From Bryoerythrophyllum caledonicum (Eukaryota; Streptophyta; Bryopsida; Pottiales; Pottiaceae), in contig OZ020519.1 in NCBI GenBank assembly GCA_963971425.1, positions 16,012,028 through 16,076,027 of the forward strand: DNA of 64,000 nt, written 5' to 3'. The notes under the pieces are model-generated. The model saw only the letters and a list, made by a program, of their open reading frames with translations, ran no database searches and was not told the origin of the DNA. This document shows positions 1 to 64,000 of this stretch, piece by piece. How positions within the stretch are numbered: the first letter of the stretch is position 1; every line of letters begins with the position of its first letter. The translations under genes and the position numbers were made by a program.

Positions 1-366
1 GTATATGTGTATAAGTATTTATTTGTGTGTGTAAAATTTGGTATTTATATTTGGTATAATAGCTGGTATAGTAGTTGGAATAGTAGTTGGTATAGTATTT
101 GTATTTTGTATAAAAGACATAGTCTTTAATACATGTTTGATAGACAATATAGTAGTTGGATACTGTATGAGTATACGCATAGCATAAAATGTATTTAGTA
201 CTTGTATAATAAACCATACAATATTCATGTATAGTATTAAAGTATGTAAAAACTTCTACGTATACAGTACTAACGGGATATAGGTATTTCTCTAGAGTAG
301 AGTACCGTATGTAGAGAGTAGTGAATACTAGGTGGTAATTATGTATTACCTTGAGGTCTTTAGTCA

Positions 367-1813
367 TTACATGTTTGGCGGCCTATCTTCGAGTCTAGGT
401 GGCATTCTTCCCTTCATGGCTTGAAATGCAAGCCTCATGGCATTCATGGCTTCCTCCATCTTGTCTAGATGTTCCATCAAAGAGTTATGTAGGGTGTCGG
501 TGTACTTCTTGCTTTCTTCTATCACCTTCTTGTTGTTCTCTTCCAAGGCCTCCTTCAACTCCTTTTTGGTGATGGCAGCGGGGGGCATCTTGTATTTTGA
601 AGGTTGCAACGGTGTTGACCATGGCGGCATTGATGTTGTTAAACCCAAAGGCGTTGGTTTGCTCCTCCGTGGGGGGTTGTGTGCCTTCTAAGCTCTTCCA
701 ATGTGGAGTAAAGTCCACATAGTTGTCTCCAATGTCAAAATGCTTTCTAACAAATTGCTTGTATACGATTGGGTTAGCACATTTCACTTTAGCTTTGCCA
801 TTATGCCTACCACCAATTTCTTTATGGAACCATATGGACTTAATGTTATTTACTCCCATGATCTTTTAGATAGCATTAGTGACATCTTGCACATTCATGA
901 GAAGAGGCAAATGAGAGACGATGAGAGATATAACATCTTTCTTTGCCTTGGTTTTGGGAGTCATGCAACCACTAGTGTAGGTCTTCCTTGCTTTGATGAC
1001 CTCGTGATGGGTGGTGATGTGTTGAAGTTGAATCTTGGAGGCTTGTAGAAGAGTGGTGGCGGCAATAAAGGCATAGGGATCTCCTTCCACCTTAGACACC
1101 TCCGTGATTTCATAGTCTTGGCCTCGCTTGAAGCTATTGATGAGGATGTCCTTGAAAAGTTGGTGGGAGGAGATACCTACTAATCTATCACTTCTCACTT
1201 GTACAAAGAGGTTAGAAGAATAAACAATTTTGGGGTAAGCTTTACATACTTTTCCAATTGTGTTTTGATTATCTATGGTGAGAATGAAAGGCCTAATGCC
1301 TTTTAACATCATGAGAGCGTCGGTTTCGGAGTTGAGTAAGTGTAATTTGAACATCCTGGTCCAAACACCCTTAAGCCCACCCCTCTTGACACTATGACAA
1401 TGGATGTAGATAGGCTCCATAACACCATCTCCTAATTTAATGTCCATGATTTCAAGCCTCTGGTTTATCATTTTGTAAACATCATCATGCAATAAAATGG
1501 AGGAAGGAGGTTCAAAGTGGATAGCCACATGGAAACCATTTGCCAAACCTGTGGCACCATTGACTTTGGTGTTTTGGGGAATCTGGGTGATGTAGTAGTG
1601 TTGCTCCTTGCTTCCTGGCCTTGCAATAGGGTAGTTGAGTTGGAGTGTTCTTGGACAAGCCACCTTTGATATCTTGAACTCCTTTGCCTCATGCTCCTGG
1701 AATCCTCTAGTCATCATGTCTTCCACCTTCTCATAATATAGGAGTTCTTCTAGTCCTTCTTCGATTGCGAGGCGTTCCATATCTTCAAATCCTAGCGAGA
1801 ACTTGAGAGACAT
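367..1813 (-). pseudogene. LINE ORF1 (copy A), frameshifted
   Basis: ORF1 protein of the LINE, beginning MSLKFSLGFEDMERLAIEEG at 1,813 and ending at 367. It aligns along its length with ORF1 of copy B: both share the GFxxMExLAI start, a DMxTRG segment, FHVAIHFExPP, HDDV, KGVWxxxxKLHLL, FEITxVxKVxxDxxAFI-type and HLPxLMNV blocks. The last 90 residues are Lys/Glu-rich and probably form a coiled coil, as in many LINE ORF1 proteins. The frame changes at least twice, near 860 and near 600-650, so the copy is inactive. I recognise neither a zinc knuckle nor a clear RRM; the fold is unknown to me. By analogy with LINEs it should be an RNA-binding chaperone of the retrotransposition particle. Confidence 0.75.
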
Positions 1814-3819
1814 GGTTATTAAATTAAAGGGAGAGGATTGGCTTACCCCTTCTTGAGTGCTTCTGCTCTTCTTGATTGCTTCTGCTCTTCTTGATGCTCC
1901 CTCTCTCCATCTCTATGATCTTTCTTATTCCTTTCTCTTTTAAGTTTAGTGCAGTACTTGCCCCTTCACCATCTATATCCATGTTTTCTTCAAAGTAGAG
2001 GTTTTGTTTAGTGTTGGACATGGTGTTAGCTTTACTTGTTTTCTTGGTTTTCTTAACACTTAATTTTGTAACGGAAAAGAAGAGAGGTGGGAGACGTTCC
2101 TGTTTGGAGAGGCTTACCTGGTCTCGTTGAGGGTGATTCGGAGTTGAGTCGGGGTTGAGTTGGAGTGGAGTGTGATTCGATCATTCTTGAGGTTGGTAGA
2201 CAGGGCGAGTATGTCGCTGCTGATAGTGGAGGGTAGATGAGCTAGGGAGGTAGGTTGTAGTGAGGAGTTTAAGGGTCTGAAAGGAGGAGGGAGGTGGTTG
2301 CTGGATGTACCAGGTCGCTAATGTTGGGTCACTAGAACTGGCCGTTAAGCGTGAGAGAAGGTCGTTGAGTTCTTCTGCACTTTTCCTCTCCTTGTCTCTT
2401 TGTACGCGCCTTCCTTGCCTCCTCATTGTATTGCCCTGTATACTCGCCTTCTCTCCCGCTCGGTTGTGTCTTCCACGCTTGCTCTCTCCGTCTTCTTCGT
2501 CCTGAGTATTTTCTGTGTATCTACGTTTATTGCTCGCATGCTCTTGCTCGGCTGTGTTTTCTGCGTTCGCTCTCTCCATCTTCCTCGACCTGTATATTCT
2601 CTGTGTTTCCTAGTTTGTTGCTTCGTCTACTCTTGCTCGGTTGGGTCTTCCGTGTTTGCTCTCTTCGTCTTCCTTAACCTGTATATTCTCTATGTTTCCT
2701 CATTTGTTGCTCGCCTGCTTTCTTGCTCGGCTGTGTCTTCTTCGCCTGCTCTCTGTGTCTTCCTCGACCTATATTCTTTTCTATGTCTCCTCGTTTGTTG
2801 GTGTTGGGTTGCCAACAATCTATGATTCCCTCCTCCTCTCGCGTTGTAGCGTTCAGGGTTTCTGTCTACACTCTGTGTCTCCTTCGTTCTCTTGCATTCT
2901 TGTGTCCTCGCCTGCTGTATTTGTGTGCTCGTCCTCGTGCGTTCTTGTGTCCTCGCTTCTTGTTTCTGTGTGCTCGTCCTCTTGCATTCTGGGTCCCCGT
3001 CCAACGATGCTCCTCGTCTGGCGTGTTCTGCAAGTGTAACTCTCCTTTCTTTTGTTTCGTCGAGTGAGGCACCTGCACAGCGTAGATATGCTCTCTGCTG
3101 CTCTTCATTTTCTTTGTCGGGTGGTGCTCGTCGTCTTCTTGGATCTGCTCTTTGCTGCTTCTTTTCTTCTTCGTCGGGTGATGCTCTTCGTCTTCCTAGT
3201 CAGGTGAGGCGCTTCTTTTGCTTGGCTAGTCTTCTTTAATTTTCTTGCTTAGTTGTTGTGTTTGATCTTCTATGTGTGGATCCTTGTTTTCGATGCCGAG
3301 GTTCTGGTTTTGGTTCTGCAGGTTGCGATATCATGCTCCTCTCTCAGCCGTGGATTGAGAGGTGCTGGTTCGAGCCTCAAGTGTAGCCTTGCGTACTTGC
3401 AGCGTTTTCTTGTGGGCCTGTAGGACTCTAGGAAGAAATGTGCAACGCTTCCACGTGCTACTGCGGATGTGTAGATCTAGATGTGTGTGCACAAAACTAT
3501 TGTGATCTAGGAATAGGTTATTTTTTGTTTGGTTAGGTTATTTCTATCTCTACTGGTGATCTATGTAATTTGTTGAATTGTATCAAAGAGAAAGTTGTAA
3601 GACAAAGGGTGTTGGTTAATGGAGTGTAATCTACAGATCTAATGCATTAACAGAAAAGATGGAGAGGAGTGAATAACTTTGATAGTACTTATAGAGATAT
3701 GATGCGTTTCTTGTTGTTGAGATACGGGGTGCGCGCTTGCTGCTTTCGCTTGTGGCTTTCTCCAGGGCTGTGTGTACGACTTTTTGAGCTTCGTGTTCCA
3801 TTGTTGTGGGTAATGTAAG
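1814..3819 (-). other. LINE copy A 5' UTR
   Basis: The stretch between ORF1 and the conserved 5' terminus holds short minus-strand ORFs (1,824-2,021 and 2,181-2,579, basic and Glu/Arg-rich). They start with plausible ATGs but have no counterpart I can see in copy B, so I do not call them genes. The long plus-strand ORFs here arise from C/T-rich repeat sequence and are shadows. Confidence 0.5.
2450..2830. repeat. about 90-bp degenerate tandem repeat in LINE 5' UTR
   Basis: About four degenerate copies of a unit near 90 bp, each containing CTTGCTCGG, a GCTCTCT...TCTTC block, CTGTATATTCTCTGTGTTTCC and TTTGTTGCTCG-like sequence. Tandem 5' UTR repeats commonly carry LINE promoters (as in mouse L1 monomers), and copy B has its own repeated 5' UTR at a similar place. 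Confidence 0.65.
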
Positions 3820-4217
3820 ATAAATAATTGGGTCGGGGAGGTGCGGCGACTAATAGAGAGGCCTGCAGATCTAGAAACTAGCCTTCAAATCTGGGGCAGA
3901 TCTTGTCGCTAGAGGTTTGGCTAGATCTATGTGCCAATACTTGCTCCTAAGCTTCTCAAGAAACGCACAGCATAGATCTAGCACTTGCCTTGCGTTCACT
4001 CCTCTAACCCCAACTCTGATGCTTGTCAGCCCTTTCCAACATCGTCTACTTCCCCAGCCTCTCCTTCTCAGATCTAAGATGTGTGGAGAGCTCTCACCAA
4101 GGTCAGCCACCTCTTGGTGCCCACAATCTTGTCTCTGAAAACTTAGTCTCACCTCCCCTAACCATGAATTTCGGAGCTCACTCAGTCTTCATTCTTCCCG
4201 TTAGTATCTTCTAGGCT

Positions 4218-4350
4218 GCTAACTGATCGTTTTACTAACCTCTAAATTGTTCTAATAGAAAATCCGATAATGGCTGCAATTTGAACTCCTGTATATCCTC
4301 CCTCACTCAAACCTATAATGCGAGCACGAATTTCATTTGAAATTGCCATT
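4218..4350 (-). pseudogene. Tc1/mariner transposase N-terminal fragment
   Basis: Read on the minus strand from ATG at 4,350, this encodes MAISNEIRARIIGLSEGGYT followed by GVQIAAIIGFSIRTI, a stop, then RLVKR. It is the first helix-turn-helix of a Tc1-family transposase (IIGLxEGG, QIAxxIGxS, RTIxRLVKR). The frame has one stop and the rest of the gene is cut off by the 5' end of LINE copy A. It is a different lineage from the two larger Tc1-type elements in the window. Confidence 0.6.
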
Positions 4351-4723
4351 CTTGACTATTTTTTATGATGTTGATACGGTACTTAACGCTCATCAACAAG
4401 TAGTCAATATAACACTCAACCTATGGCATTTGGATAATATAGATCAGTAAACACAAAGGACTGAGCCCATCGCATGTGCACTAAGTAAATCAGTCAACAA
4501 CAAAATACTCACACTAGCATGTGCATCAATTGAGTGCACCAGAAAATTCTCTTGGACATACTCATGTCACATATGATTTGTCGACACTCGGTAAACCAGT
4601 TAGCAACACTCAACCAAAAAAATGATGTGTCCACTCAATGAATCAGCCCATATGTGATATGTCCACTCAATCAGTCAACAACACTCAGCCCATATAGCAA
4701 TAATGCTATGCTCCTTGGTATTA
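4351..4723. other. gene-free stretch with short imperfect repeats
   Basis: No coding signal. It contains loosely repeated phrases such as CACTCAATCAGTCAACAAC and GTGTCCACTCAAT, a degenerate minisatellite. Confidence 0.4.
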
Positions 4724-5594
4724 AACCCTAAAAGACAAATTGTACCTACGGGGTACAAATTGATTTTGGGCAGGTTCCTTAAAATCCATTTTTGAAGATC
4801 ACTTCTTGAAATTTTTAGCGAGAATATAAATGTGGGTTATCTTTGCAAGGATTTTTTTAATTTTTTGGGGGGATTTATAGAAAAAAAGTTATGGTGCTTC
4901 AAACATAAGAAGCATATTCCTTTTGGCAGCTAGGCCTGATACTGTAGAGATGAATAGTACTGCTCTAGAGTTGACAATTGCACTTTTGTGAGGCGGGTAG
5001 TAGTGAAGGAAAGTTCTTGGCAGCCTTCATTGTTTTCACTTTAAAATGCATAGAATTTAAGGATTGAAAAAAAAACTCTACAGTTAAAGTAAGTCATGAG
5101 AATTCTATTCACCATTTGGATTTTAGTTCCAACAATCATTTCTCTATCTCTATTTTTTTTTAAAAATTGATTTCCTGAGTAAAGAGCCACTTTCTATATC
5201 CCTATTCATTGTAGGTCAATTTTACTTATCGTAAACACCTCCATCACTTGTGGTTTTTGGCGTGCAATGACCTAAGACAAGGTAGAACATAGATCCATTG
5301 AGTTTATGCAATGTGTTGTGGAAGAATATGCCATTATCCTGAGCCAAAGTACATTGGCCTTGTTTGGGCACGGTGGAAAGAAACAATTTTGCACTCTTCA
5401 GATGCATATATCTTTCAATCCGTATGGTCAAAGTTTACAAAAATTCTAGGGTGTCTTCTTGTAGTAGTTAGCTTAAAGATACAACAATTAAAAATAGTAT
5501 AATATTGTTTGAATAAGTCTAATATATCTCATCTCAAAGTGGCAGGTTTGGGGTGGTTTTGGTGAAGCACAAGGCCCGGTCCCTTAGGGGGTAA
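4724..5594. mobile_element. TTA-flanked non-autonomous element, copy 1
   Basis: Bounded on the left by TTA then AACCCTAAAAGAC and on the right by GGTCCCTTAGGGGG, an inverted pair matching the ends of three other elements here (8,735-9,645; 18,168-34,388; 62,501-63,312). The 3-bp TTA target and size near 0.8-0.9 kb fit a non-autonomous PIF/Harbinger-type element. Its interior (about 4,980-5,440) is roughly 80% similar to 48,340-48,740. It encodes nothing. Confidence 0.55.
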
Positions 5595-6016
5595 TTAAGA
5601 CATGATATTCATGAATCATGATTCATGATGTCCATGCATTTTGCTCTGTTTCAATCCTCATTAGTACTTTCGGAAAATTTGAGATGCTTAAATATAATTA
5701 AAATTTAAACAATTTAGTAAATAAGATGGAATAATAAAACTTGCATTTTCAAACATCCAATATTTTTATTTCCCATGGAATATATTCCATATCTAATACC
5801 GACCTTCCTTGGGTTTTTTTTTCATGTGGTGACTGTAAAATAGAGTTGTTTCACAGAACAATGTAGTCATTATATTAGAACATATGCTACATGTCACCCT
5901 TAAACGTTAGAACAATGTATTCCACATGTATAGTGTTTTTTTAAACATGATAATATTAGGATAATTGAAATGACCATCAAACTAAAGAATTTAGTTAATA
6001 TTTATGTCTACAGTGA
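5595..6016. other. AT-rich stretch without a gene
   Basis: I see no coding, RNA or repeat structure beyond simple AT-rich sequence. A splice-acceptor-like TTTATGTCTACAG ends just before the ORF at 6,017. Confidence 0.4.
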
Positions 6017-6490
6017 ATGCTCTTTTCTATGAACTTGAAAACCGATTCTACACTATTTTATAAGTTGTGTAGGTGTACCACATGGTGTGACCAAGGGTTC
6101 TACTTCAAAAATGTTGATATTCAAGAGTTGAGTGATGATAAGAAAGAGTCTAGACCTGGAGTAGCTTCCAAACTAGACACTTCAAGTGGTCTATCCTCTC
6201 CTCGATCAAAAGCAACACAACAACCACATGCTCTTGGCCAAGTGAATAGGAGTATTGAAAAGCGGAAGAGAAAGGGGTCTACTGGTGATCAATTCATTGT
6301 GCTGGCCATCAATAATTTTTTTGATGGAATTATTCATATTGAAAAACACAAGCTGTAGAAAGTTCTAAATAATGAAGCATGATCTAAAGAAATGATCTTC
6401 CAAGGACATTTGCAGGCATATAGGGAGATGTGAGAAGGACAATTGCATATCAATGCCTTGTTTGTAGAGGCCTTGGAGAGCAAAGACCTA
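6017..6490 (+). pseudogene. Harbinger-type accessory ORF remnant (possible)
   Basis: A 113-residue ORF (6,017-6,358) with a Ser/Pro-rich stretch followed by a basic KRKRKG run and a helical tail. In-frame coding-like sequence continues after the stop as LNNEA, KEMIFQGHLQAYREM and LFVEALESKDLDL. The layout resembles the C-terminal part of the Myb/SANT or NAM-associated proteins carried by plant PIF/Harbinger elements, and a Harbinger transposase remnant lies just downstream on the other strand. It has at least two stops and may be only the last exon. Confidence 0.35.
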
Positions 6491-6959
6491 GACCTACCCT
6501 CACCTTAAGTGTTGTTACAAAAGGTTCAAGGAAATATGAGTGGGGTGAGCTTGTTTTTACCTAGGGTTGTTGTAAATATGAATTTTACTTTGATCTCTTT
6601 TGTAAAATCCTTTACAATGTCTAATTCATACATGAATTCACATGTGTGTGTATTTGGAAAAAATCATTTACATTTCATACCGTATTTGAAAATTGTTTTT
6701 GTTTCTGAATGTTTTGGAAGAAAAAAATTATTTCAAGAGTTCATACAATATTGTAGTTTGATCATCAGGATTCTCAAGAATTTTCTGTTTAGTTAACTTC
6801 TCTCTCAAAAGCTTCACCTTTGGCTTTGGCTCTCTCTACTTCTCAAACAACTAGGAGTCTAACTTCTCAAATCCTTGCACATGATTCATGTAACATACTC
6901 TAATACTCCATGGCCCCAAAAAATTGCGTAGCTCATTATAGTTATGTAACCATTAACAT

Positions 6960-7450
6960 GATACGGTGATTCTTGCCGCTCTATCAACTCTAGAATTAAA
7001 GATCTTCACAATACGCCATGTATTTCTCAGAGATCCAAGCGTTACTACTATAACAACTCTTCCCAATTTCATAGCACTATCAAATTTCTTCTTGTCACAA
7101 ATTATGTTTACACACTTGCAAATGGTGGATACTCCAACCTTGAAACAATCAACAAGATGATCAGGAGAAGAACCATGTGCAAGCCTGTAGAGTACCTCAA
7201 CAAAAACTTCCTAATTTCTAATTGGGGCCAAACAAAGTTTATAATTTATGAGTGCAAATAAGGTGTCATCCTATCAACCAATTCAGCAAATGCTTTTGGG
7301 CTCACTCTATGGAACTTCATGTATTTTTCATAATGCATGTCCGGTGGTGTTCTTTCAACAATGAGTTTATTGTAATTCCATAATGTTTCTTGTCTAGGTC
7401 AATCCAAAACATCCTTGGAGCATAATTCTTCCTTGTGGATGTTTACGACA
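6960..7450 (-). pseudogene. PIF/Harbinger transposase remnant (ALP1-like DDE)
   Basis: On the minus strand the sequence at 7,320-7,261 reads MKFHRVSPKAFAELVDRMTP, and 7,200-6,990 in a shifted frame reads LYRLAHGSSPDHLVDCFKVG followed by VSTICKCVNIICD. These match the N-terminal half of PIF/Harbinger transposases (FxxLVxxLxP, LYRLAxGSS, FxVGxSTVxKxVxxxC). There is a stop after YLHS and at least one frameshift, and the catalytic DDE half is not recognisable. It is an old fossil. Confidence 0.6.
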
Positions 7451-7559
7451 AAAGAGGAAGATAATAAAGGCCACTCCTAGACTCCAAAATTGCCTTCAAC
7501 CCTATTCTTGAAACTTCTGAAATTGTCCAATGTCAATGTGGGATTGCCCAATGTTATTG

Positions 7560-7796
7560 ACAAACATCTACACAATCACAACGTACCGTAGAAAGAACGG
7601 TCCATTGTTGCTTCAAAGGCATCTACATTGAAAAATAAGGAACAACACTTGATTGTAAACTTTAAAAAAATTACAAAACATTCAAAATATCTGCGAAGCA
7701 GGTTTTGAAAATGCACTCAAAATGCCTAACGTATTTATCAAGACATGTGATACACATTAAACAATTATATCCAAAAAAACATATCACATACAGAAG
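7560..7796. other. gene-free stretch
   Basis: AT-rich sequence with no coding or structural signal that I can support. Confidence 0.4.
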
Positions 7797-7870
7797 AAGA
7801 ACTCTGGTTCTTGTGATGGGCCCGGAGTGAATAAAGTGTCTGTTCGTTCCACCACTAAGCCAATGTCCAT
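7797..7870 (-). mobile_element. 5'-truncated LINE 3' tail (copy C)
   Basis: On the minus strand this reads CTTAGTGGTGGAACGAACAG then ACACTTTATTCACTCCGGGC, ending in GTTCTTCTTC. The same block is the 3' terminus of LINE copy B (46,830-46,895: CTTAGTAGTGGAACGAACAG, ACACTCTATTCACGCCGG, ending GTTCTTC). It is the conserved 3' end of the family, probably the part its reverse transcriptase recognises. The copy's upstream extent is unclear. Confidence 0.5.
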
Positions 7871-8212
7871 ATTACATACATATATACATACATACTAAGT
7901 GCACCATATAGCCACCGGAAGTTACACCTCTCTATTTCCTTCACCACAAACTAGAAATCAAGGAAAATATTCAAATTATTGCAAGAGGCTAGGGATAAAA
8001 GCAAGGCAAAATGAGATTAATCAACGTGCTTCTAGAAACCAATGATTGCGGGAGGGGTGGTAAACAACGGAGAAAACTCTTTACCTCTTGGCATGCGTAC
8101 GCATGCATGTGCGTACGTCTGCTATCATTACATATGTCACACCTTGCAATCAACCCTTATACACCAATACCCACACACATCTTTTGACAACGTACCTTTG
8201 CCAATGCAACCA
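7871..8212. other. gene-free stretch
   Basis: Contains a short TACATACA/TATATACA microsatellite near 7,875-7,900 and a GCGTACG-type alternation near 8,093-8,118. No gene is visible. Confidence 0.4.
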
Positions 8213-9678
8213 CTAAGGTAGAGGCACCCAATTCCAATTGGCCATCCAATTCCAATCAACAGAGTATACATGGAATGGTGCATGAAAATGGCAAATGCAT
8301 GAAATGGTACATGAAGCAACCGAAAACCAATAACTCAAAATCTGAAAACTGTAGTCATTATCGGCATTGGGTCATGAAGTGTGCAATTTTGAGTTGCTCC
8401 ACCTCAATTAAGCTCTCATTGGTGGCCTTGCCTCAAAAGTCAAACAAGGCCGACTGACATTGCGTACCTCCATGAATTGGTTATCCATGGCATGTCTTCT
8501 CTCTTTTTACTCACTCTTACGTATTGGCATTGGGCAAAGGAGGGCACCAAATCTCACCTACTCTGTAGTTTGGTTATGGTCTCTCGTGGTTTTTGGGCTT
8601 TTAAATTCTATATCAATTGCAAATCTTTGAGATTAAATTTGAAAAGAACATTTGTTGAGTTTCATTCCTAATTTTGCACCTTTCTACGTAAATGTTTTTG
8701 ACATAAAATGTCATTTGAGTCCCCAATTGCCTTAACCCCTAAGGTACAGTGACAGTTTCACACCAAATACACTTCAAATTGTTGGATTCTAGTGCAATGA
8801 AAAAGAAGGAAACAAAAAACTCCGATTGCTAGTTTTGACCGTAGGATCTTAAATAAGACTTATTAAATAACACACTCAAAATTTCATAAACTTTGATCGC
8901 ACGGATTGAAAGATTATAGTGTTTAAAGTTAAACAAAAGGTTCAATTTCCTCCCTACGTTCAGTGGATCAGCGGACTTTGACTTCACTTGGTGTCAAACT
9001 TTCAAAAGTTTCAAAAGTTTCAAGGTTCAAATTCATTGCCTTCGTGTTAAGCATGATGTAAGTTCCTTAAACACCATTTTTTAGAGGTAGAGGAGGGGAG
9101 TAGCATATTCAAAACAACTGTGCAAGGAGTGGAGGTTCAAAAATTGCCAATTTTAATTTTAATTTTTTGTGGACTTAATATGTTTAAGATCGTAAATGGT
9201 CAATAAAAAGATTCACACTACATTATGTATTGGGAAAAAAAATAAAAAAATGTGAAAAGAATATTTTTTTTGGGTACCTTGCCTGACAATGTGTGAAAAT
9301 GTTTGACTTGGGTGAATATGTTATTTTTCACTAAAGACAAGAGCTTTTTTTTGACAATGTGAAGGGAAAAAATATTACTTGTTAGTACTGTAAATCTCAC
9401 ACTCAATAGAGTGTCCTAGCAAAAGCTTTTGGAGGTGCCCAAAGTGCCCGCTCTACCCATTTGAAATTCAAAACCCTATAACTTTTTCATTACATGTCGG
9501 ATTTAGATAAAAATTGTTCTCCCACTGAGGTCTTAGTAATTTCCTTCTACAGTAAAAATTTCATACATGAATGTTGAAAATTGACACCATAGGAACTTGA
9601 CCGACCTTTCAAAAAGCCCATTATTTTCACTTGGTCCTTTAGGGGTTAAGTGATCGGAGGTGGGTGCCTCTACCTTAG
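8213..9678. mobile_element. composite inverted-repeat element with nested insertion
   Basis: It begins CTAAGGTAGAGGCACCCA and ends TGGGTGCCTCTACCTTAG, a perfect inverted pair. A second, opposite-facing pair of the same ends lies at about 10,257 and 17,733, and another end at about 57,155. The outer element is interrupted by the TTA-flanked element at 8,735-9,645. An inverted, rearranged copy occupies 16,788-17,733 and its paralogue 56,212-57,160. No ORF of note. Confidence 0.6.
8735..9645. mobile_element. TTA-flanked non-autonomous element, copy 2
   Basis: Left end TTA|ACCCCTAAGGTAC, right end GGTCCTTTAGGGG|TTA, 911 bp. Its ends match those of the elements at 18,168-34,388 and 62,501-63,312 and its interior matches the former closely, for example the GTTGGATTCTAGTGCAATGA block. 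The TTA target is the PIF/Harbinger signature. No transposase is encoded. Confidence 0.7.
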
Positions 9679-9728
9679 TTGGCTCACAATTTGCTCTTTA
9701 TCGCCCAAACACACGGATTTGCCTAAAT

Positions 9729-9983
9729 ACCCTGGTCGAGCGTTGCAGCAAGCCTCAGGCTTGGAAGGGTGGAAGAGGGTAGGGACAAAACCGGCCCCTA
9801 TTTTTTTTTTGGTTAGAGGGGGCCCTATTTGATCAAAGTGGGGGCCACCGAGGGTAACTTGAGGCCGCAGGCCCCGAATTTGGCAAAAAATATTCCAAAA
9901 AAAGCCTCTGGAGCCCTGAAAGTTAAAAGGCTTGAATAATGGACCACCCAAGGCTAAGGCTTGCTACAACGATCGACCAGGGT
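9729..9983. mobile_element. 255-bp MITE with about 35-bp inverted ends
   Basis: Left end ACCCTGGTCGAGCGTTG followed by CAGCAAGCCTCAGGCTTGG; the right end, reverse complemented, is ACCCTGGTCGATCGTTG followed by TAGCAAGCCTTAGCCTTGG. It is flanked by AAAT on both sides, a likely 4-5 bp target duplication. It is non-coding and GC-rich inside, unlike its surroundings. The superfamily is uncertain. Confidence 0.65.
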
Positions 9984-10318
9984 AAATGGGGAGATCCCAA
10001 ACACACAAGTTGGTGGAATGTTAGCTAGGCTAGCTACTACTATTGCCCTGCATCTAGGTCATACTCAACCAACCCATATGGTGCTGCTGCCCACCTCCAA
10101 AATAGCTGTCGTGTACACCATATGCCTCCCACGTGCCATCCATCCATGTGTGGAACCCTCAATAGTCTCTTATCCATACGAAGCTACAGCCCCACATACC
10201 CCACCACTCTTGAATACAACAATATTAAGTAGAAGTGGTGGTGCAAGAGTTTGCACACTAAGGTAGAGGCACCCAATTCCAATCACTAAAGCCAGTTTGG
10301 GACTCAAATGACATTGTA
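9984..10318. other. gene-free stretch
   Basis: No coding signal. It contains one GGTAGAGGCACCCAATTCC end at about 10,261 in the same orientation as the one at 8,217. Confidence 0.4.
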
Positions 10319-11985
10319 CAGTGGTCAGCAGAAGTGTTCGGACAGGACGCTTCCACTTCCAATATGAGCTAGTTTTCTTACGTAACTCACATTCAAGTTG
10401 TAAAAATTTAAACATACAATCACATAGTTACAAAAAACATGTAACATAACATTCATAATAAAAAATGTCAATCAAGAAATCAATCAAAAATAAAACACAT
10501 GATGTGGGTGTCCAATTCTTTATGCAAAAAGTGAAGTGGTTATCTATTTACATTGGAAACAAAGCCATGAGCTACAAAATCAAGCTAAAAACTTGAATGT
10601 AGAATCATGAGGACTACCTAAAAACTTGAATGTACAATCATAATGACTACCATCGTGTATAGCCACCTTTTGCTTGATAAACATCTGCAGCTCTCTCAGG
10701 CATAGACATGATCAATTTCCTCACGGTATCAATCTCAATGCTATACCAAATTTCTTGCAATTTCTCCCACAAATCCTTCTTGTTAGTGGGTTTCTTCTTT
10801 GACATTCTCATACGACGATCTACTTCATTCCAAAGGTGTTCTATAGGATTCAAGTCAGGAGATTGAGCCGGATGCCAAATTAGTTGAAACTTCTGTGCTA
10901 ACAACCAATCTGTAACATACTTAGAAGTATGTTTGGGATCGTTGTCGTGCTGAAAAATAACATTCTCCTCTCCTAAATCATACATGTGTATAGTATTCAT
11001 GAGCTCCATCTCCAAAATTTCACGATACACAAACTTATCCATGTTTCCTTCTATAAGACGAAGGTTGCCAATTCCCTCCCAAGTCATACATCCCCAAACC
11101 ATAATGTTTCCACCTCCAAATTTGATAGTAGGTTGCACATGCTGATCTAAAAGATGCTCTCCTCTCTTCCTCCAACAATACTGCCTCCCATCTGAGCCAA
11201 ACAAATTGAATTTTGACTCATCTGAAAAAACCACATAACTCCAGTCCATCCAACTTGCATGCCTACACTTCTTTGCCCATGCATATCGACGTGCTTTGTG
11301 TTTCTTTGACAAGAATGGCTTCTTAGTTTTCACTCGTGCTCTCAATCCTTGCCTCTGAAGACATCTTCTAATTGTATCATCACTCAAATCCAATCCTTGA
11401 GATCGCATTTCTCTACCCACTGCTGTAGCTGTACCATTAGATGGTGCATTCAACAACCTTACAACCTCACGATCACCACGTTCATCAAGAATTCGAGGTC
11501 TCCCTTGTGAAGGAGCATCTCTCAAATGACCTCTCATTGTAAACCTCCGCACAATAGCATGGCAAGTGCTTCGAGAGATGCCTAGAACCGCTGAAATTTC
11601 GGAGTACGAATTCCCTCTCTCATGCATCTGAAGAACTAACTTACGTTCAGCAAAAGTCCTTCTAGGAGCCATAGCTAATCAAGAGCAATCTTATTCAATC
11701 ACAATGTGTCTTGAAATGCAAGAGGTCTCCATAAATACATGTCGATTCTCAAGATTTTTCAGATGCACAACTTGTGTGCATAATGAATTGGACACCCATG
11801 ATTGACACATCATGAACTGCAGCCCATGCAAGTGGCTCAATGTGAATGATGGTACTCTTTCTAGTTTACAAGTGGCTCTTTAGTTATAATTAGCTGAAAA
11901 AATCAGCACCTACCTACCAAACTCGACAAGTGTTACTATTAAATTGAGATTGTAATTACTGTCCGAACACTTCTGCTGACCACTG
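10319..11985 (-). mobile_element. Tc1-type transposon, apparently whole
   Basis: The element is 1,667 bp with 27-bp perfect terminal inverted repeats starting CAGTGGTCAGCAGAAGTG and a TA duplicated on each side. It lies in the TA of GACATTGTATGTCAA, and that uninterrupted sequence survives in related repeats at about 17,240 and 56,660, so the insertion is confirmed by an empty site. It encodes one uninterrupted transposase on the minus strand. Perfect ends and an open frame point to recent transposition. Confidence 0.95.
10647..11672 (-). CDS. Tc1-family DD34E transposase, 341 aa
   Basis: Cuts and pastes its own element at TA sites by DDE chemistry. Residues about 1-120 form the paired helix-turn-helix DNA-binding region (SYSEISAVLGISRSTCHAIV, then GRPRILDERGDREVV and TIRRCLQRQGLRAR). 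The catalytic triad is visible: D in VFSDESKFNLFG, D in FQHDNDPKHTS and E in SPDLNPIEHLW, with 34 residues between the last two, the Tc1 spacing. The GGGNIMVWGC block is also present. Length is normal for the family. Start is the ATG at 11,672, the first Met before the DNA-binding domain, about 300 bp inside the right end. There is no intron and no disabling change. Plant mariner-like elements are usually DD39D, so a whole DD34E gene here is unexpected. Confidence 0.95.
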   Translation of the reverse strand: MAPRRTFAERKLVLQMHERGNSYSEISAVLGISRSTCHAIVRRFTMRGHLRDAPSQGRPRILDERGDREVVRLLNAPSNGTATAVGREMRSQGLDLSDDTIRRCLQRQGLRARVKTKKPFLSKKHKARRYAWAKKCRHASWMDWSYVVFSDESKFNLFGSDGRQYCWRKRGEHLLDQHVQPTIKFGGGNIMVWGCMTWEGIGNLRLIEGNMDKFVYREILEMELMNTIHMYDLGEENVIFQHDNDPKHTSKYVTDWLLAQKFQLIWHPAQSPDLNPIEHLWNEVDRRMRMSKKKPTNKKDLWEKLQEIWYSIEIDTVRKLIMSMPERAADVYQAKGGYTRW

Positions 11986-12907
11986 TATGTCAAGAACATT
12001 TATGTAGAAAGATGTGGAATTAGGAATGAAACTCAAAAAATAATTTTTCAAATTTAATCACAAAGATTTGGAATTGATATAGAATATAAAAGCCCAAAAA
12101 CCACCAGAGCCCATAATCAAACTCTAGAGTAGGTGAAATTTTGGAGTGACATATGAGGTCACCTCGCTTTACTTTTAGGAGGGCTCTATTCTTTATTGTA
12201 AACTAAATATGTGCAAGACTTGCACGCACTTAGGGTAATTAAAAATTCTTAAGTATGTTCCAATGGTCTCAATTTTGATAATGACTTTGTAAATTTATTT
12301 ATGAAGATGTGGCATAGTAGTAGCTTTGTGGGAATCTGATATTTTTTCACATGGAACCTTTAAAAAGGAATTTATGTTATTCAAAGTGCAAAACTAAGGA
12401 CTCCATGTAGCTCCAATTTTTTTTTGCTAGAAGTTTCTATTGACATTGAGATTTTATACATATAAAGAATATTACCTTCTTTGATTCTGTCCGAAAACAA
12501 TTAATGTCATTAGTGTAAAAAAGAAATTAAACCCTAGTTAAACATTTTCACACATTGTTGCACAAGGGGGGGAAAAACTTGTTCTTCCATTTCAAATGCT
12601 ATAATATTCTCATATCTGCGGAGGACTGCAACAAAAAAAAATGGCATGCTCATACAACAGTTTATTTCAAGATATTAAGGATGAAAGTCCAAAATTTCAC
12701 TTTACAATGTAATTTACATGCCCCTTTTTGTCAGTGGTAGTTTTGGACTAGTTTCTAAGCGAAATTGATTGTGGTCCATTAAGGGTTAATCCTTAATTGT
12801 CAAACGCGAACCATGTATATACTGGCACATATTTTGCTCTATAGAATACAAAAAATGTATTGAAGTTTAGCACGACATACACCTTTGGGTTGAAGATTCT
12901 TCAACTA
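11986..12907. other. repeat-derived and unit-1 flank, no gene
   Basis: Up to about 12,140 this is the remainder of the repeat that Tc1 entered. From about 12,140 onward it is the left part of tandem unit 1, closely matching 49,770 onward and 61,195 onward. The small plus-strand ORF near 12,555 is conserved in unit 2 but has no protein-like character. Confidence 0.5.
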
Positions 12908-13261
12908 AGGTAAGCCCCTCCATAACCAACAAAAATCCACAGCCAACACCTGTAAAATTGGGGTATATCCAACCATCTTCCATCCCATTACCATCAACTG
13001 AGCTCCAAATGGAGGTTTGCTATTAGTCAAGACCCTTACTTTTGGTTGTTGGTTATGGGGGGTACCTACTGCTGGCCACCCACTAAACATGGCTGCACAG
13101 TTTGAAAATTCATAACTAATATAGTTTTCATCGAAAAAATATGAAATCACTTGGGTTGGAATTGTAATTCTATTGGCTATCACTGAAAAATGATAGTATA
13201 ATTATCTCCTCTCTCCATGTATGCACATTCCTTAACTTGTCGGTTTTAGGAGGGCTTACCT
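12908..13261. mobile_element. 354-bp MITE with TA target (unit 1 copy)
   Basis: Ends AGGTAAGCCC...GGGCTTACCT form an inverted pair of about 20 bp with TA on each side. Units 1 and 2 carry it (12,908-13,261 and 50,585-50,937) but unit 3 has the empty site CAACTATCATC at about 63,420, which proves mobility. The TA target and lack of coding capacity suggest a Tc1/mariner-related MITE. Confidence 0.8.
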
Positions 13262-13405
13262 TATCATCTTTCATTTGTAGGTCATATTAATATCTGGACC
13301 TTGTTATGTTCAAAAACAACACCATACATGTACACTACTGTGGCCACGGTATGCACCTTCTAAGGTTTAAAGGTTGATCATAAATTAATAGCCATTGTAA
13401 TACAG

Positions 13406-13648
13406 TCACTGCAACTTGCAGAAATGATGATATTTGGTCGCATTGCAAGTCTCAACTTCTGCCCTGATTTTGGGAGGCACAACTTCTGTGGGCACACCGA
13501 AAGTGCCATGCCCATGTGATAAGCCATTAAAAAAACGAGGATGCTCCACAAGAATCCTTTTCACAGAGATATACTCTATATGTGCAGGGTCTTTCCCATA
13601 CCTGATGCCATGTATCCAACACATGCTGTACAGTACAGTCCATGACAT
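13406..13648 (-). other. ORF upstream of CA, shared by the three units
   Basis: A minus-strand ORF with a protein-like segment (EHPRFFNGLSHGHGTFGVP, then EVETCNATKYHHFC). The same segment exists in unit 2 (about 51,095-51,260) and unit 3 (about 63,590-63,740) with a few amino acid changes. I do not recognise it. It may be the last exon of a divergent gene or a fossil; no start or splice sites are convincing. Confidence 0.25.
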
Positions 13649-13867
13649 GCCATTACCTTAACATAGATACAATATTCCCAAAAAGGAAGTCACAAGAGTT
13701 GTGCCTAGTTTGGACACATTCCTTTTATAGTAATTTAAAAGAAACATTCTGAATAAAAAATAAAATGGACCATGCATTTGAATGACTATATTTAGTTCAA
13801 GATGAGGACGACCAAGTGGGCACTGATGTCATTAGAAAAGTCTTTGACTTGTGGATGCTCATGACAG

Positions 13868-13874
13868 TATAAAT
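13868..13874 (+). promoter_or_regulatory. TATA box of CA copy 1
   Basis: TATAAAT lies 70 bp upstream of the CA start codon at 13,944, the expected distance for a short leader. The paralogous site at 53,269-53,275 is conserved. Confidence 0.5.
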
Positions 13875-13943
13875 GAGCGGTAGCAACAAAAGAGTTGTAC
13901 CAGTTCATTACGTTTCAGAGTTCCTTCGTATTTGCTTGCAACC

Positions 13944-16058
13944 ATGTCGAGCTTCTTCATGAAGACTGCTGGATTGCTTGTGCTTCTGCAGAGCGTCAGC
14001 GTGTGCACCCTGTTGCATGACATTACTTTGGAAGGTGGCGAAGGTGGTGAATGTGTGGCTCTTATGTAGCTTATTGTACTATCATTCATGGCTACATTTG
14101 CAGTTTTTTATATCATTGTCCAAACTAACAAGATGCAAGTTCAAACATGTCAAGGTTTTTTATATTATTTCTGTCAGTAGGACATGTTACGCTTACCACG
14201 TCAGTAGAGAAGAAATTACAAATTTGTCAAAGAGATAGTAATGTGAATATAACCACAATTGTAATGAATATAACCACATGTTTCAAGGATAATTTTCTTG
14301 TGGAACTTGTGTTGTTGGAGCGCACTGGGACTACAGCAACGGGAAGCATGGGCCGGCACATTGGCATGAGCTGAACCCGGAGTGGGCGATTTGTAACACA
14401 GGCCACCAGCAATCGCCCATTTCCCTCACCATGAATGACATGGTGACTGATCCAGACGTGGGCGGAGTGAAGGTCTCCCAAGATACCGAGGGCATACCTG
14501 CAACCATCCTCAACAATGGTCACGCTGTAAATGTAAGGAAGTTTTACATATCCGTATATTATCATGTGTGAACCTACTAGTTTTATGCATGTGTGAAGTT
14601 GCCTTGATAAGTAGTTTTAAGTGTCCAATGAAGGATGGCCTCTTAGTTTGCTACATTTGTTTCCAGGTGGAACTTCAAAGCTCTTCGAGCCAGGGATATA
14701 TGTCGGTCGATAGATTTACTAGCTACCATCTCGAACAGTTCCACTATCACATGCCCAGCGAACACACTATCATGAATCAGAGGTACTGCTTCGAAGTCCA
14801 TTTCATTTAAAAAATATGGATTCGACCTAATGACGCGGTAACTAATTGTGTGATGATTGTGTTATTTGCAAATTCAACACCTAGCAAAAGTCTTCTAACC
14901 TCTTTTCTTGGTCTAGTATGGTAGAGTGTCAAATCCACATCTAGCATGGATAATGCATATGGTTTCCTTGCATAAACTTCGGACTCAAAACATTCTTCTT
15001 GACACTTGGCTAATCCTTTGTTTTGGTTTTTGTTTGAAGATGCTGTTGACCTTATTCTAGCCAATTTCACGTTGATTTCTAACCTCTCTTTCCTCTTCTG
15101 GTACAGCTATGGAAATAACTCCCGACTTGCTTTTATGGTTGCCCAGCTTCCCCCTTGAACTACACATGGTTTACACGAGGACAAAGTCATCTCGAGCTGG
15201 AAGTAAGACTGCAGTCATCTCCTTTTTGTTCCTTGAAGGCCAAGAGTAAATTCTTGGGGCAGGTCTTTCCCTCAAAAAACCCTCTCAATACACTGCATGA
15301 TCTCATGGCATTTATGAATGCACTTATGTGTTTCGTTGGTTATTTGATGTACACTCTACTCTAACCTCTTTTATGCCACCATCTAAGCAAACAAGTGATA
15401 CTCTCTACATATTTCATGTAAATTTTACCTTTTTACTTGTGCAGTTTTCTGACATCCTGCCATCATATACAACCCCAATAACCAAGAAGAGCATCGGCAC
15501 CATTGTGCTTCCGGGGATGCGGAGAAACTACTGCCAGTACATGGGCTCCCTCACAACCCCTCCCTGCACAGAAGATGTCCTTTGGATCATAAACATGTGG
15601 GTTGAAGTTCATCAACATTGCTTCATGACATGCTATCCTCATTTGATCTGCTTCAATTCCATGTCAATTCAGTTGTCACAATCCAAAACCAAGCAACTTA
15701 CAAAATTTCTGCTGACCACCAGTCCCTAACCGTGTCACCGCGTCAGCTGAAAAAGCTAGGAGCTGCATTGCCAGTAAGTGAAACTCCACTAAATTGTCAT
15801 ATAGAATACGGGTCACCAAAGTGTAGAAGATAGTGCTGGTCACAATTTCTAGGTGGCAAATTTATGGACTTTGATTGGCTGAGTTGCTGGATGTTTGGGG
15901 CTCCTCGATGAAAACCAGCAACATAATCAAATATTGGCTTTGAATACCAATTTTATTAATGAGGGGACTATCTGACCCATGTTTGACTACCTCTGCAGAG
16001 TAAAAACAATCGCCCTACGTTTTCAAGCACCGGAAGAGGTTTCCACATGACGCTATGA
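13944..16058 (+). pseudogene. alpha-carbonic anhydrase copy 1, disabled
   Basis: Seven-exon alpha-carbonic anhydrase (CO2 + H2O to bicarbonate; secretory pathway). Exons, by comparison with copy 2: 13,944-14,043, 14,321-14,532, 14,667-14,782, 15,147 to about 15,262, about 15,446-15,602, one near 15,670-15,772, and 15,999-16,058. Exon 1 encodes a signal peptide (MSSFFMKTAGLLVLLQSVSV). The zinc ligands FHYH and LELHMVY, the NNGH proton-shuttle region and SLTTPPC are all present. Exon 4 lacks 2 bp relative to copy 2, which puts a stop after FLEGQE, and the exon 5 donor GTAAGT is replaced. Exon 6 is also shortened at its 5' side. Intron 1's acceptor reads GAG here but CAG in copy 2. It is probably a recent pseudogene unless alternative splicing rescues it. 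Exons differ far more from copy 2 than introns do. Confidence 0.85.
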
Positions 16059-16548
16059 CGCCACAAAACCTGAAGTCAATGCTCAATGGTTCATTCCATG
16101 TATTGTTTGTATGCACAAACTCGAGAAGAACCTGATGGAAACATGACACTAGTATATTTGCACTTAACCCTCTAAGGATGAGCATCTCACATTGTAGCGG
16201 GTGGAAAGATGAACGCGCCAGAATGTAATGCAACGAAAGCAGAGGATCGGGGAAGAGTAGGTTGTCAATCTAAAAACAGGCAACTTGTGTTTTACAAAGT
16301 TTTTTAACATGATATTGTATCCAGTGTACAAAATGTGCATGGTGTATACAAATGGTCACAACCAAAAATCCTACCACTCCAGAAATACAAATTAAAAAAA
16401 CCTGCACATGATCTCACCTGCACCAAATTCATAGAATACAATCCCAAGAGCAACTAATTCCCTCTACATATGTAAAAAAACCTATCCGCTGCCACTTATC
16501 CCACCTGAAACAAGCGAAAAGAAAAGGAACCCTGCTTTCACCTTCTAG

Positions 16549-16735
16549 AAAAGAGCAGGAGAGAGAGAAGCCTGTTCACAAAAACAGGAGAGATGTATTC
16601 TCAAAGGAAAAGAGTGTTCAATTCTCCGAAAAGGAGAGGATCGATCACCTCTTGTGCTGGGACAATAACCATGGTCATGCCATTGAACCTGTGGTGTTTG
16701 GTGCTACACCTGCAGAAGAATCGTATTCACAATGA
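16549..16735 (+). other. coding-like terminal exon downstream of CA, unit 1
   Basis: After a CCTTCTAG acceptor, one frame reads KEQEREKPVHKNRRDVFSKE then KSVQFSEKERIDHLLCWDNN and HGHAIEPVVFGATPAEES, ending in TGA at 16,735. The composition is protein-like and the segment is identical in unit 2 (55,974-56,160). I cannot name it. It could be the last exon of an unidentified gene or a captured fragment. The overlapping 62-residue ORF from 16,593 in another frame is likely a shadow. Confidence 0.3.
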
Positions 16736-16787
16736 GAGGAAACATCAACAGGAGGAAGAATCGAAATCACAAGTGTCATAAATGGGC

Positions 16788-17733
16788 TTTTTGAAAGTTT
16801 GGTCAAGTTCCTATGGTGTCAATTTTCAACATTCCTCTATGAAAATTTTACTGTAGAAGGAAATTACTAAGACCTTGGTGGGAGAACAACTTTTTCCTAG
16901 ATCCGACATATAATGAAAAAGTTGTAGGGTTTTGAATTTCAAATGGGCAGAGCGGGCACTTCGGGCACCTCCAAAAGCTTTTGATAGGACACTCTATTGT
17001 GTGTGAGATTTTCAATACTAACAAGTAGTATTTTTTTCCCTTCATATTGTCAAAAAAAAGTTCTTGTCTTTAGTGAAAAATAGCATATTCACCCAAGTCA
17101 AACATTTTCACACATTGTCGGGCAAGGTACCCAAAAAAATTCTTCTTTTCACATTTTTGACTTTTTTAAAACTTTAAAACATAGAGTAAATCTTCTTATT
17201 CTTCTTATCATGTTTCATGAAATATGGGGACTCAAATGACATTGTATGTCAAAAACATATATGTAGAATGATGCGGAATTTCGAATGAAACTCAACAAAT
17301 ATTTTTTCAAATTTAATCTCAAAGATTTGGAATTGATATAGAATTTAAAAGCCCAGAAACCACCGGAGCCCATAATCAAACCCTAGAGTAGGTGAGATTT
17401 GGTGCCCTCCTTCACCCAATGCCAATAAGTGAGAGTGAGTAAAAGAAAGAAGACATGCCATGGATAACCAACTCATGGAGGTATCCAATACCGATCGGTC
17501 TTGTTCAACTTTCGGGGCAATGCCACCAATGAGAGCTCAATTGAGGTGGAGCAACCCAAAATTGCACACATCATGACCCAATGCCGATAATGACTTGTGT
17601 TTCAGATTTTGAGTTATCAATTTTGGATCACTTCATGCACCATTTCAAGCCTTTGCCATTTTCATGCACCTTGCCATGCATACTCTACTAATCGGAATTG
17701 GGTGACCGATCGGAATTGGGTGCCTCTACCTTA
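16788..17733. repeat. inverted, rearranged copy of the 8,213-9,678 element
   Basis: Read in reverse, 17,733-17,228 matches 8,213-8,727 and 17,150-16,788 matches about 9,250-9,620. It ends with GGGTGCCTCTACCTTA. A paralogous copy is at 56,212-57,160. Non-coding. Confidence 0.6.
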
Positions 17734-17776
17734 ATCATCAACAAATTGGCAACTGATGAAACCAACATACTGGATA

Positions 17777-17961
17777 CCGTAGTAGGGGTAACAACACTAT
17801 TGGCCCTACAACACTAAATATCAATTTAAGTATATTTCTAGTAACAATGAACTTGAGATGATGTAGAAGCCATGTTTGAGAAAGTTGTTTATTCAAATCA
17901 CTACACTAAATTTAATATTTAGTGTCATGGGACCAATAGCATTGTTACCCCTACTGTCTTA
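17777..17961. mobile_element. 185-bp MITE, unit 1 copy
   Basis: Inverted ends of about 45 bp: CCGTAGTAGGGGTAACAACA on the left, and on the right its near reverse complement (TGTTACCCCTACTG), each followed inward by CACTAAATAT. The paralogous copy is at about 57,200-57,384. The superfamily is not determined. Confidence 0.6.
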
Positions 17962-18863
17962 GTTTCACTAATTGTGAATATACTGACATTTAGTGTGCAG
18001 ACTATTGCACGGCCTTCTTACTACAACTACCACAATGCGCTCCAAAACAAATTTGAGTTCGTCACGAGTCACAATATGCCATCACGTGCAGCTCGCTTGT
18101 CAAGGCAATCGCATTCTTCATCATCATCATCGGCAATGCCTTCTTGGTGCACACTTGCACAACATTAACCCCTAAGGTACCGTGACAGTTTTACACCAAA
18201 AACACTTCAAAATTGTTGGATTCTAGTGCAATGAATAATGAAGGAAACAAAAACTTTAACCGTAGGGTCTCAATAAAGGCTTATTAAGTAATACATGTAC
18301 AAAATTTCAGAGACTTTGACCGCACGGATTGCAAGATTACAATGTTTCCAGTCAAGCAAATGGTTCATTTTCTTCCCTGTGTTTAGTGGATCAGCAGACT
18401 TTGACTACACTTGGTGTCAAAAAATTTGCACTACTCAAGGTCTAAATCCGTTACCATCTTGTTAAGCATGATGTTTTCTCCATACCCACCAAATTTTAGA
18501 GGTAGAAGAGGGGTGTAGCATATTCAAAACAAGTGTGCAAGGAGTGGAGGCTCGAAATTTGTTATTTCACACTTTCATTTTTTTTGAACTTAATATGTTT
18601 TCGATTGATAATCCGAATGGTTAATAAGAAGGTTTACATTACATATTGATATGGAAAAAATAAAAAGTGAAAAATATAAAGATACCTAGGTTTTATGTGG
18701 AAAAGAAGAAGTTTGTTTGGTACCTTGCCCGACAATGAGTGACAATGTGTGAAAATGTTTGACTTGGGTTGGTATGCTATTTTTTACTAAAGACAAAAAC
18801 TTTTTTTGACAATATTAAGGGAAATAATATTACTTGCAAGTACTAAAAATCTCACATTCAATA

Positions 18864-18947
18864 CAGGATTGCTAGGGCGTGAGCTATGAGCCATGAGCAA
18901 TGAGCGGTGAGCGGTGAGCGGTGAGCTATGAGCAGTGATAGTCACAC
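18864..18947 (+). repeat. left terminal inverted repeat of the giant transposon
   Basis: Starts CAGGATTGCTAGGGCGTGAG and continues as about nine tandem heptamers (CTATGAG, CCATGAG, CAATGAG, CGGTGAG and the like). Such clustered short repeats at the ends could be transposase-binding sites. Confidence 0.8.
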
Positions 18948-20025
18948 AAAAATACCCTATTTTTTTTTTTGTATGATCGGAGAACCGTGGAAAAATAGCA
19001 GTATGAAAGTCTATATCCGTGGAAAATTTGTACAACCTATATATGATGTAATGCCTATATCCGTGTAAATATGCTTCTAATTTCATTGTGTTAGTATCTA
19101 TTCTCATTTTAGTCTCACATTGGTCCCCGTATTTTGACAACTATTTTTAGTACTATCAATTATAAGGTGATGTGATATATGATTTTACCATTTCATCCTT
19201 ATATTTTTTAATATACTTGTTACTTATTTTTTCTATAATTATGGCCTTGCCTTTTATAATATAAATCAATTTGACAAAAAATTTAATTATACATTATTGT
19301 TCATTCTTTCCAAAAAAATTTACGTTCATGAAATTATCTATTTCTCTCAAACCATTATCATATTTTAAAACACAATAATTGGTATAAATTTCTCCTGCTT
19401 TGACTTACGTCTATATAAAGTGTAGTATTCCCAGAGTGTATGAAATTTGATACTAATAGAATGCTCTATAGAGTTCACAAACTAACCATGTAACTTATTT
19501 TTTATTAGAAATTATGATCTTTGTTATTTATCTTTCACAAGCTATGCTAATATCTATTGAAAATATAAAGTATAGAAAATAAAATGGATACTATAATGAA
19601 TACACGTTATAAGTTTGAAGTTGAGAAGACAATGAAAGCATGAAACTGAGTACTAAAAATGAAAGGAATACTGCAATGTAAAAGACACGTACTAAGTGAA
19701 CAAAGAAAATTGCGAAATGAAGAAGTACATAACCATAGCAAAATTATAAAGTAGAATTAAAACTATCATCACTATCCTCGCTAGCCTCAATCGCTTCAAT
19801 GTCTACAAACTGAATAATACGAGGGTCATAACGACGAGTCTCAGACGATGGACTAGGAGATGGTAAAGTAGCTAATAATTGAGCTAAATCTTCTATATGC
19901 GAAGGAAGTAGAAACGGTTTAGGAGGTGATTCAGCGTCCGCCATCAATCTACAATGAATCAAACATTAATGTCAATGCTCAACTAAAAAATATTTAAGGA
20001 ATGCAAGAAAATAATAATTCACAAC
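18948..20025. other. left subterminal region of the giant transposon
   Basis: AT-rich and mostly non-coding. A 67-residue acidic minus-strand ORF from 19,944 to 19,744 (MADAESPPKPFLLPSHIEDL at its start) follows a TTCATTGTAG acceptor. It could be an alternative last exon of the ParB-methyltransferase gene, but joining it at the nearby GTAAGT gives an immediate stop, so its status is open. Confidence 0.4.
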
Positions 20026-23000
20026 TTACTTACTCAAGCGGTTTCGTTTTGGAACATGACGAACAGGAATGTCATCCTCTTTCAAGTCAATATCCGCTTG
20101 CAAAGACACAACAGTCTCTTCCAATGGTGGCGCGTCTCGAAGTGGTGCAAGGATGGCCTCAAAAATAGCAGGATCCGCCTCAAAAGCAACCAAATGGCGA
20201 TTTGAGCGGCGGCAAGCGTGAATCGAGGCACCTAAATTTAAGAGAAAAATATTAATGAAACACTACATCATCTATTTTTTCAATATAAAACGTATCAAAA
20301 TTACCTGTAGAAGCATAGGCATCAAGAATGACACCACCTGGCTTGGTTAGAGCTTGAATAAGAAGTTGCAATAAAATTGGATCTTTCTCCCGGCCTCCTC
20401 TCCAAGGAACAATTCCATTCATGATCTGTGATGCTTCTGATACAAAGTTGAAGAGAACATCATCGTCGCCAAGGTTGGTAGAGCCATCCAACAGTGGTTG
20501 GTCTTGTTGAAAGGAGAATTGAGAACTTGATGGTTGCGAATTATGAATAAGGAGGAGGATGCGAAAACGTCGAGTCTATCCAAAAACAATTGTGTTGTTA
20601 AAATAAATAAGTGAGAAAATAACATTATAGAAAGAGTAGAGATAGGGAAACACACCGAGATTGATTGGTTTGTTGAAGATGTCAATTGGAGCTCATTGAT
20701 GCCCCACCAGTCTTTGATGATTTTAAAGTCATAAGTCTTTGCATATGTACGAACGTCTGCTCGGATGGTCATTGACTCAGGCATAAAGATAAGTAAAGAT
20801 GCATGAAATTGCAAGTAGTAATGAGCGAATTCGAAGATGGCTTCCAATTCAGACACATTATAAGTATTCCACTGAGGAATGTCATTCGTCAGAGATGAAA
20901 TCTTCGCTACCGGTAAACCTTCGGGAATGTCAATAATGATAAGATCAAATCCATCATGAGGGCACGATGCAGAACGCACATGAGTTCCTCGACCTTTTCC
21001 AACCTACGAATATAAAATTCTTCAAACATTAATTAACCACTCCAAAAAATTATCACTCTCAAGAAAGCAATAAACCACTTCAAAAAATAAAAACAAATTA
21101 AATATTAGTTATAGCAATGTAAATGATTATGAATAAAGCGTCATACCGTTGAAACGAAATCATGCATCTTCTTCATAAGAGGATGATCGCTCCCAAATTC
21201 CATCAATGTGAAAATTGAAGTATTTTCAACAAGAATTTTTGTTGAAGAGACAATGGAGGAAGAAGCAATACACGTAGCATTGGCATTTTTCATGGCCTGA
21301 ATATTAGTCTGATAAACCTCGATGGCATTGGCGGCCTGAGAAGGAACTGATGAATTTACTAAATTCAAAACATTAGGTGGGGCAATCACTCCACTGCCAT
21401 CCACAGGAATAATAGTTGCAGTTGAAGTCTGAGTTACCTTTGAAGCTTCAGATCCCTTGGATGCCTTGGATGACTTTGTTGCCTTTAAAGCCTTTGTTGT
21501 TATTGTTGTTGAATCTGTTGCCTTTGTTGTCGTTGCTGCCTTTCTCTTCCCTTTCTGAGCTGTTACTAGTGCCGCAGCAACTTCGGGGGCATCCAAAACA
21601 TCATCTACATCATCATCAAGTACAATAGAAGAGACCTTGGCTTTTAATTGTGCCTTCTCTTCTTCCTCCTCGGCAGGACAAAACGCAGGTGGACAATCCA
21701 AGTACCATGCTCCATTCTGTAAATGAGCAAGACTCCACTTTTGAGTCTGCATTGGAGTGTAGATACAAAGCGGAGACGCCTTGTCTATCCAAGATGATAA
21801 AAACGGTGGTAAAGATTGTGGAAGTACGGCTTCCTTGGCCACCAACTCCCTACGTAGATATCTATACAAAAAAATTCAATAAAATATTAGTTCTTATGAA
21901 ATGAGAAAATGTGAAATCAAATTTTCCTATTGATAATATTACCTGAATAAGACACGCTTGATAGCTAGAATACCAGTCGCCATATCAACGACTTTAGAAG
22001 ATTTAGTGAACGGGGTCTCAGCTTTAAAGAAAGGAATAAAAGCCTTCTCCCAAACTGCAATCCTCCAACGCTCCACGTATTCACCAATCCTCAAAATTCC
22101 AGGTGATGCCTCCCAATTAATGGGACCAAGGTCGGGCGACATATCCTCAAACTCATGCACCACAGCATTCTCCAACTAATAATACACAATAACATATATT
22201 ATATATAGGCAATTTGATATCATGTTGTTATTTGAGATTTAAGAAAAACCAAAAATACTGTATTCAAGACAATATGAAAGTGGAACTAACCTGAGCCCAA
22301 AATGTGGCACGAATTAGCCATAGATCGAAGACTGTTTCTTTAACAGCACCAGTTGGAAACCGTAGAGACTCTCGAGTCATCTTGGATGAATTCCACCATT
22401 TGAGCCAACGTCCTTTGAACTCAGCATCAACCATTGCAGTAGCTACCTTTTGTAATTTTTCGAGGGTCATATCTGGCTTCGGATTATTGTTCCAATGTCT
22501 TGTGATCTAGTAAAATAATATATATCACCAAAATGAGATAACATATAAAAAAAAAACAAATTAAAAACTATGGATCGAATAGAATTCAATACCTCGTACA
22601 GGAAATCTGATCCATTTTTAGGATCTGCCACTGCCAATAACTTTTCAAACTCATGGCTACGAATACTTTTGATAAATGCCTTCGCAGCCTTGTCCATTGC
22701 TTCCCAAATCCCTTTAGCAGTTTGCTCCTCAATAGGCGTATTTGCCTTATATTCTTGGCAAGCCTCATCAGATGCAGAAGCAATCTCTCGCTGCGAAGGA
22801 AATGATTAATAAAAAAATTAGCTAGAAGATGTAATATGAATCAGTATATAATAGTGCAAATGTACTCACCCGATAGAGGAAAGATATAAACACATTGATG
22901 GTCAATGTGTACCAAGTGCGAGAATTCTTTTTGAATTTCTCACAAGTCTTGAAATCCGCGTCCGGAATAAGAGTCTTGAAATCAGCTAGAGGTAAAACTC

Positions 23001-23843
23001 CGAAATGTTGGATTCGGTGCACTAAATTTGTTTTAACATGATCAAGCTCCGTCGACCTGCAAATAAAGGTATATAACTAGTTAATTATATTTTCAAATCA
23101 TGCAATGAAAGTATAAGAAACAATACACATCAATAAGTTGAATAAGAGTTCACTCACCTATTCACATCATTCATAGCATCGAGAAGGGGCCCCAAAGCCC
23201 CTCGAGCATCAATACAAATGCATTCAACAGGCCGATAAAAATTGGATTCATAACGGTCTCCTGAATAATTCTTCTCAATATATCTCCACCACGCTGTAAA
23301 CCGATGATTGCCCTCCCAAATAAAAAGCATTTTACCATGAAGGCATGAAAGTTCAGGATCGTTTTTTACTTCTTCATCAAATCGCTCACTGACATCTTTC
23401 CAATGGCCACTCCAAGTAGATGAAACCGTTGGAGATGCTTCATGAGTTTGGCCAATCTCATTATAAATGGATACATATAGAGGACGGTCTCCAGAACGGT
23501 AGCCATTCACAAATTCAGCCTCAAGTTTTTTCACATCTTGGTCAAGAATTGGTCTTACCAGTGGAAGAGGAATTAGCCGACATAATGGGATCAACACCCT
23601 AGCGTGGGACGGATGAACATGAAGGCCTGAAAGGAAGCCAAACGAATCAGGCTTTTGTTCTTTTCTGACCTGAATCTCAACGGCATCCAAGTCTACCACC
23701 TCCTCGGGAAATGTTGCCTCCGCAATGTTTGTAACATCTTCCATATCCTCATGAATCATATTAGCCTCCTCCGTCGCACTTGATGGCTCTATATTATCCT
23801 CCATGTCCTCCGATGGAATTGGACTTAAACTTGGTTGCCTCTC
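20026..23843 (-). CDS. ParB-like domain fused to N6/N4 DNA methyltransferase-like domain
   Basis: Nine exons (23,843-23,158; 23,056-22,870; 22,790-22,593; 22,506-22,291; 22,175-21,943; 21,861-21,147; 21,003-20,656; 20,575-20,305; 20,231-20,026) all have GT-AG borders and join in frame to 1,019 residues. The start may be ATG 23,870, an internal Met or an unseen exon. The first 240 residues hold a ParB/sulfiredoxin-like fold: RLIPLPLVRPILDQDVKKLE, then FIWEGNHRFTAWW, then RPVECICIDARG. A Thr/Ala/Lys-rich linker follows. The last 270 residues carry DLIIIDIPEG (motif IV position) and then KPGGVILDAYASTGASIHAC plus HLVAFEADPAIF (motif I region), the beta-class order of bacterial N6/N4 methyltransferases. 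Motif IV is atypical (DIPEG, not DPPY), so activity is uncertain. It probably modifies or marks DNA for the transposon. Confidence 0.75.
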
Positions 23844-23870
23844 CTGATAGTACACAAAATTAAAAATCAT

Positions 23871-24602
23871 TAGAATATTAGACTCGACCTCAACACTTAA
23901 AATGAGTATGAAAGTCCATCATGCAGATATTAGTTGCCCTCTCTAGACCTCGGTAGCACGGTCGAGAGTGATGAATTGAGGTGAAAAGGGAGTCTGGATA
24001 GTGCGGTTGGCACAGTAAGAGAGAGAGAGTCGAAGTAAGAGAGAGTGAAAGTGCAAGTTGGAGGAAGGTTCCTCGGGAAGAACGTGGTGAACATAAACTG
24101 ACAGAGGCCGACCAACTATCTTTCCACGCCCTAAACAATTGTCTCGGCACCGAGACAGTCAGACACAGGCTCTTATCGCCTGTGCTCACATCGCACATGC
24201 TCTTATTCCCTAATTTCCCTGGTCACTTTACCACACGTCCATAACAAGTATCTCGGCACCGAGACGGTTCGCATGAGCTCATTATTCACTGTGCTCTTTA
24301 ACTATGTATGGACTTTATGGATCGTTGCTTTGGGTGTACAACTGTCATTTGCTCCCCCACCAGCCTGTGTCATCGTAACCCAGGCCAACCCGAACAACGC
24401 ACACCAATCCGAGGGACTCATGTCCCACCACGTGGTGCCCCCCATCATAATCCTGCGACACTCAACCGTCCCCACCATCACCCCCCAAAATACACTTAAT
24501 CTCCCGGTCAGCTGCTTCGAGGAGCAGGATATAAACCACACTTTCAGGTGTGTGCAAAGTGATGCAACATCGGAGTAGCATCAAAAACAGATGCTGGCGA
24601 GC
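23871..24602. other. upstream region of the ParB-methyltransferase gene
   Basis: It contains purine/pyrimidine-rich tracts near 23,990-24,060 (GAGAGAG) and the first two dyads TCTCGGCACCGAGA (24,141 and 24,251). The ORFs here overlap on both strands with no protein character. It is the likely promoter region of the minus-strand gene, though no TATA box stands out. Confidence 0.4.
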
Positions 24603-24712
24603 CGAGTCGGGAGTTTGTAAACGTATTAGCTCTAGAATTACTACGGTTATCCGAGTAGCTAGGTACCATCAAAGAAACTATAACTGATTTGATGAGCCAT
24701 TCGCAGTGATCA
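24603..24712 (-). rRNA. captured fragment of 18S rRNA gene (about 110 bp)
   Basis: The minus strand reads CTGCGAATGGCTCATCAAAT, CAGTTATAGTTT, GATGGTACC, CTACTCGGATAACCGTAGTA and ATTCTAGAGCTAATACG in order, which is the conserved 5' region of nuclear 18S rRNA. The GATGGTACC form is common in green algae and seedless plants. Only this piece is present, so it is a fragment carried by the transposon, not a working rRNA gene. Confidence 0.9.
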
Positions 24713-26674
24713 TAAACTGGCGACTCATCCAAGACCGTGGGAGAGGCCGGGCAGCTCTAAACAACTATCTCGGCACCGAGACAGTACGCCCTTGCTCTTT
24801 ATCGCCTGCGTGAATTCAACGCCTGGTCACTTTATCACACGCCCTAAACAACTACTCGGCACCGAGACAGTGACCCTGTTCTCTTTATCCACTGAGCTCT
24901 TGATCCATTGTGCTCTTTATCAATATATGCGACTGGCAATACCCCGACTCGGTTCACGCCCTTGTATAATCTTCATGTATAATCCTCAATAATCCTCACG
25001 TAATCGACCTGCGTGAAATCGACCTGCGTGAAAGACGCTTGAACCTGGATCTTGAACCAGATCTGATGACCTCGGAACGCTTCCGCCTTGAACCAGATCT
25101 ATTGACCCCGGAAAGCTGACGACCTCACGAGCCTCGGCACCTCGATTTCAAGATACTCGGCACCGAGTCACTTCTAACTAGACGCACATCATCATGCGCA
25201 CCGATACATGAACGCTCTTCATCAGCCCGGTACCTGAACGGTTAGATCAGGTAGTCTCCCTTGTGCGGATTATTCTCTCGCCCGAGCGGCGAAGTAGCTA
25301 GAACCTGGACCTGAACTGCGCCTTGAACCTGATCTACAAAAAGGCGCAAGATCCAGGACCTGAACTGCGCCTTGAATGTGATCTGCGAAATGGCGCTAGA
25401 ACCTGGACTTCGTGAAGACACTGTAGATCACGCGTGATTTGATCGTGTACTCTAGTGTTCAGGCGCGTGAACATTGTTGATTCGGCGTGCGAACCCTGTT
25501 CATCATGCGCGCGGCCACTATTCATCATTGGCGCGAACTTTGTTCATCGTGAACAATCGAGGTCAGGCGAGAGAAGATTCTTGAGGCTCGGGAACACTGT
25601 AGATCATGCGCCTCGTTAACATGCGCCGCAGCTCTGAAGTTCACGCAAATTGGCACCTCGCTCACAAGTGTCTCGGCACCGAGATACTTCTATTGTGCGA
25701 CTCACACAACCTATCTAGAGTATCGATGACCTATTTTCAATGACCTGACGGCAACTGGTGCGGCTCAACCTGGGCAACCTGTCAGCATCCCAACCTGGTG
25801 CGTCTCCTCGGATACTGCTGCACCAAGAAAGATGTACGAGTTCTGGTGTACAAGCTCTAATGGTGTACGAGTTCTGCCGCGCTAAGAATGGTCCCTGGTG
25901 TACGAGTTCTTCAGCGAACTATAGTCCTCATGATCCAGTACATTGATCGCAGCACAAGAAACACGTTAAGATACCTACCCCTCTTGTTAAAACCTCCACT
26001 CACAAGAAAGAAGCCACAAACTCTAAAACGATCGCAAGAACATCAGATTTCTGTTCATCACCAAGAAAATTCCGAACGAGACAGTACAGGACCTTCCTGA
26101 TAATCCTAGTCACGATTGCAGAAGTCCGCAACTTCCATTCATGATTAACAGTCCCGGCTCTGCCCTCGAGCAACGTGTGTGGTTCACGAAGATCATGATC
26201 TTGATGAGCTTGAACGAGAATATGACTCATTGGACGAGACCTGTTAGGTTCGACGACAATTGCTATCATTCTCTGCAATATTTAAGAGATACTCTGGACG
26301 GCAGTGCATAATTGATTTTTATTGTGGAAGGCAATCACCATGGCGGTTTAATTCAAATATGAGTATTATACCGCCGTATAATACCGTGAACTCTCCGCTT
26401 TATACTAAACAAATATCACTGTATACTACGGTACTTGTAACGTCGGTTTACGTACAGCTGAATTTTCCAAATCTATTTTGCCCCAAGGCTTGTTGTAAGT
26501 TACGAGAGTTGAATATGTGATACCAATGTCTTACCCTGGTGACATCCGTGCAATGCCTAGGTTATTTCCCACGTGGACGTAACATACTCTAAGGAAACAT
26601 GTATAATTTGTCATGGTGTTCATCAAACAGACCATTGCACATGGAATTCACAATAATTTCCACAAAAAATTGGG
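24713..26674. other. GC-rich transposon filler with dyads
   Basis: Noticeably richer in G+C than its surroundings. It has repeated phrases (GAACCTGGA, GTGTACGAGTTCT at 25,840-25,910, CTTGAACCAGATCT) and dyads at about 24,768, 24,855, 25,155 and 25,671. No gene is recognised. The base composition and the adjacent rDNA fragment suggest acquired DNA. Confidence 0.45.
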
Positions 26675-27432
26675 GTCTCGGCACCGAGACACCTCATATT
26701 TAGCTCGAGAAATTTGAAATCATTAAAAGTAACAACAAATTACTAGGACCTACCACAAAATATTTCATAATTATAGAGTGATCTCGGCACCGAGATACCT
26801 CATATTGAGCTCAAAGAATTTGAAATTATCAAAAGTGACAACAAATGACTAGGACCTACCACAAAATCTTTCATTTTAATAAAGTGATCTCGGCACCGAG
26901 ATACCTCATATTGAGCTCAAAGAATTTGAAATTATCAAAAGTGACAACAAATGACTAGGACCTACCACAAAATCTTTCATTATTATAAAGTGATCTCGGC
27001 ACCGAGATACCTCATATTGAGCTCAAAGAATTTGAAAATATCAAAAGTGACAACAAATGACTAGGACCTACCACAAAATCTTTCATTATAATAAAGTGAT
27101 CTCGGCACCGAGATACCTCATATTGAGCTCAAAGAATTTGAAAATATCAAAAGTGACAACAAATGACTAGGACCTACCACAAAATCTTTCATTATTATAA
27201 AGTGATCTCGGCACCGAGATACCTCATATTGAGCTCAAAGAATTTGAAAATATCAAAAGTGACAACAAATGACTAGGACCTACCACAAAATATATCATAA
27301 TTATAAAGTGATCTCGGCACCGAGATACCTCATACTGAGCTCAAAGAATATGAAATCATCAAGATTGACAACAAACGTATTGGACCTACCACAAAATAAT
27401 TCATAGAATTCAGTTGATCTCGGCACCGAGAC
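26675..27432. repeat. 106-bp tandem array, each unit with a TCTCGGCACCGAGA dyad
   Basis: Dyads begin at 26,675, 26,781, 26,887, 26,993, 27,099, 27,205, 27,311 and 27,417, exactly 106 bp apart each time. Units share ACCTCATATTGAGCTCAAAG, GTGACAACAAATGACTAGGA and CCTACCACAAAAT. The dyad has 6-bp arms around CA. Middle units are nearly identical while the edges are diverged, typical of array homogenisation. 106 bp is close to ten DNA helical turns, so all dyads would face the same side. Confidence 0.95.
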
Positions 27433-27802
27433 ACCTTGTAATTTTAGGAACGTGCCTAAAATCTTTATTGTCTTTCCAAGTCACCCATGGTTAGTTAGGG
27501 GTCAAAATTTAATGTTCCTAAAATGTTTTCATGAGAAAGAGTGTCTCGGCACCGAGACCCCCAATGTCAACATCTTAAAATTCCAGAGATTGCAAACTAA
27601 GACGTTGAGTTCAAACATCAAATCTATTAACATCCAAGGAGAAAACAACATGAGCCGCGAGTATAAGAAGACAATCGAGAACAATTGACTGAGGGACCAT
27701 TACCAACTTATCCGAACATCCAAAATAGGCAACAACGACGCAAATTTTGAAGACAGTCTTTGATTACAATTTCTTCCAAAATGATTGTTTCGGCACCGAG
27801 AC
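27433..27802. other. flank of the dyad array
   Basis: Two further dyads at about 27,543 and 27,788, out of register with the array. No gene. Confidence 0.5.
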
Positions 27803-28339
27803 CTATTGAATCCAAGCAAATGTGGTCATAAACAAATCTTGAACCAGCATGGTTAGGTCATGAAAAGGCACCTCAAATCCTTCAGCAACCCTGTCTTCAG
27901 CCATTGCCATTGACGCCGCTCCACTAATTGAGCTCAGCTACAACATATCAAAATGGAATCGGTGCGCATGTCACTCCTAGAATTCCATCAAATTCAAAAG
28001 ATCAAACTAATCAATTCAATATAGTAAAAGAGAAGTTTTTGAAAAATATCTTACACTGATGCAACGCCCGAGATTGTTTGCAGAGGGATTGTCTTTTTCT
28101 TCTTCAAAGTGAGACACCTCTACGTCATTTCGAGCATTGTCATCAAGTACCTGATCTCCAAAATTGAGCGTTTTAACAATTGCAGTGCATGAAGAACTCG
28201 TCCTGGATCTAGTTTTTCTGGATTGCATCCGGGCCCTATTCAAAGTTTTTCTATCTGAAAAATATATCCGAGGCCTCTTTTTCTTCTTCTTCACCTTAGA
28301 CCTAATAGGCGACCCTATAGACTTCTCTTCTTCTAGCAT
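27803..28339 (-). CDS. small basic protein gene of the giant transposon
   Basis: Two exons join in frame: 28,339-28,055 (donor AGT|GTAAGA) and 27,937-27,803 (acceptor TGTTGTAG, stop TAG), about 139 residues. The N-terminal half is strongly basic (RSKVKKKKKRPRIYFSDRKT), a likely nuclear localisation signal; the middle is acidic; the end is hydrophobic (FEVPFHDLTMLVQDLF). Met at 28,339 directly follows an acceptor-like TTTTACAG, so another 5' exon is possible. No family recognised. Lying between the dyad array and the transposase, it may be a DNA-binding helper of the element. Confidence 0.5.
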
Positions 28340-29853
28340 CTGTAAAATCTTGTGGACATGCTACGATCAACAACACTCTGAATAAATCGATCCATTTGCA
28401 GCAGTTTGCAAGAACAAAATATACAACACTAGAAGGAAGGCCTTCGTCAATGTGTTCAGATATCACGACATATAGTTAGCGTTCAATTCTAATTTAGACA
28501 ATGAATTTGAAACTATAGAGTTCTATTATATTTCTATTTCATTTTAAGTAAGATTAGATTAGTTTCCAATCTATTTTCTTCTATCTAGCTGTGATGGTGC
28601 CTAATTTATTGCTCTGCAATGACGTCATGTAGCTTATAGTACAGTCTTCATGAAACTTCTATTTCATTAATAGTACAATCTTCACCACAATAAGCGTCAT
28701 CTATTTTCTTCTCCTCGGTGAGGGTGCCTGATTTATTGCTCTGTAATGGCGTCCTGCAGTTTATAGTACAGTCTTCACCAAACTTCTATTTTATTTACAG
28801 TACAATCTTCACCAAAACAAGCGACATCTATTTTCTTCTACTCAGTGACGGTGCCCTATTTATTGCTCTGTAATGGCGTCCTGCAGTTTATAGTACAATC
28901 TTCACCAAACTTCTATTATATTTGAGTTATTTGTAAAGGGAACCGGTCTTTTGTCCTCCTTTTTTCATGCAAAAGAGAATCTAACCTGTATTTGAGTGTA
29001 GCCGCAAAGTAATCCTGTGAAAAAAATTCAGGGTTTGAGGGTTTTGAGGAGGTGTTATTTATGGCACAAGTGGCACAAATCTCCCAAAAAAAACAAGAAC
29101 AATCATGAACGTTATGACACTCTGGCATGTATCCTACATCCTAGAGTTGTGCATGATGTGAAGGGTCAATGATTGCTTAAAATAAAAGCCAGGCACAAAC
29201 TCGAGTTTGGGAATTCTAAGGCTCAAAAACAAGTCTATCCAGTGTTATATTCTAGGTCTACAGTGAAACCCTGCCAGTGGACTCGGCGACCCTGGCTTTT
29301 CCATTTTACAGGTTAGAAACTGAGGATTTGGGGTACTTTGCGGATAACTCTATTTACAGTACAATCTTCACCAAAACAAGCGACATCTATTTTCTTCTAC
29401 TCAGTGACGGTGCCCTATTTATTGCTCTGCAATGGCGTCCTACAGTTTATAGTACAGTCTTCACCAAAGTTCTATTTCATTAATAGTATAATCTTTGGCA
29501 AAACAAGCGTCCTCTATTTTCTTCATCTTAGTGACAGTGCCTTATTTTTTGCTCTGCAATGGCGTCATGTAGCTTATAGTACAGTCTTCACCAAAGTTGC
29601 CAAACTTCTATTTTACAATTACTTCCGTCGTCTAAACTTCATGAAATATCCGTCAGAAGACACTTTAGCAGTCAAGCTACATTGGTTAAATTCTTGATTC
29701 CTACTTCCACCAAGTTCGATAACCTAGTAACCCCCCTACTTTCAAATTTGTCCTCATTTCATAATTTACAGTATGATTTGGTGCCATATCGCTCTTCTCC
29801 TCTTGTAGGTTCATCTGTTTTCTTCTTACCTCTACTCTTAGCGCAACGTGAGA
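28340..29853. repeat. about 128-bp dispersed and tandem repeats upstream of the transposase
   Basis: Five copies of a unit (near 28,607, 28,725, 28,853, 29,410 and 29,540) contain TTTATTGCTCTGYAATGGCG, CAGTTTATAGTACAGTCTTC and ACCAAAACAAGCG. They lie between the divergent small gene and the transposase gene, so they probably include promoter sequence. ORFs crossing them are shadows. Confidence 0.65.
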
Positions 29854-32800
29854 ATGGCAACATTGAGAGCAGAGGGGCATCCTGTGCCAATCCGAATACC
29901 ATTAGGATCTGATGGATTTGCTAGAGTCACTTCTCCACTTCTAGCTATTCGTTTTGGCTTCACTCTAGATACTATCCATGTAGAGGAGGAGGTCTTAGAT
30001 GCTGCTGGGATTATATGCTACACCATGCTTCAACTCAGTTCAATTGTTGATGAGGGCAAGGCCTGGCTTTTGAGGGAGGGATCATACAAAGTGATAGGTC
30101 TGAGTGAATTGCAAATGCAAGCTTCTACCGAGATACTCACACCAGGAAAATCCAGCACTTCTACTGTGAAAGTTGAGAAGCAATCGCCAACAAAGAGTAG
30201 ACCGGATATTCATCATGCTTGGGGAGGGCATACTACACCTCCCACAATTCATTTGGATGACAGCGACGACGACTGCCCTGTGGTGGACATCACTGCGTGT
30301 ACTCCTCCAACCTTCAGCAAAGCGGCGCCCTCCCCATCAAGTCCTCTGGTGCGAGCGGGTACACCATCTTCCATGTCCCGTCCGCCCTTGCACCCTTCAA
30401 CACAAGGCAATTCTTCTTCCATGTCCCGGCCACCTCTGCATCCATTCTCCCAAGAACAAACAAGCGTTGTTGCATGTTTAAAGAGACTGGCCTCTAGGCC
30501 GGGATCTAAGAACGTATTGAAGAAAATTGACTATGCTGTCGTACCTCACAAAAAAGTTGAGTTCTTGCCCTCTACTTTTAATGGTGATGTCATATTTGAG
30601 TTGCCTCCCGCTTCGTTAAATGCTAGTTCTTCCAATGCTCGAAACATGCAAGGTATGGACAAACGGTACGACGGTCATTGCTGGTGTCTAACAAAGACAT
30701 CGAATATTTCAAATGACATGGGTCTTACCTTTCGTAGATCTTCATGTGGTGGACACTTGCGTTGTGAGAATCCAGAGTGCGATTATTTGAAGAGGCTCAA
30801 TCGTGAAGATCCGTACAATGAGAAAGAGTGGGAGGGGACCACAGCGATGCCTTTTGTGCCCGGAAGACCAATACCAAAGACCTCGTCGTTGGTTTGTAAG
30901 GTATGTAAGACTTCACCTAGTGTACTTGCTATGTGTCAGGCCGTCATTTACTATGTGCAAGGACCTCCTGAGATGACCCGTGCTTGTGTGCACATGGGCA
31001 TTCATGATCATCCTGTAGCTTTTGGAATTTGCCGTGAGTCAGAGGCAAAGATTAATAGTCTATTGGGCGAGCATGTGGAGCGCAATCCTACAGGAACAAA
31101 TTCAGCAATTGCCATGTCAGCAAGCAAGGAATTTCTAGTAGAGTATCTTCTTCGACCCCAAGAGTCAGAGATGACCATGACTATGGAAGACATGAAGGAC
31201 GTGATGGAGAAGTATACTAATTTGGCATCTCCAAATGTCAAAAATACCATTTCATCCTTCAAGCAAGTTGGACGTACAAGCGCAATGGACGGTATCCGCA
31301 CAATGAGAGGTTGTACGACTTGGCCATTTGTCCAGCGCAACATGTTTCCAGGTCAAGGAGGCGACAAGGACAAAGTTTTTGTCTTTAAGATGTGCGAGAT
31401 TGGCCCTGGTTCAGGAGTCGATCTAGTTTCACGCATGCAGCCTGGTGGAGACCTTCAAGACACATGGATCATGTTTGATCATGTAAAGCGGGTTAAGAAT
31501 TGGACCACCATGGCTTGCCATGTGTACGACTCTCGGTACTGTAGAGTTATGACTGTTGCAGTTTGCGACATGCAATCTGAAGACTCAGAAGCCCAATGCA
31601 TTATGTGGAGGAGCATCAATGAAGTTATGGGGAGGCACGGGGTCCAGCACGTCAACTTCAAAGGTTTCATGGCGGATAGCGCAGGAGCAAACTGGAATGC
31701 TGTGCGGACGGTCTATGGTTCAGGTAATCCCCAAGAGGTTATGGTAGATCGAGAACGCACATGTCTACTTCATTGGACAACATCCATGAACCGCCACACG
31801 GACAAGTATATCAAGAGCGAGTTCCAAGACCAGCACCGTCTTCTGTGCAAGCAATATAAGGATGCCAAGAGTTTGGCAGACTCTGAGATTCGTTACCTTG
31901 CCATTAGAGCTTGGTGGCAATCTTGTGGTGCCCAAAATGATGAGGCCCTAAGACAACTTGACCAGTGGCTTGCCTTTTGGCATTACCGCTATCGCCAATG
32001 GGGGGCATCTATGGAATTGGTATGAGTTGTATCTTATTTGATTATAATTTCATTTCAATATACGGTCCAAACAACCATGTAAGTGACGTTGTGATTTGTG
32101 TTACAGAATCTTACAGATGAAGAGATGGCCGAAATGCCATCCTGTAATTTGGCGGAGACTGTCCATAATCGATGGCTTCAACAATCAGGGAATAGAGGAA
32201 ATGACCTATACGATGCGACGGTGGACGACTTTGTTCGTGCGTTTATGCAATGCACGAACTATTATCACTTTTTAAAAGGAGGGCGATCAGGGACCGGCCC
32301 TTCCAAGCATGAGTTGCGAATGAGGCTTGCCCAAAGGACCGGTAAACACGAGAAGGTGATTGAAGCCATGGAGAGCATCCCGGAGGCCAAGGAGTGGTGC
32401 ACACGCACTCCTCACTTTGAAGGAGAAGAGGTGTTTGGCTCCAGCAAACGAAAGCTTGATGAACCATTTGGTTCAGACCTTGATAGTCATCGCTCTGATA
32501 AAATAAATTACTCCCGTCCGAAGGCCTCTACAAGGTCCAGGAAGGGACGTCAAGACAATTCTTCTGCAGCGACAGCGTTGCCTCCCACCTCTCCATCTTC
32601 ATCTTCGGGTGATGTGAAGCTTGTGTCCCCACCGTTGTCTCCATCCAAAACACCTACGGGAGTGAAGCATGTTACAAGTGTTCAAGAATCTAAGTGTGAC
32701 ATACATAAATGGCATATTGCAAGGCTCCCAAAGACTTCCGGTAAGTGTTGTCATGCTAAACAGGCCAGGACGGGTATGACGTGCACCGAGAAGATTGTGC

Positions 32801-33549
32801 GTTTGGGGAAAAGCACTCTTGCTCCTACATACACCGAGCTCCTCCATGTTCGAAGACTCTTGAAGGACCAAGTTACCGAGTTCTTCCACTGCCCGGATGA
32901 CATTGAAAGGTGCGTAAAGGGAACTAAGCGAAAGTGGGTGAATCACCGTCCGCTAGTTCCAGATGTATGGCCTGTGACGAAGGGCACCAACCTTACCAAG
33001 GCTGAGATTCTCAGACTAGAAGAGGCAGGATTTCAACTAGAAGAGCGACGGGAAGTCTCACCGAGGCGGCTTTTTGGAGATGCTGTGAATCCTACTACGC
33101 ACGCAGCATCCGTGCCTACACCTGCAGATGCCGACTCTTATCCAACATTGCGTGAAGGCCGCCGTATCCGTCGTCAGGCAAAGATTTCCGTGAAGCAAAA
33201 AAATCGATGGGCATCAGCGGACAACCTCAATGTCCGCATCAACTCCATCTCAATGCTTCCCTACTCCGCCCTCGGATGCATCATTGTACTACAGTCAAAG
33301 AAGGGGCAGAAGACGAGTGAATATCGCCTTACTATTGGCCCTCTCCCAAATTGCACTTGCGGCGACTTCAAAGACATGGTGGTTCAATCCAAGAAGAGAG
33401 GTGCTTGGTACCATTGCAAGCATCTCTACTATATTTTTCGAGTCGTATGCAAGCTCAATTGCGAGGACGATGCTTTTGTCCATGCTGCTACCTTAAGCTT
33501 CAACGAGATCAAGAAAATACTGGAGAGTGGTGTCTTGAAGCATCTATGA
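29854..33549 (+). CDS. Mutator-like transposase with SWIM zinc finger, about 1,202 aa
   Basis: Two exons, 29,854-32,019 and 32,107-33,549, joined in frame across an 87-bp GT-AG intron; the ATG at 29,854 is the first in frame. A Ser/Pro-rich linker (residues about 110-240) precedes a Cys/His cluster (GHCWC at 275, SCGGHLRCENPECDY, CKVCKTSP) resembling the WRKY/GCM1-type fingers of MULE transposases. The DDE-like core has D in IMFDHVKR (about 542) and D in GFMADSAGANWNAV (about 608), followed by CLLHW. NLAETVHNRW (about 736) begins exon 2. A SWIM finger, CTC...CKH, lies at 1,138-1,159. Its role should be excision and insertion of the 15.3 kb element. The core is divergent from classical MuDR and the third acidic residue is not assigned. 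Confidence 0.8.
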
Positions 33550-34061
33550 TGTGTAGCTTCGAATGTAGGGACATTGCTATATCTCTCTATAGTATTTATA
33601 GCCCAACTTATATGGATAGTTGCTAAATGTTGTTAGTATATGGATAATGTACCTCTTATTTGTTATAAAATAGAAAGATATTTTTATTCTTATACTGTAG
33701 TTCATTTCGTTGTCATATCCGCATTTACTTCACTTGTGTCTCCATCACTTATACAATACTTCACCAACTTAATTATCTACCATCGATTTATTTAGTGTAT
33801 ACATAAAATAAGAGTTTCGTATGTATAATAATCCTCTTTAGGTCCCAAACTCGTAGTGCCTACAATCTCTCCAATACACCTTCAACTTTGCGAAATAGGA
33901 AGATCCAATACTACTTGAATTTGAATGCTATTGGACCTGAAATATTGTAGTCAATTCTAATTGCACGGTTATAGGCACTAAAAATTTACTAAAAATATTT
34001 TAATCCGAAATTTTTAGTACATGCATAACATTATTTTTAGAAAACAAAACCTATTTTTGGT
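33550..34061. other. right subterminal region of the giant transposon
   Basis: Transposase 3' UTR and AT-rich sequence with no gene. Confidence 0.5.
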
Positions 34062-34141
34062 AAATCAGAGCTCACCGCTCATGAAATCTCCGCTCATGGC
34101 TCATGGCTCATGGCTCATGGCTCACACCCTAGCGTCGTTGA
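34062..34141 (-). repeat. right terminal inverted repeat of the giant transposon
   Basis: Reverse complemented, it reads GCTAGGGTGTGAGCCATGAG and continues as heptamers, four of them identical, matching the left end. The outermost 7 bp differ from the left end. Confidence 0.8.
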
Positions 34142-34699
34142 CATTCAATAGAGTGTCCTATCAAAGGTTTTTTGAGGTGCCCAAGGTGCCTGCCCTCCCC
34201 ATTTAAAATTCAAAACCCTATAACTTTTTCATCAAATGTCCAATTTAGGAAAAAATTGTTTTCCCACTAAGGTCTTGGTAATGTCTTTCTATAGTAAAAA
34301 TTTCAAAGAAGAATGTTGGAAATTGACACCATAGGAACCTGACCAAACTCTCAAATTGCCATTTCGTGAGACTTGGTCCTTTAGGGGTTTACTCCCTCAA
34401 ATCCCTATCTCACTCACAAACAATTGTCCAACATTCCTTGCCTTGGAGTAAAAGAGCGATGGCCATGGTTGCCACAACATCCTCTCTCCCTATCTCCCTC
34501 ACTTACACGGCCTTCACGCCGCACCCATGTCCTCAACATCTACTTCGCAACAAATTCTAGGTGAAAATCCTCTTCTTTGATTGGTTTGGTCGCGCAATGA
34601 TTGCATTGGTTGTGTTGAGGCACGGAGGTGATAGGTAAATAGTGTCTATTCTTAGGAGAAAGAAGTGTTTCCAAACAACTACTCTATGTCCTATTAAAA

Positions 34700-36806
34700 G
34701 GGAACAGTTTTGAAGTCAAGAGAGAATGCAGACTGAGTGAGCTCCGAAATCTTTGGTGAGGAGAGGTGAGACTTAGCCTCAGGGAAAAGATTGTGGGCGC
34801 CAAGAGGTGGTTGATCTTGGTGAGAGATCCCCATACATTTTAGATCTGAGAAGTGAGAGAGGCTTGGGAAACAGATCACGTTGGAAAGGGCTCACAAGAA
34901 ACAGATCTGGAGTTTGAGGAGTGAACGCAAGAGAGTTAGATCTATGGTGTGTATTTTCTGAGAAGCATGGGAGCAAGTGTTGGCACGTAGATGTAACTTA
35001 GCCTTGTGCCACAAGATTCACTCCAGATCTGAAAGCTGGATACCACATTTGTAGGCCTCTCTCTTAGTCGACGCACCTCCCCAACCTAGTTATTCACCTT
35101 TACAAGTATAGCAAGAAAGACAAGATCGACGCAACTACATTACAGCAACAACTTCCCACAACCCAAGATCCACAACACTAGCAACCTAGAGTTCAAGCAG
35201 AGACATCCACAACCTTGGAGCGCACCACAATCAGCAACAACAAGCGCACACCACACATCAACATCAAAAAACGCATCTACCCCTGTAAGTTCTATTAAGG
35301 ATTCTTACTCCTTCCACTTCTTTGATTAATGCATTAGATCTGCAGCTCACACACAATTAGCCAACACTCGATGTTGCACAAATCTCTTCTTGATACAATC
35401 TCATAAGTTACATAGATCTCCAGCAGTGATAGCATTTGCCTAACCAAATAAGTATAACCTAACCCTAGATCACTAGACCTTTGCACACACATAGAGATCT
35501 CCACATCTACAATAGTGCACGGAAGCGCTGTGCATTTTTCCCTATACTCTTGCAGGCATATAGGACACAGTAAAGTATACGCATCAAGCTTGGCCCAGCA
35601 CCTCCAACGAGCGAGGGAGTGAAGAAGTAACACGTAGCCACAGGCCCACAGCCGGATCCCCCAACCTACAGCAACAAAAAAACTTAGTATTGCAACAGGT
35701 AGAACCCCAGAAAGACAACGGCACAGGCAGAAACATAAATCGTGACCTAGACTTGGACGACACTAAGGTGCAGGAACTCAACACCGAAGTGCAGGAACCC
35801 AACACCAAGGTACAAGAACTGGACATTGATACAACGACACATTGATAGTACAAGAACTTCGACGTCAATACAAGACCCCGACCTAACTACGACGACACCG
35901 AGCGATACATAACTTAGACCACAATACAAGACCCCGACCCCGATTTGGACGACACAGACCCCGACTTGGACAACACAAACCCCGACTTGGACGACACCGA
36001 GGTGCAGGAACTCGACACCGAAGTGCAGGAACCCGTCACCAAGGCGCATGACCTAACACAACAACACATTGTGCACGAAGGCACAGGAACCGACACCAAG
36101 GCACAATAATCGACACAGACAGAGCAACAAAGGGATACATAGTTCATCATCACAGACACAGCGACCCCCGATACAAGCAAGCACAGACGCGGAGTTAGGG
36201 GACAACACTCAGCAAACAGCCTGCACACACACAACAAGAGTCTTGCACACACACAACAAGGAGCACTCGAACAACACAAGCCTGCACACACACAACAAGG
36301 CGCACTCGAACTCACAAACTCCCTATCCCGACGTCGACCCCGACCCGACGTCAATACTGCACAAGACTACAAGACTGAAGCAAGGCGATCAAGGAAGAAC
36401 GCCGCTGATAACCGAGGGAAGGCCGTTGTTGATCAGGAAGGCTTTATTATACCCGCGGGAACAGCCTCAAACCAGGAACAGACCCCTGCCGCAAAAAGAG
36501 CGACCCACCCACACCTCTGCCGCAAACAGTCTCAAACCCCTGCCGCAAACAGCGACCCACTCAAACCCGGAACAGTGACCCATCCAAACCCCGACTCGCG
36601 ACCTACCTAACAAAACCTGCGACCCATCCCATCAAGACTAGCAACCTACCCAACCCCCGTCACAACCTCTCTCAACAGGCCAGCGACCTACCACATCCCC
36701 TCCAACCTTCCCCAAACACAACCAACGACCTATTTCACCCATTATCGACCTACCCAGCACTTGAACCCCTAGTCCAGCAACTCCAGGCCCACATCTTCTA
36801 CCAGGT
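34700..36806 (+). promoter_or_regulatory. LINE copy B 5' UTR with repeats
   Basis: The first 390 bp are shared with copy A. At 35,750-35,830 and 35,985-36,050 a phrase of about 70 bp recurs (GACTTGGACGACAC, GTGCAGGAACTCRACACCGA), and 36,480-36,760 repeats GCGACCCAYCC. An internal promoter is expected here, as in other LINEs. Confidence 0.55.
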
Positions 36807-38448
36807 ATGGACGCCATGGACACCAAAAACCCCCACACAGGAGTTATAAAGGCCACAACAAATGAAGATTTAATCTCAAGGACAAGCGGAGGTCCAACCC
36901 CATCCAAAAAAGCTCAAGGTAATTATTCCACCATCCAGGTCTCCACCCCTGACCTTTCATCATTTCGGTTTTGGTTGGGCTTCTCCACCATGGAAAAGCT
37001 TGCCATAGATGCAGGTCAGGAGCCCATGTTCAGTGGAGAAGGTGTTAGAGACATGATCACCCGGGGAGTACCCAAAGAAGAAGCAGAGGAGGCCATCGGC
37101 GCCGTTGTGGCCTACTCTAGGATCCCACAACTATTATATTCTTCAATTCGCAACGACAACATCGAAGGCCAACACTACAACCTCACACAGGTACCCTTCG
37201 ATATTCCTACAAACCCTATCACTAGACTTTCCTATGACTTTCATGTGGCAATTCACTTTGAATTGCCACCGCACCCCATGTATCATGATGATGTGAAGAG
37301 GCTAGCCCTAGCTAGGCTCGAGCACATGAAAATACCATTAGGCACTAATCTAATGGACCCAATGGCCGTTCTATGCAAAGGGATCAAAAAAGAGGGACAA
37401 AAGGGTGTATGGTCAGGCATTATCAAACTACATCTCCTCAGGCCAGAGGTAGATGCTATTGCCCTCCTTCGAGGTACTAGATACTTCATCCTTCATCTAA
37501 AACCCTATAGGACAGGCCTCCTTAGGGAAAGTTTGCAAAAAATTTCATGCAGTAGCCCGGAAGAATTTATCAGTGCGCATCAAGAATGAATCCTTCAGAG
37601 GCGTGACTACCCACACCCTCTTCCAAGATGTGGTGACAAATAGTTTCTCGAGAAACTTGGAATTCGAGATCACAGATGTGCGGAAGGTACAAGAGGATTC
37701 ACACGCCTTTATAGTTGCCTCAACCCCTCAACAGGCCAAGAAGTTTGAACTCCACCAAATTACTACACACCATGAGGTGATACCAGCACGGGCTAGTAGC
37801 TCTGGAGGCCTCTCTTCAGCTGATAGAGCCAAGAAGGACGCATTAACGGTCATCCGTTCCCACCTTCCCATCCTCATGAACGTGGCAGAAACCACGGCAG
37901 TTATTCATCAAACCTTTGAGACAAAGAATGTCATCTCTCTATGGTTCCACAGGCAGCAGAGGGGGATGTACAATGGCAATGCCAACGTGCAATTCCCTAA
38001 CCCCATTATCTACCGCCAATTCCTACACAAGACATTCACCATAGGGCGACATCAAGTAGAGATTTCTCCCCACTGCCGCAGCCTCGAAGGCGATGATCCA
38101 CCCACCACCGCATTATTAGAAAAGTGGGGCTTTAATGACATCAATAAAGCCCTAGTAAACACCGTGGAGTCCCTCCAAGCTACCCCAGCTCCTGCTAGCA
38201 TTACCAGGTCAGAAATGACCTCCATTATAGATGCAGGCAACAAGAGATTGCGGCAGGAACTCTCCACCCTCAGAGAGGACATCATCAAAGATACAAAGGC
38301 CTACACCAATAACCGCACCAGTGAGTTACAGGCGAAGCTCTCGAATGTTGAGCAATTGATGACCTCTGCACTAATGGCTATGCAACAAATCACAGGATCG
38401 CGGCCACCAAACATCCCAGCCTTAGAAAACCACTCAAACGTGGATTGA
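36807..38448 (+). pseudogene. LINE ORF1 (copy B), one frameshift
   Basis: From MDAMDTKNPHTG at 36,807 the frame runs to about 37,500, shifts once within 37,500-37,560, and continues to the stop at 38,448. It shares with copy A ORF1 the FSTMEKLAI start, DMITRG, FHVAIHFE, HDDV, KGVWSGIIKLHLL, FEITDVRKVQEDSHAFI, ITTHHEVI, SHLPILMNV and SLEGxxPPT blocks. The C-terminus is a probable coiled coil (RQELSTLREDIIKDTKAYTN). About 540 residues in total. It is a LINE ORF1 by position; no known RNA-binding fold is recognised. Confidence 0.8.
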
Positions 38449-39721
38449 CCAAGGACTACTGCCGAAGACATCACCAATATGATATCACATGGATGGACAA
38501 GGTTAGCACCCCTCTCCTCCATACCCTCCTATTTTCTTCGAACACCTACATATACATTGAAACTAGTATGTTCCCCCCTAGTATGTTCTCCCCCCTAGTA
38601 TGTTCTCTCTTCATCACTACAATATACTAGTTAGTACTCTAATGCTTACTACATTAGTACCCCCCACATCACTACAATTAGTTGTAAACCTCCAAAGTCT
38701 CCATTCTTACCCTGCATTGCCTGTACTAATGATATATCACCTCACTACTATAGCTACAATATACTTTAGCCTCACCTTAGTCTTTATCCCCCCTCCACTA
38801 ATCACCTCCTACTCTAGACATACTCCCTACTTTTGCTACAACATACTTACAACTAAATGCATGACTTGGAGACCACATGGCAGATGCTTGTATTGGTTCT
38901 GGGGTTTCATCCCACTTATCTATAAACAATGTCATTGCATATACCATTACGGTATGAATATCTCTTGGGAAAACACATACACGATACACACTCTCAACAC
39001 TCATACACCATTACCACGTTCCTACATCACAAACACACCCCATACACCCACACACAACACACTAGCCCTACCACCACACACACCTCCAACCAATCAAAAC
39101 ACTTACCTCCTTGAATGTCACCTCTCACACACATCCCCCAAAACCACAAACAAACAAACCATCACCAATACAAACTCACCTCAAAAAATCAAAATAATTG
39201 CATACACAATCATACACATACATAAACACATCAAAACAAACACACAAATCCCCACATACTTGCACACACATATAAACACAAAAAATAAAAACACAAATAC
39301 ACATACACACACATACATAAAAACACACCCACACAACCAAATACACACACAAAAGCCCAAAAATGCACATAATATATACACACATATACATATACACACA
39401 CTCGCACCTCCACACTTGCGAACAAAAACCCACTTACAAAATACCACAAAAATACACACAAAAACACACCAAAAAAACTATAAACAAGCCCACACAAACT
39501 CAAAAAGAGATGCACATCCAAAAATAATAACATTTAGAACCAGGGGAAAAAACAAGACCACAACAAATCCCACAAACAAAAACACAGACACGTACACAAA
39601 TAAAAACACAAAAAACAAAAACAAAAAAACAAAAAAACACCAACAATATACACATAAACCAATAAACCAAAAACAACACAACAAACCTTCACACTATAAA
39701 ATCCTATTACTATTAAGTGGA
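38449..39721 (+). other. A/C-rich leader of LINE ORF2
   Basis: Open in the frame of the 2A motif from 38,600. From about 39,000 the plus strand is almost free of G and encodes a Thr/Asn/His/Lys/Pro-rich low-complexity chain with no domain. Its role may be only to be translated and released at the 2A site. Confidence 0.55.
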
Positions 39722-39745
39722 GATATAGAAACCAATCCGGGACCC
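39722..39745 (+). other. 2A ribosome-skipping motif in LINE ORF2
   Basis: The codons read LLLLSGDIETNPGP, which fits the 2A consensus D(V/I)ExNPG|P including the Leu-rich run before it. In characterised 2A sequences the ribosome fails to join Gly to Pro (here 39,742/39,743) and releases the upstream chain while continuing downstream. It is known at the N-terminus of ORF2 in some LINEs such as trypanosome L1Tc and sea urchin elements. Here it would separate the leader from the endonuclease-reverse transcriptase. Confidence 0.85.
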
Positions 39746-40279
39746 ATGCCCAATATACTAAAAAGACATCCCACAACACATAGAAAAAATGCCAAAATTT
39801 ACTTCATACCAAATACCATAAAACTACAACCGGAATATAAACACATTGCAAAGACATTTTTACCACTTCTCAAACCCACACACATATTACATCAACTACA
39901 CATCACAACACACCCAAATATTGCCCAATATATACAACAACAAAATACACACCCACCAACACATATTTTCTATGCCCTAGTAATCACCACCCACCCAAAC
40001 TTAGACGAATGTAACAGTCTTCTAAATTTACAAAACCCGAATATAATTACATGGACTAACACATTGTTACGAACCCTATCAAACTTACAAAACCCACCCG
40101 AAAGACACATCCACACCACACACCCTTATACAAAATTCCTCGAAGATAACCTAAATATCATAAACCACAGAAATTCAATACACGAAGAATATACGACTTT
40201 TTACATAGTCAAACCGTACCCCCCTCAAACAACACAGTAAAACAAAAATTCCCTTACCTCCCTAATAACCAAATTAACG

Positions 40280-41420
40280 AGGCACTAAAATGCTTCAACC
40301 CCATACCAGAATATGCCCATCCACCTCCTCCACCCTCTCACCTTCCACCACAACACCAAAACATCAACCCAAACAATGAAAACACAAAAATAATTACATG
40401 GAATGCTGCATCTCTAAATACCGCTCTCCCTAGCCTACAAACATTGGTCACACATACAAATACACCACCGGCCATCATAGTCATACAAGAAACAAAAATA
40501 TCAGCCACAAAATCTACAAAATACATACAAAATATATTTCAAGACTACAAACTTATTTTTAACAATACACATGTACTAACAAGGTGCATTCAACAATGTA
40601 GACCATACATACCGGGTAGAGGTGGCCTCTTTACACTAGTACACAAAAAATACGCTTTTCCGGGCAACATCAAAAAAATCCCTACCCCAATGCAAATATC
40701 TCCCTACCTCCAAATAATTAAAATCACTAATCAACCACTACAAGCATGGTTAATCTTTCACATGTATATGCCCTCCCATCCCGAAGATACTAGATTTACT
40801 ATAGACATACAAAACACCATTACATCCCAAATAAATCAAAACCCTAACCATACCTACTTGTTATGTGGTGACTTCAACAGAGACATAACTTTAATTGGTA
40901 GACAAAACGGAAACCATAATACCCCCCCCCCCAAACCATAGACTACCAATGGCGCCACTTCACAGAAAACCTAAACTTTACGTACATAAACATTGATACA
41001 CAATACTCCAGACAAGGTGGTCATAACTATAGTGATTTAAGCCTAATAGACAGCTTCTACATAAATACAAATAACACTACACAATATACCTCTACAACAA
41101 ACAAAGATACTACTCTCAACTCGGATCACTCACCTATACAACTTCACATCCCAAATAACATACTAATTAACCGCACCCCTATAATCACAAACAAGGATAC
41201 TATCCGAATACTAAACCCCATCCCAAAAGATAATTTAGAAAAATTCAACACAAAGTTTTTTGAAAAAAACTCCATACAAATAGATACTCTCATATACACC
41301 CTTGAAAATAACAACCAACTCTCTCCAAGACAATGGCACGAAACGTGCCACACCCTAGATACACTTATAAATAATATCTCCAATACATTAGAACAAACTT
41401 GTAAAGCCCAACCAATACCA
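40280..41420 (+). pseudogene. LINE apurinic-type endonuclease domain
   Basis: Sequence from about 40,381 reads KIITWNAASL, then IIVIQETKIS (catalytic E), GGLFTLVHKK, LLCGDFNRDI (catalytic D/N), and after a shift at the C-run near 40,921 SLIDSFYI and SDHSPI (catalytic D/H). These are the motifs of the LINE APE endonuclease that nicks target DNA. At least two frameshifts separate it from the 2A leader and from the reverse transcriptase; the C-run at 40,921-40,934 is a likely slippage site. Confidence 0.8.
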
Positions 41421-41423
41421 CAT

Positions 41424-43477
41424 ATGACATACAGATCTTCGCAACAAGGCGGTTATCTACCCCGCAAACTGTCCAAAACATGGAAACAACACATGACCAC
41501 ATACCACATAATACGGAAAACTATTAGAATTGTGAAAAATAACCCACAATGGCATAATCATCCCATATGTAACGAATTACTAACCTTGCACCACACCCAA
41601 ATCCCTGCCCCACCCCTCTCAAACTTACCCCATGATACATGGATCAAAAACATTGCACAAATCGCGAAAAATGCCAATATACAAGTTCGGAAAGTAACTA
41701 CAAAATACACCAAAGATAACATTAGAAAAGCCATCTCAAAATATAGACAACTATACGAAACTAGCCCCAAAAAAATAAATAGAAAAGTTTTTTAAAAACT
41801 AGAATCCCCACCACTAGACTGTATCACTGACTAATATAATAACATATTAACTAGCCCGGAAGACATAGCAAACGAAATATTCAACCAACAGAAAAAAAAA
41901 ATAATAGACCCACAGTACCAACATGCAACTACCAACCACAACATCTTATCGAATGCACATGCGCAGTACGCCAATATCCATGGCATGACCTAGATGGATT
42001 TACCTTACACAAACGAGGTGAGCCTGAAACCCCGTTACACACATACTTCAATAGAGCCATATATGACACATGTCTTTGCAACCTAGGAAACAACAAAGCC
42101 CCAGGGCCAGACCGTATTCTGAATTCTATACTCAAAAACATGCCCCCAAGATTTAATAAACTACTATTTCTATTTTTCTCCCATTGCTATAAACAAAAAC
42201 AAATACCAGCCTCATGGAAAACAAGTGCAACAATCTTACTACACAAAAAAGGAGATCCTTCAATTTTACCAAACCACAGACCAATAGAATTAGCCAACAC
42301 AATATATAAACTCTACACCAGTACACTTACTTCAATATTATCATCATACGGTGAAAAATTTAAAATCCTACACGATAGTCAAGAGGGATTTAGAGCAGAG
42401 AGAAATACTAGACAAATACAAACTTTAATAGCGGCACTAGAAGATGCACGATTCACAAACCAAGACATATATATTTTATATATTGACTTCAAAAACGCCT
42501 TTGGCTCTATAGACCACGCCCGACTACTAGCAATAATGACTGACATTGGGTACCCAAAAGATGCAACTGCACTACTTGGAAATATCTACTCCCAATCATC
42601 TACTTACTACACCGGTGAACACTTTGGTAAAACTAAGCCCATCCCCATTCATAGAGGAATCATACAAGGAGACACCCTCAGTCCATACCTATTCATTATA
42701 TTTTTAGAACCACTACTTCGTTGGCTAGAACGAGGCAATAATGGATATACTTTTGGTACATCACAAATCACCATAAACTCCGCCGCCTACGCCGATGAGC
42801 TTGCCACTATAACTAACAAAATAAGCGCATTACAAACACAAATTGATAAAATCGACAAATATTGTAAATGGACCGGTATGGACGTAGGCGTCTCAAAATG
42901 CGCGGCTATAGGGTGTCCAAACAAATCCAAAATGAATCCAACTACATTTAAAGCCCTAATGCAAGCTTCTAACATCAACTACCGTGGCCAACCAATCCCC
43001 ATACTACACCAAAATGAAGCATATGCTTACCTAGGCACAAATCTTGTTCCCTCACTTAAATGGAAAATACAAATACACACCACAACCACAAAACTCATTA
43101 AACAATGCAAAGAATTAACAACATGTCCGGCCACTATGAAACAAAAAATTAAAATGGTTGACACCGTAACACGCCCAGGTATAGCATACAACTTCTACGT
43201 AGTACCATACTCTATGCCAACCATTAAAAAACTTGACCAAAAGATTATAGCCATACAAAAAATCATATGTGGTATGCCAAAATGCATGGCAAAGGCAATA
43301 ACCCAACTCCCACATAACCTATTCGGACTTGAAGCCTTCTCCCTCAGAAATGCCTATCTACGATGTATAGGGGAACAATTACAAAATGCTCTAAATGACA
43401 AAGGTAGACTCGGAAAAAACAGATTGCATAAGGTCACCAATAACTCGTATATTCTACCTATTAAAACATGTAGCTAA
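41424..43477 (+). pseudogene. LINE reverse transcriptase domain, YADE variant
   Basis: The connector (41,424-41,795) is followed by the RT in another frame (42,140-43,477), running into it from about 42,080 (NKAPGPDRI). Blocks: SWKTSATILLHKKGDPSILP, NHRPIELANTIYKLYTSTL, SQEGFRAERNTRQ, YILYIDFKNAFGSIDH (block A Asp), GIIQGDTLSPYLF (block B) and AAYADELATI (block C). Block C has YADE where YADD is expected, a GAC to GAG-type change that would abolish or weaken polymerisation. The copy is also frameshifted before and after the domain. Confidence 0.85.
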
Positions 43478-45227
43478 AATTCACCTTAAAAGTACACTCC
43501 CAAAATTCTTCTATGACAAAACACCATTAGAAATAGTATGGTGTCAAGAAACACAAAACCATAACACACTAAATGCCCAACTCTCCCAAAAACTTTTACA
43601 AAAATTCCTATCAAAAAATATTTTTGAATTAAAACAAATCACCCTACCAAATGGTGCACACATCATGAATAACGAAAACTTCAAAACCTTCCACTTCACC
43701 CCATCCAAACTAATCAAGAGTGCCCTAAATGTTGCCAAACAACTTTTTTGCCACCCAACATGCCCAACTATATGCGATATCCCTTGTAATGATACACCCA
43801 TACTCCCACACACTCCAAGACCCATTCATCGCCGTCGATAACAACATCCTCCCAAGAACCACCATACCACCAACCCAACCCCCCAACCCCCCATATCCAT
43901 ACCACCCCCGCCCCCCAACATACATAACCAAAAATCCCACCGCATATCCTATTAATAACATCATACACCATAAACATATACAACATCTAGATACCAACAG
44001 AATACAAAATACCTTTACAAAATACCTTTGCCAATGGCAACACAACAACAATACATTCAATAAATGGCTTCCTCAACGAAACCTTTTTCCAAGACACGAC
44101 TGTAATACCTCCATATACAACACCGAAAAGCTAAAACAATATTACCAAAAAATCAAAGATAAATTCTACTCGGAAATCATTCTAGCACACCACCCCCAAG
44201 AACAATTACAAGACTCAAGATCCGTAACTCCACCTATAATCATCCCACTCCTTAACATCTATACTATGGAATGTAACCCCGAAAACGATATTACCACAAC
44301 CTCAAACAAAATCAAAATAGAGAACAACCAAGCCCACCTATACGAAGCAAATGGCCGACATTTACACACTATCCCCACCACTAGACTTCAATGGCTATGG
44401 AATCAATACAATATGAAACTAAAAACCACTACAAACATTGAACCAACTACCCAACCATTTGAAACCGAAGTGATTTGGCTATACGAAAGATAAAAATACC
44501 GCATTCCAAAAAATAATCTCCTCAAAAATGCACAATATACAATACCCACACCCATTTTAGACTCATTAATCTCATCTTTTAACATCGAACAATCATACTT
44601 CTCTTCCCCCGTCACATGTTCCACCAAATTAAAAAAATTCTACTCACCCTTTGAAAGAGATAAAATATTTGGCTCCTTGGGAAAAGCCTTTGACTATAAA
44701 TGGGTCGGTAATGGTATAGCGCACCCCCACAACGAGGAAGAAACTTGACAAGCACTACACTGGGCCCGCCTCGCCGCTAAAAACGACCCACAACACACAT
44801 CTACACTCATTATCACGCCAGACAAAAATTGGTACCAAAACTTTAATCCCCAGTCCAGCCCATTTGTAGATTCCTACATCCTTGCATTATTTGAAGCAGA
44901 CTCAATTCCTTACGAAGAACCTACTATCCCATCTGAGCTAAAAAAGCCCAAAATTGAACCATCTACATTACAAATAATATGCGTCCACCACCAAAACCAA
45001 ACCCTAGGCACCCTAGATCAACTTGCCGAACTCACCTCTATAGCAAAAACTCTTAACATAAATCGGCTATATACAAAGATAGCGCCGCCAACACCTATAC
45101 AAACATCAGTCAATAGCAGCAAAAAATGGTCAAAACTAAACTTCAATAACAATATACTAGATCACAGTTTACCACTTCCACCCCTCCCGGACTACCAAAC
45201 TACAGCCTCACCAAAATTTGACCCCGC
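43478..45227 (+). pseudogene. LINE ORF2 connector between RT and RNase H
   Basis: Coding-like A/C-rich sequence in several frames (43,395-43,841, 43,729-44,493, then unbroken stretches to 45,220). No domain is recognised. Several stops and shifts. Confidence 0.5.
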
Positions 45228-45642
45228 ATATTGCTACTATACGGATGGCTCGTTCAAACCACCAGAACAGATCAGTCCGGGTAATTGGCGTAGAGAAAAA
45301 GCCGGTTATGGAATATACAATTTTACGAAAGAAATCAAATTAGCCAAAAGACTACATGGACTACAAAATATTCTCAGAGCAGAACTTATGGCCATCCACA
45401 AAACATTGGAAATTGTCACAACAAAATACAATAATGAACCAGCGCACATATTTACGGACTGCATTAATGCACTATTCTTATTAAACACCCAAACAACACA
45501 CCCTACCTTCCACAATAGTCACCCCGACCAAACCATACTAAAATCTATGGTCCAAATGATACTAATACGAAGACAAATCACAACCATCCACAAAGTTCGA
45601 GCCCACGCCGATATTGATGGTAACAAACAGGCGGATAGCTAG
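45228..45642 (+). pseudogene. LINE RNase H domain
   Basis: YCYYTDGSFKPP (first Asp), AGYGIY, ILRAELMAIHKTLEIV (Glu), AHIFTDCINALFLL (second Asp) and VRAHADIDGNKQADS (last Asp) give the four acidic residues of RNase H in order and at normal spacing. It would remove RNA from the cDNA hybrid. The frame starts upstream of the first Met and ends in a stop right after the domain. Confidence 0.85.
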
Positions 45643-45776
45643 CAAAAGAGGGCCGGGAAAAATCACACCAAAATGCCAAAGATCCACACGAACATGCCCA
45701 CGCCACCCCATACTACTTCCAAAAAGAAGATTGGCCTTCCAAAGAAAACACCCCCGATAAAGGCCCAATTAGATTT

Positions 45777-46769
45777 TTGAGCAAATACCTCCAAAAACAA
45801 GACCTATATAATAACCTTGACACAATCTCAGACAACTTTCCTAACATAGAAAAGTGGACTAACAACAACAATATAGACAATGAACTCTCCGCAAATTTCT
45901 GGAAAAATCCTATCATCACCGACTCACAAATTACATGCCTTATTAAATTTCGTACTGGACAATACATGGGAAACGCCCGAAAACAACTCTTCTTTGGAAT
46001 GGAAAGATTTCCATCCATAACATGCCCAATATGCACGTCCACGGACCCTGACACATGGTTACATGTTTTACTTAAATGTCATAACCACCACATACACTCC
46101 CTAATTGTCAAAAGACATAACAAAGCCGTATGAGAAATCCGTAAATTAATCACCTCCCATAACAAATCAAGATGTTTTATCCTCATGAATGCCGGCACCT
46201 TTAATAACAACCCACAAGAAAACACGGTACCATCATGGCTACTCCCATGTACATGCGAAATCCAACGATGCCACTGCAATGCTCGACTCAAACCCGGCAT
46301 ACTTTGTGGTAGAGGCCTACCATATAATGACCCCCCACCCGACCACATAAACCAAAACTATACCATTCAATTCATCGAATTTACATACTGCAATGACAGA
46401 TTTTCCCCTGTAACAATCGAAAACAAAATCAATAAATACCAACCCCTTATTGATGACATCACTACCCTCGGCTGGAAAGTGGACCCCCTTATGGTAATCA
46501 CAGCCGGCGCTCGCGCCACCACCTTTATCCTATCTATAAAAACCCTAGAAGATATCTTCAAAATTCCTATAAACACAATTACAAACACTTTCAAGAATAT
46601 TAACGTCATTGCCATACAACACGCTATGTCCATCCTTCTACACAAACGCAAAATTGAAAACAACCAAACCCTTCCTGATACACAAGACCCTCATAAAATT
46701 CCCTCTGCTTCACTCCTCGATACTTCTTGGATTGGTTGGTTTTATGGTTTGTGGTTACTTGTTACATAG
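45777..46769 (+). pseudogene. LINE ORF2 C-terminus with zinc finger
   Basis: At about 46,020-46,130 the chain reads CPICTSTDPDTWLHVLLKCH followed by IHSLIVKRHNKAV, a Cys-x2-Cys...His...Cys finger followed by RHN, a layout seen at the C-terminus of several LINE groups. A further coding segment (46,185-46,769) follows in another frame and ends shortly before the 3' terminus. Confidence 0.7.
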
Positions 46770-46906
46770 TGTCTACCCTCGAGAGGGGGAAGTAGTTCCA
46801 GCTTACTAATTCCTTGTCCGGTGGGCATGGTCTTAGTAGTGGAACGAACAGACACTCTATTCACGCCGGCCTCCCTTGGAGATCCGCGTTCTTCTTCCTA
46901 TTATAA

Positions 46907-49900
46907 TAGGCAAAGTGGTGGAACTTTGGAAGGAACAAACACTTTACTCATATTGGCCTATTATAGAGGTTGAAGTTCAATTTTCTTTCTTTCTTTATAT
47001 GATTCCAATGTAGGTTAAAATAGAGGTTTAACAATTATGATTAAAATTTTTACCTTAAACGCCCATGTACCACATCCACAATATCACAATTTGTACTCAT
47101 TTATTTCTTTGAGCTCAATTTCATGAAGATAAAATGAGTGATTTTAGTATCTATCCTTACAAAGATGAACTTATTTTATTACCTATAATTTTGACTGAAT
47201 TTGAATAAGATCCAAGGATTGTTGGAATAGATTGTACGTTTATTATATAAGTAGTGAAACATTATGAATTTTGGAAGGTCTACTACCCTATACCAATCAA
47301 TAAAATCTTTCGAGATTTTTCATTAATCAAATGGAACAAGTTTGAACTTGCACTATGTCGATGGCTTTACACTAACACACATTATATGAAGTAGTATAAT
47401 CTTTGATTTCTAATGATTTGTTATCTTCCATGTATATGTGATTTTAAACAAAGATGTTTCAAAACTTTTAGAATGGAAGTTTTGAAAGACTAGAATGGAA
47501 GTTTTGTATTTGATCACAAAGATCAACACCCGCATATCAATGAAGAATCTCATAACTTGGACAATTTCACTCAAAGTTACTATTACACCAAAATTTGAGC
47601 TCATAGCTTGACAACAAAAACACCCAAAAATACACATTTCTACACACAAGCAATCTTTATTTAGCTACCTATACACTTAGTTACTTTGTTAAGTAGAGTC
47701 TACCTATGGAGAGAGGTAGTAGGGGTAGTATGTGCTCTCTACGTCTTAATGACCTAAAAAGTAGCACAATTCCACCATATTCATTTAGTTTTACGCTAGT
47801 CAAGGACCAATATTACTCTTTTTCTTCTTCTTTTTCTTTTCTACTAGAATTGTTTTCATGTGTATGAAATATTGCATTGTATGTGGCATTTCATTTGTAG
47901 ATATTCATCGTATTTGAGTGTTATTTGATGAATTTAGAGAGGCATGTAGAGATTTTCCAATAGTTTAGTAACACCAAATCATGATTTAGTTCTAGTAAAG
48001 TGTACATGTAATGTGCCTTCAAAATAGAATCTCAAAGTTTAGAATCTAGTTCCTTATAAATTTCATGCAAATGAACCTCTAAAGATCAAAAGTCTTGGGT
48101 GGGCTTCTAGTGATTTTAGGTAGCTTACATCAATGTCAATTTAGGTCCAAAAAATTGAAATGTGGATAAGTAGTGGATGTGTATAAGTAGTAGATTCATG
48201 GAGAATACATTTTTAAAAACAAACACACAAAACTAAAGTGACAAGGTTTTGAATTTCAAATAAGGAGAGAAGGTAGGGCGGATAGGGTACTATAGAGCTA
48301 AATAAATCACTACCATAGAAGTTGAATAGTAATAATGTGGAGCTGAAAAGTGCAATTTTTGGTCGTGGATAGCATTGGATGACATTTCTTGGCAACCCTC
48401 ATTGTTTTTTCTTTTAAAAAAGTAGAAATCGAAGATCTACTAAATGTTTCTGTTTCCTATCAATAGAATATTGCATAACAATTCCAACCATCATTTGAAT
48501 TTTAGATCCAACAATTATTTTAAAAATGCTATTGCTTTCCTAAGTAAATGGCTACTTTCTATATCCCTAGTCATTATAAGTCCATTTCTTCTATCCTAAA
48601 CACCTCCATTATTTGTGATTTTGCTTGCAATAACCCAATACAAGTTAGAACATAGATCCATAAAATTTATGCAATGTGTAGTGAAACAATATGCCATTAT
48701 CTTGAGTCAAAGTACTAATGGTTGACCTTCATAATAACTTTTGAATGGTTGATAGAATAATGTTTGGTAATGTGCTTCATTGTATGATTAATGGTTCTAA
48801 TACAAGTCACAATTATAGCTACTTTAACCCTAACAATTTTAAACTATTTTAACCAAAAATACTTCAACACTATCCATTCAATTGCAAAAGACAAAAACAA
48901 ACATTTGCATTTTTTTAATACATTTCTAAACATAAGATCTTAATTAATACTACTGTAAAGTATGTTAATTTATTTTCAAAATATTCAATTGCACTCAATG
49001 AAAGATTACAGTGTTTAAAGTGAAAAGATTTTTTTCCCCTTCCCTACCTAAAAATTATCAGCAAGCATCAACTTTGCTTGGTGATATAAAATTTAGACTC
49101 AAGCTAAATTTTATAACATTATAATGTGTATGATGTTAGTTCCATATACTTTGATTATTGGAGGTAAAAGAAGAGTGAAGCATTTTTAACAGAATTGTGA
49201 GATGAAACAAGGTTTAGAAACTGCCTAAACACCATTTCATTTTTAGTAAACTCAATGTCTTATTGGCTACATATCCAAACAGTCAAAAAAATATTTATGC
49301 TTCTTCTTAAAATTGAAATTGAACCCTGTGTAAAAATGAGTATCTAACACACCAAAATAAATGATAATAATTTGAAGATTACATTGGTACTAGTAATTAT
49401 GAACCGTATCTTAAAGTCAGTTTCGGCACCTTGCTCTCGAAAAAAATATCTTACCTTTAGTAGGCATTTGAACACAATGGGTATCGCCTAGGCATTACAT
49501 GGGTATCACCTAGGCATTGGTGAGATTTTTAATGCACCAAAATAGATTGTAAAAAATTTCATGCTCCCTTTTTCTGCACCAATGAAATGCATGAAAAGTA
49601 ATGGCAATCAATGCTCTTGGGCCCTACCCAATGCAAGCTAGAGCTCCCCCTGTAGTACTGTACCCCAAGTTCCCAAAAGGTTGATCAATGGTTCCCCCAC
49701 ACCTTTTCCAAGCCAAGTTATCATGTGCGCGTGACCCCAATTACTAACATAAGACCATAAGATTTGGAGTGACATATGAGGTCACCTCACTTTACTTTTA
49801 GGAGGGCTTTATTCTTTATTGTAAAATAATTATGCACAAGACTGACTTGTACTTAGGGTTATTAAACATTCTTAAGTATGTTCCAATGGTCTCAATTTTG

Positions 49901-50584
49901 ATAATGACTTTATAAATTTATTTATGAAGATGTGGCATAGTAGTAGCTTTGTGGAATATGATATTTCTTCACATGGGACCTTTAAAAAGGAATTTATGTT
50001 ATTCGAAGTGCAAAACTAAGGACTCCATGTAGCTCCAAAATTTTTTTGCTAGAAGTTTCTATTGACATTGAGATTTTTCATCCATGTAAAGAATATTATC
50101 TTCTTTGAATCTGTCCAAAAACAATCAATGTAAAACATTAATGTAAAAAACATTAGTGTAACATTAGTGTAAAACATTAATGTAACATTAGTGTAAAAAA
50201 GCAATTAAACCCTAGTCAAACATTTTCACACATTGTTGCACAAGGGGGAAAAAAACTTGTTCTTCCATTTCAAATGCTATAATATTCATATATTTGCGGA
50301 GGATTGCAACAAAAAAAAATGGCAAGCTCATACAACAGTTTATTTCAAGATATTACACATGAAAGTCCAAAATTTCACTTTAGAATGTAATTTACATGCC
50401 CCTTTTTGTCAGTGGTAGTTTTGGACTAGTTTTGAGAAAAATTGACTGTGGTCCATTAGGGGTTAATCCTTAATTGTCAAACGAGAACCGTGTATATACT
50501 GGCACATGTTTTGCTCTATAGAATACAAAAAATGTATTGAAGTTTAGCAAGACATACACCTTTGGGTTGAAGATTCTTCAACTA
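46907..50584. other. unit 2 head, no gene
   Basis: 46,907-49,770 matches 58,357-61,195 at roughly 97% and has no protein-like ORF; 49,770 onward matches unit 1. Small ORFs (47,410-47,649, 48,213-48,395, 50,233-50,418) are shared between units but do not look coding. Near 50,125-50,195 there is a short tandem of ACATTARTGTAA. Confidence 0.6.
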
Positions 50585-50937
50585 AGGTAAGGCCCCCCAT
50601 AACCAATAAAAACCCATAGCCAACGCCTATAGAATTGGGGTATATCTGACCCTCTTCCATCCCATTACCATCAACTGAGCTCCAAATGAAGGTTTGCTTA
50701 TAGTCAAGACCCTTACTTTTGGTTGTTGGTTATGGGGGGTACCTACTGCTGGCCACCCACTTAACATGGCTGCACAGTTTGAAAATTCATAACTAATTCA
50801 GTTTTCATTGAAAAATATGAAATCACTAGGGTTGGAATTGTAATTCTATTGGCTATCACTGAAAAAAAATAGTATAATTATCTCCTCTCTCCATATATGC
50901 ACATTCCTTAACTTGTCGGTTTTAGGAGGGCTTACCT
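50585..50937. mobile_element. 353-bp MITE with TA target (unit 2 copy)
   Basis: Paralogous to 12,908-13,261 with the same AGGTAAGCC ends and flanking TA. It was present before units 1 and 2 separated and is absent from unit 3. Confidence 0.8.
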
Positions 50938-51301
50938 TATCATCTTTCATTTGTAGGTCATATCAATATCTGGACCTTGTTATGTTCAAAAACAACACCA
51001 TACATGTACACTACTGTGGCCACGGTATGCACCTTCTAAGGTTTAAAGGTTGATCATAAATTAATAGCCATTGTAATACAGTCACTGCAACTTGCAGAAA
51101 TGATGATATTTGGTCGCATTGCAAGTCTCAACTTCTGCCCTGATTTTGGGAGGCACAACTACCGTGGGCACACCAAAAGTGCCATGCCCATGTGATAAGC
51201 CATTAAAAAAACGAGGATGCTCCACAAGAATCCTTTTCACAGAAATATACACTACATGTCAAGACTCTTTCCCATACCTGACGCCATGTATCCAACACCA
51301 A

Positions 51302-53032
51302 CTGTACAGTACCCGGAAGAAATGTTAGGGATTTTTACTTAACTCCAATTAGACTAGATTACAAATAGTGAACTTCAAGTGACCACTAGGAGTTCAATTT
51401 GTGAGCAATTGCCTTGGGATTTTCACCTATTTGTAGGACTAAGAGTAATGTTGTGAAAAGTAACTTGTATGTGGATAATTATCTTAAAAACCCATGTAAA
51501 GTTATAGTTCTCCATTGCCCTATCCAAACTGTGTCCACACTTTTTTCATGCACCAGCTTGCATTGGGCCTTTTTGCGGCATGACATGTTTTGGACCACTG
51601 TTTTTTAAGAAGATATGTATGTGATATTGTGTTGTGATTGCATTGTAAGTTGTAGGGGTAACTTTTGACATGATTGTATGTGAATTTGTGACTTGGTTTA
51701 GCATGAGGTGTACTATTTTTGTTGAAACAAGTTTGTTTGGTGTTGCGGCCCGCGGGTAGGTTGAGTGGCATAAACTGTTGAGAAAGATGAAGACTAGAGC
51801 GTTGACAGATGCTGAGAAAGGAGAAGTGGTTGAAATGCATAAAGGTGGAATGAGAGGTGCGCAGATAGTAAGAGAGTTAGGGATGCCATCTTCCACTGTT
51901 TATGGTGTTTTAGGAAGTTTTAAGAAACGAGGAACTCTAGTGTCATCAAAGTCACCGGATAGACCTTGAAAGTTTACACAGCGCATAATGAGACACTTAG
52001 AACGCCTCCTTAATAATGATCGTCGTTCATCACTCATAGAGATTACAAATCAGATGGCAAGTATTGCACATGTTAGTACTCATATTGTAAGGAAGGCTTT
52101 GAAAACCCTTGGTTAAGAAACCGTGTTGCAGCAAAAAAACCTTTTCTCAATGAGAAGCACAAAGCAGACATGCTAGAATATGCTAGAAAGTATAAAAACT
52201 GGACTGAGGAGGATTGGAAGAAGGTTATTTGGACCGATGAATCATCTTTTGAAATTGGAAGGAATTCTAGACAAATTAGAGTGTGGTGAAAGGCATATGA
52301 GAGATATTCATCTAAATGTCTAGCACCTATTTTTAAGTCTGGACGTACTTCAGTGATGGTTTGGGGTGCTTTTAGTGGCTTTGATAAGTCTCCTTTAGTA
52401 ATCATACCTCCACAGAGTAGAAGTGCAAGTGATTTTGTTGATCTTATTTACGAAGGCACTTTAAGTGGGTTTTATTTTCTCCATGATCATCGAGAAGAAA
52501 TTATACTTATGGAGGATGGCGCTCCGGTTCACCACAGCAAGTTGCCAGAGTTGTGGAGAGAAGCTCATGGCATAAGGAAGTTGAAATGGCCAGCCAACCC
52601 TCCAGATCTAAACCCAATAGAGAACTTATGGAAGATAGTGATAGACAGAGTTCAGAGTACATCCCGGCCACACAGTAAAGAAGAATTGGTGGAATCTCTT
52701 CATAGAGTTAGAGAAGAGATACCTTCAGACATTTTGCAAACCCTTATTGCTACCATGCTTGCACGTATGAAGGAAGTAATTAGTGGAAAAGGTGGTAGTA
52801 CTAGATTTTGAACACTATATAGGAGAAAGCAAATTGTGTGTTGATTTTGGATTTTTTTTCTATGTAAGCAGATTTTATTATTGAAATAGAGTCCAATAGC
52901 TTTCAATTGCAAGTTTTTGTATAAAATTCCATGAATTTTTGAGTTTGTATGAGCTTACTAAAGTAGCTCTTTCGTACATGATTTTGGAAAATTACTGGAA
53001 ATCCCGTAACATTTCTTCCGGGTACTGTACAG
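51302..53032 (+). mobile_element. second Tc1-type element, broken
   Basis: The ends share ACTGTACAGTACCCGGAAGA then AATGTTA as an inverted repeat of about 27 bp. Unit 1 has the empty site CTGTACAGTACAGTCC at about 13,631. The outer TACTGTACAGTA is itself a palindrome, so the exact terminus is ambiguous by about 10 bp. About 1.7 kb, with one disabled transposase gene. Confidence 0.85.
51787..52811 (+). pseudogene. Tc1-type DD34E transposase, three lesions
   Basis: The N-terminal helix-turn-helix starts at ATG 51,787 (MKTRALTDAEKGEVVEMHKG, QIVRELGMPSSTVYGVLGSF). First catalytic Asp in VIWTDESSFEIG, second in LMEDGAPVHHS, Glu in PPDLNPIENLWK with 34 residues between the last two. Breaks: a stop after SPDRP (51,967), a frame change near 52,110, and a stop in RVW*KAYERY (about 52,287). 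Both stops are TGA where relatives would have CGA, as expected from C-to-T decay of methylated DNA. The sequence style (MEDGAPVHHS) is closer to fungal Tc1-type proteins than to the element at 10,319. Confidence 0.85.
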
Positions 53033-53268
53033 TACAGTCCATGACGCGCCATACCTTAACATAGATACAATATTCCCAAAAAGGAAGTCACAAGAGTTGT
53101 GCGTAGTTTGGACACATTTATTTTACAGTAATTTAAAAGAAACATTCTGAAAAAAATTTAAAATGGACTATGCATGTGTATGACTATATTTAGTTCGAGA
53201 TGAGGACGACCAAGTGGGCACTGATGTCATTAGAAAAGTCTTCGACTTGTGGATGCTCAAGAGTGTAG

Positions 53269-53275
53269 TATAAAT
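53269..53275 (+). promoter_or_regulatory. TATA box of CA copy 2
   Basis: TATAAAT, 70 bp upstream of the start codon at 53,345, conserved with copy 1. Confidence 0.5.
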
Positions 53276-53344
53276 GAGTGGTAGCAACAAAAGAGTAGCA
53301 CCAGTTCATTTTGTTTCAGAGTTCCTTCATATTTGCTTGCAACC

Positions 53345-55484
53345 ATGTCGAGCTTCTCCATGAAGACTGCTGGATTGCTCGTGCTTCTGCAGAGTGTCAG
53401 CGTGTGCGCCCTGTTGCATGACATTACTTTGGAAGGCGGCGAAGGTGGTGAGTGTGTGGCTCTTATGTAGCTTATTGTACTATCATTCATGGCTACATTT
53501 GCAGTTTTTTATATCACTGTCCAAACTAACAAGATGCAAGTTCAAACATGTCAAGGCTTTTGATATTATTTCTGTCAGTAGGACATGTTACACTTACCAC
53601 GTGAGTAGAGATGAAATTACAAATTTGTCAAAGAGATAGTAATGTGAATATAACCACAATTGTTATGAATATCATCACATGTTTCAAGGATAATTTTCTT
53701 GTGGAACTTGTGTTGTTGCAGCGCACTGGGACTACAGCAATGGGGACCATGGGCCGGCACATTGGCATGAGCTGAACCAAAAGTGGGCGATTTGCAAGGT
53801 GGGCCTCCAGCAATCGCCCATTTCCCTCACCATGAATGACATGGTGACTGATCCGGAAGTGGGCGGCGTGAAGATCTCAAACGATACCGAGGGCATACCT
53901 GCAACCATCCTCAACAATGGTCACGCTGTAAATGTAAGGAAGTTTTACATATCCGTATATTATCATGTGTGAACCTACTAGTTTTATGCATGTGTGAAGT
54001 TGCCTTGATAAGTAGTTTGAAGTGTCCAATGAAGGATGGCCTCTTAGTTTGCTACATTTGTTTCCAGGTGGAACTTCAAAGCTCTTATGGCCAGGGATAT
54101 ATGATTGCCGATGTCTATACTTACTACTTTCTCGAACAGTTCCACTACCACATGCCCAGCGAACACACTATCATGAATCAGAGGTACTGCTTCGAAGTCC
54201 ATTTCATTTAAAAAATATGGATTCGACCTAATGACGCGGTAACTAATTGTGTGATGATTGTGTTATTTGCAAATTCAACACCTAGCAAAAGTCTTCTAAC
54301 CTCTTTTCTTGGTCTAGTATGGTAGAGTGTCAAATCCACATCTAGCATGGATAATGTATATGGTTTCCTTGCATAAACTTCGGACTCAAAACATTCTTCT
54401 TGACACTTGGCTAATCCTTTGTTTTGGTTTTTGTCTGAAGATGCTGTTGACCTTATTCTAGCCAATTTCACGTTGATTTCTAACCTCTCTTTCCTCTTCT
54501 GGTACGGCTATGGAAATAACTCCCGACTTGCTTTTATGGTTGCCCAGCTTCCCCCTTGAACTACACATGGTTTACAGGAGAACAAAGTCAGCTCGACGTG
54601 CACCTCGTGCTGCAGTCATCTCCTTTTTGTTCCTTGAAGGCCAAGCGAGTAAATTCTTGGGGCAGGTCTTTCCCTCAAAAAACCCTCTCAATACACTGCA
54701 TGATCTCATGGCATCTATGAATGCACTTATGTGTTTCGTTGGTTATTTGATATACGCTCTACTCTAACCTCTTTTATGCCACCATCTAAGCAAACAAGTG
54801 ATACTCTCTACATATTTCATGTAAATTTTACCTTTTTACTTGTGCAGTTTTCTGACATCCTGCCATCATATACAACCCCAATCGAGAAGGAGAGCATCGG
54901 CAAAATTTGGCTTCCGGAGATGCAGAGACACTACGGCCAGTACATGGGCTCCCTCACAACCCCTCCCTGCACAGAAGATGTCCATTGGATCATCAACATG
55001 TGGGACGTAAGTTCATCAGCATTGCTTTAAGACATGCTATCCTCATTTGATCTGCTTCAATTCCATGTCAATTCAGTTTCATCTGCTCCTAATTGTCATG
55101 ATCCAAAACCAAGCAACTTACAAAATCTCTGCTGACCACCAGTTCCCAACGGTGTCAAAGTCTCAGCTGAAAAAGCTCAAAGCTCCATTGCCATTGCCAG
55201 TAAGTGAAACTCCACTAAATTGCCAGATGCAGTAGGGGTCACCGAAGTGGAGAAAATAGTGCTGGTCACAATTGCTAGGTGGCAAATTTATGGACTTTGA
55301 TTGGCTGAGTTGCTAGATGTTTGGGGCTCCTCAATGAAAACCAGCAGCTGATTCAAATATTAGCTTTGAATACCAATTCTATTAATGAGGGAACTATCTG
55401 ACCCATGTTTGACTACCTCTGCAGGGTAAAACCAATCGCCCGACGTTTTCAAGCATCGGAAGAGGTTTCCGAATGAGGCCATGA
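53345..55484 (+). CDS. alpha-carbonic anhydrase, secreted, copy 2
   Basis: Hydrates CO2 to bicarbonate, probably outside the plasma membrane or in a secretory or plastid-directed compartment. Seven exons (53,345-53,444; 53,722-53,933; 54,068-54,183; 54,548-54,665; 54,848-55,006; 55,077-55,199; 55,425-55,484) join in frame to 295 residues. Signal peptide MSSFSMKTAGLLVLLQSVSV. Catalytic features: NNGHAVN (proton-shuttle His), FHYHMPSEH (two zinc His and the gatekeeper Glu), LELHMVY (third zinc His), and GSLTTPPCTEDVHW (Thr199/200 region). The exon 6 acceptor is uncertain; the one used here adds about 12 hydrophobic residues before NQATYKIS. Three complete features that are lost in copy 1 are kept here: the exon 4 frame, the GTAAGT donor after exon 5 and a CAG acceptor for exon 2. 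Likely the working gene. Confidence 0.9.
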
Positions 55485-55973
55485 CGCCACAAGACGTGAA
55501 GTCAATGCTCAATAGTTCATTCCATGTATTGTTTGTATGCACAAACTCGAGAAGAACCTGATGGAAACATGACACTAGTATATTTGCACTTAACCCTCTA
55601 AGGATGAGCATCTCACATTGTAGCGGGTGGAAAGATGAACGCGCCAGAATGTAATGCAACGAAAGCAGAGGATCGGGGAAGAGTAGGTTGTCAATCTAAA
55701 AACAGGCAACTTGTGTTTTACAAAGTTTTTTAACATGATATTGTATCCAGTGTACAAAATGTGCATGGTGTATACAAATGGTCACAACCAAAAATCCTAC
55801 CACTCCAGAATACAAATTAAAAAAACCTGCACATGATCTCAGCTGCACCACATTCATAGAATACAATCCCAAGAGCAACTAATTCCCTCTACATATGTAA
55901 AAAAACCTATCCGCTGCCACTTATCCCACCTGAAACAAGCGAAAAGAAAAGGAACCCTACTTTCACCTTCTAG

Positions 55974-56160
55974 AAAAGAGCAGGAGAGAGAGAAGCCTGT
56001 TCACAAAAACAGGAGAGATGTATTCTCAAAGGAAAAGAGTGTTCAATTCTCCGAAAAGGAGAGGATCGATCACCTCTTGTGCTGGGACAATAACCATGGT
56101 CATGCCATTGAACCTGTGGTGTTTGGTGCTACACCTGCAGAAGAATCGTATTCACAATGA
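55974..56160 (+). other. coding-like terminal exon downstream of CA, unit 2
   Basis: Identical to 16,549-16,735 in unit 1, with the same acceptor and stop. Function unknown; see that entry. Confidence 0.3.
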
Positions 56161-56211
56161 GAGGAAACATCAACAGGAGGAAGAATCGAAATCACAAGTG
56201 TCATAAATGGG

Positions 56212-57160
56212 CTTTTTGAAAGTTTGGTCAAGTTCCTATGGTGTCAATTTTCAACATTCCTCTATGAAATTTTTACTGTAGAAGGAAATTACTAAGACCT
56301 CGGTGGGAGAACAATTTTTTCCTAGATCTGACATATAATGAAAAAGTTGTAGGGTTTTGAATTTCAAATGGGCAAAGCGGGCAGTTCGGGCACCTCCAAA
56401 ACCTTTTGCTAGGACACTATCGAGTGTGAGATTTTCAATACTAACAAGTAGTATTTTTTCCCTTCATATTGTCAAAAAAAAGTTCTTGTCTTTAGTGAAG
56501 TATAGCATATTCACCCAAGTCAAACATTTTCACACATTGTCGGGCAAGGTACCCAAAAAAATTCTTCTTTTCACATTTTTGACTTTTTTTAAACTTAAAA
56601 ACATAGAGTAAATCTTCTTATTCTTCTTATTATGTTTTTATAAAATATGGGGACTCAAATGACATTGTATGTCAAAAACATATATGTAGAATGATGCGGA
56701 ATTTTGAATGAAATTCAACAAATATATCTTCAAATTTAATCTCAAAGATTTGGAATTGATATAGAATTTAAAAGCCCAAAAACCACCGGAGCCCATAATC
56801 AAACCCTAGAGTAGGTGAGATTTGGTGCCCTCCTTCACCCAATGCCAATAAGTGAGAGTGAGTAAAAGAAAGAAGACACGCCATGGATAACCAACTCATG
56901 GAGGTATCCAATACCGATCGGTCTTATTCAACTTTCGGGGCAATGCCACCAATGAGAGCTCAATTGAGGTGGAGCAACCCAAAATTGCACACATCATGAC
57001 CCAATGCCGATAATGACTTGTGTTTCTGATTTTGAGTTATCGATTTTGGATCACTTCATGCACCATTTCATGCATTTGCCATTTTCATGCACCTTGCCAT
57101 GCATACTCTACTAATCGGAATTGGGTGACCGATCGGAATTGGGTGCCTCTACCTTAATCA
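56212..57160. repeat. inverted composite repeat, unit 2 copy
   Basis: Paralogue of 16,788-17,733, ending GGGTGCCTCTACCTTA. Non-coding. Confidence 0.6.
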
Positions 57161-57199
57161 TCAACAAATTGGCAACTGATGAAACCAACATATTGGATA

Positions 57200-57384
57200 C
57201 CGTAGTAGGGGTAACAACACTATTGGCCCTACAACACTAAATATCAATTTAAGTATATTTCTAGTAACAATGAACTTGAGATGATGTAGAAGCCATGTTT
57301 GAGAAAGTTGTTTATTCAAATCACTATACTAAAATTAATATTTAGTGTCGTGGGACCAATAGCATTGTTACCCCTACTGCCTTA
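57200..57384. mobile_element. 185-bp MITE, unit 2 copy
   Basis: Paralogue of the MITE at 17,777-17,961 with the same GTAGTAGGGGTAACAAC ends. Confidence 0.6.
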
Positions 57385-57641
57385 GTTTCACTAATTGTGA
57401 ATATACTGACATTTAGTGTGCAGACTATTGCACTGCCTTCTTACTGCAACTACCACAATGCGCTCCAAAACAAATTTGAGTTCGTCACGAGTCACAATAC
57501 GTCATCACACGTAGCTCGCTTGTCAATGCAATCGCATTGTTCATCAACATCATCGGCAATGCTTCCTCTCCAGTGCCTTCTAGGTCCACACTTGCACAAC
57601 TTTAACTCCCTCAAATCCCTATCTCACTCACTCACAAATAA

Positions 57642-58072
57642 CTGACGCACATGGTGCGGATGAGCCTCTGCTTGGAAGCCCCAACGATTGGTGGTGGGTC
57701 CCACAAAACAAAAGGTAAATTTGGATAAATTTTATATATGTAAATTGGTTCCCAGGTGAAAACTCATTGGGAACATAGAGAACGCGTTGGGAACTCTGGG
57801 AACGCATTGGGGAACACAATGGGAACTTTGGGGAACAACGTGGGAACTCATTGGGAACTTTGGGGAACAACGTGGGAACTCATTGGGAACGCATTGGGAA
57901 CATTGTGGTAATAATATGGTTAAAAAGGTAAATGAGAAGAAGGTAACCATATGTTTGGTTTGGAACCACATCGGATTAAACCCTAAACTCATGTGGGCAT
58001 GAGGAGCCAAACCCAAACTTTTAGGGACCATATGTGGGAGATGAAGCCCCATATGGTCGTCATGTGCGTCGG
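57642..58072. mobile_element. about 430-bp inverted-repeat element at the unit 2/3 junction
   Basis: Left end CTGACGCACATGGTGCGG, right end (reverse complement) CCGACGCACATGACGACC. The sequence without it is seen at 34,405-34,425 (CTCACTCACAAACAATTG). The target duplication is imperfect and the superfamily is unknown. Confidence 0.6.
57752..57905. repeat. TGGGAAC minisatellite
   Basis: About ten copies of TGGGAAC or GGGGAAC spaced 8-20 bp apart; the phrase AACTTTGGGGAACAACGTGG occurs twice in a row. It lies inside the element at 57,642-58,072. Confidence 0.8.
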
Positions 58073-61000
58073 CCTAAACAATTGTCCAACATTCCTTGCC
58101 TTGGAGTAAAAGAGCAATGGCTATGGTTGCCACAACATCCTCTCTCCCTATCTCCCTCACTTACACGGCCTGCACGCCGCAACCATGTCCTCAACATCTC
58201 CTTTGCAACAAATTCTAGGCGAAAATCCTCTCCTTTGATTGGTTTGGTCGCGCAATGATTGCATTGGTTGTGTTGAGGCACGGGGGTGATAGGTAAATAG
58301 TGTCTATTCTTAAGAGGAAGAAGTGTTTCCAAACAACTACTCTATGTCCTATTAAAATAGGCAAAGTGGTGGAAGGAACAAACACTTTACTCATATTGGC
58401 CTATTATAGAGGTTGAAGTTCAATTTTCTTTCTTTCTTTCTTTATATGATACCAATGTAGGTAAAAATAGAGGTTTAACAATTACGAATAAAGATTTTAC
58501 CTTAAACGCCCATGTACCACATCCACAATATCACAATTTGTACTCATTTATTTCTTTGAGCTCATTTTGATGAAGATAAAATGTGTGATTTTAGTATCTA
58601 TCCTTACAAAGATGACCTTATTTTATTACCTATAATTTTGACTGAATTTGAATAAGATCCAAGGATTGTTGGAATAGATTGTACGTTTTTATATTGGTAG
58701 TGAAAAATTATGAATTTTGGAAGGTCTACTACCCTATACCAAGCAATAAAATCTTTCAAGATTTTTCATTAATCAAATGGAACAAGTTTGAACTTGCACT
58801 ATGTCGATGGCTTTACACTGACACACATTATATGAAGTAGTATAATCTTTGATTTCTAATGATTTGTTATCTTCCATGTATATATGATTTTAAACAAAGA
58901 TGTTTCAAAACTTTTATAGACTAGAATGGAAGTTTTGTATTTGATCAGAAAGATCAACATCCGCATATCAATGAAGAATCTCATAACTTGGACAATTTCG
59001 CTCAAAGTTACTATTACACCAAAATTTGAGCTCATAGCTTGACAACAAAAACACCCAAAAATACACATTTCTACACACAAGCAATCTTTATTTAGCTACC
59101 TATACACTTAGTTACTTTGTTAAGTAGAGTCTACCTATGGAGAGAGGTAGTAGGGGTAGTATGTGCTCTCTACGTCTTAATGACCTAAAAAGTAGCACAA
59201 TTCCACCATATTCATTTAGTTTTACGCTAGTCAAGGACCAATATTACTCTTTTTCTTCTTCTTTTTCTTTTCTACTAGAATTGTTTTCATGTGTATGAAA
59301 TATTGCATTGTATGTGGCATTTCATTTGTAGATATTCATCGTATTTGAGTGTTATTTGATGAATTTAGAGAGGCATTTAGAGATTTTCCAATAGTTTAGT
59401 AACACCAAATCATGATTTAGTTCTAGTAAAGTGTACATGTAATGTGCCTTCAAAATAGAATCTCAAAGTTTAGAATCTAGTTCCTTATAAATTTCATGCG
59501 AATGAATCTCTAAAGATCAAAAGTCTTGGGTGGGCTTCTAGTGATTTTAGGTAGCTTACATCAATGTCAATTTAGGTCCAAAATTTTGAAATGTGGATAA
59601 GTAGTGGATGTGTATAAGTAGTAGATTCATGGAGAATACATTTTTAAAAACAAACACACAAAACTAAAGTGACAAGGTTTTGAATTTCAAATAAGGAGAG
59701 AGGGTAGAGCGGATAGGGTACTATAGAGCTAAATAAATCACTACCATAGAAGTTGAATAGTAATAATGTGGAGCTGAATAGTGCAATTTTTGGTCGTGGA
59801 TAGCATTGGATGACATTTCTTGGCAACCCTCATTGTTTTTTCTTTTAAAAAAGTAGAAATCAAAGATCTACTAAATGTTTCTGTTTCCTATCAATAGAAT
59901 AATGCATAACAATTCCAACCATCATTTTAATTTTAGATCCAACAATTATTTTAAAAATGCTATTGCTTTCTTAAGTAAATGGCTACTTTCTATATCCCTA
60001 GTCATTATAAGTCCATTTCTTCTATCCTAAACACCTCCATTATTTGTGATTTTGGCGTGCAATAACCCAACACAAGTTAGAACATAGATCCATAAAATTT
60101 ATGCAATGTGTAGTGAAACAATATGCCATTATCTTGAGTCAAAGTACTAATGGTTGACCTTCATAATAACTTTTGAATGGTTGATAGAATAATGTTTGGT
60201 AGTGTGCTTCATTGTATGATTAATGGTTCTAATACAAGTCACAATTATAGCTACTTTAACCCTAACAATTTTAAACTATTTTAACCAAAAATACTTCAAC
60301 ACTATCCATTCAATTGCAAAAGACAAAAAAAAACATTTGCATTTTTTTAATACATTTCTAAACATAAGATCTTAATTAATACTACTGTAAAGTATGTTAA
60401 TTTATTTTCAAAATATTCAATTGCACTCATAGAAAGATTACAGTGTTTAAAGTGAAAAGATTTTTTTCCCCTTCCCTACCTAAAAATTATCAACAAGCAT
60501 CAACTTTGCTTGGTGATATAAAATTTAGATTCAAGCTAAATTTTATGACGTTATAATGTGTATGATGTTAGTTCCATATACTTTGATTATTGGAGGTAAA
60601 AGAAGAGTGAAGCATTTTTAACAGAATTGTGAGATGAAACAAGGTTTAGAAACTGCCTAAACACCATTTCATTTTTAGTAAACTCAATGTCTTATTGGCT
60701 ACATATCCAAACAGTCAAAAAAATAATAATGCTTCTTCTTAAAATTGAAATTGAACCCTGTGTAAAAATGAGTATCTAACACACCAAAATAAATGATAAT
60801 AATTTGAAGATTACATTGGTACTAGTAATTATGAACCGTATCTTAAAGTCAGTTTTGGCACCTTGCTCTCGAAAAAAATATCTTACCTTTAGTAGGCATT
60901 TGAACACAATGGGTATCGCCTAGGCATTACATGGGTATCACCTAGGCAGTGGTGAGATTATTTAATGCACCAAAATAGATTGTAAGAAATTTCATACTCC

Positions 61001-61653
61001 CTTTTTCTGCACCGATGAAATGCATGAAAAGTAATGGCAATCAATGCTCTTGGGCCCTACCCAATGCAAGCTAGAGCTCCCTTTGTAGTACCCCAAGTTC
61101 CCAAAAAGTTGATCAATGGTTCCCCCACACCTTTTCCAAGCCAAGTTATATTGTGCGTGTGGTCCGAATTACTATCATAAGACCATAAGATTCAGAGGGA
61201 CACGTGAGGTCACCTCACTTTACTTTTAAGAGGACTTTATTCTTTATTGTAAAATAAATATATGCAAGATTGACTTGCACTTAGGATAATTAAGCATTCT
61301 TAAGTATGTTCCAATGGTCTCAATTTTGATAATGATTTTATAGATTTATTTATGAAGATCTGGCATAGTAGTAGCTTTGTGGGAATATGATATTTTTTCA
61401 CATGGGACCTTTAAAAAGAAATTTATGTTATTCTAAGTGGAAAACTATGGACTCAAGGTAGCTCCAAATTTTTTGCTAGAAGTTTCTATTGACATTGAGA
61501 TTTTTCATACATATAAAGAATATTACCTTCTTTGAATGTGTCGAAAAACAATTAAGGTCCACAGTGTAAAAAAGAAATTAAACCCAGGTCTGACATTTTC
61601 ACACATTGTTGCACAAGGGGGGAAAATTTTTTCTTCCATTTCAAATGCTAATA

Positions 61654-62108
61654 TCTACCTATATAAAAGGCGACAATTTTTCTGTCCGCCGCTCCCGGTC
61701 ATGTGACCTTTGGATTTGCCATTTGAATCAAATGTGCCCTTTGAATGAATGTGAACTTTGAAAGAATCTTCCATATGTGCCCTTTGGAGGAATCCTTTAT
61801 AGTGCCCATTTATTCAAATTTGGCTTAATGAGCTTTAAAATTGTATTATGTATCAAAACAGAAAAATAAAACCATATTTTCCAACATATTGAAACAACAC
61901 AATATACTACCTCCGGTACATAAAATAAATGATAGTTATCTAAAGACGATAACATGTATATGAAATAAATAATGGGTATTTAAAGTGAATAATAGGTATA
62001 TATAGTACATAATGCGGTTATAATGGGTAAATTTGATTTTTGCATTTACATACGTTTATTTAACTTGGGATTGCCCCGACCAATTGATGACAACGGGGGA
62101 TGTACTAG
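61654..62108 (+). mobile_element. 455-bp Helitron-like insertion
   Basis: Begins TCTACCTATATAAAAGG and ends GTACTAG, placed between A and T (GCTAAT A|TC...CTAG|T ATTCATA). Units 1 and 2 have the uninterrupted site (about 12,601 and 50,280). A 5' TC, a 3' CTAG, no target duplication and A-T insertion are Helitron hallmarks; CCCCG...CGGGG before the end can pair as the terminal hairpin. It encodes no protein. Confidence 0.8.
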
Positions 62109-62254
62109 TATTCATATATTTACGGAGGATTGCAACAAAAAATAATGGCATGCTCATACAAAAGTTTATTTCAAGATCTTAGGGATGAAAGTCCAAAATA
62201 TCACTTTGAAATAAAAATTTACATGCCCTTGTTGTCACTGATAGTTTTGGACTA

Positions 62255-62453
62255 CACCAAACACTGAATATAGTGTAGAGGGATTATTGATGTAGATCAC
62301 TCACACTAATTTCCATCAAAGCATGGGCATGCCAAGTTTTGATTGGGTATTAGTTCTCAAGCAAGTGTGTGTCAGTCAACAATTGCATGTAAATTTTCAA
62401 TTAGTGCAGGAAATTTCAAATAGTCTAGTCTACACTATATTCACGGAACGGTG
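62255..62453. mobile_element. 199-bp MITE with TA target
   Basis: Ends CACCAAACACTGAATATAGT and (reverse complement of the right) CACCGTTCCGTGAATATAGT, flanked by TA. Units 1 and 2 read GGACTAGTTTC without it. A Tc1/mariner-related MITE. Confidence 0.8.
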
Positions 62454-62500
62454 TAGTTTCTAAGCGAAATTGACTGTGGTCCACTAGGGGTTAATCCTTA

Positions 62501-63312
62501 ACCTCTAAAGGACCAAGGCAATTTTTCCTCAAAAACACTCCAAAACTGCCATTTTCAGCACATTCAATACAAAATGATACAAAATCATTTTTTTGAAAAT
62601 TTAACCGTAGGATCTTGTACTAGACTTGTATGAGAGCGAGTGGTAAAATTTTTGGTAAGTTTGACGGCACGGATTGAAAGATATTAGCCTTTGAAGTGCG
62701 ACATAATCTCTTTTTCAGGTCATACTATACACCTTCAACAAACTTCTACCACCTTCTATGGCATTTTTTTGCACTACGGGCCGTGAAATTATTGTGTTAA
62801 CTTGAAAAGGATCATGTTAGACACATGTGCACCAAATTTTAGAAGTAGAAGAGGTGTAGAAGATGTCCTAAAAAATCCTGCAATGCAAGTATGTGCTGAG
62901 AATCAACAATACACTTTATATTTTGTATCTATCATATCCTTCTCAAATTTTTGAAATTCACAAATCCGTACGGTAGATGCAAAGATCTCAATTTTCTTTC
63001 CTAAGAAGACATTTTCTTTCTTTTAAATGGACAAAAACTCGAATTTCTATTGAATTTAGAAGTTATTAAAGTTTGGTGACAGTATTTGTGATATGTCGCA
63101 CTAAACTACTGCACTAAGTGTAAATTTGTAAGTGAAAATAAATTGTAACTTTTCAACCATATGTCGGAATTCTACGAAATTTGTGTCTACGCAAAGCTAA
63201 TCAAAAGTTGTCCATTTAATAAAAAATCTCAGAAAATAATGCCTGGAATTGAGAACGTGGTACCCTACCCAAACTCAAAATGTCCCCCGAGGGGACATTG
63301 GTCCTTTAGGGA
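62501..63312. mobile_element. TTA-flanked non-autonomous element, copy 4
   Basis: TTA|ACCTCTAAAGGACC on the left, GGTCCTTTAGGGA|TTA on the right, 812 bp. The site without it is TTAATTGTCAAACG in unit 1 (about 12,790). Same family as the three copies further left. No ORF. Confidence 0.75.
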
Positions 63313-63748
63313 TTAGATGTCGGACGGGAACCGTGTATATACTGGCACATATTTAGATTTGTCGAATACAAAAATGTATTGAAGCTCAGCAAGACATACA
63401 CCTTTGGGTTGAAGATTCTTCAACTATCATCTTTCATTTGGAGGTCATATCAATTTCTGGAGTCTGGACCTTGTCATGTTCAAATACAACACCATACATG
63501 TACACTACTGTGGCCACAGTATGCACCTTCTGACGTTTAAAAATTGATCATAAATTAATAGCCATTGTAATACAGTCACTGCATCTTGCAGAATTGATGA
63601 TATTTTGTGGCATTGCAAGTCTCAACTTCTGCCCTGATTTTGGGAGGCACAACTTCCATGGGCACATTGAAAGTGCCATGCCCATGTGATAAGCCATTAA
63701 AAAAACCAGGATGCTCCACAAGAATCCTTTTCACAGAAATATACACTA

Positions 63749-64000
63749 CAGTCGGCTCTCTATAAATGTTACCTCTATACTGTAAGTGTTAGATCCACAA
63801 AAGTGTTACTAAAAATTTCGCTCCTGGAAAAAACCTCAAATTTAACATTAGTAAGTGTTATATGTTAAGTGTTATAACATGTTCCGCTCCCCCCTTTGTT
63901 AGAATGATTCTATAAGTGTTACATTTGGCAAAAACATCATAATTGAACTTGGTTTTAAATTTTTAGATTACTTCACATGAATATATATCATATCTTTTGT
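63749..64000. mobile_element. left end of a pogo-like element, cut by the window
   Basis: CAGTCGGCTCTCTATAAATG begins immediately after a TA, where unit 2 reads CACTACATGTCAAG without it. CAGTCG-type ends and a TA target are typical of the pogo/Tigger branch of Tc1/mariner. The subterminal region repeats AAGTGTTA several times, likely transposase sites. Confidence 0.6.

Follow-up and report, generated by a model that had tools for sequence, protein, structure and literature searches.

Why would a moss transposon carry a gene resembling a prokaryotic DNA methyltransferase, and does that gene still modify DNA? The question is raised by the window, a 64,000-nucleotide stretch of DNA from Bryoerythrophyllum caledonicum, in which a sequence-only reading had recognized a transposon of a supposedly undescribed kind. 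However, such genes are already in print for algal transposons: Sola1-1_Ec32 of Ectocarpus, a 21.5 kb brown-algal transposon, carries a ParB-methyltransferase gene, and green and red algal transposons with similar genes are cited in the same paper (PMC12477816; references Iyer 2011 and Petroll 2025). The element described here is a further variant of this kind. Among the titles and abstract openings listed from the open-access literature, none names a Mutator-like element (MULE) with a gene of this type.

Results

The transposon occupies positions 18864-34140 (15,277 bp) and is inserted in a dispersed repeat. Copies of the 10-bp target-site duplication ACATTCAATA lie on its left (18854-18863) and right (34141-34150), as seen in the duplication itself and in the match to the joined flanks. 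The left terminal inverted repeat (18864-18940, plus strand) opens with CAGGATTGCTAGGGCGTGAGC and continues in TGAGCNN heptamers, the right one lies at 34065-34140 (minus strand), and the inverted arms at 18871-18917 and 34087-34133 comprise 47 nt that are 87% complementary and have the heptamers as their units. A first look gave 3,762 candidate places for the joined flanks with one target copy, and in all 40 of the other places that were scored they ran uninterrupted, with 296-298 of 300 bases aligned at 95-96%, which proves that a host repeat was interrupted. Arms, duplications and empty sites confirm a real transposon with real ends, and the sequence-only reading was right about the heptamer-built inverted ends and the interrupted repeat. 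Its duplication is indeed exact, but it is 10 bp long rather than 9, and the element stops at 34140 instead of 34141. The element also contains an 18S rRNA scrap.

A 26-base stretch of the left terminal inverted repeat has 43 exact copies in the genome (reversed control, 0). Exact 10-bp duplications, with a different sequence in each case, flank six copies (the window copy, AE, X, B, C and P), and near-exact ones were seen at D and M (9/10 bases), E (7/7 visible bases) and Z (8/10), while AB has an approximate pair at best. No clear pair was found at W, Y and AC, no heptamer clusters at AF and no right end at J.

Three open spliced genes make up the coding part of the element, specifying proteins of 1,202 aa (the transposase), 139 aa (the small protein) and 1,072 or 1,094 aa (the fusion protein). 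The transposase gene (29854-33549, plus strand; exons 29854-32019 and 32107-33549) has two blocks of a 127-bp repeat upstream (28569-28923 and 29358-29598). MULE transposases are recognized by DDE, CxxH and SWIM finger motifs, and the candidates for these that we read by eye are two D motifs (FDHVKR and MADSAGANW), a CxxH (ERTCLLHW) and a C-terminal CxC...CxH. Pfam gave no significant family for the window protein or for 13/13 aligned members, the nearest label being the zinc finger PF13842 in one member (E 0.76, not significant). The proposed SWIM-type transposase is an open gene whose CxC...CxH was read by eye, with no Pfam hit. The duplication length falls inside the 8-11 bp range of MULEs (PMC6446971), and the arms are long terminal inverted repeats of the MULE kind. 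Duplication length, ends and by-eye motifs point to a Mutator-like element, a label that profiles did not back. Origin from another or an undescribed superfamily, which the Pfam results would fit, is improbable in view of the 10-bp duplication, the long inverted ends and the CxC...CxH. Transposase exon 1 of copies B and C is 100% and 99% identical to that of the window, suggesting that the element was recently mobile.

The fusion gene (19744-23870, minus strand) is open and consists of 10 GT-AG-spliced exons, with exons 1-5 at 23158-23870, 22870-23056, 22593-22790, 22291-22506 and 21943-22175, and exons 6-10 at 21147-21861, 20656-21003, 20305-20575, 20033-20231 and 19744-19948. Translation would start at the ATG at 23870 (1,094 aa) or 23804 (1,072 aa). 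Comparison of the window with X (73% identical; 1,004 codons) gave a dN of 0.169 and a dS of 0.900, and this ratio of 0.19, together with the absence of stops in X, shows that purifying selection acts on the gene, as judged from these two copies. Matches to the gene recur at about 32 genome loci. The in-frame methyltransferase-type gene first read inside the transposon was borne out, lying within the ends in many copies. A search of the full-length protein against 5.8 billion proteins found none at E 0.001, but under a length filter that excluded short methyltransferases, so that this negative carries little weight.

GNHR-type motifs are a hallmark of ParB proteins, and one was read by eye in the N-terminal region (23160-23645, minus strand). 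It is found in most copies that cover this region, the exception being ENNHQF in Y. Profile tests were negative or weak, with no Pfam ParB match in 3/3 members, a probability of 1% (E 0.057) for E. coli YbdM in hhalign, and nothing credible in PDB searches with this region. Of the original ParB-methyltransferase label, the GNHR motif and a PF01555 match remain, but the ParB half is weakened.

That match lies in the methyltransferase-like region (20033-21003, minus strand), which has DIPEG as motif IV, DAYASTG as motif I and FEAD as motif II. PF01555 scored 27.1 bits in the whole protein and 29.4 in the C-terminal piece (cut-off 26.7), over profile positions 170-219 of 221 only; across the genome, 150 scored candidates gave 8 matches outside the ~32 fusion-gene loci, at C-terminal profile positions only. 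In profile comparison the region also matches DpnA and CcrM over their C-terminal halves. Descent of the fusion gene from prokaryote-type DNA methyltransferases is supported.

The motifs of N6_N4 methyltransferases have known roles, and motif IV reads [DNS]PP[YFW]. Most copies and 5/5 public relatives covering it have D[IVL][PL]EG instead of DPPY, and the deviating copies have DIAEG (L035), HIPEG (AB) or DIPKG (AE, L037 and W). The aromatic residue is absent in every copy or relative where motif IV was seen, its position being held by glutamate in most and by lysine in three copies. Motif I shows no FxGxG pattern, and the acidic residue of motif II is mostly retained. Because D[IVL][PL]EG replaces DPPY, DNA modification is doubtful, which weakens the earlier claim that the element marks its own DNA. 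Since the active-site aromatic is missing wherever motif IV was seen, the domain would more likely be a SAM-sensing or scaffold part, or have changed chemistry, than be an ordinary 6mA/4mC writer.

The small gene (27803-28339, minus strand; exons 28055-28339 and 27803-27937) is open and encodes 139 aa with a basic N-terminal part. It shares its strand with the fusion gene, so the three genes said to face out from a repeat-rich centre all exist, but this one does not face outward by itself.

A palindrome array, a feature beyond those named in the sequence-only reading, extends over 24143-27800 (plus strand). Its 16 copies of the core CTCGGCACCGAG (15 exact, one TTCGG...) share one orientation, and eight of them are carried by a 106-bp tandem repeat (26676-27436). 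Genome-wide, the exact 14-mer occurs 412 times versus 2 for the reversed control. With at most two mismatches, both strands of the whole window gave 34 matches versus 0.84 in shuffles, where each exact site counts twice and 2/34 lie outside the element. Among the palindrome sites listed, 91/100 lay within 12 kb of gene markers covering 1.3% of that DNA, as did 14/14 clusters of at least three sites, the markers including more distant ParB-like matches on C1 and C2. No marker was near 8/30 clusters, which counts against self-recognition.

The same palindrome is present in X, Z, AB, AC, AF and AE, in one orientation except for one reversed near-site in AB. It is conserved in diverged copies although their centres do not align, as blastn of the window centre against those of X, Z and AB printed no match above 60 bases. 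The deletion derivative AE retains 10 sites with at most two mismatches, and listed palindromes lie within 12 kb of 4/4 deletion-class left ends on C1 and on the first 24.13 Mb of C2. Against self-recognition, Y has no palindrome and W a single near-site. Motif discovery found no replacement in either: W has an unrelated GTTGGA-type palindrome at four positions, none of them in the gene region, and Y has nothing.

Of the 43 exact left ends, 17 have a fusion gene within 8 kb (including AE, with a partial gene), 21 have a small-gene match and no listed fusion gene (one of them also with a transposase), and 5 have neither gene. The proposed test of whether the genes always travel together thus shows that ends without the fusion gene exist. 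They are probably internal deletions like AE, which has lost the front of its transposase gene and is the one copy of this type read in sequence. Among close transposases (84-100%), a ParB-like gene was scored no more than 25 kb away from 13/15, and 15/15 have a small-gene match. The two exceptions (C54:7418 and C14:426457) count against self-recognition, as does the absence of a ParB-like gene near 3/3 transposases at 80-82%. Likewise looked at, 0/44 in the 69-76% subfamilies had a scored ParB-like gene or small-gene match within 25 kb; for three copies of these subfamilies on the listed stretch, no palindrome was among the sites listed within 200 kb. Between the window and X, transposase dN is 0.45 with saturated dS, and the fusion-gene dS of 0.90 is smaller, which may hint at module exchange between transposase lineages. 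The hint is weak because fusion-gene dS exceeds transposase dS in X-Z (0.20 vs 0.10) and X-AB (0.46 vs 0.32).

Discussion

By domain description, the element resembles Sola1-1_Ec32 as a giant DNA transposon encoding, on the strand opposite to its transposase, a single ~1,100-aa protein that combines a ParB-like domain with an N4/N6-methyltransferase domain (PMC12477816). It differs from that member of the Sola-1 superfamily in its 10-bp duplications, Mutator-like ends, palindrome array and altered motif IV. VANC proteins of VANDAL elements have DUF1985/DUF287 domains, the motif YAGTATTAY and a demonstrated anti-silencing effect, and their motif arrays are non-coding, family-enriched and in one orientation (PMC5735166). 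As in VANDAL elements, which are MULEs, the transposase of this Mutator-like element is accompanied by accessory proteins and a family-specific motif array in non-coding DNA, in one orientation and partly tandem. Unlike VANC, the protein is ParB-like and methyltransferase-like, the motif is another one, and a Pfam scan of the whole fusion protein found neither DUF1985 nor DUF287; anti-silencing would follow here by analogy. Genes of DNA-modification descent are also carried by fungal transposons (TET/JBP; PMC12730594) and by retrotransposons (DNMTs; PMC5890265), in other enzyme families and elements.

Our best explanation, with a probability of about 0.45, is that this recently mobile Mutator-like transposon carries an accessory module for self-recognition. 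The module would comprise the fusion protein, in which a ParB-like protein is joined to a degenerate beta-class amino-methyltransferase domain, the small basic protein and the intergenic palindrome array. The ParB-like protein, possibly joined by the small protein, would bind its own family's palindromes, and binding may mark the element for anti-silencing or aid transposition, in the manner of VANC. A single element with open genes unites the ParB-methyltransferase accessory genes of algal transposons with VANDAL-like self-recognition by a motif array, and the palindrome, as a named candidate binding site, makes the role of such proteins directly testable. A more tentative and somewhat doubtful extension is that, in a eukaryotic transposon lineage, a prokaryotic ParB-methyltransferase became a sequence-specific self-recognition factor with its own array of parS-like palindromes, in convergence with VANC anti-silencing, while selection reshaped its active site from Tyr to Glu, giving either new chemistry or a chromatin protein that senses SAM. 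On this reading the module may have passed from one transposase lineage to another.

It is rather unlikely that the fusion protein is an active amino-methyltransferase writing 6mA or 4mC on the element, even with PF01555 above its cut-off, the match to DpnA and CcrM, the mostly retained acidic residue and the 4mC or 6mA predicted by the Ectocarpus authors for a similar protein (PMC12477816). D[IVL][PL]EG in most copies and all covering relatives, deviating copies that also lack the aromatic, and a motif I without FxGxG argue against it. Large MULEs capture genes, as in Pack-MULEs, and the rRNA scrap would suit a host-captured passenger. Selection between lineages, the open gene in X and exon matches at about 32 loci disfavour that reading so clearly that we consider it very improbable. 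Another reading is that the palindromes serve transposition as binding sites of the transposase or the small protein, leaving the fusion gene another role. The array adjoins the small gene, lies upstream of the transposase gene with its end ~2 kb away, and is kept in AE despite the lost transposase front, all of which would agree with this, but we consider it unlikely: neither a fusion gene nor a small gene was scored near the 69-76% transposases, the three copies of these on the listed stretch have no listed palindrome within 200 kb, and the palindrome is unchanged in X while the X transposase differs strongly.

Results

The element occupies positions 18864-34140 of the window (G000:C7:16012028-16076027; assembly G000, contig C7), because a 10-bp target-site duplication, ACATTCAATA, takes up 18854-18863 and 34141-34150. 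The sequence-only reading had called the ends exact; its inverted, heptamer-built ends were found (18871-18917 and 34087-34133, 47 nt, 87%), but the duplication is 10 bp long instead of 9 bp. It had also proposed an interrupted host repeat, which was confirmed: an empty-site query joining 150 bp from each flank and one target copy was uninterrupted at 40/40 scored places with 95-96% identity (3,762 first-look candidates in the genome), which proves that the element inserted into a dispersed repeat.

Exon borders and start codons of its three genes are models predicted from genomic sequence. The transposase gene has two exons and an open frame (1,202 aa), the methyltransferase-like gene (19744-23870, minus strand) has ten exons with GT-AG introns and an open frame (1,072 aa if translation starts at the inner ATG, 1,094 aa if it starts at the outer one), and the small gene, also on the minus strand, has two exons (139 aa). 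A 127-bp repeat forms two blocks upstream of the transposase gene (28569-28923 and 29358-29598). An 18S rRNA gene piece lies on the minus strand at ~24604-24735, where Rfam RF01960 scores 30.2 bits (E 2.7e-6) and so falls short of its gathering score (50); W, another copy of the element, matches this region at 82% (24594-24666).

The methyltransferase-like gene encodes a fusion protein that matches Pfam N6_N4_Mtase at 27.1 bits as a whole and 29.4 as a C-terminal piece (cut-off, 26.7), with the match confined to the last 50 profile positions. A four-sequence profile matches DpnA (E 1.9e-4) and CcrM (E 9.6e-4), both through the C-terminal half. In the half not covered by profile matches, the window protein has DIPE where the DPPY of active-site motif IV is expected. 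Motif I mostly retains its D and one G. Motif IV is DIPEG in most copies, DVLEG in L040, a decayed distant paralogue, and D[IL]PEG in 5/5 public relatives covering the site (10 found, 8 retrieved), so the alteration is not a lesion of a single copy. Exceptions are DIAEG in locus L035, HIPEG in copy AB, and DIPKG in AE, W, and L037; no aromatic residue was seen in any copy or public relative covering the site.

Across the genome (437 Mb, 894 contigs), scoring 43 of the 6,097 candidates gave at least 152 exon matches to the protein, and the matches listed were grouped into about 32 loci. Exact 10-bp duplications flank the window element and copies AE, X, B, C, and P; the repeats agree at 9/10 bases in D and M, at 7/7 visible bases in E, and at 8/10 in Z, are approximate in AB, and form no clear pair in W, Y, and AC, in a survey that omits AF and the right end of J. 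The left end has 43 exact copies (reversed control, 0). The expectation that the gene travels within these ends held in part, as 17 lie near the fusion gene (AE with part of it only), 21 have a match to the small gene nearby but none to the fusion gene among those listed, and 5 have neither close by. In 16 of those 21, the small-gene match is 5.2-6.2 kb away, and AE is alike (5.7 kb). AE, the copy read in sequence among ends poor in the fusion gene, is 89-91% identical to the window at both ends, lacks the fronts of the fusion and transposase genes, and has 10 stops in its transposase remainder.

The 62 scored transposase matches fall at 84-100% (15), 80-82% (3), 73-76% (25), and 69-70% (19). 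In that order, 13/15, 0/3, 0/25, and 0/19 have a scored ParB-like gene no more than 25 kb away, and 15/15, 2/3, 0/25, and 0/19 have a match to the small gene within that distance. These counts use the best 150 of 1,702 ParB-like and the best 150 of 315 small-gene candidates, and the absences are provisional since only the best candidates were scored. The two lower groups are multi-copy, mostly open subfamilies (44 loci) that seem to be without the accessory module. No palindromes were listed within 200 kb of the three subfamily copies on the stretch covered by the listed palindromes (C1:38835025, C1:49277084, and C2:13054760).

Discussion

The element is real, its genes read open, and its kind is partly known already. 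The published excerpts, titles, and abstract openings examined, including excerpts of PMC12730594, PMC6446971, and PMC5890265, name no MULE with such a methyltransferase-like gene, and we found in them no description of such a palindrome array or of an active site altered in this way. According to the portions of PMC5735166 consulted, the anti-silencing protein VANC21 binds a short-motif array in non-coding parts of its own VANDAL family, and its expression leads to methylation loss. Similarly, this element carries a palindrome array (24143-27800), whose best candidate binder is the fusion protein, which would bind this array and mark the transposon. By this analogy, we put the probability of both roles at slightly under one-half (roughly 0.45).

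The sequence-only reading had named a ParB-methyltransferase gene; the open gene and its N6_N4_Mtase match stand, and the ParB label is without profile support. No Pfam match was found to the ParB-like region in 3/3 members, hhalign against YbdM gave a probability of 1%, and a PDB search returned nothing credible. The name rests on a GNHR motif in the N-terminal part and on a published algal analogue, and we use "ParB-like" in that sense. Among 1,702 first-look candidates for this domain, 150 were scored and 115 rows had 37-49% identity, many in equal-score groups, as in recently multiplied lineages; further distinct relatives occur at loci L005, L040, and L049.

Elsewhere in the window, an open 341-aa frame on the minus strand (10647-11672) resembles a Tc1/mariner transposase by eye. 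Another open frame (38600-40240), near a frame that looks reverse-transcriptase-like by eye (42140-43477), contains LSGDIETNPGP, which we take to resemble a 2A self-cleaving peptide.
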